DNA of 64,000 nucleotides from the NCBI GenBank assembly GCA_022925895.1, contig JAKSYS010000181.1:1-64000 (forward strand), in the 5' to 3' direction. The notes under the pieces were generated by a model. The model was given only the letters and a program-made list of their open reading frames with translations. It was not told the DNA's origin and did no database searches. Shown here in pieces: positions 1-64,000 of this stretch. Source of the stretch: Fragilaria crotonensis. Lineage: Eukaryota > Bacillariophyta > Fragilariophyceae > Fragilariales > Fragilariaceae. The number at the start of each line of letters is the position of its first letter. Positions within the stretch are counted from its first letter, which is position 1. The position numbers were made by a program, and so were the translations under genes.

Positions 1-899
1 TGTTGGCTGTGAAAGTCCGCGCAAAATTCTTCGCCCAGTACATCTTCTACGTTGAATTTCGCTTGGATTTGAATCATAAACTACTACTTAGAGTACCAGC
101 GCGAAGGATAACAAAATTTTGATGTTTCTCTCTAGTCATGAGAATTAGTGTGTACTGGAATGATAATATATGACACACCAATCCCTCCAACAACTGCAGT
201 AATTTTTGTTCTCTTTGGATAGCAAAACGCAGGCACGTTTTGCAATGAAAGAAAAATGCCAAACACTTAAGCGTTTAACTTACACATAATACGGATGAGT
301 AGGAGTACCACTTTACTACCGTAGATCGAATTCTGGAGCCGTCGTTGGTCGTCTTCGCTTCTTGACGTTGTCTTGGGAGTTGTGTTGCGATCACCACAAA
401 TAAACCATGAAGGAGGCACACTTTCCGGGAGATCCTCGCTTTCTGGATGGATCTCACCCAGTAGTGAGGACACTTCTGCGCTGTCAACAAATGCTTGGTT
501 AAGCACGTTGCTGTTGGACTGTATATTGCAGCGATCTGTCCCCAGGAGGTAATTTCCACGAATGCATCTCACATTGGAAGCCTTGGCACCTATGAGTACT
601 TCAATTCATGTAATGACTTGATCAATGATAATCCAGAACTCGTGGAAGACGAGACGACGAAAGGACGTAAACTTGCTCGTAGTCGGAACGCCGCTCGTAT
701 TCGGCAACAAATGAAAGCTTGTTTTGGATCACGCCGCACTCTCAACAGGCTGTTATCCCGATTGTGTTGGGAAATCATTTTGTGCTATGCCTGGACTGTT
801 CGATCTCGACGCCGGAGTTCAAATGACATGACGTTTATGATTCCCTGGTACGCCGCACACGTCAGGTTCACCCCGATGTCCTACGCATCGTAAAGGTTG

Positions 900-1245
900 T
901 GAATTTATTCATTCACATTTCATTCTACACGAGAAGAAACATGCACACCTAAGGGAAAGTGACGCGGCGCTGATTGGCAGGGTGCATTATTGCGATTGTC
1001 CCATCCAGAAAAATGGGTTTGACTGCGGCTTGTTTGCAGTGGGTGTTGTATTACACCTCATCGAGGGCATTGATGTCACGAGAGAAACGTTTCGGCAACA
1101 AGACGTCACCAAACTGCGAAGTAGGCTGGTGACAGTATTTGGGGGGATGGTGCTGACTTGGGAACAACAAGTCAGGTTGTGCGTGATTGTCTCGCTGTTG
1201 CGCGGAAGTAGCATCTTAGAGAGTTTCGGGCTGGGTAGTTCATAA
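900..1245 (+). pseudogene. Ulp1/C48-like protease fragment of a MULE transposon
   Basis: The translation contains CPIQKNGFDCGLF, the Q-x5-C-G active-site block of C48 (Ulp1/SENP) cysteine proteases, with a hydrophobic helix after it as in that family. Coding potential seems to start near 900 (reading FIHSHFILHEKKHAHLRES), before the first usable Met at 982. The His-Trp and Asp blocks that should lie upstream are not visible in a clean frame; the ORF from 495 to 893 has no recognisable motif. Ulp1-like proteases are commonly carried by MULE transposons, and a MULE transposase follows about 530 bp downstream on the same strand, so I assign it to that element. It is truncated or frame-broken. 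The family call rests on the one catalytic block. Confidence 0.6.
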
Positions 1246-1771
1246 AGAACCGAAGAAGGAACGAAGGCACAGTTCCGACAGTGATGTGAGCGCTGCTGTC
1301 TTGGGTGTTGACGACGCTGCAGGCTGAGGCAGATCGTCCTGCCAGGGTGGGCAAGCTCTTGTTGGCAAAACAACAGACAGAGCGCAGGCGAGGATAGAGA
1401 AGAGGACTGAGAATCACAACAACGACGACGATGACGACGACGACGACGACAAGGTTGTTAGTAGACGATGATGATGACGAGTATGTCACCTGCGACAGCA
1501 GTGACGAGTCCAGTGCAGTCCGATGGCAAGGAGAAGCACGACCACAGTCGGCACTTCCACGCCACAGCAGAGGAACAAGTCGAAGGAAAGCAGGGAAGTT
1601 CGGTAGCTACAAAGTCACAGGATTATGTATTGTATGATATCCTTGGTGATGAACATTGACTGCTTCTCAACCTTGGAGGAGGTAGGAACCGTTCATCGAA
1701 AAGTATGAGGTCAGATCGGGAAATCGTTTAAGAGTGCAACGTTCCATTAGCGACCGTTTCAAACAATATCA

Positions 1772-3518
1772 ATGTATGAGCACGTCGACTGTCCGTTTCG
1801 TGTATTGATATCCAGGCGGCGATCCGACCTGATGTTCTGCGTCCGAAAGATTACAGGTGTGCACAGTGAGGTGTGCCGACCTAAACAGGCAGCTGATGGG
1901 AGGAAGTGGAAGAAGAGGCGAAACGCAGAGCTTGATGATGTTATCGATCAGATTGTTCGCACAAAGAAGGGAGCTCCAACACCGGCAGATGTCGTGAAGA
2001 CAGCTGCAACGAAGTCGGAGTTGTCATACATGACAGCGTACAGGGCGCTGCGCTTTCAAACTAGTAGCGTTAGAAATGCTGTCGTGAAAACTTCCAAATG
2101 ATCATTCCATTTTGGAGGGCTTGAACAAAAGTAATCCAGGTTCTGTGATTGGGTATACTAGGGATGAGGAAAAGAGACTTGTCGATCTTCACGTATTTCC
2201 CGGTATCATGAACGGGGTGCTCAAGTTTGTTCGGCCGGTGGTGTCCTTGGATGCTACACATCTGAGGAGCGAACACAAGGGAACTCTGTACATGGCATCG
2301 GTTCTCAGTGGGTGCAATGACATCTTCCCCATTGGGTTTATGATATGCGCCGGGAACGAGGATGGAGCGACGTGGAAGAAGATGCTTGAATTGTTGAAGA
2401 AGGCATGTCCAATAATTGATGATCAGGGATACGGCGACAGTGACACGGATGGTGTGTTTAGGCCACCGTTTCTTTTCATTTCAGACAGAGACAAAGGTCT
2501 GAAGGAGGCATTGAAAGCGGTGTTCCCAAATAAGTACGAGATGAGCTGTGCTAGACACATCCAGGCAAATGTGACGCAGAAGTATAAGCAGTGTGCAAAG
2601 TTTGTCTGTTCCATAGCTAAGTCATTCTCGACACGAAATGCGAGCCTGTTGCTAGATGAGATTCGAAGGTGAAGCCAGAGGCCGCCACATATTTGGAAAG
2701 CATAACGCGTCGGGTGTTCTGTGGCGGAGTACTCAGTGGTATTCAGATTCACCGTCACCGTCACCTGCTCAGTTGCCTCCACGGTATGGAATTGTAACTT
2801 CGAACACCTCCGAGTCGGCAACAGTATGTTATCAGAAGCAAGGAATCTTGGATGGCTGGAGGCTGTGAACAAAATTCTTGACATAATGACGACGAGAGTG
2901 TACTTGCCGAAGGAAGTATGCTTCGCGAGATGGATCGGAGGTGGTGCCTAGAGTTGCCCAGATTCTGAAGCGTAGGTGGGATGCCGCTGCGTCTATGACT
3001 GTCGATGAGATTGAGGTGGGTGTGGTGACTTCAAGGTGGTGGAACCAATATCAATTGTGGATGAAAATGGCGATGACAATGTGCAACGGATGGCACGATC
3101 CTACGGTGATCCAGACCGTGTCCTTGTGGTCAAGCCATATTTGGAGTGGTGCAGCTGGAGTATGGCAGGACTTTTACCCATGTCGGCATGCATGTGCAGT
3201 GTTCAGGAAATGGAGGAAAAAGAATTCAATTATGTTCTGCGAAGTTTAGTCCATCCGTTCTACACATTTGAGTTCGTGCACAACACTTTCAAGAAGAACG
3301 TTTTCCCTGTGTGCTTGGAAACAACTGTATATGATGGTGAAACTAAGGAACCCGACATGCCAAAACGGCAATCTGGACGACCAAAAACAAAACGAATTCG
3401 CAAACGCAGTAAGTTCATTGTAGCTGAGGATTCTCCTGTCAAATGTTCTGTTTGTGGAAAGAGAGGGCACAACCGAAGAACTTGTCCTAATGTAGTTGGT
3501 AACAATGACAATAAGTAG
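1772..3518 (+). CDS. MULE transposase (frame-broken) with SWIM and zinc-knuckle tail
   Basis: The protein is read in several frames. First comes a Cys/His region (YEHVDCPFRVLISRR ... HSEVC) like the N-terminal zinc-binding part of MULE transposases. The DDE core follows at about 2190-2660: VVSLDATHL supplies the first Asp, LFISDRDKGLKEAL the second, and MSCARHIQANV the usual C..H. Around 3160-3320 PCRHACAVFRKW and VHPFYTFEFVHNTF look like a SWIM-type finger and its tail. The end carries a CCHC knuckle, CSVCGKRGHNRRTC. Shifts near 2090 and 2107 look like one lost G and one lost T in short runs; the part from 2670 to 3160 is more scrambled. The family is clear; whether the gene is alive is not. 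Confidence 0.8.
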
Positions 3519-3902
3519 AAGAAACGAGAAGTGTTGCCGACATTCGCCATGATGAGATCATTGTTCACAGATGATTGGAAATTTACGTCAATCGGTTGTT
3601 TGTGGTAAAGTACTGTCACGCAGATTGTGTATGGGAGTACTGTTGAACTCAGATTTGGTGGAGTTTTGTCAACCATATCGATGAAGATGGAGTTGTTTTG
3701 AAACAAAACAGCGACAAGAAGAATTATGACCGCACTTATGGTATGATAATTGATTAACAAACGACACATGTGAAGTGAGTGATGATGATGTTCGTTGCGT
3801 ATGTATGACATGGTGGAGCGATGAGTGTCGACAATCTTGGAGGATTGTTACGAGACGGTGTACCATGTTGTCCGTGGATGCGGAGCATGGCAGGCGACAA
3901 AA

Positions 3903-4076
3903 GCGTGATATTGTAAAAGAGGGCAAAATAATGCGTGATATTGTAAATGTATCTTTTCAAAATGCGTGATATTGTAAATTACAATTGCAAATGTAGTATA
4001 TAGTAAAATACGAATTTGTGGATAGTAAGTCATTGTACTATATTGCAAAGTGGCAAAACAATGCGTGATATTGTAA
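3903..4076 (+). repeat. Four copies of a 14-bp motif downstream of the MULE transposase
   Basis: GCGTGATATTGTAA starts at 3903, 3933, 3964 and 4063, all in the same orientation, with spacing of about 30, 31 and 99 bp. The flanks are A/T rich. The position just past the transposase stop fits subterminal repeats at the right end of the element. I found no inverted match at the left side of the window, so the left end may lie outside it. Confidence 0.6.
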
Positions 4077-4639
4077 TTTCCCCTTGTTTTTATGGCAAAA
4101 AGGACCCGGTTTCACAAAACCCGACATAGCGTTTATGTCTACTTTTGAGAACGTAAGCATTGAGTTTTTATAAAAATGACGTCGAGTTTTGTCCGTGTGT
4201 CGAGTTTTGTTTTCTGTAAGCATCGGCCTCATACGCATAAAGTGCAATCCGATTGAAGATTTCAGATCGTCTGATTTCTGATAGTCAATATGTACATGTT
4301 TTAACCCGAAACTGCAATTTCATTTTTCGGTTCACGGATCACTATTACAAATAACCGTCTGCTCGTTACTGTGACCGATTGCGATACATCATATATCATA
4401 TGAATACAAGCAAGATGCAACCCATATGCATATCCACATCCAAGAAACAGCATAATTACGCTTACATGACTGAGAACGTGTTTAAATGTACTAATCGGAA
4501 ACTCCATGTTTTTAAGTGAGAGATGGCATCGTAACGCTGATCATAAAACTTGAACAGCAAAACACACCAACTTGGCCCACACACACAGTCACACAGTCTG
4601 TCAAACCGCACAAGTTCTGACCGATGTGAAGGAGGTGGT
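4077..4639. other. Intergenic, no gene seen
   Basis: A/T-rich spacer between the MULE remnant and the amino-acid-binding protein gene. Open frames here are short and without motifs. It may include the outer end of the MULE. Confidence 0.4.
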
Positions 4640-6674
4640 GTGCTCACCGCGTTGACCCTGATTGGGATCGCTCTTGCCCTATCAGGTGTAATCCTCAGGT
4701 CGGTTTGAGTGAAGTCCGAGACATGGCTGACAGTCAAAGCAAGGTCGGTGCGCAGTCGGCACCCACTCCCGTCCCATCAACACGGCGCCTAATTCCACCG
4801 CCTCGTCGGAAACTCTGGACGAAATTGTCGCTCGAGTTTTCAGATGCGGTATTCCTGATGGACAAAATGGATTTGCTGTCAAAGCCGACGACGGTACGCA
4901 GATTGGTTTCGATGCAGACCTATGCCGCGCGGTCGCAGCTGCCATGTTTGGAACATCTGATGGAAAAGTCGAATTCACCCCACTCTTATCCTCGGGTGAT
5001 CGTTGGACGTTTTGCAAAACAAATCAATCGACGTCATGGCACGCGTCTCGACAATTACCATGGAGCGCGATGTTCATGAACCATCGGTCGGTGCAGGATT
5101 CGAATTCACAATGCCATACCTGTACAACGGTGTCGGCTTTGGGGCCGTCAACCCTACTTGGACTGCGTTGAACAACGTAATTTTACAGGAGAGTGTTCTA
5201 CCGTGCTCATATGTGTTAGTCAGGGGACAACTCATGTTGAAATCGTTGGTGACTGGGGCCCCGAGTGCAAATGTGTTACCAGGAATCAGCAAATGCACTG
5301 TACACAAACTTTATAGAAGGAAGCTGCAATGTCATCACCGAAGAACAAACAGGGATATCCGCAACTGTTCTAGAACTAAAGGGATACACTGAAAATGACT
5401 ATGTTGTCGGAACTACGCAGTTTTCGAAAGAACCGTTGGCTGTCGTGACTCGCGAGGGCGACGCGTTCTGGAGCGACTTTGTGTATTGGGTTGTGGAGTC
5501 TCTTTTCAGTGCAGAGGAACGTGACATTGAACAGGCTAACGCAAATGAGTTTCCTGAAACTTCAAACTTTGGCGATGCCTATACAAGAATGTACCAACAT
5601 GCAATAGCCCAGGTTGGAAACTACGGTGAAATGTACGAGCGTCATTTGCAAAAGATTGTGCCTCGATCGACCTTGAATACTATCAATAATGGCACTTCTG
5701 GGCTTATGTACTCGTTTCCATTCGGGTCTGTCCTGACAGTTGGTAAAGGTCCAGTGCCGGGTGGCACGCTTGAAGCCATTCGACAGCGGGGTCACTTGAA
5801 ATGCGGAATCGCAATTACTGGCAGTTTTGGAGATTTCGACAAGTCGACTCGCTCCTGGAGCGGCTTTGATGTCGACTATTGTCGTGCGCTAGCGGCTGCT
5901 ATTTTTAATGGCGTTGACACGCACGTAGTCTATACCGTCCTTCCAGCAACAGCTCGATTCACAGCGCTCGCCTCAGGTCTGGTAGACTGTTTGTCACGTA
6001 CCACCACTGCTACGCAACAACGCGATCGTGCCGAACCAACAACTGGCGAAGGATTCTCCTTTGCGCCAGTCAGTTTTTATGATGGCTTGTCCTTCGCCGG
6101 CATTCCGCCTTACGGTGCGTGCGCGGATAAGTTGGACTCGACTTCGTCAACTTGTAAAGGATTGAAGATTTGCATGCAAGATGGAACCACCTCAATAACA
6201 CGAGTTCGTGAGCTGTTTCCAGAGTCCATTGTTGTTCCAAAGATCTCAAGTTCTGAAGCTTTTGCCGCCCTGGGAACAGAGTGCAACGCAATCGGCAGTG
6301 ATTCCACTGATGTTGCTGCACTCGCTGGCAACAGTTCTCGATACGAACTTGGTGCCAACCGCTACTCGAAGGAACCTCTTGCGCTGGTGACGAGAGAAGA
6401 CGACCCTCAGTGGACCAACTTTGTTCGTTGGGTTGTCCATGCAACAATCTATGCCGAAGAAAAATATATTACCCGAGTCACGGCGGATGCAATGCCGAAA
6501 TGCGATTTATTTGGGACGGTTCTGCGCAACATGTTCGTCGATGCCATCAATGCTGTGGGTAACTACGGGGAAATCTATGCGCGCAATACTGAATCGTTGA
6601 TGGCAAGGGAAGGAGGAATGAATTCCCTTAACCGAAATCCAACTGGACCTCAGCAGTATCCCGGGGTATTCTAA
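4640..6674 (+). CDS. Tandem bacterial-type amino-acid-binding protein, membrane anchored, 5' half frame-broken
   Basis: Two copies of a family 3 solute-binding domain (AapJ-like, Pfam SBP_bac_3 type) lie in series. Copy 1 (about 4815-5760) reads ETLDEIVARVFRCGIPDG, then GFDADLCRAVAAAMFG, but changes frame near 5010 and again before 5300. Copy 2 (about 5761-6674) is open throughout: GGTLEAIRQRGHLKCGI, then SGFDVDYCRALAAAIF, then KEPLALVTREDDPQWTNFV and AVGNYGEIYARN. In bacteria these proteins bind amino acids in the periplasm for ABC importers; here no transporter genes are near. Just upstream (4640-4705) one frame encodes a hydrophobic helix, VLTALTLIGIALALSGVIL, which could anchor the protein. 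The true start is unresolved. Either a pseudogene in its first half or a victim of sequence indels. Confidence 0.7.
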
Positions 6675-7058
6675 GATTGGGCGGCTTACAACCATTCATG
6701 TTTCTGAATGGGGCTGGTTAGCTCGAACGTAAAAAAGCTTAAGTGTTCATAGAACGAGTGACGCTGTCGGAATAGCACGTCCAGATCCTTTCTGACTACT
6801 GTAGCCTCTAGCCTGGCAGACGCAATGCTTCCAAGGTCAACCGAAGCATTGCTAATCTAGAAAAGCCTTCCTCTGTGTCTGACCTGTTCCGTTGAGATGT
6901 GATATTTGATATTTGTGATCATTCCGAGACTTTTGGGCATGGTACAGTCCAGTACAAGTAGACCAATTTCAAATATATTCTATACTCCCGCACGGTACAC
7001 GGTACTGTACAGATCAGGAGATGATAGATGATACTGCTTGTAGACGGGGGCGAATAGA
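6675..7058. other. Intergenic, outer flank of the composite element
   Basis: No coding signal. The stretch from about 6945 to 7020 is rich in GTAC-containing motifs. Weak similarity between 7027-7058 and the reverse complement of 19632-19660 suggests that the terminal inverted repeat of the neighbouring element may extend outward beyond its perfect core. Confidence 0.4.
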
Positions 7059-7090
7059 TCCGATTAGGTTTCACCAATTTGACGTCAGCA
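7059..7090 (+). repeat. Left terminal inverted repeat core
   Basis: Thirty-two bases identical to the reverse complement of 19600-19631. It begins TCCGATTAGG and contains the palindrome GACGTC. The flanking bases 7058 and 7091 differ from their counterparts. Confidence 0.85.
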
Positions 7091-7449
7091 CCCACGTCAC
7101 AGTAATAAACGACAGTCAGTCCTCCTGTAGAAGATTTTGAAGACATCGGAAATTTGAATGGCTGACAAAACACGGAATCTTTGTTGTTGACTCTGTTGGC
7201 GCTTTTCCTAACGCGCATGTCAACCTTTGTCATGCCAGGAAGATAACTGCTACTTATCTCCTTTCTATCAGTGATTCATGTGTTTCCTTGTTTGAATCAC
7301 TGAACTTACACTACTTTGTACTCGAGTACATCAACGACAGTACTTTGTACTCAATAACAACAGGGGGTTGCAAATCTCCTTGAAGGTACACTCCTTCTTC
7401 TTAATCGCCACCAACATGAACTATTTTTCAAATGAATTTCATTTTCAAA

Positions 7450-8390
7450 CAGTCTCGATGGACAAGTAACAGTGTGTCAGTCCGATGACGACCCTTTGGT
7501 GTACGAAATTTGAATCTGCAAATAGTCTCTTGGACAAGTAACAGTGTTTCAGTTTCGATGTCGACTATTTGGTACGAATTTCGATCTTCAAATAGTCACG
7601 AATGAACAAGTAACAGTTTTTCAATATTGAACTAATTATTTGCTGATCAAAATTGATCTTCAAATAGTCCTTGAATACAAGTAACAGTTTCTTCTTAACA
7701 AGACGACTATTTTCTGTACGAATTTCGATCTTCAAATAGTCTCGAATGGACAAGTAACAGTGTGTCAGTATGATGACGACTATTTGTGTACGAATTTCGA
7801 TCTTCAAATAGTCACGAATGAACAAGTAACAGTATGCCAGTAAGAAGACGACTATTTGGTGTACGAATTTCGATCTTCAAATAGTCACGAATGAACAAGT
7901 AACAGTATGTCAGTACGATGCGACTATTTGGTGTACAAATTTCGATCTTCAAATAGTCGCGAATGGACAAGTAACAGTATGCCAGTAGAAGACGACTGGT
8001 TTGGAATTTCGATCTTCAAATAGTCACGAATGAACAAGTAACAGTATGTCAGTAAGAAGACGACTATTTGGTGTACAAATTTCGATCTTCAAATAGTCGC
8101 GAATGGACAAGTAACAGTATGACAGTAAGAAGACGACTATTTGGTGTACGAATTTCGATCTTCAAATAGTCACGAATGAACAAGTAACAGTATGACAGTA
8201 CGATGACGACTATATGGTGTACGATTTCGATCTTCAAATAGTCACGAATGAACAAGTAACACTATGACAGTACGATGACGACTATTTGGTGTACGAATTT
8301 TGTTCTTCAAATAGTCACGAATGAACAAGTAACACTATGACAGTAAGAAGACGACTATTTGGTGTACAAATTTTGACCTTCAAAATAGGC
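7450..8390 (+). repeat. Array A: tandem 73-bp repeat, about 13 copies
   Basis: Consensus unit of 73 bp. Each unit holds the inverted arms GACTATTTG and CAAATAGTC around a 19-bp core, followed by a 36-bp spacer containing ACAAGTAACAGTATG. Copies here are more diverged than in array B, most of all at the left edge (7450-7700). The array begins just past the stop of the GNAT/DUF6824 ORF, which ends at 8423 on the - strand. Since 73 is not a multiple of 3, the apparent peptides in this stretch are artefacts. Confidence 0.9.
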
Positions 8391-8422
8391 TACTACATAC
8401 AGCATGTACGACTACGATGAAC

Positions 8423-11400
8423 TCATTTCTTGCATTCTTCATCCGAAGTACTGTAATTGCCGTCCCGAATTAATGTTTGCTTCCAAACACTTTGTCTATT
8501 GAAACACACGTTGCACCACCAAGTGTTTTCGAGCTTTCTCTTTTCATTGCAACACATGGAACATACATGCTTCTTACATTTCCGACACGAGTGCTTTGAA
8601 GGCTTATTGCATTCAATACAAGCATCATCCTCGTCACCAGCTTTCTTACTTCCTGTCATCCGCTCTTTTGAAGGCTTATTGCATTCAATGCCAGCATCAT
8701 TGTCGTCACCAGCTTTCCTCTTTCCCGTCACCGTACTTTGTTTCCCAAAGTACACTGATTTCCTTAGACGATCCCGAACCTCTTTCCTTACTTTTTCTGT
8801 GTTGACACCTTTCCAAACGTTTTCCTCTTTATTGACAAAGATGTAACCTTTTTTCCGCATCTCCTCTAGCACTTCACCTGCAATATTGTCCTTAGCGCTT
8901 TCTGTTCGACTTTCAAACGTGGCATCTGCAGCTCTTCGGATTATCCGACGGAAAGCCATGTTTGGTGGATGTCCCTTTGGTTCATCGCGTTTACGTACTA
9001 CAATACCATTTGGCGGTAGAGATGTACTTTCAAATGGACCTGGTCCGGCCTCCAATTCATTTATTGACGGCGTCATGCCCTCCTTCTTTTCGTTACACAC
9101 GTTTCATTCGCGATCTAATATACGCCATTCCACCATCGTATGTTTTTTCCTTCCACCTTTTTTTCTGTCATCTCGAGGAAACGAAATCCCTCCTTTTTAG
9201 AGTTGTGTAAATGGTACGCTGCACCTCATATTTTTCTGCCTGATTAGCTGCTGACAAGTGCATTTTCTTGAAGTCCAATGTGCGATCAAGGTACGGAATG
9301 CATTTGCGGTGCCCCTTCCCACACAGTACATCCTTTTTCCAGGTTTGGCGATTATCGAAACACTTTCATTTTCCTTTTCAAAATTATCGCGTATAAACTT
9401 CAACGCATTTTCGACAAATGGCAATGGAGACTTCTCGTGTGAAAGAGCAAGGATTTGCCAACACAGATTCTTCTTCTCATCTTCTGATGCAGCATATTCA
9501 AGTCCTTCTTTAAACTTGAAATAAATGTAGCAATATGCTGTATAGACAATGGCACAAATTCACTTCCTGCGAGCGCCGTGGTCGTATGTGCTCCATCAGG
9601 CATCTTTTCGGTGTCTTGAATCTTTTCTGGTGATGTATGATCTTGTTCCTGTACCTGCTTGCTCTGCTTCACTTTCGTGCTGGCGACTTCGTCAACGATG
9701 GATCATCCTGCTTTCGCTGGCCTAGACCACCCGACTGCTCTTCACCACTATCCGTCTTCCCTTTTTCTTTGTTTGTCGAGGCTTTCGCGAAGTCTTTCGC
9801 AACCGCTTCGCTACATCATCATTATTCATCTGGCACAAATCTGTTTCCCTGCCAAGCAACACTCTTTCTTTCGACAAAGGTTGCCACTGCAATATCTTGG
9901 CTAAATCAGGAAACGCATGTCGTGGTCGGGCATCGTTAGTTTCCAACGAAAGCGACCGTTCTATCCCCTTGCTGGGACGAAGATATTTTTGTACTCATGA
10001 GCTTCTTCTCGAACCGACCCAAAGTTGCTGCTTGCTATTCTGTCAATCAGTTGAAACAAGCTCACGTACACGTCATGCAAATAGTGAGCAAACGTGTTGA
10101 TGTGGGAATGTTCCTGCCCATGCCCTTGACATTGTCATTCCTGTCAAAAGTGATGTCACCTTTCACATTCCCACTCGTGTCGAATGTGACGTCGTGCACC
10201 ATGACACAAAAATCGCGGATGAAAATCAATGATTTTAAACCACTTTGCGCCACATCCTTTGACGTTTCCTGAATTAGAATGTAATCTGGCGGTAAACTCA
10301 ACGGTCGGAAGCGCCCTTCTCGATGTCACATGTCTCATTGTTCTTGTCAGTGACGACACAACCAAAATTAACGCTTTGCCGTGTGAAACCGACGTAAAAC
10401 GAATGCATGTTGAAAACCATGGTGCAACAACCTTGTCTTTCCATGGTGAGCCTTTCCTTTTCTTTTTGGTTTCGTGCTTTTGCATTTGGATCATTCTCAG
10501 GACTGAGTATGAAGTGCACCAATTTGAGGAAGAACCGGCAAATTGGCGGTGGGTCAGAACGGCGACGTTTTCCAGTTGGATCAAACAAAAATATCCACAT
10601 TTTGTATCGTTATCATTGTTCCCAGTTTTTCCACAATTCACCGCTACGAAAACAGTCCATGAACAATCTTCATCCTCTTGTGCAGGAATGACAATAAACG
10701 GCTTCGTGAGGAGATCCTTGTGTTGTATAATGAACTCCACCACCAGAATTGTTGCCTCCATAAACCTCTTTTGGTCAATCTCGTAATGAAAGATGTGGTT
10801 TACAAACTGTCTTCTCTCTATCGGTTTTGTTTTTAGGTCGGAACCGAAGATGCAACGTTCCGTCCTTCAATGAAGGATGTAAAAGGCTCTCCATTGTTGA
10901 CACCTCAGTCATGATCTTACAAGGAATGATGGTCAGGGTCGACCAAATTTCAGCTTTACAATACCGCTGCAGCCATCCCAGAGCAATGTCCACAAAGTCT
11001 GGAGAAAGAGCGTCACCTTTGCGCGTAAGGCAACGATCTATCCAAGTCAGACGAGCACTTGGACCTTGGAATAGGTATTTTTCCATTATCGAGTTCTTCG
11101 GATGGAAGGCCTTGTCATCCCAAAATTCACCCGAGTAACAATCATAAGTTGGTGTACAAAATGTTGCCTCTTCGTATGTTAAGTTTCCGGGAAGAAGGCA
11201 TACACGGATGGACAATCAATGGTGTTGTCATTGGGATTGTTGAACAACCTTTTCAATACTATCTGGTTTCTGGATTCTTGTGGGAAGGCAAAATATTCAC
11301 GTGTAAGGCAAATCGTCAACCACTTCAAATCGTTGCTGAATCCGAGATAGTCCTTGAGTGGACTATCATCAACCTCATTGACAAAACAGTCTCTCAAAAC

Positions 11401-11898
11401 TTTAGGAAATGCTTCAGTCCCTTCAGCCATTTCGGCAAAGTTGCGTCTTGAATAATAACCCCATGCCACTTTGTTCGCGGTCGGATTTGCTTTCAAATAA
11501 ACATTTACTTCATCAACACCCACCCTACACCTTACAACTTGATGCATAATCGAAAGCAAAAAAGTTGCCATTCCGTTGGCCTGATAGTCAACCTTTGTTG
11601 CCAAAAAAAGAACCAAAACAGCGTTCTCTCGTTGTACAAACGTTATAGCGCATATAGCAGTGGGTTTCTCCTTTTCCCATATACTAAGTGTCTCGCCCTT
11701 ACCAAGGCAAGATGACAGTGACTTCCGATCTGAATGGTCGTCGAATATAACATGATACAATTCATAAACAGTATCACTCGCATTGTATTCATCTTCTCTT
11801 CCAACAAAGTGAAGAATACGATATTCCTGTAGGAACGTTGGTAATTGATCACGTGGAATGCGGTGGTGCCATTTCATCATCTCAATCATCGTCTTCAT
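8423..11898 (-). CDS. Multidomain accessory ORF: GNAT-like, C48-like, DUF6824-like, cysteine cluster (frame-broken)
   Basis: Read from 11898 downwards through several frames. (a) 11898-11179: GNAT-like fold, with LFLATKVDYQANGMATFLL as the acetyl-CoA loop (Q-x-x-G-x-A) and NKVAWGYYSRRNF after it. (b) About 11200-10060: C48-like region with SPDFVDIALGWLQRYCK, then KPFIVIPAQEDEDCSWTVF, then IFLFDPTG and QSVNFGC. The usual His before Trp is Ser. (c) About 9950-9200: charged, no domain recognised. (d) 9100-8423: GHPPNMAFRRIIRRAA, then a W-x-x-V block and KEVRDRLRKS, which match the pattern of stramenopile DUF6824. The tail is a Cys cluster (CIECNKPSKHSCRKCKKHVC, then CCNEKRK and WWCNVCF). Breaks near 11190, 10770, 10600, 10300 and 9400 may be indel errors, decay or introns. 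It could also be two genes. No function is established. Confidence 0.55.
8598..8741 (-). repeat. 72-bp internal tandem duplication in the cysteine-cluster region
   Basis: GAAGGCTTATTGCATTCAA occurs at 8598 and 8670, 72 bp apart, and the similarity continues on both sides. In the protein it duplicates a 24-residue block containing IECNKPSK. The first protein copy has GIECN where the second has CIECN, so one cysteine of the putative metal site is lost or was never present. Confidence 0.75.
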
Positions 11899-12072
11899 TA
11901 CTGGGGGTTCACATCCGTCAAATGGATCATCGTCATGCGTACTGGTTGCCTTCGGCGCGCTCTTTGTCTTCGGGGCATACTGAGGAGATGAGTTGTTTAA
12001 GACTTGACGACCTTCAACATATACAAATCAGGTGCAGATGCTCACAGTGTCGATTGCACTAATTGTGTACAG

Positions 12073-13150
12073 ATTCTGATCTTCAAATAGTCTTCTAAGA
12101 AGTAACCCGAACGATCTTCAAATAGTCACCACGTACAATTTCGATCTTCAAATAGTCTCGAATGGACAAGTAACAGTATGACGGTATGAAGACGACTATT
12201 TGGTGTACGAATTTCGATCTTCAAATAGTCACGAATGGACAAGTAACAGTATGACAGTACGATGACGACTATTTGGTGTACGAATTTCGATCTTCAAATA
12301 GTCACGAATGGACAAGTAACAGTATGTCAGTACGATGACGACTATTTGGTGTACGATTTCGATCTTCAAATAGTCACGAATGGACAAGTAACAGTATGTC
12401 AGTACGATGACGACTATTTGGTGTACGAATTTCGATCTTCAAATAGTCACGAATGGACAAGTAACAGTATGTCAGTACGATGACGACTATTTGTACGAAT
12501 TTCGATCTTCAAATAGTCACGAATGGACAAGTAACAGTATGACAGTACGATGACGACTATTTGGTGTACGAATTTTGATCTTCAAATAGTCACGAATGGA
12601 CAAGTAACAGTATGACAGTACGATGACGACTATTTGGTGTACGAATTTTGATCTTCAAATAGTCACGAATGGACAAGTAACAGTATGACAGTACGAAGAC
12701 GACTATTTGGTGTACGAATTTCGATCTTCAAATAGTCACGAATGGACAAGTAACAGTATGACAGTACGATGACGACTATTTGGTGTACGAATTTCGATCT
12801 TCAAATAGTCACGAATGGACAAGTAACAGTATGACAGTACGATGACGACTATTTGGTGTACGAATTTCGATCTTCAAATAGTCACGAATGGACAAGTAAC
12901 AGTATGACAGTACGATGACGACTATTTGGTGTACGAATTTGATCTTCAAATAGTCACGAATGGACAAGTAACAGTATGACAGTACGATGACGACTATTTG
13001 GTGTCGAATTTCGATCTTCAAATAGTCACGAATGGACAAGTAACAGTATGACAGTACGAATGACGACTATTTGGTGTACGAATTTCGATCTTCAAATAGT
13101 CACGAATGGACAAGTAACAGTATGACAGTACGAAGACGACTATTTTTGTA
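12073..13150 (+). repeat. Array B: tandem 73-bp repeat, about 15 copies, same orientation as array A
   Basis: Highly uniform units of 73 bp with the same arms (GACTATTTG and CAAATAGTC) and spacer as array A; most copies differ by one or two bases. It lies directly upstream of the GNAT/DUF6824 ORF, so it would include that gene's promoter region. The higher uniformity than array A suggests recent amplification or homogenisation. Confidence 0.92.
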
Positions 13151-13319
13151 CGCATTATTTTGTTTCCAACAATTGCTGTCTTACAAAAAGTATGACACAC
13201 AAAACACATCTTTCTCTTGACAATGCAATGTGCGATGTCAAACAGTGATAATAATGATTGAAAAGTAACATATTCCGCCTCAGTGCCGCAAAGCAATCCA
13301 TTTGCTCAGCAAATGCAAA

Positions 13320-14240
13320 GTAATTTGTCACTTCAGCATCCAATCGGTATTTATCATACCGTCCTGGTGCAATCCATGTTGCGAAACGATCGTCAAGGAA
13401 TAGAAAAAATCGTCATCGGTATGAGAATTCAAACAATAGTTCTTGCCACAGGCAAGACTACCAGATTGTTCGATTGCATACCTATTATACTTGGCCATTC
13501 GGCAACCATTGGGCACTCGCAGTCTCGAAGATCATTCCCTGAATGAACCCTTGCCACTTCATGACAGAGTTCTCCTCATTAAGTCACGGATTTGTGTCTT
13601 GCCCATTCACTTAATGTTTTTGGCCAAGACTCGGTTATGCCAGGTGATCCACGGTTTGGCTTTAACCCAACAGTGGTGTATTTGCCAATATCTTCAGCAA
13701 CAGGTAGTCGTTTATTCCACGCACTTCTGCTTGGATTCAGTAACTCAAGTGCATAAAGTGCCTCGATGGTTTGGTTAACCCTTGTAAGTTTTTGACAACA
13801 TACGGACGTGGGACTAGCAAGACTTTTATTCCATTCGGTAACATCAAACGGGCACCAGACAATATTGGCAATGACTTTGAGAACGTTTGATTGCAACAGC
13901 ATGTGCGTATCACCTGGCGTTGCGAAGTCTCGCTGAGTTTTCCATAATGCTCCACTATAGAATAAAGGTTTACAACTGTTCTAACAGTGTTGCCCAGTGT
14001 ATGTCAGTGACGATGAAACTGCATCAAACTATCTAGCCTTTTCTTCTTCAAATACATGCTCTTTGCATAAACACTCTTGGCTTGCCATTTTGTGCGCCAT
14101 CTTGATGCTTCCTGAGTGGGATGCTAGACTTTTCCCTGATTTATATAGTATGTTGAAAAAACCTGCTTCCAGTCTTGCCAATGTCATCACTTGTGGTATC
14201 ATTCAGCCAAACTGCACCTCATCATGGTTTTTCGAAGTCA
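13320..14240 (-). CDS. Unknown ORF between arrays B and C (interrupted)
   Basis: No family recognised. The - strand keeps a protein-like composition across several frames. From 14240 it reads FNILYKSGKSLASHSGSIKM, then MASQECLCKEHVFEEEKAR. The longest clean stretch is 13902-13579, which includes VIANIVWCPFDVTEWNKSL and NQTIEALYALELLNPSRSAW; a last piece is at 13516-13328. Frame changes occur near 14020, 13960 and 13560. It may be a separate accessory gene or a remnant of a longer protein that array B now splits. No catalytic motif is visible. Confidence 0.35.
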
Positions 14241-14590
14241 CCGGTTGAACTGCTGTTACTGTGCCCCTTTAGTCATGCGATAATGTGACCTGTTTTGACG
14301 TACTCATGATGGTTTCCAAGTTGTTACATTTGCATTCCACAACCGTATTTCATCATGGTTTTTCAAGTCAAGGCTGGAACTGCTGTTACTGTGCCCGAGT
14401 CACAGATAACAGTGACTGTTTTGACGCACTCATGATGGTGTTACATCTGCATTCCAAACCGCATTCTCATCATGGCTTTTCGAACGTCAAGGTTGGAACT
14501 GCTGTTACCGTGCCTCCGAGTCACAGATACCAAGTGACCTGTTTTGACGTACTCATGATGGTTTCCAAGTTGTTTCTTCCGTTTGATAAC
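14216..14590. repeat. Three imperfect copies of a roughly 120-130 bp repeat
   Basis: ATCATGG(T/C)TTTTC recurs at 14221, 14352 and 14469, each followed by GGAACTGCTGTTACTGTGCC-like sequence (with variants) and then a GACTGTTTTGACG-like block. Spacing is 131 and 117 bp. It is unrelated in sequence to the 73-bp arrays and lies at the upstream edge of the unknown ORF. Confidence 0.8.
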
Positions 14591-14718
14591 CATTCGCAAT
14601 AGCCGCGGCGAGCAAGGCAATCGAACGATGAAAATTGTGATACAGTTTATACTCTTCTGCACGTCGCACGTGTCAGAAGTACGCCAGTGCTCTGGGTCGA
14701 CATACTCAGAATACTGTT

Positions 14719-15897
14719 GAAGATTGAAATTAAGATCAATTTAATCACCAAATAGTCGCCATTGTACTGTACTGGTGATGGTATCTCGTACTGTGACGAC
14801 TATTTGAAGATCGAATTCGATCACCAAATAGTCCATTGTACTGTACTGGTGATATCAGATGTGACGACTATTTGAAGATCGATTTCGATCACCAAATAGT
14901 CACCATTGTACTGTACTGGTGATACTCGTACTGTGACGACTATTTGAAGATCGAATTTCGATCACCAAATAGTCGCCATTGTACTGTACTGGTGATACTC
15001 GTACTGTGACGACTATTTGAAGATCGAATTTCGATCACCAAATAGTCACCATTGTACTGTACTGGTGATATCAGTACTGTGACGACTATTTGAAGATCGA
15101 ATTTCGATCACCAAATAGTCGCCATTGTACTGTACTGGTGATACTCGTACTGTGACGACTATTTGAAGATCGAATTTCGATCACCAAATAGTCGCCATTG
15201 TACTGTACTGGTGATACTGTACTGTGACGACTATTTGAAGATCGAATTTCGATCACCAAATAGTCGCCATTGTACTGTACTGGTGATACTCAGACTGATG
15301 ACTATTTGAAGATCGAATTTCGATCACCAAATAGTCGCCATTGTACTGTACTGGTGATACTGTACTGTGATGACTATTTGAAGATCGAATTTCGATCACC
15401 AAATAGTCGCCATTGTACTGTACTGGTGATACTGTACTGTGACGACTATTTGAAGATCGAATTTCGATCACCAAATAGTCGCCATTGTACTGTACTGGTG
15501 TTACTCAGACTGTGACGACTATTTGAAGATCGAATTTCGATCACCAAATAGTCGCCATTGTACTGTACTGGTGATACTCGTACTGTGACGACTATTTGAA
15601 GATCGAATTTCGATCACCAAATAGTCGCCATTGTACTGTACTGGTGATACTCGTACTGTGACGACTATTTGAAGATCGAATTTCGATCACCAAATAGTCG
15701 CCATTGTACTGTACTGGTGATACTCGTACTGTGACGACTATTTGAAGATCGAATTTCGGTCACCAAATAGTCGCCATTGTACTGTACTGGTGTTACTCGT
15801 ACTGAGACGACTATTTGAAGATCGAATTTCGATCACCAAATAGTGGCCATTGTACTGTACTAGTTGAAGATCGAATTTCGATCACCAAATAGTCCCC
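14719..15897 (-). repeat. Array C: tandem 73-bp repeat, about 16 copies, inverted relative to A and B
   Basis: The unit is again 73 bp. The first 40 bp are the reverse complement of the array A/B core with a few changes: A/B have GGTG on the left and GATCTTC on the right, and C has GAAGATC on the left and CACC on the right. The other 33 bp differ completely and contain CATTGTACTGTACTGGTGAT. The arms GACTATTTG and CAAATAGTC are kept, and the inner part GATCGAATTTCGATC is nearly palindromic. The array ends about 70 bp from the stop of the MULE transposase. Confidence 0.92.
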
Positions 15898-15968
15898 ATC
15901 CTAGTCATGATGTCGAACAAGAACGAAAGTCTAAGTCAACATTGTTATTAATTCTAAATGTACTACTT

Positions 15969-18900
15969 TTAAAAACTCCATGATGAGACATATGTTTTGC
16001 ACACCTTGCCAACAGGACACCCCGAAACTAGGGACCCTTTGGGTGGTGGTTTCTCAGAAGCCATGTTGGCTTTCTCGGTGAAGATAATCTTGTCGAGTGC
16101 CTCCTCAACAAGAAGACCTCTCTCTTGTGGGCTTTTTGAGGCATCAACAAGACTAACTAGTTCCTTTGCTCTTGGCATAATGCTGTCGTACGCATTGTAA
16201 CGTTCCAATTCGGATACGTCTTCATGGTGAAGAGCACGTGATCCAAAATCAATGCAGTCAGTTTCTAAACTCGTAGATTCCATGAGGATGTCGTCATTGT
16301 CGTCAAGATGAGTATTCGTGTGCTCAGTTTCATGACCAGCGTCGATGAGTGGTTCCTCAGGCAAGTGGATCTCTTGCGACATTGATACGGAACAGTATTT
16401 TTGGCATTCTTCAGGGCAATCTCAACCTCATCCCTGGTGTAGTTTACGACACTGTCCAGTTTTGAGGGTTTTTGGAAAAGGGAGTCAATGGTACTTTCAG
16501 TGGCATTTCTGAATTGCTCATTTGAATTCTTCCCACACTTGTAGACACGATGGAATGGAGAGAAAGTATGATCGTCATTCTTTGGAATAAAGTTTGGGCC
16601 TTTGCAATCATTCTCACGTATTGATTCCAGCTTCTGCTTTATCTCTTTCTCAGTTAGTGAGCAATCACTCTCCTTCTTCATTGAGAAATAAATATATGAT
16701 TTCCACCAACGTACTGAAATGTCGTGGTGACTGATGTTTGGATTGCTTGCATAATACTTCTTCACATGCATCATGTGTGGGCAGATGACACCATTGCATT
16801 CGTAGTAGTTGCAGTCACACATCAGACAAACCCTGTTGTCAAAGTCTTGTGAGGTGACAGTGTACACTCTGTGGAAGCATGGAATCAAAGAATGGACATC
16901 ACGGTCAACTGACCGAACAACAAGCCATTTGAAAGGGCTTGCTCTCCAAGAAGCATAGCTCTCGCATTGATCAAGAGCGAATTTCAACATGAACTCTGCA
17001 GGAAGGGTGACATCATTGACGGTGGGAGAGTTACTCCAGGTTGCTCTTCCAAACAGGGCACTAGCCATATATCGTTGGTATAGGTCAAATTTGTTGGAAT
17101 CGGTGTCAACTTGAATTTTGACAGATTTGTCAACACCGTGCTGTGGAAGCACACAGGAAGGACCAGCTTTGATAGCATTATTTGTACCTTCGTGCCCAGA
17201 ATTTGTGTTGGTCTCAAGTGTCTCACCCTTCCTCAGATAAAAGCAATAACTCTGCTCTTGTGGAATTATGTAATTGCGGATAAAGTGCAATATCTTTTCT
17301 CCACCGTCCTCCCAAAAATTGCCTTAATAGTGTCTGATTTCAAGTACATATGTAAAAGGGCGTAACTTCTTTGATGTTGACGATTCTTTTAGAAAAATGG
17401 TATCACAGATAACACACAGAATAAACATGTAGGTGTACTCACATTTCGTACTCGTCTTGGAAAAGTATCCTCGGCGCATCCAGCTGTAGATCCAGGTTTT
17501 TATTACTCTTACCTGCCTCTTGGCGGCATCATCCTTGCCTCTCCGATAACCCAAGCCTTTACAATTTCGTCGCCAGCCTTGATCAACAAGGTGCCACCCA
17601 CATCGAGTACGTACTGCATTGACAAAATGTGTGGAGATGGCATAGTCAACTTGTGTCATTTCTTGGGAATCACCGTCAGTCATGATAAGTTTCACAGCAT
17701 GTAGTGATTGTGCACCAAGAAGAACAGGAATGGCTTCTTGGAATAGCCAACGGAAGAACCAAGATCGTTCATTCGGGGCAATGCACCTAACAACCACAGT
17801 CACCTTTCCATTTGAATCTTTCACAGAGAGTGTCAGCAATGGTCTGCTTTCATTGTTCGTCTCATGAGTGCCGTCAACGCATACAACTTCAGGAAAAGCG
17901 TGGAACAGGCGCCTGCCTTCTGGTAAAACCCAACAACAGGCAATGAGTATATCCTGGTCTTCCCTTGCACCAACCGCAAGTCTGCTTTCCAAAGCATATT
18001 TCTTAAAAGTGGATGTCTCTGCCACCTCCAGAGGTACTGGCTTCTCGTGAATAGGTGAAGTGTCATCAGTGTCATCATCAGTTGGGATAACAGAAAGGCT
18101 GGTTAGTTCACCTGATAAATCATGAGGAATGGCTTCAGTACGTGCAGCCTTTACACTGTTACCACGTAGTTCTTTGATTTGCCATGATGATACAGACAGA
18201 CATACGAGGCACCACTTTTTTGTAAGTAACTCAACATATTCTCACAGGGTGAAGACTCCGATGCTGTTGTGGTAGCATGAACATTTGGGGAAGCCATGAA
18301 GTCTTTTGCCATTTTTGTAAATCCTTGCACATATGCCATCTGACCACGAGTAAAAATCTGACCCGTACGGGTTTTAGTAAACAGAGCCGCTTGGGCAGGC
18401 TGGATGTTGGCAACACTCATTGCAGCAACAGTTTCCAGGGTTGTAATGTCAAGAAAGCGTTTACGATTCCTTATTTCATTGGAAAGAAGAGGAGGATGGC
18501 CAGTGTGCTGATTGTTTCCAATTCCGCAAACAAGGAAAAGCTATTATGGTCAATTCGGAGTGTGAATTTGACACGACAAGTGCAGGAGTTACCACGTAGA
18601 GTTGAATTGCGACGTTTCAATCCTATGCCAGAACTCTTGCACCCACGGGCATTCTTCTTATCACCAGTGTAGGTGGTAACACGATAAGAATCGGTTCCAG
18701 TACTTTGGTTCAGTGTGCAGGACATTCCTCCTTCTTCTGATGAATACTGGCGGAAATTACTGCATTTCAATACGCGTTGGTCAGTCAGTAGTACATCTGT
18801 GACATTGGTTGGGGAACGCAAACCATAACCATTGGAAACAAGGGCACAATTCCCAACAGATTTGGCAGCTTGGAGTAAGTCAGTGATAAGACTATGGCCT

Positions 18901-19132
18901 CCTGAATCCTTTCAAATCCACCATTGATGGGATAAAGAGATGGACTGAACCGAATAATATGCTTGGAACCCTTGTACATGGAGGTAGTGTACTGAAAGAG
19001 GTCGTACTGTTTCCAATGATGCATTGAAATCATCGGTTGCATGACAAAATGACCTTTGAAAGGCAAAGAAGCAGTCCATGACATAGCCTTGAGAGCAGAT
19101 AGAGTCTGGTCCACAGCATGGGGATCCTGCAT
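15969..19132 (-). CDS. MULE/FAR1-like transposase of the composite element
   Basis: From 19132 downwards. An N-terminal part leads to a zinc-binding region (NSCTCRVKFTLRIDHNSFSL, then QHTGHP), a C..C..H..H pattern like FAR1/MULE proteins. The DDE core is at about 18025-17450: VVCVDGTHETNNESRPLL gives the first Asp, APNERSWFFRWLF a conserved block, KLIMTDGD the second Asp, and TRCGWHLVDQ the C..H. A SWIM finger at about 16840-16770 reads CLMCDCNYYECNGVICPHMM (CxC..CxH). The C-terminus ends at 15969. Near 17440 a GTGAGTAC donor and an acceptor near 17330 suggest a real intron of about 110-140 bp; shifts near 18820, 18500 and 16385 look like single-base indels. The family is secure; whether the protein is intact is not. 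Confidence 0.8.
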
Positions 19133-19224
19133 CAATGGTACTTCTTGTTGTGGATGATCCTAAAGAGACCGAAACATGGGGTTGGCAACAAATTAATCGG
19201 TAGGTGGTTGCTATAGTAACGCAA

Positions 19225-19335
19225 GCAAAATGACAACAGATAGAGAGCAAACAAGAGCGAAAACAGAACAAGGACAACAAGAGAAACAAAAGCAGCAAGG
19301 AGAGCAAGAACAACAAGAGAAACAATAATGACAGG
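19225..19335. repeat. Purine-rich low-complexity tract
   Basis: Degenerate runs of ACAAGAG and AACAAG-type words on the + strand. Translations of its complement give an artefactual leucine/valine-rich peptide. It lies between the transposase start and the right terminal repeat. Confidence 0.6.
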
Positions 19336-19599
19336 GAGACAAAGTGCCATACCATCGTGGTTGTAAAATATCAAAATGATGAGTTTTGTGCGAGTAAACT
19401 CAAATCCACTACTGGTACCATGTTTTATACACATCTAGACACGATCATTTTTATTTCTATTCAAACAAATGTGGAGCAGATTTATGTTCCTTATCTAGAA
19501 CGTAGTTTTGCACAAGAGTTGGTTTGAAAAGAGGGCGGTGATAAAGTCAAAGAGAAAGATTCCGTGCAAGTTAAATTCCACAACTAAAGTGCTAAAAAA

Positions 19600-19631
19600 T
19601 GCTGACGTCAAATTGGTGAAACCTAATCGGA
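19600..19631 (-). repeat. Right terminal inverted repeat core
   Basis: Exact reverse complement of 7059-7090 over 32 bases. No 9-bp direct repeat is seen immediately outside the two cores (7050-7058 against 19632-19640), so either the repeat extends further out or the target-site duplication has decayed. Confidence 0.85.
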
Positions 19632-20192
19632 CCCAAGTAGTAGTATGACCTATGAACTATGAACAACGTACACCGTACTACCGGTACAGTTGTACTCCAG
19701 TAGTACAGTATTATTTTACCAGTTACTGCAGCCAAACCTCGTAAATAGTAGTGGTACTCGTACTGTACTCCATTAATGAGAAACGAGATCACTCCTCTAC
19801 GCTCATCGTACTCGGCAAGTGTAGCCACGTACGCATATGACCATATGACCTATGGCGACCTATGAATATGACCAAAGAACAACACGTAGTATGTGTAACG
19901 GACACCAAAATAGTGTTCCTAATGCTTCCACGTTTACTGTCACTGTAAAGCGTCACGACTGCCCGTTCAAAGGAGAATGTCCCATGAACTCTTCGGGCAC
20001 GATCCGGTACCTGGCCTTCAGCCTGGGCGCTTTTGGCTCGTTTCCGAGCAGGACTTTCCAAGTTTTGGTTCATTCGTACTTGCGTACACCTTTCATGCTG
20101 CATCGTTTGTTAAGCTCAAATAGATTTATTGCTGGTTCTTGAGCGTTCTTCTCTCCCTTTCACTCTTCTCGTTCTGCCCGAAAACAGTAAAA
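19632..20192. other. Intergenic upstream of the copper ATPase
   Basis: Rich in GTAC words between 19660 and 19770 and in repeated TATGACC/CATATGACC words near 19830-19870. No coding signal. Contains the promoter of the ATPase gene, but I see no defined element. Confidence 0.4.
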
Positions 20193-23100
20193 ATGGCACC
20201 TGATCAAGAGGTTGTACATCTTCGAGTCGAAGGCATGATGTGCCAACGAAATTGTGGTACGAATCAGCTCTTCATGTCCTAAATCGCTTTTTGTTCATCA
20301 TGCAACGGCTATGATTCTCTAATAATAATCTTTTTTTCCTTTTCATATCAATTTCAACTTGACAGGCACAACGGTTCAGAATGCTCTTCGCGCCATACCC
20401 GGTGTGGAGAATGTGGAAGTGTCCTATGAACACAAGTACGCGTCGATGACAGTTTCGAACAACACGGTTGATTTACCACAATCCTGGACTGAAATGGCGA
20501 TAGAGTGTATCGATGCCGTCGGATTTGATGCCTTTCCACTAGAAGATATTGACAGCATCCGACACACAGTGCATCTGCGAGTTGAGGGTATGATGTGCCA
20601 GAAAAACTGCGCCAAGACGGTGGAAGGAGCGCTGAACGGATTGTTGGGGGTTGTGGCAGCGGAAGCGTCATTTTCCAGATCGTACGCTACTGTGACGGCC
20701 ACTTTAGGTGATTATGGTTCTGGATCCTTATTGGCCAGAATTAAAAACTTGGAAGATGCTGCCATCGATGCTGTCGAATGTGTAGGGTTTGATGCGTCGT
20801 TGTTATCCGAAGAAGCGCTCGTAGACTTGGAAACACAGCACTATGGGGGCGACAACGTTACCAATTCACTTTCCAGCGACGACGACGACTTCTTTCTCGA
20901 TAAACTTTCGTTAGACGGAAAGACAGCCTCCCTTTCCGTCAAGGGGATGTCTTGTGCAGTTTGCGTTGGCCGTGTCGTTGCAATGCTGAAACAAGTCCCT
21001 GGTGTCTGCGACGCCACTGTTGCCCTAACAACCCATCGCGCGCAAATTCAAATCGACTCGGGGGACGTTCATGCTATTGCCGAGGCATGTGCCAATGCAG
21101 TGACAAAGGGTGGTTATAGTTGCTCGGTTCTGCATGCCGGCGCGGGCGGTCGGGGAATCACGCTGGTTGAGAATGCCGCACAGCTTGAAGAATCTCGCCA
21201 CCACGAATTGAAAACATGGCGCTCGCTTTTGATTACATCTACATGCTTATCAGTGCCGCTCGTCATCTTGCACCATCGTGAATTTCTGTGTTTACACAAT
21301 CTTGGTGTGCCTTATTGTCAAGAAACAATTCAGCTCGTGCTTGCAACGTTGGTACAATACATTGTCGGTAGGCGTTATTACATTGCTGCCTGGAACGGAT
21401 GGGTCAATGGTCGTTTTCTTGGAATGGACTTTCTTGTTGTTCTGGGTACAACTGCAGCATACATATTTTCGGCAGTTACCTTTTTTAAACACCTCGTGAA
21501 CCATGTCGATAATGGCATGAAGGAAGCGGCGTTCGAAACTGGAGGTATGTTGTTTACGTTCGTAACTTTGGGCAAGTATTTGGAGGCATATGCCAAGGGC
21601 AAGACAGCAAGTGCACTGCAGATGTTGATGGAGCTGCAACCGAATGTGGCGTTGAAGGTGATGAACATGGATGTTCCGTTTGATGGAGCTGCTGACATTT
21701 CGTCACTCCAAACGCAATCAATTTCTGCAAATGATGTTCGAGTTGGTGACTACTTGTACGTACTTCCTGGGAGTCGTATCGCAGCTGACGGAGTTTTGGT
21801 GGCCACATCAGGCAAAGCTCCATTTGCGTTTGTCGACGAGTCGGCTCTCTCGGGGGAGCCGTTTCCAGTTGCCAAACCCGTCGGAGGAAATGTCTTTGGT
21901 GCAACTGTTAATCAGCTAGCGACTTTGGTCGTGCGCGTTACAGCATCTGGCAACACTACAGTACTTGCTAAGATCGTGCATCTCATGGAACAGGCACAAT
22001 CCCAAAAGGCGCCCATCGAAGCCCAAGCTGACAAAGTGGCTTGCATTTTTGCGCCCACAGTCATGGCATTATCTCTCTGCACTTTTCTTGGGTGGGTTCT
22101 CCTTTACGACCACCCCGATCGTTGGTATTTGGGGATCATGAGTGCTATTTCTGTTATTGTTGTGGCGTGTCCTTGTGCATTGGGCCTGGCGACCCCTACG
22201 GCTGTTATGGTGGGTACAGGTGTTGGAGCCAAACATGGACTACTCATCAAAGGAGGCGCTGTCCTTGAATCTGCCCACGGTGTGGACACTGTAATTTTTG
22301 ATAAGACGGGCACTTTGACGACATCCAAAGCTGTCGTGCGAGACAATGTGCAGTTTCTTGGCGATGCGGACGAAATTGTTATCAAGAAGCCGTCCGTGGT
22401 CAAAGCCGACCAAGTTTGCTTGTGGCTTGCCGCATGTGCTGAGAAGCAAAGTGAACACCCTTTGGCCAAGGCCATTGTGAATGCTGCTCAAAGTGCATGG
22501 GGCGCAGATGTTACATGTTCTTCCGAAGGTACGCAAGTTGACGAGTTCCTCGTCATTCCAGGCTCGGGTGTCGAATGCGTTGTTCGGGGCCCAAACTTTG
22601 GGGCATGGCGAGTGCGCGTGGGCAATAAGGAGTGGACCAACGAGGCTTTGATCGATACGCACGACGATGATACGGATTGCAATGGTGAAATTGAGATTTG
22701 TGAAATCAGGAGGAAAGGGAGAATTGGTGTCTTTGTGAGCGTATTGCCTGAGTCCCAGTTTCTGGCGAAGTGCGATGGAGATGGCACGCCATATCGACGT
22801 CGTATCGCTGGTGTGATTGGTATTGCTGATCCTATCCAAGCAGAGGCAAAGTCTACCGTGGCTGCGCTCCAGCTAATGGGAGTGGATGTGTGGTTGTGTA
22901 CCGGCGACGATGAGGTTACTGCACTTGCCGTTGCAAGAGACGTCGGTATTCCGAACGAAAACGTCTGCGCTGGAGTGAAACCAGAGGGGAAGGCTGATCT
23001 GGTCTCTCGGCTTCAAAAGAAGGACAGATTTAGTTCACTCCGACGCGACAAGCGAGCCCGCCGTCACCAACAAGGTAGAGTGGGTTTTGTTGGTGATGGC

Positions 23101-23583
23101 ATCAATGATGCAATTGCCTTGGCGCGATCTGATGTCGGGATTGCTATCGGAGCGGGAACTGAGGTTGCTGTGGAAGCTGCGGATATCGTGCTTGTTAAAT
23201 CCTCGCTTCACGATGTCGTTGTGGCACTCCATCTTTCAAGAGTGGTGTTTCGAAGGATTCGGCTGAACTTCATCTGGGCCCTTGCGTACAATCTGATGGC
23301 ACTTCCTTTTGCTGCAGGGGTCTTCTTTGCGTTTACAAATTTCCGACTTCCTCCTCAATTTGCTGGCTTGATGATGGCATTCAGCTCAGTTAGTGTTGTG
23401 ACCAGCAGTCTTCTACTTCGCACGTACTCGAAACCAAGGATTCTTCCAGATGGCACTCTCCAGCGCAGTGGCTGCTGTTTCAGAAGGGACTACGCCAACG
23501 TAGTGCAGTCGATACGGCGGGGTCCTGCATATTCTGATCTCCGCACGGCATCCAGTGATGACGAGACCCTTGAACTTGTGTAG
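20193..23583 (+). CDS. Cu+-transporting P1B-type ATPase (CopA/ATP7/HMA5 type), 2 exons
   Basis: Pumps copper(I) across a membrane at the cost of ATP. Exon 1 is 20193-20256, the intron 20257-20365 (GT..AG, 109 bp), exon 2 20366-23583; splicing restores the first metal-binding domain. Three HMA domains come first. Two carry a five-residue CxxxC site (GMMCQRNCG and GMMCQKNCA) and the third the usual CxxC (GMSCAVCVG). Then the membrane helices, the actuator loop (DESALSGEPFPVAK), the ion-channel motif CPCALGLATPT, the phosphorylation site DKTGTLT, SEHPLAKAI, and the hinge GDGINDAIALA. The last helices have YN and M..SS, the Cu+ signature. About 1094 residues, normal for the family. Intact. Likely at the Golgi or plasma membrane by analogy. 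Confidence 0.95.
20257..20365 (+). other. Intron of the copper ATPase gene
   Basis: GTACGAATCAG at the donor and TTGACAG at the acceptor. It splits the Gly codon right after the CxxxC site of the first metal-binding domain and contains an in-frame stop, so it must be removed. Confidence 0.85.
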
Positions 23584-23936
23584 GCACATAATTCTGCTGA
23601 AGTTTCAAGTAATCTTGAGACCTAATTTTTTTCATATTCAACAAGTACCAATGACAAGACAAACAACTTGCTCTCGATAAGTGGAAAGGAAAATGAAGTG
23701 TGCTCGTTATATAGACGATGTCGCTAGTTACATAATGTTTTACTTCAGTTAATCACAGTATATCATTAGAAAAACCATGTACTAGTAGTTAATGAGCCAA
23801 GAATAGTGCCACTGCCGACGTTGGTTTCACGTAGATGTCTTTCACCCATACAAAATGGCTCGAGATTGGTGACGCGATAATGTAGCTTGCATTGGTGGGT
23901 GAAGCAGTAGGAGCGAGGGTTGCCTTGAAGTTACAA
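23584..23936. other. Spacer between convergent genes
   Basis: A/T-rich, no coding signal. Holds the 3' ends of the copper ATPase and of the small acidic protein gene. Confidence 0.5.
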
Positions 23937-24350
23937 TCATTTTTCGATCTTTGAGATGCCGAGACTCCCATCGTTCTCGCCAATAGTGACACTACGAGCA
24001 CGCTTTCTGGGGCGGGCATCTAAATTTGATTTCGCATCTACCGGCAGCTCACAGCAGCGCAACTCGAGCGTTTCCGCGTAAGCGGATATGATCAATCTCG
24101 CCAAATCAGCGTTCGCCTCCCGGAGTGCGCTGATCGACGTTGAAAGAGCCACAAGTTTGTCGCTGAGTTGCTGTAGACGTTCTTCATCATCTTCGTCAAG
24201 TTCGTCGATGTCATCATCGTCACTGTCGTAAGAATCACTATCACCACTCACATCTCCCCAATCAGGCTCATCAGTGGATGATCCCTGAGGAAGTGCGCAA
24301 TTGGATCCATGTGCACCAACAGTTTCATCGTTCTGGTACTCCTGAGACAT
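23937..24350 (-). CDS. Small acidic protein with short coiled coil, unknown
   Basis: About 137 residues from the Met at 24350 (MSQEYQNDETVG). An acidic middle (SDSYDSDDDDIDELDEDDEE) is followed by a leucine-heptad segment (LQQLSDKLVALSTSISALRE) and a basic end with ARPRKRARS, a possible nuclear localisation signal. The frame is open further upstream to 24578, but that part looks noncoding. I recognise no family. A nuclear or chromatin-linked role is only a guess from composition. Confidence 0.45.
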   Translation of the reverse strand: MSQEYQNDETVGAHGSNCALPQGSSTDEPDWGDVSGDSDSYDSDDDDIDELDEDDEERLQQLSDKLVALSTSISALREANADLARLIISAYAETLELRCCELPVDAKSNLDARPRKRARSVTIGENDGSLGISKIEK

Positions 24351-24578
24351 CTTCCTTTCTTTCTGTCGTGTGGAAAAATCGATTTGTGTCACTTTTTTTT
24401 TGTCGCAGTTTGATTGTCCTCGCCCTCGATTCATGAAACCATAATCAATTAGTGACCCAACTGGAACGTCTTTATTATCCTTCGGAAACCTCCGGTGCCA
24501 AATGCCGAAGTATTTCATACCCCTTCGGCGCACAACTCCACGCTCCATCGTGTGTAACGTTGGTATTTGCAAATACAT

Positions 24579-25757
24579 GCCTCCTATGAACCGAACGTCA
24601 TGGAATCATTCACGACACTTTAAGACCTTTCGATCGTGACTAAGTTATTTTGTTCCAGCGAAGATACAACCCTGCTAATCTACTTAATAAAAGGAAAGCC
24701 TGCATTTCAATAATGTTCAGTTGTGCTATAATTGTTTCACCATAGTTCAACGTCTGAAGTTCTGTGGGTTCCGCAATTTCCACTCTGAACAATGACGATT
24801 TTATCATTTATCATCACGAACTCAGAAGTGCCAGAATGTTAGTGCCGAGTTAATTGCCAGGATGCAGGATGTTGGACATTCTTTGTTACTTAATAATTCC
24901 GTTGCGACCGTAGGGATTGGAATTCACCATCTTCATATGCTGATATAGTACACGCCGAACTGTCGATAAGTAATGTACCGTGTACTGTAGTACCGTGTTA
25001 AGTCCCCCCTGTGCTGTGTACCGGGTAGAAGCTAATATACGTGATGCGTACAGTATTACCAGTACGACGTATGACGTATTGCACATATGATATGGGCGAA
25101 GTCTATCATATTGCATCGAGCACTCGAGAGAAATCATCATTTCAAAAGCCTCGAATAGATATAATAGATACTCCGAGTAGGGGAAAGGGTACTGGGAGTT
25201 TGCATACCATGTACGTAGTACAAGTGCTACCAGGTACTTGTACTGTACAAAGAAGAGCAGCATGCCATATACTGGAGTGGTAGCATGCAATATGCATCTA
25301 TGATCTATGTGCATATGCGATTTTTTAGCATGGACGCGTCCCTACAGTTATACAGTACTCCAGTATGACAGTAATTTGACGAGTGCAGATTTTGAATACA
25401 CGGATTGACGTCATTTCGTTGCATTCCCTGTTTATTGTTTTATTCACTTCCAAGCTTCCAAGTGTCAAGTTTCAAGTTTTACAGAGAATCTGTCATTAAC
25501 GTGTATGATAGTAGTACCAGTCTGTTTGAGAATCGAAGTGTTGTTAGTTGTTTGTTGTCATCCAACAATACATACACTCAACCGGTCCGAGTGAAAAGGA
25601 TCTCAGCTCATTTTCCATTTAGTCTTGTGGTCTACTATCTTCATTCATCTCTTGTACTTCAGTATTTGTCCTGTAGTCTATGTCAAGAACAAGGAGTGCA
25701 CGAGGACGTTGCAATTGAATCAAAACGACCTTCCAAACGACTACTGCGAGAAGCACG
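24579..25757. other. Long intergenic region, no gene seen
   Basis: Open frames are short and lack motifs. The stretch 24950-25300 is dense in GTAC-type words and in CATATG words. Contains the promoter of the DUF2358-type gene. Confidence 0.45.
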
Positions 25758-27200
25758 ATGGATAAAGTAATACATTTCATATTTGTTGTAACAGTGCTGC
25801 TGAGTTACTGCTGCACAGGTGTTGCTGCTTTCCAATTACCCAATTTACGGCCATGTGCCACATCTTGTGTATTCGGATCCAATCGCAAGTCCAGTTTTGT
25901 GGAAGAAGAAGCAGCCATGAAAGAGTTGGAGGAAAAAGGAGCAGGTGTTGTTGGTGCGACTTTCTTTGGTGGAAACAAGCAGAAAGAAGAACTCTATGAC
26001 GCAGTTGCCGAAGCGAATGCCAACGTTGAGTTGAGGACGACGATAAACTACAACAAGTGGGATGATTCTAACGCCTTTCCAGATTCCATAGGGCAAGCCG
26101 TTGCAAAATCGATCCAAGGCCAACTCAATGGTTTGCTGTATACGGAAGAAAGCGTGCCAGCCTCTCTAGAATACGTGTATGCCTCAAAGGTGGAATGGGA
26201 TTCGCCATTTTCATCGTCAACCGGGGTTGGCACAACAAATCCAATATCCGAATTAGAAAAGTCGTTGGACTTCTACAATCGCTTGGATGTGGCCATTACA
26301 TCAGGAAAGACGATTTCACCCACTCAGGTGGAGTTGAGATGGGAGATTTCTGTCGTGTGGCCAAATTTTTGGGAAGGTCGGGCACTGCTAACCGGCACGT
26401 CCATTGTGACTCTCAACGACAACAGGCAGATTGTCAAGCAAGTGGATTTATTAGACGATCAGGACTTGAATGGTAGGCTTGTACCGCAAGTCCTACCTCG
26501 GTTTTGGGATGTTTATCACCTTGGCATGTCGCCGTCCGCCGAACTGTCTCCCAGATTCCCCCTCAAAAGTCCAGGCATTTTGCCTTCGTACAAATTGTAC
26601 AGTCTACCTCCTCGTCTCGTCTACTCTCCGTCCCTCCTTGATTCTGGCAGCCGAGAAGATGCCGCTGCTGCCACTGTTCCAAATCATGCTTTTTGTGATT
26701 TCATCAAAACCATGGGCCCCCGTCGCCAGCGATACGTGCCCACATCGCCTCTCGAGGTTGTCTTTTCGCGCCAGGACAACAACAAACAACGTCTCATCTT
26801 CAGCATGCCAATTTCTGTCGAATTGCAAACCAACCCGACCCTCCCGTACCCGGGAGATGACCCCGAAACTCCTCCCGACGTGGAACCGTTGGTGGAATAC
26901 AAATGGCAAGGTGCTCGTCGCGTGGCCACCATGCCGTACGCTGGAAATCCGCAAGACGAACAAGTGGTGACAGTGCGAAAGCAACTGTACGAACAGGTGG
27001 TGGTCAAGGACGGCTTGACGCCCAAACTGGATCCAGCCGGTAGACCCCAGTTTTTCTTTTGGAGCAACAACGTGAAGAATTGTTATACGGAAACAGGGTT
27101 GGGTATGGCAGTGTACGAGTATCGTGGAAAGTGGGCTAAGTCGAATGAAGTGGGCATTGAGTTGGAAGTGGCGGGCACGGACCTTGTGAAGAAACAATGA
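25758..27200 (+). CDS. Plastid-targeted DUF2358-type protein
   Basis: 480 residues, intact, no intron seen. The N-terminus (HFIFVVTVLLSYCCTGVAAF) is a signal peptide ending in AAF-QLP, the pattern used for import into diatom plastids through four membranes. Residues of about 100-240 resemble DUF2358 (SnoaL-like fold): YNRLDVAITSG, LRWEISVVWPNFWEGRALL, then TGTSIVTLN and KQVDLLDDQD. The C-terminal half (for example PLEVVFSRQDNNKQRLIFSM) may be related to the SOUL-type partner domain found with DUF2358 in plants, but I am not sure. No known reaction. It converges on the dehydrogenase gene, with 262 bp between the stops. Confidence 0.65.
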   Translation: MDKVIHFIFVVTVLLSYCCTGVAAFQLPNLRPCATSCVFGSNRKSSFVEEEAAMKELEEKGAGVVGATFFGGNKQKEELYDAVAEANANVELRTTINYNKWDDSNAFPDSIGQAVAKSIQGQLNGLLYTEESVPASLEYVYASKVEWDSPFSSSTGVGTTNPISELEKSLDFYNRLDVAITSGKTISPTQVELRWEISVVWPNFWEGRALLTGTSIVTLNDNRQIVKQVDLLDDQDLNGRLVPQVLPRFWDVYHLGMSPSAELSPRFPLKSPGILPSYKLYSLPPRLVYSPSLLDSGSREDAAAATVPNHAFCDFIKTMGPRRQRYVPTSPLEVVFSRQDNNKQRLIFSMPISVELQTNPTLPYPGDDPETPPDVEPLVEYKWQGARRVATMPYAGNPQDEQVVTVRKQLYEQVVVKDGLTPKLDPAGRPQFFFWSNNVKNCYTETGLGMAVYEYRGKWAKSNEVGIELEVAGTDLVKKQ

Positions 27201-27462
27201 CTCATGAATGTAGCGAGAAGGCAATTCACACGATATTGGGCCTACAAAATGCCTGGTCGTTGGCTTACGTCCATGAGTTGACGACGCGGACGATCTTGAT
27301 GAGGGAATGAGCGCTTGTCATTGAGCTTGTGCAACAACAGCACGAAAGTGAGGAATCCAAGTAAGCATGCTAACGTTAGAAAATTGTTCGATCTTGATCT
27401 GGTGCAAAGCCCATTTCCACGCCCTTTCCTTCACACACTCAAACACATGGAGTTCGCCCTCT

Positions 27463-28664
27463 TTAATCTTGCTTATCTGGTTTCCCAGTGTCCGGTACAG
27501 CTCTGCCAGTTTCCTGATAATACTTGGGGAGCCAATCTGATTGAAACCAGCCCTTTGTAATTGTCCAGGCCTCGTCAAAGGTGTACAGGGGTTCATACTT
27601 CAGATCTTGACGACTCAGATCCGGAGAGAAGTAGCGATGAATTGTCATCATTCGCACAGTGAATGGATTCAACTTTGTCTTCCTGCCAGTCAGAATTGTG
27701 TAAAAGGTGCAAATGTAGGCAATGAAATACAATAGTGCAACCGGAAGATGAAATTTGGCCTTTAAATCTGAAAATCCCAAATGCATGCCGGCGTCGTTGA
27801 GAATGTCCCAAATGATGACAGGCTTTGTATCAGTAATGATATAGAATTTTCCCAATGCAGGAGATTTCGGATTCTGAATCGCATCGGCACCACAGATAAG
27901 TCCGTGGCAGTAGTTGTCAACATAACAGACGGAAATCATTTTATCACCCTTTCCAAAGATTCGAAGTCTCCCATTGCCCATGGTGGAGAGGAGCGCCGGC
28001 AAAAAAGCGCATCATGCGGACCGTAGACTTGGTGGGGCGACACCGAAACAGTCCGAAGCTCATCGCAGCAGGCTGCCGTGACAAGACGTTCCGCTTCCGC
28101 CTTGGTTTCGGCGTAGAGTGCAACGTAGGACGTTGGGAAATCGAGTTCATCTTCGCGCTTGCCTTCAATGTCATTGCCGTCGAAACGAGTCGAGGGAGAT
28201 GAGGAATTAACAAGTTTCGGAACCTTGTATTTCTTGCAGGCAGCTATGATATTCTTGGTACCGCCGACGTTTACCTTGTAGTACATGGGTGCATCATGGA
28301 AAGGGCCGACGAGTGCGGCAATGTGGTAGACAACATCTATCTTTGGGACAGAAGAAAAGGCTTTGTCGATCGCTTCCTGATTGGTCAGATCACCATCTGG
28401 ACCGTTGAAATGAATATACTTCCCGGTGCATGACTCTTCCATTTCCTTGAATCTCTGCTGGAGTACTTTGTCGGGGACGCAAATGTCGAATAAAATGACA
28501 CAAGCAGCACCGCGTTCGAGCAACATCTCCGCCAAACGGGCACCACAAAATCCACTGGATCCAGTTACCAAGGCCGTAATGCCCTTTGTGGTTTGGAAAC
28601 CGGGGCTTGCGCTTGCAGCTTGTGTGGCTGCACTGCCGCTTCCTTTGAAGAGACTGAGGACCAT
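27463..28664 (-). CDS. 3beta-hydroxysteroid dehydrogenase / sterol-4-carboxylate decarboxylase-type SDR (one frameshift)
   Basis: An extended short-chain dehydrogenase of the 3beta-HSD/NSDHL/Erg26 type, which removes the C4 carboxyl group in sterol synthesis or oxidises 3beta-hydroxysteroids, usually at the ER. The Rossmann start is ALVTGSSGFCGARLAE; the catalytic Tyr-x3-Lys is in SYVALYAETKAEAERLV. After VYGPHDALF the frame shifts near 28005 and resumes at LPALLSTMGNGRLRIFG; one extra T in the T run (on the - strand) would join them. C-terminal hydrophobic segments (LPVALLYFIAYICTFYTIL) fit membrane attachment. I chose the ATG at 28664 because the open frame upstream has no Met. A short 5' exon is possible. 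Confidence 0.85.
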
Positions 28665-29317
28665 GTTTCTCAAGTGGTATGTAACAAATATCTTTCAATT
28701 GCAATTGTGTGAAAACAAAAAATGCTGCGTGGCGGGGTCTCGGAGTTTTGCATGTTAACGAAGGTCTGGTGAATGACGTTTTGAAGATACGTACCGATTT
28801 CTGATTCCCCATTTCCATTGGCTTCCACCATACGAGTACGGTAAACTACTGGTACTCGGAGTGTCAACCATAATTGAGCACTCTTTCAATTTTTTCCGCT
28901 CAGACGTTAGCGAAACAGGAAATTTAGCTATCTTCGATAACAGTGAAACTGTTGATAGCTGATTTACTGGAGCTGCAGAAAGTTGAATTCTACTGTATGC
29001 GAATTTTTAAAGGGTTCCTCAATACGCAGTACGGTAGATCCACCTGATAACGGCCATTTACCGGACACTCAAGATTGTTGTCCAAAACTTGTCGTGACTC
29101 GTGACAGTAGATATACGTATGACTTAGGTTTAGCAACGCAAAATGTTAATCGCATTCACCTCACCCTGCATTAGGAATCTGTACTCCAAGCTCCGAGGGA
29201 GTGGTATAACAGTGCGATCCCACAACACTGGATCACTTTCACAATGAAAGTGTCAAGTAGCAATTGAATGGACTTGATGCAACGTACAATATATGTCACT
29301 CGATTGAAACCTTTTTG
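28665..29317. other. Intergenic, no gene seen
   Basis: Spacer between the dehydrogenase promoter and the 3' end of the membrane protein gene. A possible short upstream exon near 28800-28818 (MEMGNQKS, then a GTACGT donor) does not join the main frame, so I leave it out. Confidence 0.4.
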
Positions 29318-30283
29318 TTACGGCACCATCTCGTCATCATACGGGGCAAAATCCGCTCCTAGAAGTAGACTCTCACCAGACATGGCTGATCCATAAAGTC
29401 GGTTCCAGGGGACGGACGTTATGACAGAGCGCCGGAATTCAGACTCACCGGCGCGGCACGGGTTGCAGTCGCTGTGCATCCCAAAGAGAATTTGTCCAAT
29501 TTCCATTTCAGCGACGAACCGATTGTCCATACAGAACCAGAAGGTAATGAGACAGTTCATAATGTTGAAGGAAAACTCAAGATAGTGAGCATACTCCTCG
29601 TAACCAAAATTGTAGACACAAAATGTAAGGGCTGCCACAAGGACAGAAGCAGATACTAGCGATAACGAACCGACGGATGATCCATTCTTTGTTCCAAGTA
29701 ACGAACCCAAGAGTATGAATGATACCAACGAAAGCGAGAATTCATTAATATACTCAATTTCATGGGCCGCTGTTTCAAAATATTCAGAATCCATACTCAT
29801 GAGAAACGCAGGAACCATCGCTGCCACAACGTTGAAGAAGAATAGGACCTTGAGAAAAACTGTATTGTTACAAATTGTGACCATTGTCTTGGGTGAAGTC
29901 ACCAACGCATATGCCTCCACGAGGGAGTACAGAAAGGTCGACCAGAATTCGGTAAGATGAAAGGTCCTGTCGGAGACCAGAGGTGGGTTGGGATCGTTGT
30001 TAATCGTGAAGTTGAGGCAAACAAGGCCAATATTGACACCACAGCATAGCAAGCTCATAAGCGCCAGCCAGAAGTTAAGCTTCGAACGACGCTGAAAATC
30101 TTCCAACCGAAATAGAAGCAGAATATTGCTTGAGCTATTCAGTGCACATGCTTCGAGCTTGAGTCCATTGAGCTTGCTTTTCAGGGGTGTAGATTCGTCT
30201 GTCCCGTCGATTGGTTGTTTTTCGGCACTAGCACAGCACGGTTTCACTACCTTCTTCTTTGCTTTGTGCGGGTCGAGAGCCAT
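29318..30283 (-). CDS. Multipass membrane protein, unknown
   Basis: 321 residues from the ATG at 30283 (MALDPHKAKKKVVK). About six hydrophobic segments are visible, for example FWLALMSLLCCGVNIGLVCL, VFLKVLFFFNVVAAMVPAFL, SLSLVSFILLGSLLG and SLVSASVLVAALTFCVYNFG. The N-terminal 60 residues are polar and lysine rich. No catalytic motif or family recognised. The frame is open to a TTG at 30319, but no upstream ATG is present. Confidence 0.7.
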   Translation of the reverse strand: MALDPHKAKKKVVKPCCASAEKQPIDGTDESTPLKSKLNGLKLEACALNSSSNILLLFRLEDFQRRSKLNFWLALMSLLCCGVNIGLVCLNFTINNDPNPPLVSDRTFHLTEFWSTFLYSLVEAYALVTSPKTMVTICNNTVFLKVLFFFNVVAAMVPAFLMSMDSEYFETAAHEIEYINEFSLSLVSFILLGSLLGTKNGSSVGSLSLVSASVLVAALTFCVYNFGYEEYAHYLEFSFNIMNCLITFWFCMDNRFVAEMEIGQILFGMHSDCNPCRAGESEFRRSVITSVPWNRLYGSAMSGESLLLGADFAPYDDEMVP

Positions 30284-30319
30284 GAGGCTGGGATCAAAAA
30301 GCAAGCAAAAAAGACGCAA

Positions 30320-31686
30320 TCGCAGGTAAGTCTCGGTCGTGACGGTCGTCTCGGCAGTTCGAGGGAGCCCTGTGTGTGTTTGTCCTCAAGCCCGCGTTAG
30401 TCATGCGGAGAAATGAAATCAGGATTCCTGGTTCGAGGGCATACGGATCCCATTAGAATGAACTGAAGTGACGTTAATTATGACGTCACATTACCGCACT
30501 ACCTAATGTGATACAATACTGCAATAAGACAGTAACATATGGAGAGCAATACAGTACTGTAGCCGTATGCTGAGGTATGTGTTTCGGTCGTCGGACATCT
30601 TGCCTCTTCGGTTGTGACTAGATTCGCGAACGCAACATATGAACTTACGTGGTACAGACATTCAAAGAGGAGTAGACCTACAATACACTATATGAAGTAT
30701 GAACACTTTCAGTTTTCAGTGCTCATACGGAACATTTCTGGAATTCGCGTGAGAAGGCTAATACGAGGGTGAGACAAACTGTACGAGCAGTGAGCAGTGT
30801 GTTAACACTTCGTGCAGGATAATCCGACAGTATACTCATTTACGAAGTAAAGGAGTATTGAACCCTTATGGAATTGTTGTACTCGAGTACTCCATCATGA
30901 GTTCTTGATCAAACCTCGAAACTCAAATGGTATCGTTCTCACTGCTGACTATGGGTCTGTGTTGATCTCACTTCTGCCTCCCGACACCACAATCAAATGC
31001 CTGTGCCTAGGGGTAGGCCTCTAGGCGGTACAAAGTGGGTTGGAAGTCAATCCAGCCCAGAGGGCGACGTATAGCAATTGACGATGATCACCTCTCTCGC
31101 CACTACATCCGCTGGGCCGTCATCGGAGGCATTTTTAACTACTCGGAGTACGCCGTATCATGCACCGAATGGCATCATCACCAGGATCTCTGACAGCGTC
31201 ATTTTCAACCAAGCTCAAGTCTCTAGAAAAAAGCGAAGGCTTCTCGGCGTAGGTCCCAATTCCGCTGCACCGAAAACGCGAAGGCACAACTCTCGTGTTG
31301 GTTCCAAAAGCGAACTCCTGACAAGACCCGAATTGTCGTTGCGATGGATTCGCATTAGGCATCGACGATTAGTTCTGTTTCTCTACCAAACCTAAGACCT
31401 CTCAAGGGTTTCTTCGGCAATCAGTATGTTAACGCGAAGTCAAAAATCAACTTTTGGTCTCAACGCGAGCTAGGGTATCTACTTTCGCCTTCCTCGGTCA
31501 ATGAGAATCATTAGGCGCTTCGCAATATGAATACATGAAGCTGTATTCTTGTTGCGAGTGTTGAAAGGGGATCCGAAGAACAACTGCAAAATGCGAAGGG
31601 CATCATGTTGGTCGAAACGAAATCTGCATTATACTCCTAGTTGGTACTTCTCACAAAATAACTACACCGTATATTGACATAATCAA
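30320..31686. other. Divergent intergenic region
   Basis: Contains the promoters of the membrane protein gene (-) and the CHRD-like gene (+). GTAC-type words cluster at 30480-30560 and 30840-30900. An open frame at 31078-31395 has no motif and unconvincing composition, so I do not call it. Confidence 0.4.
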
Positions 31687-32635
31687 ATGAAGACACTTGC
31701 TATCATCCAACTCCTTTCAACGGCGCCGTTCGCGGCCGCCGGTCTGCGTGGCGCTCGAACGTTGGCCTTCAGCGAAAGGAAGGTCACCACCTTTCATGAA
31801 GTCAAGCTGACACCCGAGAACGTGAGGCCTCCGAACCTGGGCGCAGATAATGCCAGTGGAGTCGCCACAGTCCAACTTGACTACAACGAGCTTCGCCCGG
31901 AAGCAAAGTGGAAGATTTGCATTCAAGCTGACGTTCATGGCTTTACTCCCGACAAGTTGTACATTAAAAAAGCGCTCATCGATAAGAGTGTGGAATCAGC
32001 GGTTGTCGATTTTTCCGGTATGCTTAGCGACATTGATCCATACTTCGATGGTTGCATCAAAGTCGCCGAAACCGAATTCAACCAAATCCTAGAAAATCCG
32101 GTAAGGCGGCAGAACGCATCACTCAGTTCCTTGCTCACTCATATAAATCCACACGTCTCGCTGACACTTAATCCCTACTTGCCAGAACCTCTACTATGTA
32201 GAAGCCCTTATTGCAGAGGCACCGACTGCTCTCAACGAACATGGCGTTCGTGGTCAACTTGTCCACGAATTCTCCGTCCAAATCAAAGCCTCTTCTAAGG
32301 CGAAGGCAGCAAATATTGCTTTGGCAGACGTGCACGGAGAATCTACAATTTCATTCGAAAAAGGTGGCGCAGTGGTTTGTATTGACGCCAAAATCGAGGG
32401 CTTTGATCCTTCGCTTGCTCAGATTCGCGGTCCTTCGAAGTTCAACCAAATGATTCTTGACTTCTCCAATAAGAAGCTCGGATCTGGTCGATTCAACGGA
32501 TGCAGTACACTGTCTCAGCTTTCCACTTCCTCCAGTACCGTAAAGAGTATTCTCCAAGACCCAACTGAGTATACCTTTTTTTTCCAAGACTCCAACCACA
32601 TTATCCAGGTTCGGTTGGACAATGTTATCGTGTAG
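31687..32635 (+). CDS. Secreted protein with two CHRD-like domains, 2 exons
   Basis: Exon 1 is 31687-32100, exon 2 32186-32635; together 287 residues. The signal peptide is MKTLAIIQLLSTAPFAAAG. Domain 1: ASGVATVQLDYNELRP, VHGFTPDKLYI, YFDGCIKVAETEFNQIL, then NLYYVEALIAEAPTALNEHG and VRGQL after splicing. Domain 2: SFEKGGAVVCIDAKIEGFDP, RFNGCSTLSQLS, then TEYTFFFQDSN. The order hydrophobic strand, F-x-GC, helix, Y-strand and (V/A)RGQL is the pattern of CHRD domains, here diverged. Function unknown; extracellular or cell-wall location is inferred from the signal peptide. Confidence 0.6.
32101..32185 (+). other. Intron of the CHRD-like gene
   Basis: GTAAGG at the donor and TTGCCAG at the acceptor, 85 bp, phase 0. 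Removing it joins NQILENP to NLYYVEA and restores a CHRD-like end. Confidence 0.8.
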
Positions 32636-33103
32636 CTTGTAAGCTAAGTGAGGAGCAGGACACGGTGTGACATGGTGGATTTCAACAACAACTCGAAACA
32701 TATATTATATTGTACCGGTCTGATGGGCGGCCGTTGGCCGCGTATGCATATGTTGTACATAAATACGTTTTGTTCTGAATTCCTTTCTCCTACATGTAGT
32801 AGTAGTATACGACGTATGTGAAGAGAATTGTCAGAGTTAACAATGCAACATATGTTGATATTGTTAGATTCAACAATACAATATCTTGTTATTGTTCGAC
32901 TGACCAATACAATATATCGGTGACAATATATATTGCAATATATTGTAATAATACAATCTATTGTTGCGCATCCCTGTCTCAGAGTGCTCAAGCAGTACCA
33001 GTACTTGTACTCAGAGTGCTCAAGCAGTACCATTATATCGTTTGTCTATTGGCTATGCTTGTCAACCGATGTTCAGCGTACTAGTACACTTTTCTACTCA
33101 GCA
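32636..33103. repeat. A/T-rich palindromic spacer with a short direct repeat
   Basis: From 32830 to 32965 words such as CAATATATTG and TTGTTA/TAACAA recur in both orientations. A 23-bp direct repeat beginning CTCAGAGTGCTCAAGCAGTA lies at 32978-33000 and 33010-33032. This is the upstream region of the fucosidase gene. Confidence 0.7.
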
Positions 33104-34424
33104 ATGGCGATAACGATAAAGATAGTGATATTGCTGTTCTTGGTTCTCGTTCCTCGTTCTCATGGCTACGAAGCAACTTGGGAATCACTCGACACTCGCC
33201 CTCTCCCCGCGTGGTACGATGATGCCAAGTTTGGAATCTTTTTGCATTGGGGCGTCTTTTCGGTTCCTGCCTACGGAAGCGAATGGTTCTGGGATTTGTG
33301 GCAAGGGTCCAACGCGCAGCCGAGGTACGCAGAATTCATCGCCAAGACAGAGGGTCCTCGCTTTTCGTATCCCGACTATGCCCATCGCTTCGATGCAACG
33401 CTTTACAAACCTGACGAATGGGCACACATTTTTGCTCGAGCTGGTGCGCAATACGTGGTGTTGACTTCCCAAGCACCACGAGGGATACACCATGTGGGAT
33501 TCGAGGGACATTCCTTCCACTTGGAATTGGAACGTCATGGATGTGGGTCCGAAACGAGATTTGTTGGGAGATCTGGCGAAGCAAGTCAAGAATAGCACAT
33601 CCCCACAAACAAACAAGCGAATCAAATTCGGAGTCTACCATAGCATGTTCGAATGGTTCAACTTGCTTTATACGAGAGATCGTGAGAACAATTTTGCAAC
33701 CAACGACTTTGTAACTCAAAAAACGATGCCTGAGCTCTACGATTTGGTCAGAAAATATGAGCCAGAACTCATTTGGAGTGATGGAGATTGGGAAGCCCAC
33801 AGCGACTATTGGCAATCGACGGAATTCCTGGCCTGGCTCGCCAATGAATCAAAAGTCAAGGATACCGTCGTCTGGAACGATCGATGGGGTAACGATGCTC
33901 TTTGTCACCACGGAAGTTTTCTCACCTGTAGTGATGGCTTTCGACCAGACTCGCTTGTGCCCAAAAAGTGGGAGTGTTGCAATACAGTTGATCGTACGAG
34001 CTGGGGATTGAATCGAGACGCAAACATTGCTGACTTTCGTTCTACCCGGGAGTTGATTCATACCCTAATTTCGACGGTAGCTTTAAATGGAAACTTGCTG
34101 CTCAACGTTGGGCCGGCTGCGGATGGAACGATCCGTCCTGCCTTTGTCGATCGTTTGCTAGGCATCGGAGAGTGGCTCGAAGTCAACGGTGAAGCCATTT
34201 ACGAGAGTCGACCTTGGTCAGTCACACAACGCGATGCGAACAACACAGTGTATTACACTCGACGAAACGACACTGTTTTTGCCATAGTAACAGCGTGGAA
34301 ATCAGAACTGCACTTGGCCTCGCCGATTCCTTCGTCCTCTACCAGGGTGCGAATGCTTGGTGTTGGGGAGACTTGCAATGGAGGGCTCGGTCAACCGGCA
34401 TGGTTGTATCAGTTCCTCCCTTAG
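33104..34424 (+). CDS. GH29 alpha-L-fucosidase, secreted (one frameshift)
   Basis: Hydrolyses alpha-L-fucosyl residues from glycans. A signal peptide (ITIKIVILLFLVLVPRSHG) precedes the family start, WYDDAKFGIFLHWGVFSVPA. The frame breaks near 33469 at a CCC run; dropping one C joins YVVLTS to an HHEGYTMWDSRD-type block and STWNWNVMDVGPKRDLLGD. The nucleophile Asp is expected in ELIWSDGDWE. Later NGNLLLNVGPAADGTI is the conserved end of the catalytic barrel. About 440 residues, normal for GH29. Very likely an intact gene with a sequence error. It converges on the HOOK-like gene, 145 bp away. Diatom extracellular polysaccharides contain fucose, which would suit this enzyme. Confidence 0.9.
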
Positions 34425-34569
34425 CCCCGACACTATTCCCTGCCAATATGCATGGGTATTGTCTCTCTCCGATCTAGACAATTCGAATGGTGGCAGCAAG
34501 GAGTCGAGTATTAAGTAAAGGCTAGTTTTACGTGTTTCATGAATTTTCACTGCAAAGAATTCCTTCACC

Positions 34570-37500
34570 CTAACTCTGTTTACATTCTGGTTGGCCATCA
34601 GGGGCATTCGCGTTGTGCCTCGTAAGTTCCAACAGTGTGGGCCCCTCAGAGGACATCGAGGTGTTCAGATTCTCTCCCCTGTTGGACTTGCTAGGAACAA
34701 AGGAAACAGATTTCTTGGCGCTGGTGCTGTTCCAGTTTTGGCGGTTGCTTGGAGAAAGAACGTTCTGAGGAGTGGTTGGAGCCGAGGACTGAGGATCATA
34801 CAAATCAAGCAATTGGCCACCATTCTCTTGGTCAACTTCATCTGAGGGACCCAGAAGCAAGTTATCGGCGTATACCTCTTCCCCTGCTGTATGAAAGGAC
34901 TGCTCGTGAATCGCGCTCGATTCCATGTTGCTTTGGTCCACCTGAAGTTCTGCACGTTGCAAAGCCAGATGTGCAGACGTCACTTCGTGCTTCAGCCGTT
35001 CCACCTCCTTTTCAAGCTCCCAGGAGCGCTGTTCAGCCTTTTGGACGTCAGTGATGGCAGCCGAGTTCTTCATCATGAGTTCTCGCTTTTCGTCGTTCAT
35101 CGCTTGTAATTGCTCTTCATACTCCTCCCGTAATGCCGACAATGTTGATCCGCTCACGCCGCCTCTTGAGTAAGGCATCCCTACTGACTCGCTGAAGTCA
35201 GCGTCGAACTCTTCAGAAATGCCACCAAGCGTACCAATCATACCAGGAGCGGCCATTTTCTTTTTGAGAGAACGATTCTCCTCGAGAACTGCATTGAATT
35301 CCTTCTGTAGCATCTCCAACTGATTCTGTGTTTTCCCATCTGCACCGTACCGCCCACCAAGTTGCCTTCGATAACGCTCGTTCTCGTCGAGAAGATTGTT
35401 TTTTTCTTTCTCCAAGGTACGGATGGACTCTTCGAGTTGCTCAGTTTCACCAGTCAGCTCGTTGATGCGTGACATTGAAAACTGAAGTTTATGTTTGTAC
35501 GACGAAACTTTCGCACGGGTCTTGTGTTCGAATTCCTCCTTCTCCTTTCGAAAATCATATAGGGTTTGCTTCATGGCGTCGATCTCATCCTCTAACTCGC
35601 GAATGATCTCGTTGGCCTTACCTTTCGAGTCTTTCAGCATTCCCTTCCCCTTGGCGAGAAGCTTCTCTCGATCTTCTTCGGCTTGTTTCCTCAAGCTTTC
35701 GATTTCGATTGTGTATTCACGCTTTAGGTGTGCTATTCGCGTTTCGTAGTCAGATTCAGCGGCTTCTAAGCTGTGCGTCATCTTGAGCTTGAGCTCTTCA
35801 AAATCAGCCAAACTCTTTCGCTTGAGCTCTTCGTAATCAGCGTGCGATTTTTCAATCTTTTTTCGGAAGGATACACGTTCCTCCTCTAACAACCGGTTCA
35901 TATTCATTTGTAAGTCATCGAGTTCACGCCTTGCCTTTTCGTCCAGCGTGTCGCGAGTTTCGTTCAACATACATTCGGCGCTGATACGCTCTCCCTCACG
36001 CACTTGCTTTTCATGTTCAAGCTCGTGGACAAGACTTTCCTTAACTTCTTTCAACGTTGCAAGCTCTCCTCTCAGATCTTTCTCGCGATCAATAGTAGCA
36101 TTCAAGTCAGACTTTGTGCTCTCGAATGCATCGAAAGTTAGATTCAACTCGTTCTCAAATTCTGCACTTTTTTGCTGCTCTTCTTGCAATTTGACTTCCA
36201 TCTCTTGGAGCTCTCCGTGAAGATTTTTTTCGCGATCTTGCGATTGAATAAGCAGTTCTAAAGTTTCCGCAAGCTCAGCTTTCGTTTTGTTCCATTCTTC
36301 CAGACGCTCTTCGGATATAGTCAGATTCTCCTTGTTTTGGTTTGATAAACTTTCGATGTCATCGCGGAGGCCCTTTTCACGTGATGTTGATTCAACAAGG
36401 AGAGCAATGTTTTTAGTTAATCCTTCTTTGGTTTCGTCGAGCTCTTGTTTCAAGGCAGTGACTTGCAGTCCCAATTCCTCCCATTTTCCTGTCCATTCAA
36501 TAACTTCCTCCTTCAGGTCTTCCTCACGCTCTTGAGTCTCCTCCAACTCTATCACTGTTGATTCCAGCTGCTTCTTCGTTGACAGATACTGATCTTTGAA
36601 ACGATCTGACAGTCGCTGAATGTCATCTAACTTCTCCTCAAGACGCTGCACATTGTCTTCACTGCGTCTGGCAGCAAATTCTCTGAGCTGTTCGTTTTCA
36701 TTTCTCAATCGAAGAAGTTCTTCCTTAACAATGGGATTCAGTTCACTGATCCCTTCACCTACATTGGGACCATCGCAATCTACGTCCCTTCCTCAGACAT
36801 CTTCTTGCGTAAGACCTCTGCCTCTTCTTGGAAGGAGCGAGCCCCACCAATCAGCTCTTCATGAGCACTGTTGAGACTCTTGCTAATTTCTGTTGCACGC
36901 TTCAAGTCTTCTTGACATTCGACGAGTTGAAATTCAGCCTCAACGGCGCGTGTCTTGTATTCTCCAACTGCCGACGAAGTGGTTGCATGGATTTGATTTC
37001 ATTCTCCAAGCGCAGGCACTGCGCTACAGACGCGCTATGCGCTTCTTCTTCGCGTTTCAAACAATCCCTCAGGTCGGCCAGTTGCTCCAAGCGCTCACGG
37101 CACTTTCTCAGCTTTTCTTCGGTTTCTGCCAATTTCTCCTTGGAGTGTTCCAGTAGATCTAACTCATCACGTAGCTTTACGACTTCACGGTTCGCCTTTT
37201 GTTCTCTGTCTCGAATGTCTTGTAGTGCGTAAAGCTCCTCGCGAAGAGCAGCCAACTCCTTCTCATGCGCTTCGTTGGCTTCGTCCATTGAGCGCAAACT
37301 TTCCGATTCTACCTTCATCATGTCTCTCCGAACCCTCATTTCCAGCTCTTGCATCTTGATTGCTAGATTAGCCTCCCTATTAGTGCTGTTCTCCAAATCT
37401 ATCATCAGACTCGCGTTCCTACGCCTGAGATCATCAATTTTTCTCTCCATCGAAGGATCCATAGTCGGAGGAGAGAAGACACTGTGAAATGACGTCTGAC

Positions 37501-38963
37501 TACCCGGCGATCTCCTTTTCCGCAATGGTGAGAATCCCGAAGGTGTTGCTGCCGTTTCTTCCAGACTTCTCCTTGATCCTATCGATGCGACTTCACTCCC
37601 ATCGCTCTGTCGTGCAGTAAGCGGTGTCATGGTCGATGAAGAACGATTTTGTTCGACCACCGCCATCAAACACTGCTGTAGGTCTCGTGACAAACTCAAA
37701 ATCTTTTCAACGTGCGCTTGACGTTCTCGACACCCATCTGAGATAGCATAACATAAGAGAGCAGATAAAAGCGCTGTTTGACGATCATTCAACGACATTT
37801 CGGGGGTGCTGCATCGCCTAGCGAATGCTGGAGAGACAAGCGCAACAACATTGTAAACTGCGCCCCAAACATCTTCAATAGTCGAGAAAGCCGGCGGGCT
37901 TGGCGGTTGTCCACAGAGATGCTCGGCAACGTGAAGAATTGCCCTGCGACGATCAGGCGACATGGGTTAGCAAATCAATTCTGAAACACCCATATGAATG
38001 AGTCAACGAACTTACAAAGAAACTTTCATATTATCTAGAACCTCGAGATTCGACAGAGAACCAAGGCCAGACATTTGAGGGAAAGTACGAATCCAACTAA
38101 TGAGCGCCGTGAGTTCGATGTTGCTGGCCGTAGGTGCTTTTCTTGGTTCGGTTTGCGAACTGCGAATGGACGTGAAAGATCGACGAGGACGTGAAGGGGT
38201 CGACATTCGTGTGACGGATGAAAAGGAGTTATCCAGGTCGCGGCGTGAGCCGCTGCTCCTTGGTGTTTCGATCTCGTCTTGTTTTGGTCGAGTCGATTGC
38301 GGAGTCCTTATCGAAGAACGACTTGGTGATCTACCAGATGTCCTGGAGCGTGCTGGAGACTTTGTGGGTGTCTTGGAACGACTGGGCGATCTGCGCGGAG
38401 TTTTAGGAAACGCTTCGATCAGGGTCATCAAAGCATGTTGCATTTCCTTTGAAAGGCCCATAATGCGATTAATGTACGTGACCCTCTGCAAACAACCCTC
38501 GCCGATGGCAGTAGAAAGCAGACAAGAAACGAGGACGAATCTGAGCTCACCCGGGACAAGTCTGCGACCAGCGATCTTCTGTAGCAACTTCGGGGTCGAC
38601 AAGGCAGTGAAGATTTGCCCCCAAATTGCTTCCACCTCAATCGCTGCGTCGTCGTTCAGGGGCATCGCCAGTATTTCTTCGGTCACCCTCAACACGGCTC
38701 TAGTAGAGATGATGAATCAATTATCTTAGATCTGATACCTGCATACATCGATCAAGCATTGAAAGAGAATCTTCTTTCGCAACTTACCTCGCGACAGGGG
38801 CCAAGGAAAGCCATTCAATGGAATCATAGTACGTTGGGTTTTCGGTAAGTGCGTCAAATTGCGGAAACGTTTTCAACCAGGCTATCAAGGAATCGACCTT
38901 GATACGATCGAACTCTGATGAGAGCAACCGATTGGGAGTCGATGACGCCTGTAAAGACGACAT
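34570..38963 (-). CDS. HOOK-like coiled-coil protein with duplicated N-terminal domain, 3 exons
   Basis: Exon 1 is 38963-38788, exon 2 38699-38016, exon 3 37943-34570, all joined by GT-AG introns that keep the frame. The N-terminus holds two copies of one module. Copy 1: DSLIAWLKTFPQFDAL, then AVLRVTEEILAMP and VEAIWGQIFTALS. Copy 2: LTALISWIRTFPQMSGL, then AILHVAEHLCGQP and IEDVWGAVYNVVA. They resemble the calponin-homology-like head of HOOK proteins, which link cargo to microtubule motors. An SR/SP-rich linker (about 38390-38200) separates them. The rest is a long coiled coil of some 1000 residues. Two single-base losses, near 36957 and 36787, break exon 3; the frames on both sides are coiled coil. 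The HOOK relationship is by pattern only. Confidence 0.65.
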
Positions 38964-39593
38964 GATTGCCGCAATCAATCGAATGCGTGTATTTCAGAAG
39001 ACAACACGAATTTGTCTGTTCACCATTTTGTGGGTATCGACGACCAAAAAAAACGACCGAAACGTGAATTCGGATGCATTCAAGGTGATGCCTACGGTAG
39101 ATTTTTTACTATACTTGCAGTCAATAATATTTATTCAATGTTTAATATATGATATGTAGTCATTTGATTACATAAACACATAAACCCACTCACTGTACTG
39201 CACTCCAGTACCTTCAGCTGGTACTACTCCAGTGATGTTGCTGGCGTCAAGCACTGACGTACAACCTGGTACATGGACCGTACGACGTCTACTCGCGCAC
39301 TGAAACTCTCGAAGGTCATTGAGTCATTGCGTTTGACACTTTGCCATGTGCCATGTGCCATGTGTGATATGTGTGTACTGTAGTACCAGGTAGCGTAGTA
39401 CATATAGGGTATGATAAATGCTACAAGTATGACATGCTACGCTTGTACTAGACCTACGACGATTCGAAATCCTGAAATCCTGAATCCTCGTCAAATCGTT
39501 TCACCAAACCGGTATCTGCCTGCAAGTAGTCGTACGGTAGGTCACAAGTCACAAGTCACAACACATAATAAATGTAGCTTCTCAGGATTCACC
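38964..39593. other. Divergent intergenic region
   Basis: Promoters of the HOOK-like gene (-) and the MFS transporter (+). 39180-39290 and 39370-39410 are rich in GTAC-type words; TGCCATGTG is repeated at 39341-39363. No gene seen. Confidence 0.45.
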
Positions 39594-41051
39594 ATGTCAG
39601 CATCTCTTGCCGTCCCGCAAACCACGATATCTATAGACGAAGCCATCGAGCGTTTGGGATATGGTCGCTTTCAGCTTCGTGTGCTCGTCGCTGCTGGCCT
39701 TTGCTTTGCCGCTGACGCAATGGAAGTCTTGTTATTGAGCTTCCTTGCGGTTGTACTTCAAGCAATCTGGGACCTAACCAGTCAGCAAACAGCCCTCCTC
39801 ACGAGTATTGTCTTTGTGGGACAATTCGCGGGTACACTCACTTTGGGACCATTGGGTGATAAGATTGGACGTCGTCCAGTGTTCTTGCTGTCCGCCCTTG
39901 TCATTGCAATATTCGGTCTGGCCACTGCGTTTTGCAATTCATTCACAGCGCTTGTACTGGTTCGCATGATGGTCGGATTTGGAGTTGGAGGACTACTAGT
40001 TCCCTTTGATATTCTCGCGGAACTCGTTCCTGTGGAGCATAGAGGACGAGATTTGGTCTTTATTGAGTATTTCTGGACTTTTGGCACGTTGCTCGTTCCC
40101 CTTGTGGCATTCTTGACGCTGGGAAACGAAGTGGACGACATTCACGACAACCAGGATGGATGGCGCTACTTTGTCGCAATATGTGCGCTCCTGTCTCCTA
40201 TCTGCAATTATTGGCACTTGTTTGGTGCCAGAATCGCCACGTTGGCTCTTGACGGTGGGTAAGGCCGACAAGGCCATGGAGATATTGAGGCAGGGAGCCG
40301 AGGCAAATCATAAGGACCCGTTCGTAGTCTTTCCCGAGGGAACTATGCTGAAAGCCGAACAACCTGAAGCATCTTCCATCAAGGATCTCTTTGATCCGGT
40401 GTGGCGCTGGATAACAGTTTGCCTCTGGACTGCTTGGGCTGGTTTTGCTTTCCTCTATTACGGAACCATACTGTCCACTACACTCATCTTTTCCAATTCA
40501 CCCGATGATACCCAGACCAGCGATTCCTATACTTTTGACTACGGAGCTATTTTCGTTTCCGGATCTGCTGAAGTCTTTGGGACGACCATTGCCATTTTCG
40601 CCATTGACCGTATCGGTCGCGTTCCGTTACAGGCCATTTCCTTTACGGTCGGAGGCATCAGCATCATGGTGCTCGCAATTTTAGCCAACGTACCCGAATC
40701 CCCCCGCGCTGCCTTGGTGACATTTGCCTTTGTTGCCCGAATGTTTATGATGTCGGGCAACATTACGACATGGGTTGCCACCGCAGAGATTCTAACGACG
40801 GAGATCCGCACCACGGGCCATTCAGCAGCCAATGCGTGCGCCCGCATTGGGGGCTTTGTGCACCCTACTTGGTACAGCAATCAACTCCTCCCCTGGTGAT
40901 TGGTGGTGTCATGCTGGGAATTTCACTATTAACCACCTTGGCAGTAACGGGATTGCCAGAAACCAAGGGGAAGACACTTGGTTTGCACCCACATCATTAT
41001 GATGTGACGCCAACATTGTCGAGTCAAGTTCCAGAAAGCGTTATGACTTGA
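39594..41051 (+). CDS. MFS transporter, SV2/SVOP-like (two frameshifts)
   Basis: Twelve-helix major facilitator of the SV2-related branch; substrate unknown. Starts MSASLAVPQTTISIDEAIER, with the first helix AAGLCFAADAMEVLLLSFL. The loop motif GPLGDKIGRRPVFLL, the central PESPRWLLTVGKADKAMEIL and the final LPETKGKTL are typical. The frame changes near 40195 (one extra C in TCTCCTATC would explain it) and near 40860 (one missing G in TTTGTGCACC). After correction the protein is about 485 residues, the usual length. I take the breaks as sequence errors because both sides are conserved. Start at the ATG 39594; the upstream open frame has no family similarity. Confidence 0.85.
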
Positions 41052-41395
41052 GGTCTCACATGAAAATGCCCAGCAAACTCTCCAATGCACTACGCCGCAT
41101 TTTTTGACGCCTGCCGATTTCCCACGAAGTGGTTGATTGTTGTCTCATCACTGATATGATGTTTTGAGAAAGGTGGTCTCGAGGTCATTTTTCATCTAAT
41201 CCCTTGACAACTGCAAATAGTGATCCCATCGAATTCACCCAACCCACGTGACAAATACACTAAGAAGACTATGCATATAGAGCCCCGAGAATACAGTAAC
41301 TACAAAAACTTTTGACCGCCCCTTGTACATCGTTTGCACGATGACATGGGGTCGGAACCTTTTCATGTTGCTTATGCGTAAGGGCTTTTACTTTC
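41052..41395. other. Spacer between convergent genes
   Basis: 3' regions of the MFS gene and RPL7. No coding signal. Confidence 0.5.
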
Positions 41396-42114
41396 TTAGA
41401 GCATCTTCTTGATAAAAGTATTGATTTCCTCACCGCGAGCACCGGCTTCTCCACCCTCCATGAAATGTAGCATCTTGGTCTTGCGAGAGAATCCTCCTTG
41501 GGGTTGTTAAGCTTGAATGGCCACAAAAAGTTGTTGGCCTCTTTGAAGTGAGGTCCGACGGTGATGATTTCGTGCAACAAGTCCGGAACACAGTTAATTC
41601 CGAACTTGCCGAGGCCTTCTTCAATCACAGCATTCTCTCCGATTGGAATGCGTTGCTTGTTGAGCTTTCCGAATCCACGCTTCAGAATCAACTTCTCAAC
41701 GATAGAGCGTGATGGGTAACCGTATGTAACGTACGGCTCAATCAGACGAAGCATGCGGATAGTAGCTTCGTTGAGACGCACAAAGGTGGCGTTGTGCAAT
41801 TGACGAAGGCGGAACAATTGCATCACCTTCTTGGCTTTTGGAGAAACTCCAATGGTACCACGGATACGGATGACAATGACGAGCTTTGGCTCCGCCGGAA
41901 CGTAGAAACCTCCTTGTGCCTTGGCGGAACGACGATTGTCGACCTCGGCCTTTTCTTGTGCGGCGTATTCTTCAGCGTATTTCTTGGCCTTTTCCGTCCA
42001 TTGAGCAACGTCGGAGATGGCTTTTGCCTCAGCAGCCTTGGAGGCTGCTTCACGGTCGGCAGTGATTTTGGCTTGTGTAGCCTGCTTCTTGAGAACTGAT
42101 TCAGGAGTCTTCAT
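41396..42114 (-). CDS. RPL7: 60S ribosomal protein L7 (uL30), one frameshift
   Basis: Component of the large cytosolic ribosomal subunit. A basic Ala/Lys-rich N-terminal extension (MKTPESVLKKQATQAKI) leads to KLVIVIRIRGTIGVSPKAKK, RLRQLHNATFVRLNEA, EPYVTYGYPSRSIVEKLILK and GINCVPDLLHEI, all typical of L7. The frame shifts near 41496 in a GG pair that should be GGG; after correction it ends GGFSRKTKMLHFMEGGEAGA and stops at 41396, for about 239 residues, the normal size. No intron seen. Confidence 0.95.
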
Positions 42115-42702
42115 GGTGAAAACGTAATCAGTGTTTTGGATATGATTGACGGGGGTGGGGGACAGCGATGGTACATCCGTATTTGCTCACGTAGAACATC
42201 GTACAAATTATGCCTGGGCAAGTAGGAATGGTAAGCAGTAAAGTTAGTCCAATGATTCGTTTGATTTCACAACACCAGACAACCTTAGCTAGAACTAGAG
42301 TAGATATGTGGGCCCAATGTACGCGTGATTCTGTGCCTAGTTGTCACGTTATTGCTAGTAGTAGTACCTTTTGCAGTACACAGTAAACACATGTACAGCC
42401 GAGTAGGCCTAGTGTAGTTGTAGTTGCCAGTAGTATGATAGAGTCACTAAACTTTTTCCAAGGTCCAAACGCAAAAATTGCCCTGAATCAACGTGGATAC
42501 AGAAATACCGCAGGAAGTTACCATATGGTTCGGTAGAGAATGTAGGACTGCGAACCGCATGTCAAGTCCCAAGACGCCAGAGTTGTTTTTTGGCAAGTGC
42601 CAAGTCCCCAGTACAAGTACGCTGATAGAATGTCGTCGTCATCATGCACGACCTCGGCCTCACGTGTTTGTCCTTTCATGAGTAGGATGAAATCATCATA
42701 CG
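42115..42702. other. RPL7 upstream region and CDPK 3' flank
   Basis: No gene seen. GTAC-type words near 42360-42420. Confidence 0.45.
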
Positions 42703-44763
42703 TTATTCTTGCGTGGTGGCATTTGCAAGCCTTATGCTATCGATCCACATGCTCCGCATTGCATCCTCGCTTTGGATCGGGTCGTTTCCCATCAAGTCCA
42801 TCATGTTCTCGAACGTAATGTATCCCTTATGGTCGCTGTCCAGCCGGTCAAACGCAAGGCGCAAATTTCTATCGTCGACTTGGCACTGAGAAAGGCCAGC
42901 CGCAATAAATTCGTGCCAGTGAATACGTTGTTCAGTCTTGCGAACACGCATCGCGTTGAAGATGTCTTCGACCTCCGTGTCGGTCAGCGCTCCCAGGCTT
43001 CCTGCGCCTGCATTGGTCATCAGGACTTGCTTCAGCGCCTTGAGAGAAATTTCTCCAGAACCGTCGGGGTCCATCTTCTCAAACTCTCTCCTCAGGTCCT
43101 TAATTTGGTCAGAGAGCAAGGTAAAGCTGAGAACTTCACATAGGAGCTTTCTCACGTCAGAGAAGCCCTTGAAAGAGACAAGTGCTTTCACAACATTAGG
43201 GTTCAAAATGTGGTCGTCTCCTTTCATCTCACGACTTGCCCATTCGCGAAGCCACGTATGCTTCTGTGCCTCTCTAGCAGTTGGTCGCATCTTTGGGTCC
43301 GTCACAAGAAGCTTCGATATGAAGTCTTTGGCCTGGGGGCTGACTATGGACCAAACTTCTTCAGGTTCGAACCTGAGGGCTCCGCGAAGGATGTTAGCTC
43401 TAACAGTCAGCAAGGGTTCCGGACCCCAACCGCCGAAGGGCGGGTCACCACCGAGTAAAAGGTATGCGATAATTCCAATCGCCCAAATATCACACCTTTC
43501 ATCATATTTGCCTCGAAGGACTTCAGGGGCAATTGTATAGGGAGTGCCAACGCCCTCATTATGAACCTCGCCGACTTGAAATGCTTACTCAGCCCAAAAT
43601 CTAGGAAAAAGTATCAGGTATCGATTTCAGTCGTCGGGCAGCCGACGCAATGTGCAATAACTGATGACTCACCGATCATCTTCAACTCAGCATCCGGACT
43701 GGTTGACGAGAAGAGAAAGTTTTCAAGCTTGAGGTCGCGGTGGATAATTCCCTTCGAATGAAGATATCTCACTGCACACAACATTTGCTTAACCAACCGA
43801 GCACTTTCACCTTCGGGGTAGCGGCAATCAGGCTGCTTATCCAATCGATCAAATAGCTCTCCACCAAACACAATTCTTGCACGAGATATATCTCAGAGTG
43901 GCTCTCGTACACTTCCTCGAGGCGCACAATGTTTGGATGATCCAGCTGGCACATAATGAAGATCTCTTCTCGAAGCTGTTGGAGAGCTTTGGGAGAGTCA
44001 ACGAGCTCGAGGTCAAGACACTTTACGGCATACTTGACTCCGGTGGCCTTGTGCGACACAAGGCGGACAAGCCCCGAGTAACCCGAACCTAAGACAGGTC
44101 CGTTGTGTACACCATCATAAACTTCTTCGATAGGTTTTCCGAACAGAACTTCAATGTGAACCATGTTCCGCTTCAATACGCCTTCTTCTCTCCTAGCTTC
44201 GATCATGGAGTCCAGGCTCAACACACTACTTGAATGCCTCATCAACTTCATTTTTTTGGTGTTGGCACGGTCACCTCCATGATTGGAACCATCCAACGAA
44301 CGAGAGTCCGCCGGCGTAGATCTTTCTGAGGAGTGACCTCTCCCGTTGCCTCCATCCGAAAGAGGAGCCGTCACAACGGAACCGCCATGAGCTGCGGCGC
44401 TTGATTTGATTCGAGGTGAAAGCGCAGATGTGGCCGCTCTGACGCCCGCGTTCACTGATTTGAGTCAGAGAAGGTGGGGGTGAGACGAACTATGTATTCA
44501 CATAGCACCATCGAATCAGAAGGTCTCGTTCGTTCGCTAAGATCGACGACATGAAACAGTGATCAACAGGTAACGAGACTACAAAGGATTTGACCACCAG
44601 GACATTCAGCTGCAGCAATCAACTCCGACCTCGGAGGACAGAAATCTACAGCGGTCGAAAGTCTCCACTACTCACCAAGTTCCTTGCCGACTCTCGCTGC
44701 CTTGATTTGTGGCTTACCAACCACGACGGCTCCAGCTTTGTTGTTGCTTTGACATGAACCCAT
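42703..44763 (-). CDS. Calcium-dependent protein kinase (CDPK), 3 exons, two frameshifts
   Basis: Ser/Thr kinase switched on by Ca2+ through its own EF-hands. Exon 1 is 44763-44676 and encodes MGSCQSNNKAGAVVV, an N-myristoylation start with a possible palmitoylated Cys4, so membrane attachment is likely. Exon 2 (44455-43673) has the glycine loop VLGSGYSGLVRLV, the ATP lysine in KYAVKCLDLE, and HRDLKLENFLF. Exon 3 (43600-42703) starts at DFGLSKHF, continues with an APEVLRGKY-type block, then the autoinhibitory junction and EF-hands: DPDGSGEISLKAL and DSDHKGYITFEN look functional, others degenerate. Breaks near 43871 and 43580 each look like one lost T on the coding strand. I see no known partner nearby. 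Confidence 0.9.
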
Positions 44764-45481
44764 TTAGTAGTTGCGACCTGTGGCGCCCCGGACCGTCTCG
44801 CTTGAGCATGAATGTAACGCAAACAACAGAGTAAAGTTCACTGAGCCACGTTCTCAGCCTTATGGCAATTCTACCTGACCGTGGAGAGTGGAGAAGGAAG
44901 AAAGATTTGTGTGCTTCCTTCGCTTTTCGTGACCGACGTATTCTGAGTACCAGTTTAAACCCAGTACCAATGTACCTGGACGAAAAAATTACGACGATGA
45001 TAAATACAAGTATGCCTGGACGCATTGAATTGTCAGGTGTAGTGAATACTAAAGTAAACATCCATGAGGATCGATCATTCACCTTAGTTAAGTGTGCCAT
45101 AGTACGCCCCGAACCACACGGGGTTACTGTATCTCATTTTTGTTGAAATGTTATGTACAAACATGTTTTTTACAAAGGTGACGTTGGGTTTTGTTCATGT
45201 GGGTCAAGCTACTTGTATAAGGTGTTGAGTTGTGTTTTCTGGGTATGATACAGTAATCATACATTCATGTCCATTCACTATACACACGACTCTCGAGTGT
45301 TCGACGCGTAAAGATAGCGAACGGTACCGGTACCTGGTACTGCCCTATTTCGACCATGTTTTCTTTTGGCTTCCAATTTCATCACCCCGGTACGCAACCC
45401 CATAACAAAGTAGTTCGAATACAGTCGGTGCTTTGTTGAGATTCCCAGCGTTGTCTCTAAGCTACACTCTAGTCATCATTC
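44764..45481. other. Divergent intergenic region
   Basis: Promoters of the CDPK (-) and pirin (+) genes. A GTACC-rich patch lies at 45320-45345. No gene seen. Confidence 0.45.
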
Positions 45482-46543
45482 ATGCTTAACAAAATCAGCA
45501 AAATGACGAAAACCATTGGAACTGCCATACTGAATATCAAAGCCCTGCCCCACGGCCCCATGCCAACGTCGGACCCGTTCCTCTTTTGTGTCTATCATAA
45601 TGATGTTTATCCCGCCGGAAACGCTGCCATGGAAGCTCCTCGCCTCGGAAATGGCATGGATTTTGATCCGTCTGCTGAGTATCGAATGTACCACGGCGAA
45701 ACCATTCCTGGTTTTCCCCAACATCCTCATCGAGGATTTGAAACCATCACAGCCACGATGGATGGACTCATTGATCATTTTGATTCCGTCGGAAACGCTG
45801 GTCGATACGGGATGGGAGATGTTCAATGGATGACGGCAGGCAAGGGGGTTGTGCATTCCGAAATGTTTCCTCTCCTGGAAGAACACAAACCGAATCCACT
45901 ACGATTCTTTCAAATTTGGCTCAATCTACCCGCTCGATCCAAAATGGTCAAACCGAGCTTTGCCATGTTTTGGGCGCATCAAGTTCCGAGACATGAACTG
46001 GAAAAGGCTTCTGTCACAATTTGGGCGGGCAATTATTTCGGTGTCGATACAAATAATGCACCACCTCCCGATAGTTGGGCGACTGATCCCAAGAACGATG
46101 TCGCTATTTTGCACATTACGATTCAACCGGGTGGATCTGTAACTCTTCCGGTCGCCAACGAAGGAGCTTCTATTAATCGAAGTCTGTTTTACATTGAGGG
46201 AGATTCGAATGTCTGCGAAGTGGATGGTAAACTGATTGACCGAAAAGTCGTCGTAAATGTCAAGTCGGACCAGGAAGTGGTCCTGCACCTTTCCGAAACT
46301 GCTTCGGCGCCTTGTGAATTCCTCCTTCTTCAAGGCAGACCCATTGGCGAACCCGTTGCTCAGCATGGTCCCTTCGTTATGAACACACAGACCGAGATTC
46401 GTCAGGCATTTGCCGATTATCAGAGGACGCAATTTGGTGGTTGGCCTTGGTCCAGGGATGACATGGTATCGGATCGCAAGAAAGGACGGTTCGCCCTAGT
46501 TGATGGCACGGAAATTCTACCTGAAACGTGCTCCAAAGAATGA
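45482..46543 (+). CDS. Pirin family protein
   Basis: Bicupin of 353 residues, intact, no intron. The metal-binding block is complete: HPHRGFETIT supplies two His and GKGVVHSEM the third His and the Glu. Pirins bind Fe(II); some act as quercetin 2,3-dioxygenases, others as nuclear redox-sensitive cofactors. Which applies here cannot be told from sequence. The first Met (45482) is followed by a second at MTKTIGTAIL, where most pirins begin, so the start could be eight residues later. No targeting signal seen. Confidence 0.93.
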   Translation: MLNKISKMTKTIGTAILNIKALPHGPMPTSDPFLFCVYHNDVYPAGNAAMEAPRLGNGMDFDPSAEYRMYHGETIPGFPQHPHRGFETITATMDGLIDHFDSVGNAGRYGMGDVQWMTAGKGVVHSEMFPLLEEHKPNPLRFFQIWLNLPARSKMVKPSFAMFWAHQVPRHELEKASVTIWAGNYFGVDTNNAPPPDSWATDPKNDVAILHITIQPGGSVTLPVANEGASINRSLFYIEGDSNVCEVDGKLIDRKVVVNVKSDQEVVLHLSETASAPCEFLLLQGRPIGEPVAQHGPFVMNTQTEIRQAFADYQRTQFGGWPWSRDDMVSDRKKGRFALVDGTEILPETCSKE

Positions 46544-47480
46544 GGGACCGCGCCCATTGGCTTCGCATGTTTGTGTTTGCAGGCACATCATACTGCAATC
46601 TGGTCAATTTGATGTGCAACGTTTTTCCATCTATTTCATCTCAATCACTGCGTGTGCGCACTGTGTTCCATAGTACTGGGAATGCCTGGTAGGGAAAGCT
46701 TCAAATTAAAATAGAGCGTCCCCTTGTACTCACGAACTGTAAATTGTAAGATACAAGGTGTTTCGCACAGCCGATACTCGAATAGTACGATTGTCAAAGC
46801 CATTGAAACGCGCTGCCACGCGAAGTAAGAATAGCTCGAACGGTTACGATCAGAGTCAATCTCAGATTCCTGACAGTCGTTTTCCAGAGTTCACTCACAC
46901 TCTCGGGGATTTGAGGTTGGACCTGTTATACCATGTACCCCACCAAGCAAGCTCCCATGTGATCGAACACAATTTGTGCATCCCCTCAGCCTCAATGATG
47001 AATAAATTTCATGCATTCCTAATAATTATCAGTGATACCAGTTGCTGTCGTTCTTACAAGAAACAACATCACTGATGATGAGCGAACCAGAGTTGAAGAC
47101 TGCAACAATGCATCAGAGGGCGCTGAAGATTCGATGCATTTCTTGGATACATTCGGGATCTCATCCATCAAACCGCAAATGGGGTTTTTGATTCTACTCT
47201 TGAGAGTAAGATGCGGCCGAAAAGAACGATGCGTAGGTGAGTACAAGGACCACCGATAATCTATCGACAACAAAAACGAACCCTGCAAAACTCCTTGTCG
47301 AAAGTATAGAGCCCCACCTCCCATGAGAGTGAAAGTCACACTGGCCAAGAAACAATTGCAACGGGAGTCAGATAGTGACAAAGCAATGCCATAGGATGCG
47401 CCATTAACCTCACATACACAGTGCAGCATCTTTCCAATGACAGAAAAGCAACTCATCAGTTCTTCCCCGCCGTAAAAGCA
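46544..47480. other. Intergenic region, possible weak ORF
   Basis: A - strand frame at 47456-47019 encodes a partly hydrophobic peptide of about 145 residues (for example CNCFLASVTFTLMGGGALYF). It has no recognised domain and no supporting context, so I do not call it a gene. Nothing else seen. Confidence 0.35.
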
Positions 47481-48610
47481 TTATTCTCGGTTCAATGCAT
47501 GATGCAAAAACTCCTCTCCTCGCTCCAAATACAAGTCAAGAGGCAGTCCTGAAAGGAATTCCCAATTCTTCTCCACCACACGGGCAGGAGGCATAAGATC
47601 TTCCAAGGGTAGAACCTTCATGCGACTAACCATGACGTGACGTTGCTCAATAGGATGTCCCTCTTCCAAGAGATTTCCATGGCGATCAAAGTAGCGAGAC
47701 GCATGGAGCGGCACCATATGACATGTTCTGGTTTTGGATAATCCTTGGGTGGTCGAATACCATATAAACACTGACCGACCATGATGCTCCTCTCTTCTCC
47801 TTCGCCATATTCCAATTTATACAGGGATACTCCCGGTCGATAACAATATCGACTCCAATCGGGCCACCCGTCCGGTGGAACAAAATTCGTGTACTGCAGC
47901 TTGTCCCCAACGTGGTCGGGACTGTTTGCGTTCTGTTGGAAGAGCTCAGTCACGTGTCCACACGATTGCTGTTCTCGCTCAAATTGAAAGGAGCCGTCGC
48001 ACCAGTACGTGTGCAAGCCATCATTGTCAAAGGGTGTGACAAAGTGACCATCCATCCATTCCGGTTGACGACGAATGATCAATCCAGGAAAGGCATTTCG
48101 TAAGGGGAACGTGCCAGCGTATGTGGTCTTGGAACAATAGGTCAAATCAATGTATTGCAGTGTGGCAGTTGGACGCGAAGGATTCTCGTCACTACACCAT
48201 CGGGATAAACCACCGTTGGTGATGCGAACCGAACCCACCATTTTCAGTCGGGTGAGGGGTGATTTCATTTGTAGAAGAAGGTTATCCGTGGCGAACGATG
48301 TCATATTAAGCTCAACGAGATGTTTCCACATGTGGAAGCGTTCTGATACAATGCGTTCATGAAGGGATGTGGTAACAAGCGCGCAGTTCACGTGCTGATC
48401 CAAAATGCTTTGCATTTTCTTGAAAGATTTGCACACACTCGTAACTAGTTTCACGCGATCTTCGAGAGGGAGATAGTTGTAGATTTCTCCCCAGAGGCTC
48501 TCGGGCAGTAAATCAACTGTATCGATTGACATGATCAAGTACGGTATGCGTGCGGAGTAGTCAAGATCCTTCGCTGGTTCTCTACTCGTTACCAAGTGCT
48601 TGTGAGGCAT
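47481..48610 (-). CDS. F-box protein (one frameshift)
   Basis: Probable substrate adaptor of an SCF ubiquitin ligase. The F-box is near the N-terminus: DLLPESLWGEIYNYLPLEDR followed by VKLVTSVCKSFKKM. Leucine-rich-like segments follow (LVELNMTSFATDNLLLQMKS; LQYIDLTYCSKTT). The C-terminal half has a W/Y-rich domain with SRYCYRPGVSLYKLEYGEG that I cannot name. Near 47715 the frame moves; the end then reads MVPLHASRYFDRHGNLLEEG and stops at 47481. One lost base explains it. About 376 residues. Confidence 0.7.
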
Positions 48611-49491
48611 CTAACAATTTCCTTGGAGGGCACTGAGCACTGAGTACTCGATGGCCGACTAAGTAGAGTGCCAACAGACAGCTGAGAGAACGCGTTCAGA
48701 ACAATGTATGCATCAGACATACAATCATCCCCAAAGAATTCTTCGATGCTCATTTCTCTCAAGGTCCGACCCAATAGCAACGTCCGTGCAATGCGCGACG
48801 CGCGACACTTTTCCCGTATACACGTACTGGAGAACTGATGTTCTCCGACTACGGGGCAATAAGAGATACCGCTTCCACTATACCGTTACATACATGCAAT
48901 AGATACTAGCGTCTTGCGGTGTAGAGTGTAGAGTATGCTATGTAGTATGTAGTATACGGTATACGTCCTCCGTATCTACCGGTAGGGACTGTTGACAGTA
49001 GTCAGGCGTGCAGTACAGCACTTGGTACTTTAACTGTACTGGCGTACGGTTCATAATTTGCAACTTGGAACACTACACACTACAACACTACTAGTAGTAC
49101 ACACTATTCCAACCTTACGTCCAGCATTGTGCTGTCTTCTGGATCGCGACCTGTAGTACCAGAAGCAGGGTTTGATTTGAGGACCTCTATTGACTTTAAC
49201 GACGCTGTTCTCGATACTTTACCGCAGGAAGCACGAGATGGGCAGAATGCTCAGACTTCCAACTCCACATGCATCGTAGCCTTCAGTTGATTCGATGGTG
49301 ATCGGCATGTCTCCGAGAACATTGGGTGTGGCAATAGGGCATGGCACAGAATGTACTCGAAGTGTATAGGTTAAAGATATAGAATGTGAACATGCATTGC
49401 ATTGAACGGATGGCATTGCTGCGACACGGAGATACTCTAGAACGCGGTATACCCAATCGCGTGCACTGGATGGAGAATCTGATCAAGCGCA
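48611..49491. other. Intergenic region
   Basis: Upstream of the F-box gene and downstream of the DUF2196 gene. GTAGT and GTAC-type words are dense from 48905 to 49110. No gene seen. Confidence 0.45.
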
Positions 49492-50151
49492 TCAATGTCG
49501 GGCTGTCATGCACATTTCACATTCCAATTCCATGTGGATGTTTTCATAGGTACACGCCGAACAAGACCAAGGTTGAACTACTGCTTCCGACACTGCGACA
49601 TCAGTTTGAGCGGGTGATCGCGCACTCGGGACGGAAGGAAACCAATCTCCCAACGTACCGCCGCCTCGGCGAGGATTGTCATCGACAGTATCGCTGTTGT
49701 AGTCACTATGTTGAGCAGCTGCCACTGGTTGTTGTTGGAATGCTGTCGACTGGTTTCGACTTTGAATATGTTGCACTCGGCCCACTTGGCCCGATGTTAA
49801 TCGAACCTTGATTCCGCGAGGATGATTGGCTGAGTTCGTCAATACGGATTGCACAATGCCATTGGTCAGGTGTCCGGATCGTTGATCACATTTCAATACG
49901 ATGGAAACCGGTGTTCCAGGAACAATGGCAGAACGTTGTGTGCCACTCATGATGGCGTTGGAACCAAGGGGGACGCTGGCTACTTGTTCGTTGGAGATAT
50001 CGATGGCCAAGGGTGCACGCTTTACGCATCGTGGAGAATTTGTGTGCAGGCATCTGTCAATGCGTTGCGGCAGCATTTCATTAGGGTATTTCTGTATGCA
50101 TAGTTGTACCGGTACTGTCTGGTCGTCGTTGCGGTGAGGTGTGATGGCCAT
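49492..50151 (-). CDS. DUF2196 (YwbE-like) protein with RanBP2-type zinc finger
   Basis: 219 residues, intact. The middle (GTPVSIVLKCDQRSGHLTNG, then SVLTNSANHPRGIKVRLTSG and QVGRV) matches the small bacterial YwbE/DUF2196 family, whose function is unknown. The C-terminus is a RanBP2-type finger: WSCSACTYENIHMELECEMC (W-x-C-x2-C-x3-N-x6-C-x2-C), a module that binds ubiquitin or single-stranded RNA. A proline/serine/glutamine-rich linker joins them. A ubiquitin- or RNA-linked role is a reasonable guess, not shown. Confidence 0.8.
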   Translation of the reverse strand: MAITPHRNDDQTVPVQLCIQKYPNEMLPQRIDRCLHTNSPRCVKRAPLAIDISNEQVASVPLGSNAIMSGTQRSAIVPGTPVSIVLKCDQRSGHLTNGIVQSVLTNSANHPRGIKVRLTSGQVGRVQHIQSRNQSTAFQQQPVAAAQHSDYNSDTVDDNPRRGGGTLGDWFPSVPSARSPAQTDVAVSEAVVQPWSCSACTYENIHMELECEMCMTARH

Positions 50152-50573
50152 GAAAGCACTGTACTGGAGTACTCCAGTACCATTTACATACGACTGTATT
50201 CAGTGCACAGCATACTCCCAATCTCCAATTACTGGTAGTACGGTAGGAGGTCAGTTGCAGTACAAGTAGTACCTGTACAAGTACACAAGTACTACAACTG
50301 TCAATCACTCTACTATTCAGTGATACAGTACCTGGTACTTTCGAGAAATTCGTAAGAATAAAGGCAATCAAGTACGGGTTGACATGATGGCCCATAACTC
50401 CGGTTAACATGGAAACATTACAATGATCACTGATCAGATGTTAAAGGCAGTAGGAGAAGGGTTACTCGATCGGAGAATCACTCATTTGGGGTCGTCCGGT
50501 AGGTCACCCCTCTGGAAACCTGTCTTTCTCTGTCATCAGGATTTCTTGACCTCTTGGGTGCAACTCAGTGCTT
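50152..50573. other. Intergenic region rich in GTAC words
   Basis: 50155-50345 contains repeated forms of AGTACTCCAGTACC and CAAGTAGTACCTGTACAAGT, many partly palindromic. No gene seen. Confidence 0.5.
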
Positions 50574-51389
50574 TCATCTGGAACCTGTGACAGCAGCTTC
50601 CCATGGGAGAACGTAGAGGTACATGAGAAACCAGTGCGTCCCTGCTCCCAGCATAACAGCTACGTGCCATATCTCGTGAAATCCAAAGCTTCCGGGGAAG
50701 GGATTGGGCTTTTCCGCGGTGTAGACATAGCCTCCGACGGTGTAAAAGATCCCGCCCAAGACGAAGAGTCCCATGCCGCCAGATCCCAGGGCTTCCCACA
50801 ACCAGTAACTCATGAGGGCACCGAGCCATCCAAGTGTGAGGTACGTCGTCATGGACAACCACTTGGGTATACTTCCGTGCATTCTGTACGTGAAGATCAT
50901 TCCGACAATCGCCAAGAACCAAACAACGGCACAGAAGGACCAGCCAATAGTCGAATCATGGAACGGAACGAGGCAAAGAGGTGTGAATGTTCCTGCGATG
51001 AGTGGGTAAATTGCAAGATAGTCCAGCATTTTGAGAAATAATTCCAATTGTTCCGATCCCGATATCGAATGGTGCAGCGTTGAACACGCAAATAGAAAAA
51101 TCAAGGAACTTCCGTAGATACTGAATGACACAATCTTCCAAGGAGCCCCGAGAGCCGAACTTTCGCTGACTAACAGCGCCATTCCTAAAATGCTCATCAT
51201 GGTGGCAGCCATGTGCGATGCTCCGTTAAAGACCTCATCCGTGGCATGAGGAGATCCGTCGCGAGAACGTTCTCCGACTTGACCAATGTCTGTGAATCTC
51301 CACACGCCGTCTTTTGTTGCCTCACTAGTGCCATAGTTTGTTGTCGTGGGAAGCATGGCCTGTTCGGAGGCCCTGTTGTTGGTGTCCAT
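50574..51389 (-). CDS. PAQR / hemolysin III family membrane protein
   Basis: 271 residues, intact, with about seven membrane helices. The family's metal-site residues are visible: the start of the core DEVFNGASHMAATMM, the SxxxH region ACSTLHHS, and the late HEIWHVAVMLGAGTHW. In animals the nearest relatives are PAQR10/11-type Golgi or ER proteins; AdipoR members are ceramidases. The family name comes from a bacterial protein, and there is no sign of a toxin role here. A polar N-terminal tail of about 50 residues precedes the core. Confidence 0.88.
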   Translation of the reverse strand: MDTNNRASEQAMLPTTTNYGTSEATKDGVWRFTDIGQVGERSRDGSPHATDEVFNGASHMAATMMSILGMALLVSESSALGAPWKIVSFSIYGSSLIFLFACSTLHHSISGSEQLELFLKMLDYLAIYPLIAGTFTPLCLVPFHDSTIGWSFCAVVWFLAIVGMIFTYRMHGSIPKWLSMTTYLTLGWLGALMSYWLWEALGSGGMGLFVLGGIFYTVGGYVYTAEKPNPFPGSFGFHEIWHVAVMLGAGTHWFLMYLYVLPWEAAVTGSR

Positions 51390-52465
51390 GGATGCTGTCG
51401 TGTGGAGGAGTTGTTCGTGGAGTACTTGATGGGTTTGTTAAGTTTCACTGCTGGTAGAGCAACTGGTAGCACTAGCTGGTATGATGAAACTGATATCTCT
51501 TGAAAGATATGTGTATTGTACGAGTCAGAGTCCTGGATCAGATGATTGGGGACGTCGAAGGAAAGGGAGATTGGAGTAGGTGATGAAGTCTCAACGTTCT
51601 GGATTAGAGGGTAGAGAAACAATGAATTGCGGATACAGGGATACTCCAGTACTGGGTACAGAATTCATATGAATAATTGAAATAGACAGGAGTACAAAAC
51701 GTTTACGAGTTTTCCTGATCTGACTCGTGTACGCGGTACAGTAAGCATATGCGTATATCATAGAGCTGACTCCGTATAAACGACCCGAAATAACGCCTGT
51801 TTTATGTTTTTACGCCAATGCGATTTTGCATTTGGGTCACGGGTCATCGAGGCTCGCGGCATTTTACCATGCCACATATTTTTTTTACTCTAGTAGAGAA
51901 GCTGTCGTGTGTCTGGCCATACCAATTCCAAGTGCACCACTAGCCACTAGCCAGTACTCCGTAGCATGTAGCAGTGGTGCTACCCAGTACTACAGTAGAA
52001 AATACTGGTACTGGTACTGTTAAACGAGCTACACCAATAGAAATTGTATAAACGCATATGAATATGCATATCATATCTCTATTTGAAACTGAAAAACTGT
52101 CACGCCCAAATCGCAGCACTTCGACCAATGAGACTGCGGTCCTCGTGTTATTTGAGATTTTGTATGCCAGTACCAGGTACTGTAGCACCTTACCGGAAGA
52201 ACTTTTCGATGTTCATTCGATGACCCACGGACGGTCTTCACATGATAAGTCCATCGATCGTCGTCTATCCATTCTCCTCGACCATCAAGCTATCACTCAT
52301 CGCCTCCACCGGTACATGTAAATTGCACTTGATCGACTTCATCAATACTGAAACCTCAAATACCACTGATTGCTTCTCAAGTAATCCGAGTACTGGTGCT
52401 CGCAAGTCGGCAGTTGGTCATTGGATCATTTGACAATAACGACATCATTGGATGAATTGAACGTC
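51390..52465. other. Divergent intergenic region
   Basis: Promoters of the PAQR gene (-) and sulfotransferase-like gene (+). GTAC and CATATG words at 51640-51770, 51950-52070 and 52165-52195. No gene seen. Confidence 0.45.
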
Positions 52466-53739
52466 ATGATCAACAGACTATCCGCGCGGCGTCCATCGTC
52501 TCAATATGAGAATCCATACAATAGTAGAAGGAAGGTGATCAGCAAGACACTGTTGCTAGGAACAATTCTGACGATGTTGCTGTTTTGGATGGCGATAGTG
52601 TTACATGTCCTTCCCAGCACCTCGAGCACTTCTGAAGATGGGCAGATTCGATCTCCAAATGCACCAAAGCCAAGACAAAGGAGGAAAAGGGATACAACCG
52701 ACTATCGCAATATCAAAATAGAAACTCCATCGCCGAAAGCAAAGCACGATCCCATGGACTTTGATGCTGTCATTGCCAACTTGACAGCCACCAATCCCGT
52801 TTTTATTGGAAGAGAACGACTCGCACGCATGTTGCTCGAAATGTACATTGATCCAACCCAAGTTGAGGATTCTATATGGAAACAAGTTCCAGTCTGGGAC
52901 GACATTGTGACGGTCCACGGCCGTGCACCCGTCATTTACGGCCTCGATTCTGCCAAGCATTTAGAGATACGGTAGCACCCATTGATCGGCATGTGGGAAT
53001 TGCCGGCATGTTCAATACCGGAACCAACCTCTTGGCGATCCTCTTGCAGCACAATTGTGCCATTCCGGAAGGGATTGCCAAATGGGGTCGCAAGAAGGGA
53101 CACGGCATGGAATGGCAAGTCCCCTTGGGGAAGCACTCGCCCGCGTGGTATCGAGGTCAGGCCAATGTCAAGAATTTTATTGGCAAGATACCGCCAGAAC
53201 ACATGTTTGTGGCTGCCATGGTACGACATCCTCATGATTGGATGGCCAGCATGTGCCGGCATGGCTATACTGCGAAATGGAATCATACAGCCAGGAATTG
53301 TCCCAATTTGTACGATGGGAATGTCGTGAATGCCAAATTCGGACCAGGACCGTCGCACCACGCATCGTTGGCGCACATGTGGAATGATTGGAATGGTGCG
53401 TATTATCGGGCACCATTTCCAAGAGCGTTGGTACGATTTGAAGATACCATATTCTTTCCCAAGGAAACCTCTCGAATCATATGCACCTGCGTCGGAGGAA
53501 AGCTAACAACGCCGAAAGAAAATGATGGACTCTTTCATTACGTGATTGATTCGGCGAAAACTGGACCAGGCCATGGAGCGGGCAAGAAACGTAATGGATT
53601 GATTGATGCGTGGATCAAATATGGCAATGCTCGAACTACCAAAATGAGCAAATCTGATTTGGAATTCTCGGCTCAACATTTGGATCGAGATATTGTTTCG
53701 GATATGCAATGGAAGTTTCCAGAGATTCCCGATCAATAA
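52466..53739 (+). CDS. Type II membrane sulfotransferase-like protein (one frameshift)
   Basis: A short cytosolic tail (MINRLSARRPSSQYENPYNS) precedes a signal anchor (TLLLGTILTMLLFWMAIVLH) and a stem. The catalytic part starts HVGIAGMFNTGTNLLAILLQ, like the 5'-phosphosulfate (PAPS) loop of Golgi sulfotransferases, and continues HMFVAAMVRHPHDWMASMCR, like the 3'-phosphate region with Arg and a hydrophobic strand, and ALVRFEDTIF. Near 52960 the frame shifts; one extra T gives a KHFRDTVAPIDR-type join. About 424 residues. Substrate unknown; sulfation of glycans in the Golgi is the likely role. Its stop is only 64 bp from that of RRP5. Confidence 0.7.
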
Positions 53740-53803
53740 ATAAAACGACAGTACGATCTCCTGAGACTTGATATCTATTTTGATTGTCGAACGTTTATCA
53801 TAT

Positions 53804-56800
53804 TTATTTGCTAGTACGCTCGACATAGGCTCGAGCCACATCCTTGACATGCTCTTGGGTCTCTTCATCCCCAAACTCTTCTTCTACCTTCATCCACTTG
53901 CGAAAGAGATTCTTCATTTGCTTGTCCGTCAGCTTTGTGGCAGTCTCCGAGGTTTTCTGCATCAGGGCGCGTGCCGACGAAATGTCACCAGCCTTGACTT
54001 CCTTATCCACATAGACAAAGAGCAAGTCCAGTCGCTTGGGGTATTTGGCCAAAATCCCATCAAAGACTGTACGACCGCGTTCCTTGCTTCCATATTCGAA
54101 TTCCAGTTGAGCCAGTTTCGACATGGTTTCAACGTGCTTGTACGGGGGTAGAGAAAGAAGAGCTCGCTTCAGTAAGGCGTGAGCTTGTTGGTGACGGTTG
54201 AGTTTCAGCAAATAGGACAAATGTGCCACCCATACCGTCTTCTTGGAGCGAAACTTTTTGCACATTTTCTCATACATCTTGCCGGCGAGGTCAGCATGGC
54301 TGCTGTCCTTTTCCAGCAATTCACATGCACGAAGATACACCTGCTTCGGATTATTTTGCGCACAGGCCTTGTCAATGGTAGCTTCAAAGTCACCTCCAAA
54401 TTTCAATTCCATGGTAAGGAGAGCGGTCCAAATATTGAGCCTTTCGCCTTCCTGTCGAAAGTCGATGCGCTCCAAAGCACGAGCGGCAACCCGACGGCAG
54501 GCATCCATGTCAGCCAACGAGAGGTAGTAGGCCATGAATCGGATCCAGCGTTCCGAGTTATTTGGATCTGAGGCAAGGAGACGCTCAAAGTCGGCGGCCG
54601 TCTGAGGATTTTCATCGGCAGTCCCGTCAGCCAACGCCTTCTCGCGTTTCGCAACATCCTCCTCCTCTCGACGACGTGACGCAGCCTTTTTGCGAGAACT
54701 ATGACCTTGCTTTCCCGCTGCTTCATCATCCTCGTCGTCGTTGTCTGATTCATCGTCGGAGTCGTCATCTTGTTGAACCTGCGTTTTCTCTGCCGGCGTT
54801 GTACCCCATTCGAAGCCAACGTCCGTGTCCATATCCGCCTTATTATCGTTGCCCTCATCGTCGCTGTCAGAATCATCATCTTCGTTTTCATCATCGTCAT
54901 CAACATTGCTATCTTCGTCATCGTCGTCATCATCATTGTCATCATCGTCACCGACACCCATTTTCCGGGCAAGCTTTGAGACATAGTTCTCGTCTTCAGA
55001 ATCCGCATCGTCGAATTCTGCATCGTCGTCATCCTCAGCATCATCCATTTCGGCATCTTCTTCATCTTCCACAGAAGAATCATCGTCAGAATCGGCATCA
55101 CCTTCAAAGTGGCTAGCCTTCATCGAAAGTCCAATTTTCTTGCCTTCATCTTCTTTCTTGATGACGAGAACCTTGACCAAATCGCCCGGATCGTAAAGAC
55201 CCTTGACGCTCTTGGTATAGTTGTCGCTGCACTCGCTCTTGTGAACTAGTCCAGAAACCTCGCTGTTTTCCAATTTGACAAAAACGCCGTAGTCCTCAAT
55301 ACGCGAGACGATACCTTTGTACTTCTCGTTCAGTTTAATATCAGAGAATGTGAGCGTCTCCTCTTCTTTGAGTAGCTGCGATTCTCGCATGTCAATATCG
55401 ACAGTTGTGGTAATCTTGGCCTTTGCCGTGGACTTGCCGTCCTTGATGGCCTTCACCTTGCCTACAACCAGGCGTCCCATCGGGAATGAGGCTTCGGGAT
55501 CATGGAGGAACCCATCCGCAAGTTCTTTCAAGATAACACGTCCTTCCACATTACGAGAGAGTCGCAAGAAACAACCCTTCTTATTTGTACTCATCACGTA
55601 TGCGTTCACCATATCACCAACCTGTGGCGGCGCATCATCTTCCAGGTCACCTTCCAATCTCGAGGTTCGAAGACTTACCTCGACGACGGGGTCAGATGGA
55701 ATACCTTCCAAGACGCGGCATTGGACGAATTCGCCATCCTCGTAGCCAGAGAAGTCGGTTCTGCGCGGATAAGAGAGCAGAATGAGTAATGTGAACCTTC
55801 TTTCATCGGTGACAAGGGTGAACAACCCCGGCCTCTCCACACAGAACGATCATTTCTTTTTAGGCAATCATGCAGTTGCCTGCACGCTTCACAGTCAACT
55901 GGGGCAATGTACATTGACCGTTCCGCTTTTGCCAATGCATTCAACTCTGAACACTCACCTTTCTTTTTCATCATCGTCGGCGTCCTCGTCCTCGCTTTCG
56001 TCGCTATCTCCAGGTGGCTTTTCATCCTCAGTATGATTGTCGGCATCCTTGTCGGCAGCATCTACTTGTCGACCGATTGGCATATTCACCCATTCGTCGG
56101 CTTCTTCGAGCTCTGTAATGCAACAGCGACCATGGTAGCCACCTCGGAGATCCATCATAAGCGAAGGCGCACGATACAGGCGCGTAGAGCGATTTATTCT
56201 GCCGACGACAAGCTGCCCCTTCTCTGGTTTTTCGATCTTCGAAGCGTCACGTTGAGCGAGCAGTACCGACAAGAACGGAATGTTGGCGTCCTTGCTATTC
56301 TTGTGTTCGTCGTCAGCCTTCAACTTGGGAGCTCTGACACCCCAGTTCTGTCTCCTTTTCCAAGCCGTCTTGTCCATCACACAGCATTCAAGAATGGCCC
56401 CAACTGGATAATATGAACCCAAATCGTTCAAGATATCAACATCCTCGCACAATTCCAGCGCTGGCACGAAACAGTTTACTCCGGGACTTGGTTGCAGCCA
56501 CAGACCCCGCCGGGACTTGGCAACGCCAACAATCACACCAGACACTTTCATCCCAGGTTGCAGATCGGATGATTCCTTGATGAAGTCCGAAGGTTTACCT
56601 GCGACGGCTTGCCTGTTGGAGAGTTCAACATACGTCACCCCACGGTTAACATACGATGATACGCACACCAAGTCTTTGAGCACCATCCCTTTCTTCCACT
56701 TGTAGAAAGGGTGTACTTTTCCGATCGTCTCCTTTCCTTGAGCAGATACGGCTCCCGATTGACGCCGTGGTGGTGTTGACATCGCCGAAGCATGTGCCAT

Positions 56801-59800
56801 AGTGACATGGATTCTCGCCCTAATCTTGCTGTTGGATGCGAATCGTGAATCCATAACCTGCACACTAGCACGGCTAAAGTTAAGGTCCGAAACTTGAACA
56901 GACTCAATCTTGTCACCAACTTCGATCACAAGCTCCTCCGAAGAATTATCCGTGGATCCATCGGACACTTTTCTAAGCAAAATCTTTGGTGGCTGACACG
57001 TCACGTCCAGGGCAACGATCTTGCAAGTGACAGTGTCCCATTTCTGCAAATTCATACCCTTCTTGATGTTCGGTACTAGCCCAGTGACGTCGTCGAGGAA
57101 TCGAACAAATGCGCCGTGGCGAGGATCAGATTGATGCACAAAGCCTCTAACGATAGCCCCCATGAAAAGGCTGGTGGAGGCATTCGGAATGAGAACCTTC
57201 TCTTTTGCCGATTCTGTCTCGGCATTCTTCTCGACTGTCTCAATCAGTTGAGGTCGTAGTGAAATAATAGGGAGCTTTCCAATACCACTGGCATATTCAT
57301 CGCTCGACTTCTTGGGATCAGAGAGGACGAGCCCAGGCTTGTCAATTTTCTTTCCGACTGTCAAGTGTCTCTTCGCAAATTCATCAAGTGCTTCCTTAGA
57401 CTCGCTGTCCTTTGTTTCGTACGAGTCCAAGATGTGATCATACGGGATTTTGCATTCCACGTATGGGAGAGCATCGACATCCTCTTCCGAGGCTATAAAT
57501 TTCGACTTGATTCTAACAATTGCGTGGCCCGGGATGAAACCGCTTCCATTTTTCTTGTCAATCGACGGCACCAATTCGATAACTTTCATTGTCTTCGCTG
57601 GAAGAATCTCACCAGAACGAAGGTGGATTCTCTGAGCCTTAATCTTGGCCTCTTCCAGGGCTGCATCATCCCCGGCACCTTCGCCTTCTACAACGTGTAG
57701 ACTAAGATTCAGATCCCAGTACCCCTTTTCCTCAACAGCTTGGTCGACGTCGTCGATATCTTCATCGGCATAATGATTGAGGTTCTTTCCCACTCGTCGA
57801 CGGCACGAAATGACGCGACATTTGACCACATCCCCGACAGCATAGTCAACACGGTGGTTTTCAACACCCAACTCAGCGGCTAAGCTGCGAGCCGTAACTC
57901 GTCCGTAAACCTTGTTACAGAATGTGACGTAGAGTGCTTTGTCATCAAGTCTAGACACAAATCCAGTGGCGTGTTGCCCTGGTTGGACCTTGCTGTATTC
58001 CACGATGGTATCAGCGGCTTTGAGGAGCGATTTCTTGGCAGTGACGACGCAACGTTTCGTTCTTGTGTCAACAGAGAGAACACGAACATCAACTTTGTTG
58101 CCCTCGGCAAACTTCTCCTTCCGCAGTTTGGTGCGATAATCCGGAGTCATGTTGGATTTATCAAAGAGATGGAGAGCAGGAATAAGACCGCGAACACCCA
58201 TTCCAAAGTCCACCATTACACTGCCTCCCTCGAGTTGTCCGCAGACGGGAACGTTGCGATAAATCTGTCCCACCACGAGATCTGCGTGTTGAAGCACATG
58301 AGCGTCCACCACTTCCGGTGCTGTCGCTCCTGTAGCCATGCCATCTATCCAATGCGACGTGGACAGAATTCGCACTTTGTGATTCGTTGACGGGGCGAAT
58401 TCCTTTGTAAAGTCAGCTTCTGACATGCGTGCCGACGTTGCTTTCGATATATGGACATAGACACCAGGATTTTTACTGCTTCACAGTACGATGCGTTCTT
58501 TCTCAATGCAGGCGTCACAATGTGGCACGGCTCCTCAACGGGTGGTAGACTCAACAAGGCACCAATACCAGGATCTAAGCGAATAACGGTCGCATTCTCG
58601 ATGATCGTTCCGACAGAAGGTAGCTCAGGAGGTTCCGTGAGAGTCAAGACATGCGGTTGAAGGGACAATCGAATGACTTTGGTACGGGCGTCCACAGCAA
58701 TGATGCGGGCTGCAACATTTCGGACGTCGGCAAAAACAGCTTTCCAGTCTGCATCAGAACCCTGCTTGTTTGCTGGAATCCAGTTTGCACCCAAATGATT
58801 CACGTGAATAGCACCACGAAAAACGGCAAAGCTGACAAGAAGACCATTTCGTGCGACGGCTTCAACCTTGCAGTTCACCAAACCACCAGGATTCAGAGCC
58901 TGGAGAGTGGGATGATAGGTGGATGGGTTTACTCGCTTAGCCAGTGACTTCAGAAGGCACAGAGAAGCCACGCGAGACTCTGGACCTGATTTGGCCTTGT
59001 CTTCCAAAATGAAATCAAGAACTCGGCCCTCATTCAAATATCGCCCTTGTGGTGATATGGCCTCGTCCATTTCCGTTCTATATTCCCCCTCAACATTTGT
59101 AAACTTGCAAAATCCTTGGGCGCCATTGCCCAAATCAACCAATACTCCATGATCTTCCACACTTTGAATACGCCCGCGGAGGACGTCATGTTGGCTAAAG
59201 TCTTCAGAAGTGTCGTTGATATGATGAGGCTCGACGGAAAGTTGAATGCGCTTCACTTGCTGATTTCCCTTGCCCACCGTTTCAGCCGCCACCTTTGACA
59301 CGTACACGGCCAGCACTTGACCGACCGAAAGTTGATGAGAAAGTGGTAATTTATCCGACTGAGTTGTATAATTGTTAGAACATACTATTGTGAAGCAATT
59401 GTCAAGTCAAGCATGCATAGAACTTACATCCTTGTTCGGCAATATGTACCCCGTCAGAAGGCTTGGCAACGAGACGAGACAAAAGTCGTCATTCACTTCT
59501 CGTACCACACCCAAGAGCTTAGTTCCCTTGGCTAGTGATTTGAACGAAAGAGCTTCAATTGTAGCTTCTTTTTTCGAATGTGTCACATTCCCTCCTCCTA
59601 GTGGGAGTCCAGATGAGGACAAGAAGGATGGATCTCCAGAACCCAACGATTTCTTCTTTTTCTTGCTCGGACCACTCTTGTTGACTTGGCCAAACAGAAA
59701 ATCTTTATCCATTTCTGCAACGGGGTTGTCATCTCGTTTGCGTTTTGTGGTGCCATCTTCCACGGGCTGCTCCTCGCGAGGTCGACGGCCTCGTGGAAAT

Positions 59801-59814
59801 GCCGCATTCATCAT
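53804..59814 (-). CDS. RRP5: rRNA biogenesis protein RRP5 (PDCD11), 3 exons, one frameshift
   Basis: Large nucleolar factor needed for making both 18S and 5.8S rRNA. Exon 1 is 59814-59428, exon 2 59358-55959, exon 3 55760-53804. Exon 1 has a basic head and the first S1 strand (GTKLLGVVREVNDDFCLVSL). Many S1 RNA-binding repeats follow, for example GQIYRNVPVCGQLEGGSVMV and KYKGIVSRIEDYGVFVKLEN. A long acidic D/E tract (about 55070-54720) separates them from C-terminal HAT repeats (FERLLASDPNNSERWIRFMA; ARALERIDFRQEGERLNIWT), the family's usual order. Near 58480 one base seems lost; after correction the reading passes into KNPGVYVHISKATSARMSEA. About 1910 residues, normal for RRP5. Confidence 0.93.
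55761..55958 (-). other. Second intron of RRP5
   Basis: GTGAGTG donor (55958) and CCGCGCAG acceptor (55761) on the - strand. It joins an acidic stretch ending DDEKE to TDFSGYEDGEFVQCRVLEG, the next S1 repeat, through an Arg codon split AG/A. Confidence 0.8.
59359..59427 (-). other. First intron of RRP5
   Basis: GTAAGTTC donor and AACTCAG acceptor, 69 bp, phase 0. It joins LPNKD to SDKLPLSHQLSVGQVLAVYV, restoring the spacing between the first two S1 units. Confidence 0.8.
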
Positions 59815-60698
59815 CGTGAGATTTTATACTGAAAGTCCCTAAAGTACAAGAAAGTGAGACTCACGCTGAGTCTACAATCTACAAACAACGAGACAGATCT
59901 GTCATTATTTTGACTGGTTGGAGGAAGGGGTATTTCGACCGTTTTTAATTTGTGGAATTCCTTATTCCAAAATACACAATCCATAACAGTGTACAGTACC
60001 TGGTACCAGTAGGTAATCCGAGTACTACAATTTGTTATTGGACTCTTCTTGATGAGTAGACAGGTGCCTTCGTTATCCGAGTGCTTTAAAACACTATAGT
60101 ACCAGGTTACAGCAGATGGCAGATTAGGTATGATTAATGAAGTATGTTTTATGATGTTGTAGATGGTTGTATACCTATACTTCTTTGCATTGTAATGCTG
60201 AACTCTGCTGGAGTACACTCCTAAAGTACAACATTGCAGCCGGTATTGTGGATTGTTGTTGACCGCAATTTGGTGTCAGCATCACACATTATACATCTTG
60301 ACCTAGAGTAGAGAGCAACATGTTTATAAAGTGCCAGCTGTTCACCATTCGGCATGAATCGCACCCCACGCGGAGCATTGCTTTCTCAAAGGTGTGTGGC
60401 CATAATCAGGTTCTAGTGTGGCAGCGGGCGTATTCAGTTCAGCGAAATGCAACGTTTTGACCAGCAGACAGGTTCTTAGCAAAGACTCTCCGTCGCTGAA
60501 CTTGAACGTCAATCTTTTGTTTTCATTTCAAGGTCGATTGTTGGGAGAGCAAGCGTCAAATGGAGGTGGATTCCCAGGCATGGCGAATGTTAAGCTTACG
60601 GTATTCAATGGTCCACGCAGCCTTTCGGTGGTGAAGGCTCACTGCACCAACCTCCGCAATCACGCGGGGAAATTAGCCAACGAATGCTTGGGCTCGAA
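59815..60698. other. Intergenic region, no convincing gene
   Basis: GTAC-type words at 59990-60030 and 60210-60225. An open frame at 60418-60720 on the + strand has no motif and overlaps the end of the next gene, so I leave it out. Confidence 0.4.
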
Positions 60699-61838
60699 TC
60701 ACTTGCCCCCTTCCCCTTGAAAGTTCCACACTTCCACAGTTCGACACGCTGAAAAGACACAATCATCGTCGTATTGCACGTCTGGAGGTCGACCAATATC
60801 CCCCACGTGACGAAACTTGGCACAACACGGCAGGGACACAATGGCCATGGGAACAACACCATCGGCACCACCACTACCACCATACAATGCCCGAATATTC
60901 GCCACGGAAGCCGATCCCACGAATCTAGCATGTGAGTGCACGCACAACAGGACAATATGGTCCGGCGGTGGATAATCGCCTGGTGGTATGGTCGTTGTTG
61001 CAGCTGCGGCTACAAACTCCTCGACTGTACCGCAGAAGCCATACAGACCTCGAATGGAAGCATGATTGCCTTCCCATTCTGGTTTGAGAGCTGGGTCAAT
61101 GGAAATGCTACGCCACCCTTTCTTGAGAAAGGCAACGAGGACTGCCGATCTCGGTGTTGACCCATCACCAATGGAAAGACACAAAACATTCTCTTGTTCA
61201 TTCTGTGTTCGAGTTATCTTCCCGTGAAATGTCGCCGCCTGAAGGGCAGCCATGCTTTCCGAAACGTCCTTGGCTGTGGTAAAAGCACCACACTTGACAA
61301 TGTCAGGAAAACAATCCAATGCAAAGAGTTTGTCAAGATAGTTGCAATATCCAAAATTGTTTGGTTTCCTTGTGATCCCAGACTCGGCTTTGCGACCTCT
61401 CAGAATGGGTTTCGGAGGTGGTACTCGTATCCGATTCGCTTGCATGGTTTTACGACAATGCGTGCATGTGGGTTGTTGATTGTCCTGGAATATGGCGTAC
61501 TCTTTACGTGGAAAGAGGGCACGCTCTTTGGATTGCTGACAGACGGCACATATCCGACAAGTAGGTAGTTGTTCGTGTCGTTGTTGCAGGTGCTGTGACG
61601 GAAGTGGTGGTGAGGATGACGACCGATTTGGCGCACTATCCGTAGTTTCGACGGCGTCGTTAATGCTGCGAATGAGCGATGAATCCGACCCGGAGTTCTC
61701 GACATTTGACGTTGATGCTACCGTCAGGATCAGTCTCTGCTGCTGCTGTACCTGTGGATGGGCGATAAATCCACAAGCACTGCTATTCGACAACGGCATC
61801 GAACAGATCAGAAGTATCAGATACAAATTCACCTTCAT
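60699..61838 (-). CDS. Secretory or plastid-targeted protein with Cys pairs and Rossmann-like core, unknown
   Basis: 379 residues, intact. The N-terminus is a signal peptide (MKVNLYLILLICSMPLSNSS) followed by ACGFIAHP, which may be a cleavage and plastid-import site. A Cys-rich part (TCRICAVCQQSKERALFPRK, then QQPTCTHCRKTM) has three CxxC-like pairs and probably binds zinc. The core ENVLCLSIGDGSTPRSAVLV with GWRSISIDPAL looks like the first two strands of a Rossmann or methyltransferase fold (G-x-G and an acidic second strand). DHIVLLCVHSHARF and MAIVSLPCCAKF fit later strands. A methyltransferase activity is only an inference. I do not recognise the family. Confidence 0.6.
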   Translation of the reverse strand: MKVNLYLILLICSMPLSNSSACGFIAHPQVQQQQRLILTVASTSNVENSGSDSSLIRSINDAVETTDSAPNRSSSSPPLPSQHLQQRHEQLPTCRICAVCQQSKERALFPRKEYAIFQDNQQPTCTHCRKTMQANRIRVPPPKPILRGRKAESGITRKPNNFGYCNYLDKLFALDCFPDIVKCGAFTTAKDVSESMAALQAATFHGKITRTQNEQENVLCLSIGDGSTPRSAVLVAFLKKGWRSISIDPALKPEWEGNHASIRGLYGFCGTVEEFVAAAATTTIPPGDYPPPDHIVLLCVHSHARFVGSASVANIRALYGGSGGADGVVPMAIVSLPCCAKFRHVGDIGRPPDVQYDDDCVFSACRTVEVWNFQGEGGK

Positions 61839-62116
61839 CCACTTTTCTTTTTACAGCGTCCTATCAAGCAAAGGAGAGTCTGGTCAATGCCTCATGCCTC
61901 CTCATCTATCATGGTGAAGGGGTGGGAGTTGTTGTCAGTGCGTCAATTGTGTTTTTAGCGGTCGACGTACGGAGATCAACTTATACCGTAGGGTGACAGC
62001 CTACGGTATGCATAGTAGGAACAAGAAAAACGCATGTCGCATATTCCCATGGCACGTGAGAATTGCAATCCTCTGGAGGTAGTTGAAGGATGAAATGGTT
62101 CCCCATTAGAAGTATT

Positions 62117-64000
62117 CTACTTTTCCATCAACTTGTACATTCCCGTCGGCCCACATTCGAGGCGCTCGTCGCGACAGAGCTTTTGCAACAGGGCAGTCAA
62201 CTGCCGTGGCGTCTTGTTGTAGGCATGGTCAGAGCCATTGGCAAACAGTTTCAGCATATCGTGAATGCGACTCAGCGGCAGTTCCTTGTACCGTTTCAAC
62301 ATGCCAATGACGTAGGATGTCAAGACATCATCCTGCTCCGCCTCGTCGTTGCCACCAATGGCCGATTCGGGATCCTCATCCTGGTTCGCCATCAACATGG
62401 TATCTTCAGACCACTGTTGCGAGGATGCTAGATGATAGGCGTTAGACTTGAGGACAACCACACGATGGTTGAGCCAGAACTGCATACGTTTCTGGACGAG
62501 CGTTTCGGGAATTCCAATGATATTGCACAGCTCCTCCGCCGTCCAGACTGCCTTGTCTTCAAAGTGAGATATCAATGTCGCCATGAGAGGTAGGCATGTG
62601 ACTTGCTTGGTCCTAAGTTCACCACCTTCCCAGACCTCAAGGTCTAGTTCCACCGTCCCCAATTGATCATACCAAACTAAACGTCGTGGATTCTTCAGCT
62701 GACCATACTCCGCGCTGAATGCATCCAACTCGGCTTGAATTCTCGGGTGATGCTGCATCGGTTCTTGTTGCAGAATTGATGGCCAAAAAATGTGGGAAAT
62801 GATGGCTGCATCCACAACGCTATTCTTGCCCTTGGATTTCAAAGTCGACTGAATATTTGTCACGATACGTTTGGAATCATCAGTATCCTTGATCATGATT
62901 TCACACTGCCTCATGCTGGCATCTCCAAATCTCAACTTCAGCAATTCCAACGTATGCACCTGCGCATCAGTGTTGTAATCCAAGTTCGATAGCAACTTGT
63001 CGGCCAACATGACGCGATACTCATCCACAAAGAGTTCCTTACTTCCATAGATGCTCACCAATATAGACAAAATATCTAATTTGCGACTTTTCCCTTCAAA
63101 GAATGTGACTCGTTCCTCTCGCAAAGGAGGAGGTGGCATCCAATCCATACCCGGTGGTTCATCATCTTCTTCCTCATCTTCATTGTTGTTGTTACTATCC
63201 TCCAGGGGTCCATGTTTGCGCAATTCTTGATACAAATCGGCACCTTGATCAGTCAAATTTGTAATAATACACTGGCACAGTATCCGAACGTCCCCGCAAG
63301 TACGTTCGGACTGGTTCCGCCACTTGTTGCAACAAGCGATCGGAAGGGTCGACATGTCGTAGAAACTTGATGGTATTGATGTACACATCAATAATTTGCG
63401 ACGTACTGGCACCAGGATGGAGGAGTCGTTGGCAGAGAGAGGTAATGAGTGACGATAAGAATTCGGAATGGAGCTGTGTCTTGCGCAGCAACACTCCAAG
63501 TTCCTGAATGGCCGGTTGGGAATCGGGATAATCACGCAGTATATCAAAAAGCTGTGTCAAACGACATTGGACGATACAATGGGGCACAAGGAGGTCCAAC
63601 CATGTGGTCCAATGCTGCTGTAGCTCTTCGTGAGGACCAACCAGAGCACAAGTCCAAGGTAGAAGAGTTGAATCTTTCCATTGTTCCAGTTCTTGATGAA
63701 AGTCGTCACGATCAAATTCATCAACAATGGTTTCTCGTACGTGAGTTGATAGTGCAGAATGCAAAACGTCAGCAAGAATAGGAGCCACAAAACCACCCCG
63801 ATCGATCCATTTGAGCCTTTGTAAATACGTAAACCACGCTTCTTCTTCTTGCAATGGAAGTTCTTGTTCTCCATGTTCTAGGTGTTGTCGTAGTGATTCT
63901 GATAGCAATTGTTCAAATTCGTCGTCCAACCCATTTGCCGCTGGCGAAGCCCAAATGGCAGCTGTCAGAGATATGCGACGTGATTCGATGGGATCAGACG
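62117..64000 (-). CDS. APC2: Anaphase-promoting complex subunit 2 (APC2), 5' partial, one frameshift
   Basis: Cullin-like scaffold of the APC/C ubiquitin ligase; it holds the RING subunit APC11 and drives mitotic exit. The cullin homology is clear: VTFFEGKSRKLDILSILVSI, YRVMLADKLLSNLDYNTDAQ, LKLRFGDASMRQCEIMIKD, LVWYDQLGTVELDLEVWEGG, and the C-terminal winged helix YVIGMLKRYKELPLSRIHDM. Near 63275 one base appears missing between VRTYLRGRSDTV and QCIITNLTDQGADLYQEL. The frame is open to the right edge of the window, where it reads SDPIESRRISLTAAIWASPA, so the start lies outside. Stop at 62117. Confidence 0.93.

Follow-up and report, generated by a model that had tools for sequence, protein, structure and literature searches.

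The element and its boundaries

The window, that is, the whole stretch of 64,000 nucleotides analysed here, comes from Fragilaria crotonensis, a freshwater diatom, and carries a transposon with a MULE-type transposase gene, two further genes and three arrays of palindromic units between terminal inverted repeats (TIRs), themselves a feature of MULE/MuDR elements (Table 1). The perfect 32-bp TIR of the original prediction is indeed an exact inverted match, and its extension to 35 bp brings in two mismatches. The extent first proposed, 7059-19631, has the TIR positions right but stops three bases short at each end: given that RGA lies outside the 32-bp TIR at one end and CCC at the other in all 30 copies read of at least 2.2 kb, with mixed composition further out, the element is taken to run from 7056 to 19634. 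The termini of the family are asymmetric and nearly always fixed, 5'-RGATCC...GGACCC-3', with non-standard outer hexamers at 12 of the 100 ends listed and in 3 of the 10 two-ended MITEs. A second, inward match had also been proposed; it is exact over 12 bp but may be due to chance, and since Markov shuffling of the two 500-bp ends gives a match of that length in 3.2% of 500 trials, it carries little weight.

Table 1. Features of the element, in positions of the window
Feature	Position	Strand	Remarks
Outer constant trinucleotide, left end	7056..7058	+	AGA; RGA in 30/30 copies
Left TIR	7059..7090	+	32 bp, exact
Inner 12-bp match	7171..7182	+	possibly chance
Array 1	7434..8384	+	67-73-bp units, palindromic core; 10-12 cores in 12 long copies
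Gene 2	8423..11940	-	about 1,220 aa, in pieces; frame broken in window copy
Array 2	12133..13156	+	oriented like array 1; 10-25 cores in 12 long copies
Gene 3	13157..13902	-	broken remains (HxD...H...R protein); orientation opposite to that in the other 11 long copies
Array 3	14732..15861	-	inverted; shares the palindromic core but not the spacer; 6-19 cores in 12 long copies
MULE transposase	15969..19145	-	Pfam PF10551; frame broken by small indels in window copy
Partner of inner 12-bp match	19555..19566	-	
Right TIR	19600..19631	-	32 bp, exact
Outer constant trinucleotide, right end	19632..19634	+	CCC; in 30/30 copies

Genes carried by the element

The MULE-like character and the single transposase anticipated from the sequence are borne out by Pfam matches to PF10551 (E = 5.9e-14) and PF21056 (3.2e-14). 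The DDE domain shows the motifs CVDGTHE, TDGD and CGWH, with the third residue placed by eye in GHEGTN; the columns of the first two D and of CxWH are invariant in 12 relatives, whose sequences stop before the third catalytic residue. A SWIM-like CDC-x9-CPH motif (CDC-NYYECNGVI-CPH) is seen by eye in 16265-17290 on the minus strand, a Pfam search giving no SWIM match, and the gene probably contains an intron after about codon 570. The N-terminal part, for which a Pfam search gave no match, appears FAR1-like by eye.

Two further same-strand ORFs had been proposed. Those at 8.4-11.9 kb are better read as pieces of a single gene of about 1,220 codons, gene 2, because open frames overlap in two other copies, and a third gene, of which broken remnants survive, is to be added. 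Long open frames of gene 2 in other copies measure 579 aa (L030) and 961 aa (L034), and the layout runs from an N-terminal part through a middle part to two DUF6824 stretches and a Cys-rich zinc finger. No significant HMM support was found for the N-terminus; the best match was rimI, weak and GNAT-like (E = 0.071), and with none in Pfam and no support from PDB the GNAT reading was left as weak. The Ulp1-like gene mentioned in the original prediction did not materialise: the candidate, the middle part of gene 2, is without match in Pfam or PDB searches, and the assignment to Ulp1 (C48 protease) was dropped, a very diverged domain being possible. AlphaFold models of gene 2 pieces failed (pLDDT 32.5 and 39.9), and searching PDB by fold with the latter, a result set aside here, returned nothing at E <= 0.001; a literature search for DUF6824 found no paper. 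Transposase and gene 2 lie on the same strand in the relatives C388, C860 and C869 (gene 2 partial in the last). As assembled, none of the long copies has a single open frame across the whole of the transposase or of gene 2, and the assembly is prone to indels.

By motif alone, gene 3 resembles a 2-oxoglutarate/Fe(II) oxygenase, its HxD...H...R being invariant in two diverged copies. Profile searches gave no significant HMM support (in Pfam none, or Cupin_2 at a weak E = 0.26; in PDB, oxygenases at E = 0.6-2.3 among other weak matches), and no phage record carrying gene 3 was found in a search. At all 12 loci listed outside the family that have both within 10 kb, gene 3 and the transposase are on opposite strands; they share a strand in the window copy and in the derivative C130.

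Copies, derivatives and age of the family

With at most 3 mismatches the 32-bp TIR occurs at 180 places in the 62-Mb genome (91 forward, 89 reverse), the reversed pattern, as a control, at 0. A search for other copies in inverted pairs yields at least 12 long, dispersed, convergent pairs including the window copy, 11.9-13.0 kb in length, that have the ends, the three arrays and the two main genes in common; movement as one unit, as originally proposed, is thus supported by 11 further paired copies elsewhere in the genome. The claim of recent activity fares equally well, for the 12 long copies are 99.3-100% identical in substitutions over the two non-array blocks compared. The family is very young. 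The window copy is the exception among the 12, for the section that separates array 2 from array 3 is inverted in it; this section has ~85% nucleotide identity to that of C105, against ~98-99% over most of the length for the other ten.

The original prediction named as its own refutation a MITE family or the lack of a second copy spanning the same genes, and here the outcome is mixed: the TIR does also bound shorter internal-deletion derivatives and MITEs, yet the other long copies contain the same set of genes and arrays. All 18 shorter copies read (2.2-9.6 kb) retain array cores and have lost genes, while the 10 two-ended MITEs, at 157-165 bp, have TIRs and no room for arrays. The term composite does not hold; given relatives with identical gene order, the arrangement is a standing architecture.

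Palindromic arrays

The three related 73-bp arrays of the original prediction are all present, their units containing a 37-bp palindrome, but array 3 has the opposite orientation and matches well in the core alone (34/37 positions alike in the consensus units of array 3 and arrays 1/2, against 22/36 in the spacer). Some arrays flank or separate genes, and arrays are also found close to one end. In the diverged relatives L107 and L108, 52-bp arrays next to the same genes hold a palindrome that is unrelated in sequence but alike in layout, and in L108 they surround gene 3 in both orientations. Alignment scores between the 73-bp-type and 52-bp-type palindromes are matched by 36% and 41% of shuffles, and hence there is no homology signal.

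As in the VANDAL/VANC systems, tandem arrays of a family-specific motif thus occupy non-coding parts of the element. By analogy, the arrays, inverted to each other, would bind an element-encoded protein, for which gene 2 with its DUF6824 and zinc-finger parts is a candidate, and arrays and gene 2 would together form a sequence-specific system, possibly one of anti-silencing as in VANDAL/VANC, where the element protein binds the motif and also removes DNA methylation. That the arrays are sites for an element protein in such a VANDAL/VANC-like system can be put forward tentatively. About as conceivable is that they are selfish satellites or sources of hairpin RNA with no protein partner, as would suit the core number, which varies among nearly identical copies (10-25 in array 2, 6-19 in array 3), and the single-strand fold z-scores of the palindromes (-4.0, -6.7 and -3.4); the better conservation of core than of spacer, and the recurrence of the palindrome layout in unrelated sequence at the same place in two diverged relatives, speak against it. 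A role in transposition rather than anti-silencing, as transposase-binding sites or as required fold-back structures, is slightly less likely: the 18 of 18 shorter copies that keep array cores while losing genes are in its favor, but the arrays are not confined to the vicinity of an end, and MITEs without arrays have the same ends, so that mobility does not need arrays.

Target sites

A clear target-site duplication (TSD) was found in 0 of the 30 copies read of at least 2.2 kb in a search over lengths of 1-12, six end offsets and 100 permutations, and no exact repeat of at least 5 bases occurs in them at any of the six offsets; the 8-11 bp TSD originally expected is thus missing. Against this, a few values for short lengths lie above the permutations: at offsets 2,3 two-base identity was 0.38 (permuted maximum 0.35), at offsets 2,2 three-base identity was 0.36 (0.34 permuted), and exact 3-mers at offsets 3,3 occurred in 3/30 (permuted mean 0.6). 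Given a MULE-type transposase but no TSD, the element is of the MULE lineage without being a canonical MULE.

Comparison of 12 insertions with 30 unoccupied paralogous copies in a uniform alignment gives these counts: the target bases absent from the occupied site number 6 in seven insertions, 7 in two and none in one, with two unclear, differences of +-1 being unreliable because the assembly is prone to indels. The empty copy is exactly 6 bases longer at the junction for C304, C150a, C342 (with a further gap of 7, six bases from the first) and the MITE L088. Six extra bases are likewise present in 8/9 empty copies of C416 (5 and -2 in the remaining one), in 4/5 of C451 (4 in the remaining one) and in 3/3 of the MITE L091; of 40 places listed for the L091 junction, 22 exceed the joined flanks by exactly 6 and 18 deviate, from +3 to +13. 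For C437b and C40 the best empty copy has 7, in each case with -1 elsewhere, and other empty copies of C40 give 5, 6 and 13/-6. Length is unchanged at C418, whose flanks have a GCTAT repeat in common, and C335, with a low-complexity flank, gives -2 in both empty copies. The alignment for C6 could not be interpreted, and a search for an empty site of the window copy itself found none. CAT/ATG seems to be frequent in the target hexamers (CATGTA, GACATG, CATGCT, ACTATG, AGTATG and others).

In light of these comparisons, the interval 7056-19634 is quite probably one full-length copy of a young F. crotonensis DNA transposon family that has a MULE-type transposase and integrates by target-site replacement. 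The element would be mobilised by its own transposase; insertion would use cuts about six base pairs apart, and the overhangs would be lost rather than filled in, leaving the target replaced instead of duplicated. The fuller proposition, that the lineage integrates by exact six-base replacement and also carries a three-part module (a DUF6824/zinc-finger protein, a dioxygenase-like protein and co-diverging palindrome arrays in two orientations) shielding it from silencing, is speculative and may well prove wrong.

Replacement could in principle disguise a 6-bp TSD that has been overwritten. The core would then start at GATTAG, the element-carried tails RGATCC and GGACCC would pair with the six-base gap, and repair would keep the element version, a geometry comparable to the coupling sequences of Tn916-type recombination. 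Geometrically this equals a 6-bp TSD with both copies replaced, and the relation of L-6-core...core-6-R to L-6-R fits the length of most empty copies; moreover, the two outer hexamers nearly repeat each other in direct orientation, unrelated hexamers (CCATAC, AAGCTA, ATATGC) adjoin an intact 27-bp core at some ends, and a sister MITE family has one usual and one other hexamer in 3/5 loci. Random resolution, however, predicts that roughly one end in two retains a target hexamer, and the usual hexamers stand at 88 of the 100 ends listed. This explanation is considered unlikely. No empty sites for the MITEs with odd left hexamers (C108, C228, C505) are among the places listed.

Far less credible is an ordinary MULE whose TSD has decayed or been lost by recombination. 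The transposase is of the right type and TSDs of 8-11 bp are given as characteristic of MULEs (PMC6446971), but 0/30 copies have one even though the long copies are 99.3-100% identical, and the empty copies, which hold extra target bases while no word is doubled in the occupied copy, already contradict it. Finally, chance capture of unrelated DNA between two MITEs, imaginable in that the TIR bounds short elements too, is already contradicted by the 11 further pairs enclosing the same genes and arrays and is scarcely worth entertaining.

Comparison with known systems

Arabidopsis VANDAL MULEs with VANC resemble the Fragilaria family in having an additional protein gene and, in non-coding DNA, tandem arrays with a motif that varies from family to family (PMC5735166, PMC10398659). 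They differ in that the VANC21 motif, YAGTATTAY, is 9 bases long and is not called a palindrome in its source paper, against a palindrome of 37-39 bp here; in that the arrays here have both orientations; and in their TSDs, tabulated as 9 bp or not indicated (PMC6446971, Table 1), where the present family has none. Spy, of the PHIS superfamily, likewise moves by cut-and-paste without a TSD, but has a transposase of another superfamily and inserts within AAATTT, and the passages on it are silent on any six-base target loss (PMC4482050). Fungal DNA transposons bearing TET/JBP likewise encode a dioxygenase in which HxD is followed by an H further downstream, but have other transposases and TSDs, and the similarity of gene 3 to theirs is at motif level (PMC12730594). 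The fold-back MULEs Tm1 and Rehavkus are MULE-related and have tandem repeats (PMC3169594; PMC6446971), and in Tm1 the inverted repeat is flanked on its outer side by short, asymmetric terminal motifs; the Tm1 repeats, unlike those here, are inside the TIRs, and TSDs of 8-10 bp are reported for 45/53 complete elements (PMC3169594).

Closest in host is group 37, MULE-Diatoms, for which Table 1 of Dupeyron et al. 2019 states "No TSD and not indicated" (PMC6446971). Diatom host, MULE transposase and absence of a TSD are common to both, and so may be the SWIM motif (here by eye, with no Pfam match); as described in that table, group 37 has a TIR of 123-124 bp and one ORF, against a TIR of 32-35 bp, typical copies with three genes, arrays and a measured target loss here. 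Although "No TSD" for diatom MULEs is thus already tabulated (PMC6446971), the papers searched held no earlier report of six-base target loss, nor any description of exact six-base replacement for DDE cut-and-paste elements. Given a TIR of 32 bp (exact; 35 with two mismatches) against 123-124 bp, the Fragilaria element is not filed in group 37.

Significance

Cut-and-paste transposons usually duplicate their target, and only a few groups such as Spy do not. If true, the combination of constant ends with the regular removal of six target bases in a MULE lineage would imply that strand transfer or repair follows another geometry; the numerous nearly identical copies make the idea of target replacement testable. 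Further, given that the palindromes of diverged relatives are unrelated in sequence but common in layout and place, the arrays would offer a case outside plants in which to test whether sequence-specific self-recognition of transposons through tandem repeats evolves.

Terminal repeats and copy number

The original prediction of a perfect 32-bp terminal inverted repeat (TIR) around the window element proved exact on re-checking, and the whole genome of the diatom Fragilaria crotonensis (Fragilariophyceae; 62.1 Mb, 881 contigs) holds the TIR, at up to three mismatches, in 91 + 89 places as against 0 + 0 for the reversed control. Convergent TIR pairs of 2 kb or more number at least 38 among the matches listed (Table), and 30 of the 38 were analysed, including the window copy and leaving out those on contigs C504, C507, C560, C658, C761, C837, C851 and C869. 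Substitution identity among the 12 long copies is 99.3-100% over blocks 8400-12050 and 15870-19634, the lowest values belonging to pairs with the window copy (contig C93) or the C878 copy. The shorter copies are internal-deletion derivatives of the long element, and array cores are present in all 18 analysed. Of 20 stretches chosen by their GGG end, 10 contain the complete pair of ends of a MITE (a short TIR-bounded element) of 157-165 bp; in the other 10 no second MITE end was found within the stretch at up to three mismatches.

Asymmetric ends and target loss

Insertion of this family leaves asymmetric, nearly fixed ends and no duplication, and usually costs the target six bases. All 30 copies have RGA just outside the TIR on the array-1 side (R being A in 18 and G in 12) and CCC just outside it on the transposase side; they were selected by perfect or near-perfect TIR match, which biases the set towards the usual ends. 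Base composition beyond these trinucleotides is mixed. Two-ended MITEs carry AGA/CCC in 7 of 10 cases and a different left trinucleotide in three. A survey of outer hexamers (trinucleotide plus first three TIR bases), requiring the exact core that begins GATTAG and a base other than A before the hexamer, yielded 66 + 59 places; the 100 listed read GGGTCC (48), AGATCC (28), GGATCC (12) or others (12).

The 8-11 bp target-site duplications (TSDs) that had been expected did not appear: at six end offsets and lengths 1-12, compared with permutations, the 30 copies held no exact repeat of five or more bases. With ends placed outside the trinucleotides there were none of four or more, and 3 of 30 copies had an exact 3-mer, the permuted mean being 0.6. 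Flank identity stayed at the permuted level apart from small excesses at two bases (offsets 2,3; 0.38 against a permuted maximum of 0.35) and three (offsets 2,2; 0.36 against 0.34). A genuine target duplication should be visible in most copies.

For 40 insertions (30 copies, 10 MITEs), flanks joined without the trinucleotides served as genome queries; because the best 40 candidate places were scored per search, of 394, 404, 77 and 93 first-look candidates, some empty copies may be missed. Junction-spanning paralogous copies were found for 12 insertions, and 30 such copies were compared under a uniform alignment (Table). The C335 site would read six if a short tandem duplication were assumed in its occupied flank. 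For MITE L091, 22 of 40 listed places exceed the length of the joined flanks by exactly six bases (19 of them over all 200 bases, 3 in part), and the remaining 18 exceed it by 3-13. The missing hexamers vary from site to site. The flank search returned no empty copy for the window insertion among its best-scored candidate places, and there we infer the six-base loss from the siblings.

The element's own transposase would carry out this target-replacing insertion, and we favour cuts staggered by six bases whose overhangs would then be lost. The rival is an overwritten TSD, the duplicated target being replaced at both sides, which is geometrically equal to the overhang loss that we favour.

Table. 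Copies, empty sites, reading frames and neighbouring features
Feature	Place	Observation
Long copies		at least 12 convergent pairs, 11.9-13.0 kb, among the matches listed
Intermediate copies		at least 5 convergent pairs, 3.9-9.6 kb, among the matches listed
Short copies		at least 21 convergent pairs, 2.2-3.0 kb, among the matches listed
Extra bases in empty copy	C304	6
	C150a	6
	C416	6 in 8/9; ninth 5 and -2
	C342	6; copy diverged, with another 7 six bases off
	C451	6 in 4/5; fifth 4
	MITE L091	6 in 3/3
	MITE L088	6
	C437b	7
	C40	7, 5, 6 and 13/-6 (four copies)
	C335	-2 in 2/2; flank repetitive
	C418	0; GCTAT repeat in both flanks
	C6	no clean alignment
Open frames	C451, L034	961 aa
	C183, L030	579 aa
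	C105, L024	410 and 474 aa
	C175, L027	491 aa
Short copy with repeated flank and extra TIRs	G000:C484:14321-17992	possibly nested or tandem insertions
Host ORF (+), ~0.4 kb from element end	window 5265-6674	periplasmic-binding/glutamate-receptor-like stretches, judged by eye
Host ORF (+), ~0.7 kb from element end	window 20359-23583	long copper-type P-type ATPase, judged by eye
Segment between arrays 2 and 3	window 12133-15861	inverted, ~85% identical to C105 counterpart
Transposase and gene 3 relatives	C169, C54, C786, C270, C57 (twice), C376, C114, C388, C860, C12, C497	both genes
Diverged gene 2 relatives, no transposase match nearby	G000:C312:45229-46743, C783:19768-21954, C592, C84, C258, C20	gene 3 relative near, opposite strand, in C783, C84, C258, C592
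52-bp array	L107	four units
52-bp array	L108	four to five units; at least two more, opposite orientation, past gene 3

Relation to described systems

Table 1 of PMC6446971 enters 'MULE-Diatoms' as 'No TSD and not indicated', and for other MULEs the paper gives TSDs of 8-11 bp; Spy elements lack TSDs (PMC4482050), Tm1 combines asymmetric terminal motifs with mostly 9-bp TSDs (PMC3169594), and TET/JBP genes occur in fungal transposons (PMC12730594). Among the titles and abstract openings listed by searches of open-licence literature, none described the loss of six target bases to a DNA transposon, or the F. crotonensis family.

Coding content

The 3.8-kb block 15870-19634 has 47 small indel positions among nearly identical long copies, and frames are broken in most. 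Most of these indels are of 1-2 bp and fall in homopolymers or short repeats. They differ from copy to copy, and we take them for long-read assembly noise, real decay being the alternative; the assembly looks indel-prone, so gene models of the F. crotonensis genome may often be frame-broken. The transposase matches PF10551/PF21056 (Pfam). Its 56 relatives (33-100% identity) are mostly metagenomic, some coming from the F. crotonensis genome, among them P0011 (MHU86_9855, probably on C48); those aligned were P0003 and eleven others 57-85% identical to it.

Combining the C183 and C451 frames gives a gene 2 of ~1,220 aa, with two DUF6824 stretches (Pfam, E = 9.9e-12), a C-terminal FYVE-type zinc finger match under the Pfam cut-off (E = 0.0084), and metagenomic relatives P0002 (61% identity) and P0059 (52%). 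Gene 3, intact in C105 as a 420-aa frame, shares 55% identity with the protein of C388, and the HxD, H and R residues are unchanged between the two. Its homolog is present in 12 of 12 long copies, opposite the transposase strand in 11; in the window copy it is inverted and broken. Arrays 1 and 2 run in one direction and array 3 in the other. The gene 3 orientation would follow from an inversion by recombination of array 2 with array 3. The 85% identity of the window segment to its C105 counterpart marks it also as an older version; inverted and diverged, it looks as if exchanged between the inverted arrays. The closest described counterpart to a putative binding or anti-silencing role of the arrays would be VANDAL/VANC, a system whose VANC protein binds a motif of tandem repeats that are non-coding and diverge between families (PMC5735166, PMC10398659).

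Diverged relatives and a second MITE family

Outside the family, a transposase relative and a gene 3 relative are no more than 10 kb apart at 12 or more loci, and they occupy opposite strands at all 12 counted (drawn from the best 79 of 169 candidates and 84 of 84, single-gene loci left out). In C130, a derivative of the family, the two share a strand. On C388 and C860 a gene 2 relative, 36-37% identical to P0002, adjoins the transposase and shares its strand; C869 has a partial gene 2 match in the same arrangement. The 2-kb stretches examined between the relatives' genes contain 52-bp arrays, whose palindrome, GGCGGCATT...AATGCCGCC, has no detectable similarity to that of the family, GACTATTTG...CAAATAGTC.

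A second MITE family, found by chance in the C451 flank, has the TIR GATTAGAATGCAAGGAAATGACGTCA and 38 places among the matches listed, with outer hexamers GGATCC, GGTTTC or others (stretches L078-L082, L033, L034, L109). Both TIRs have GATTAG and TGACGTCA in common, 12 bases apart. On C860, GATTAGAATGCAAGGAAATGACGTCA stands in L109, ahead of the transposase, and, to judge by sequence, this transposase locus may be the source of the second MITE family.
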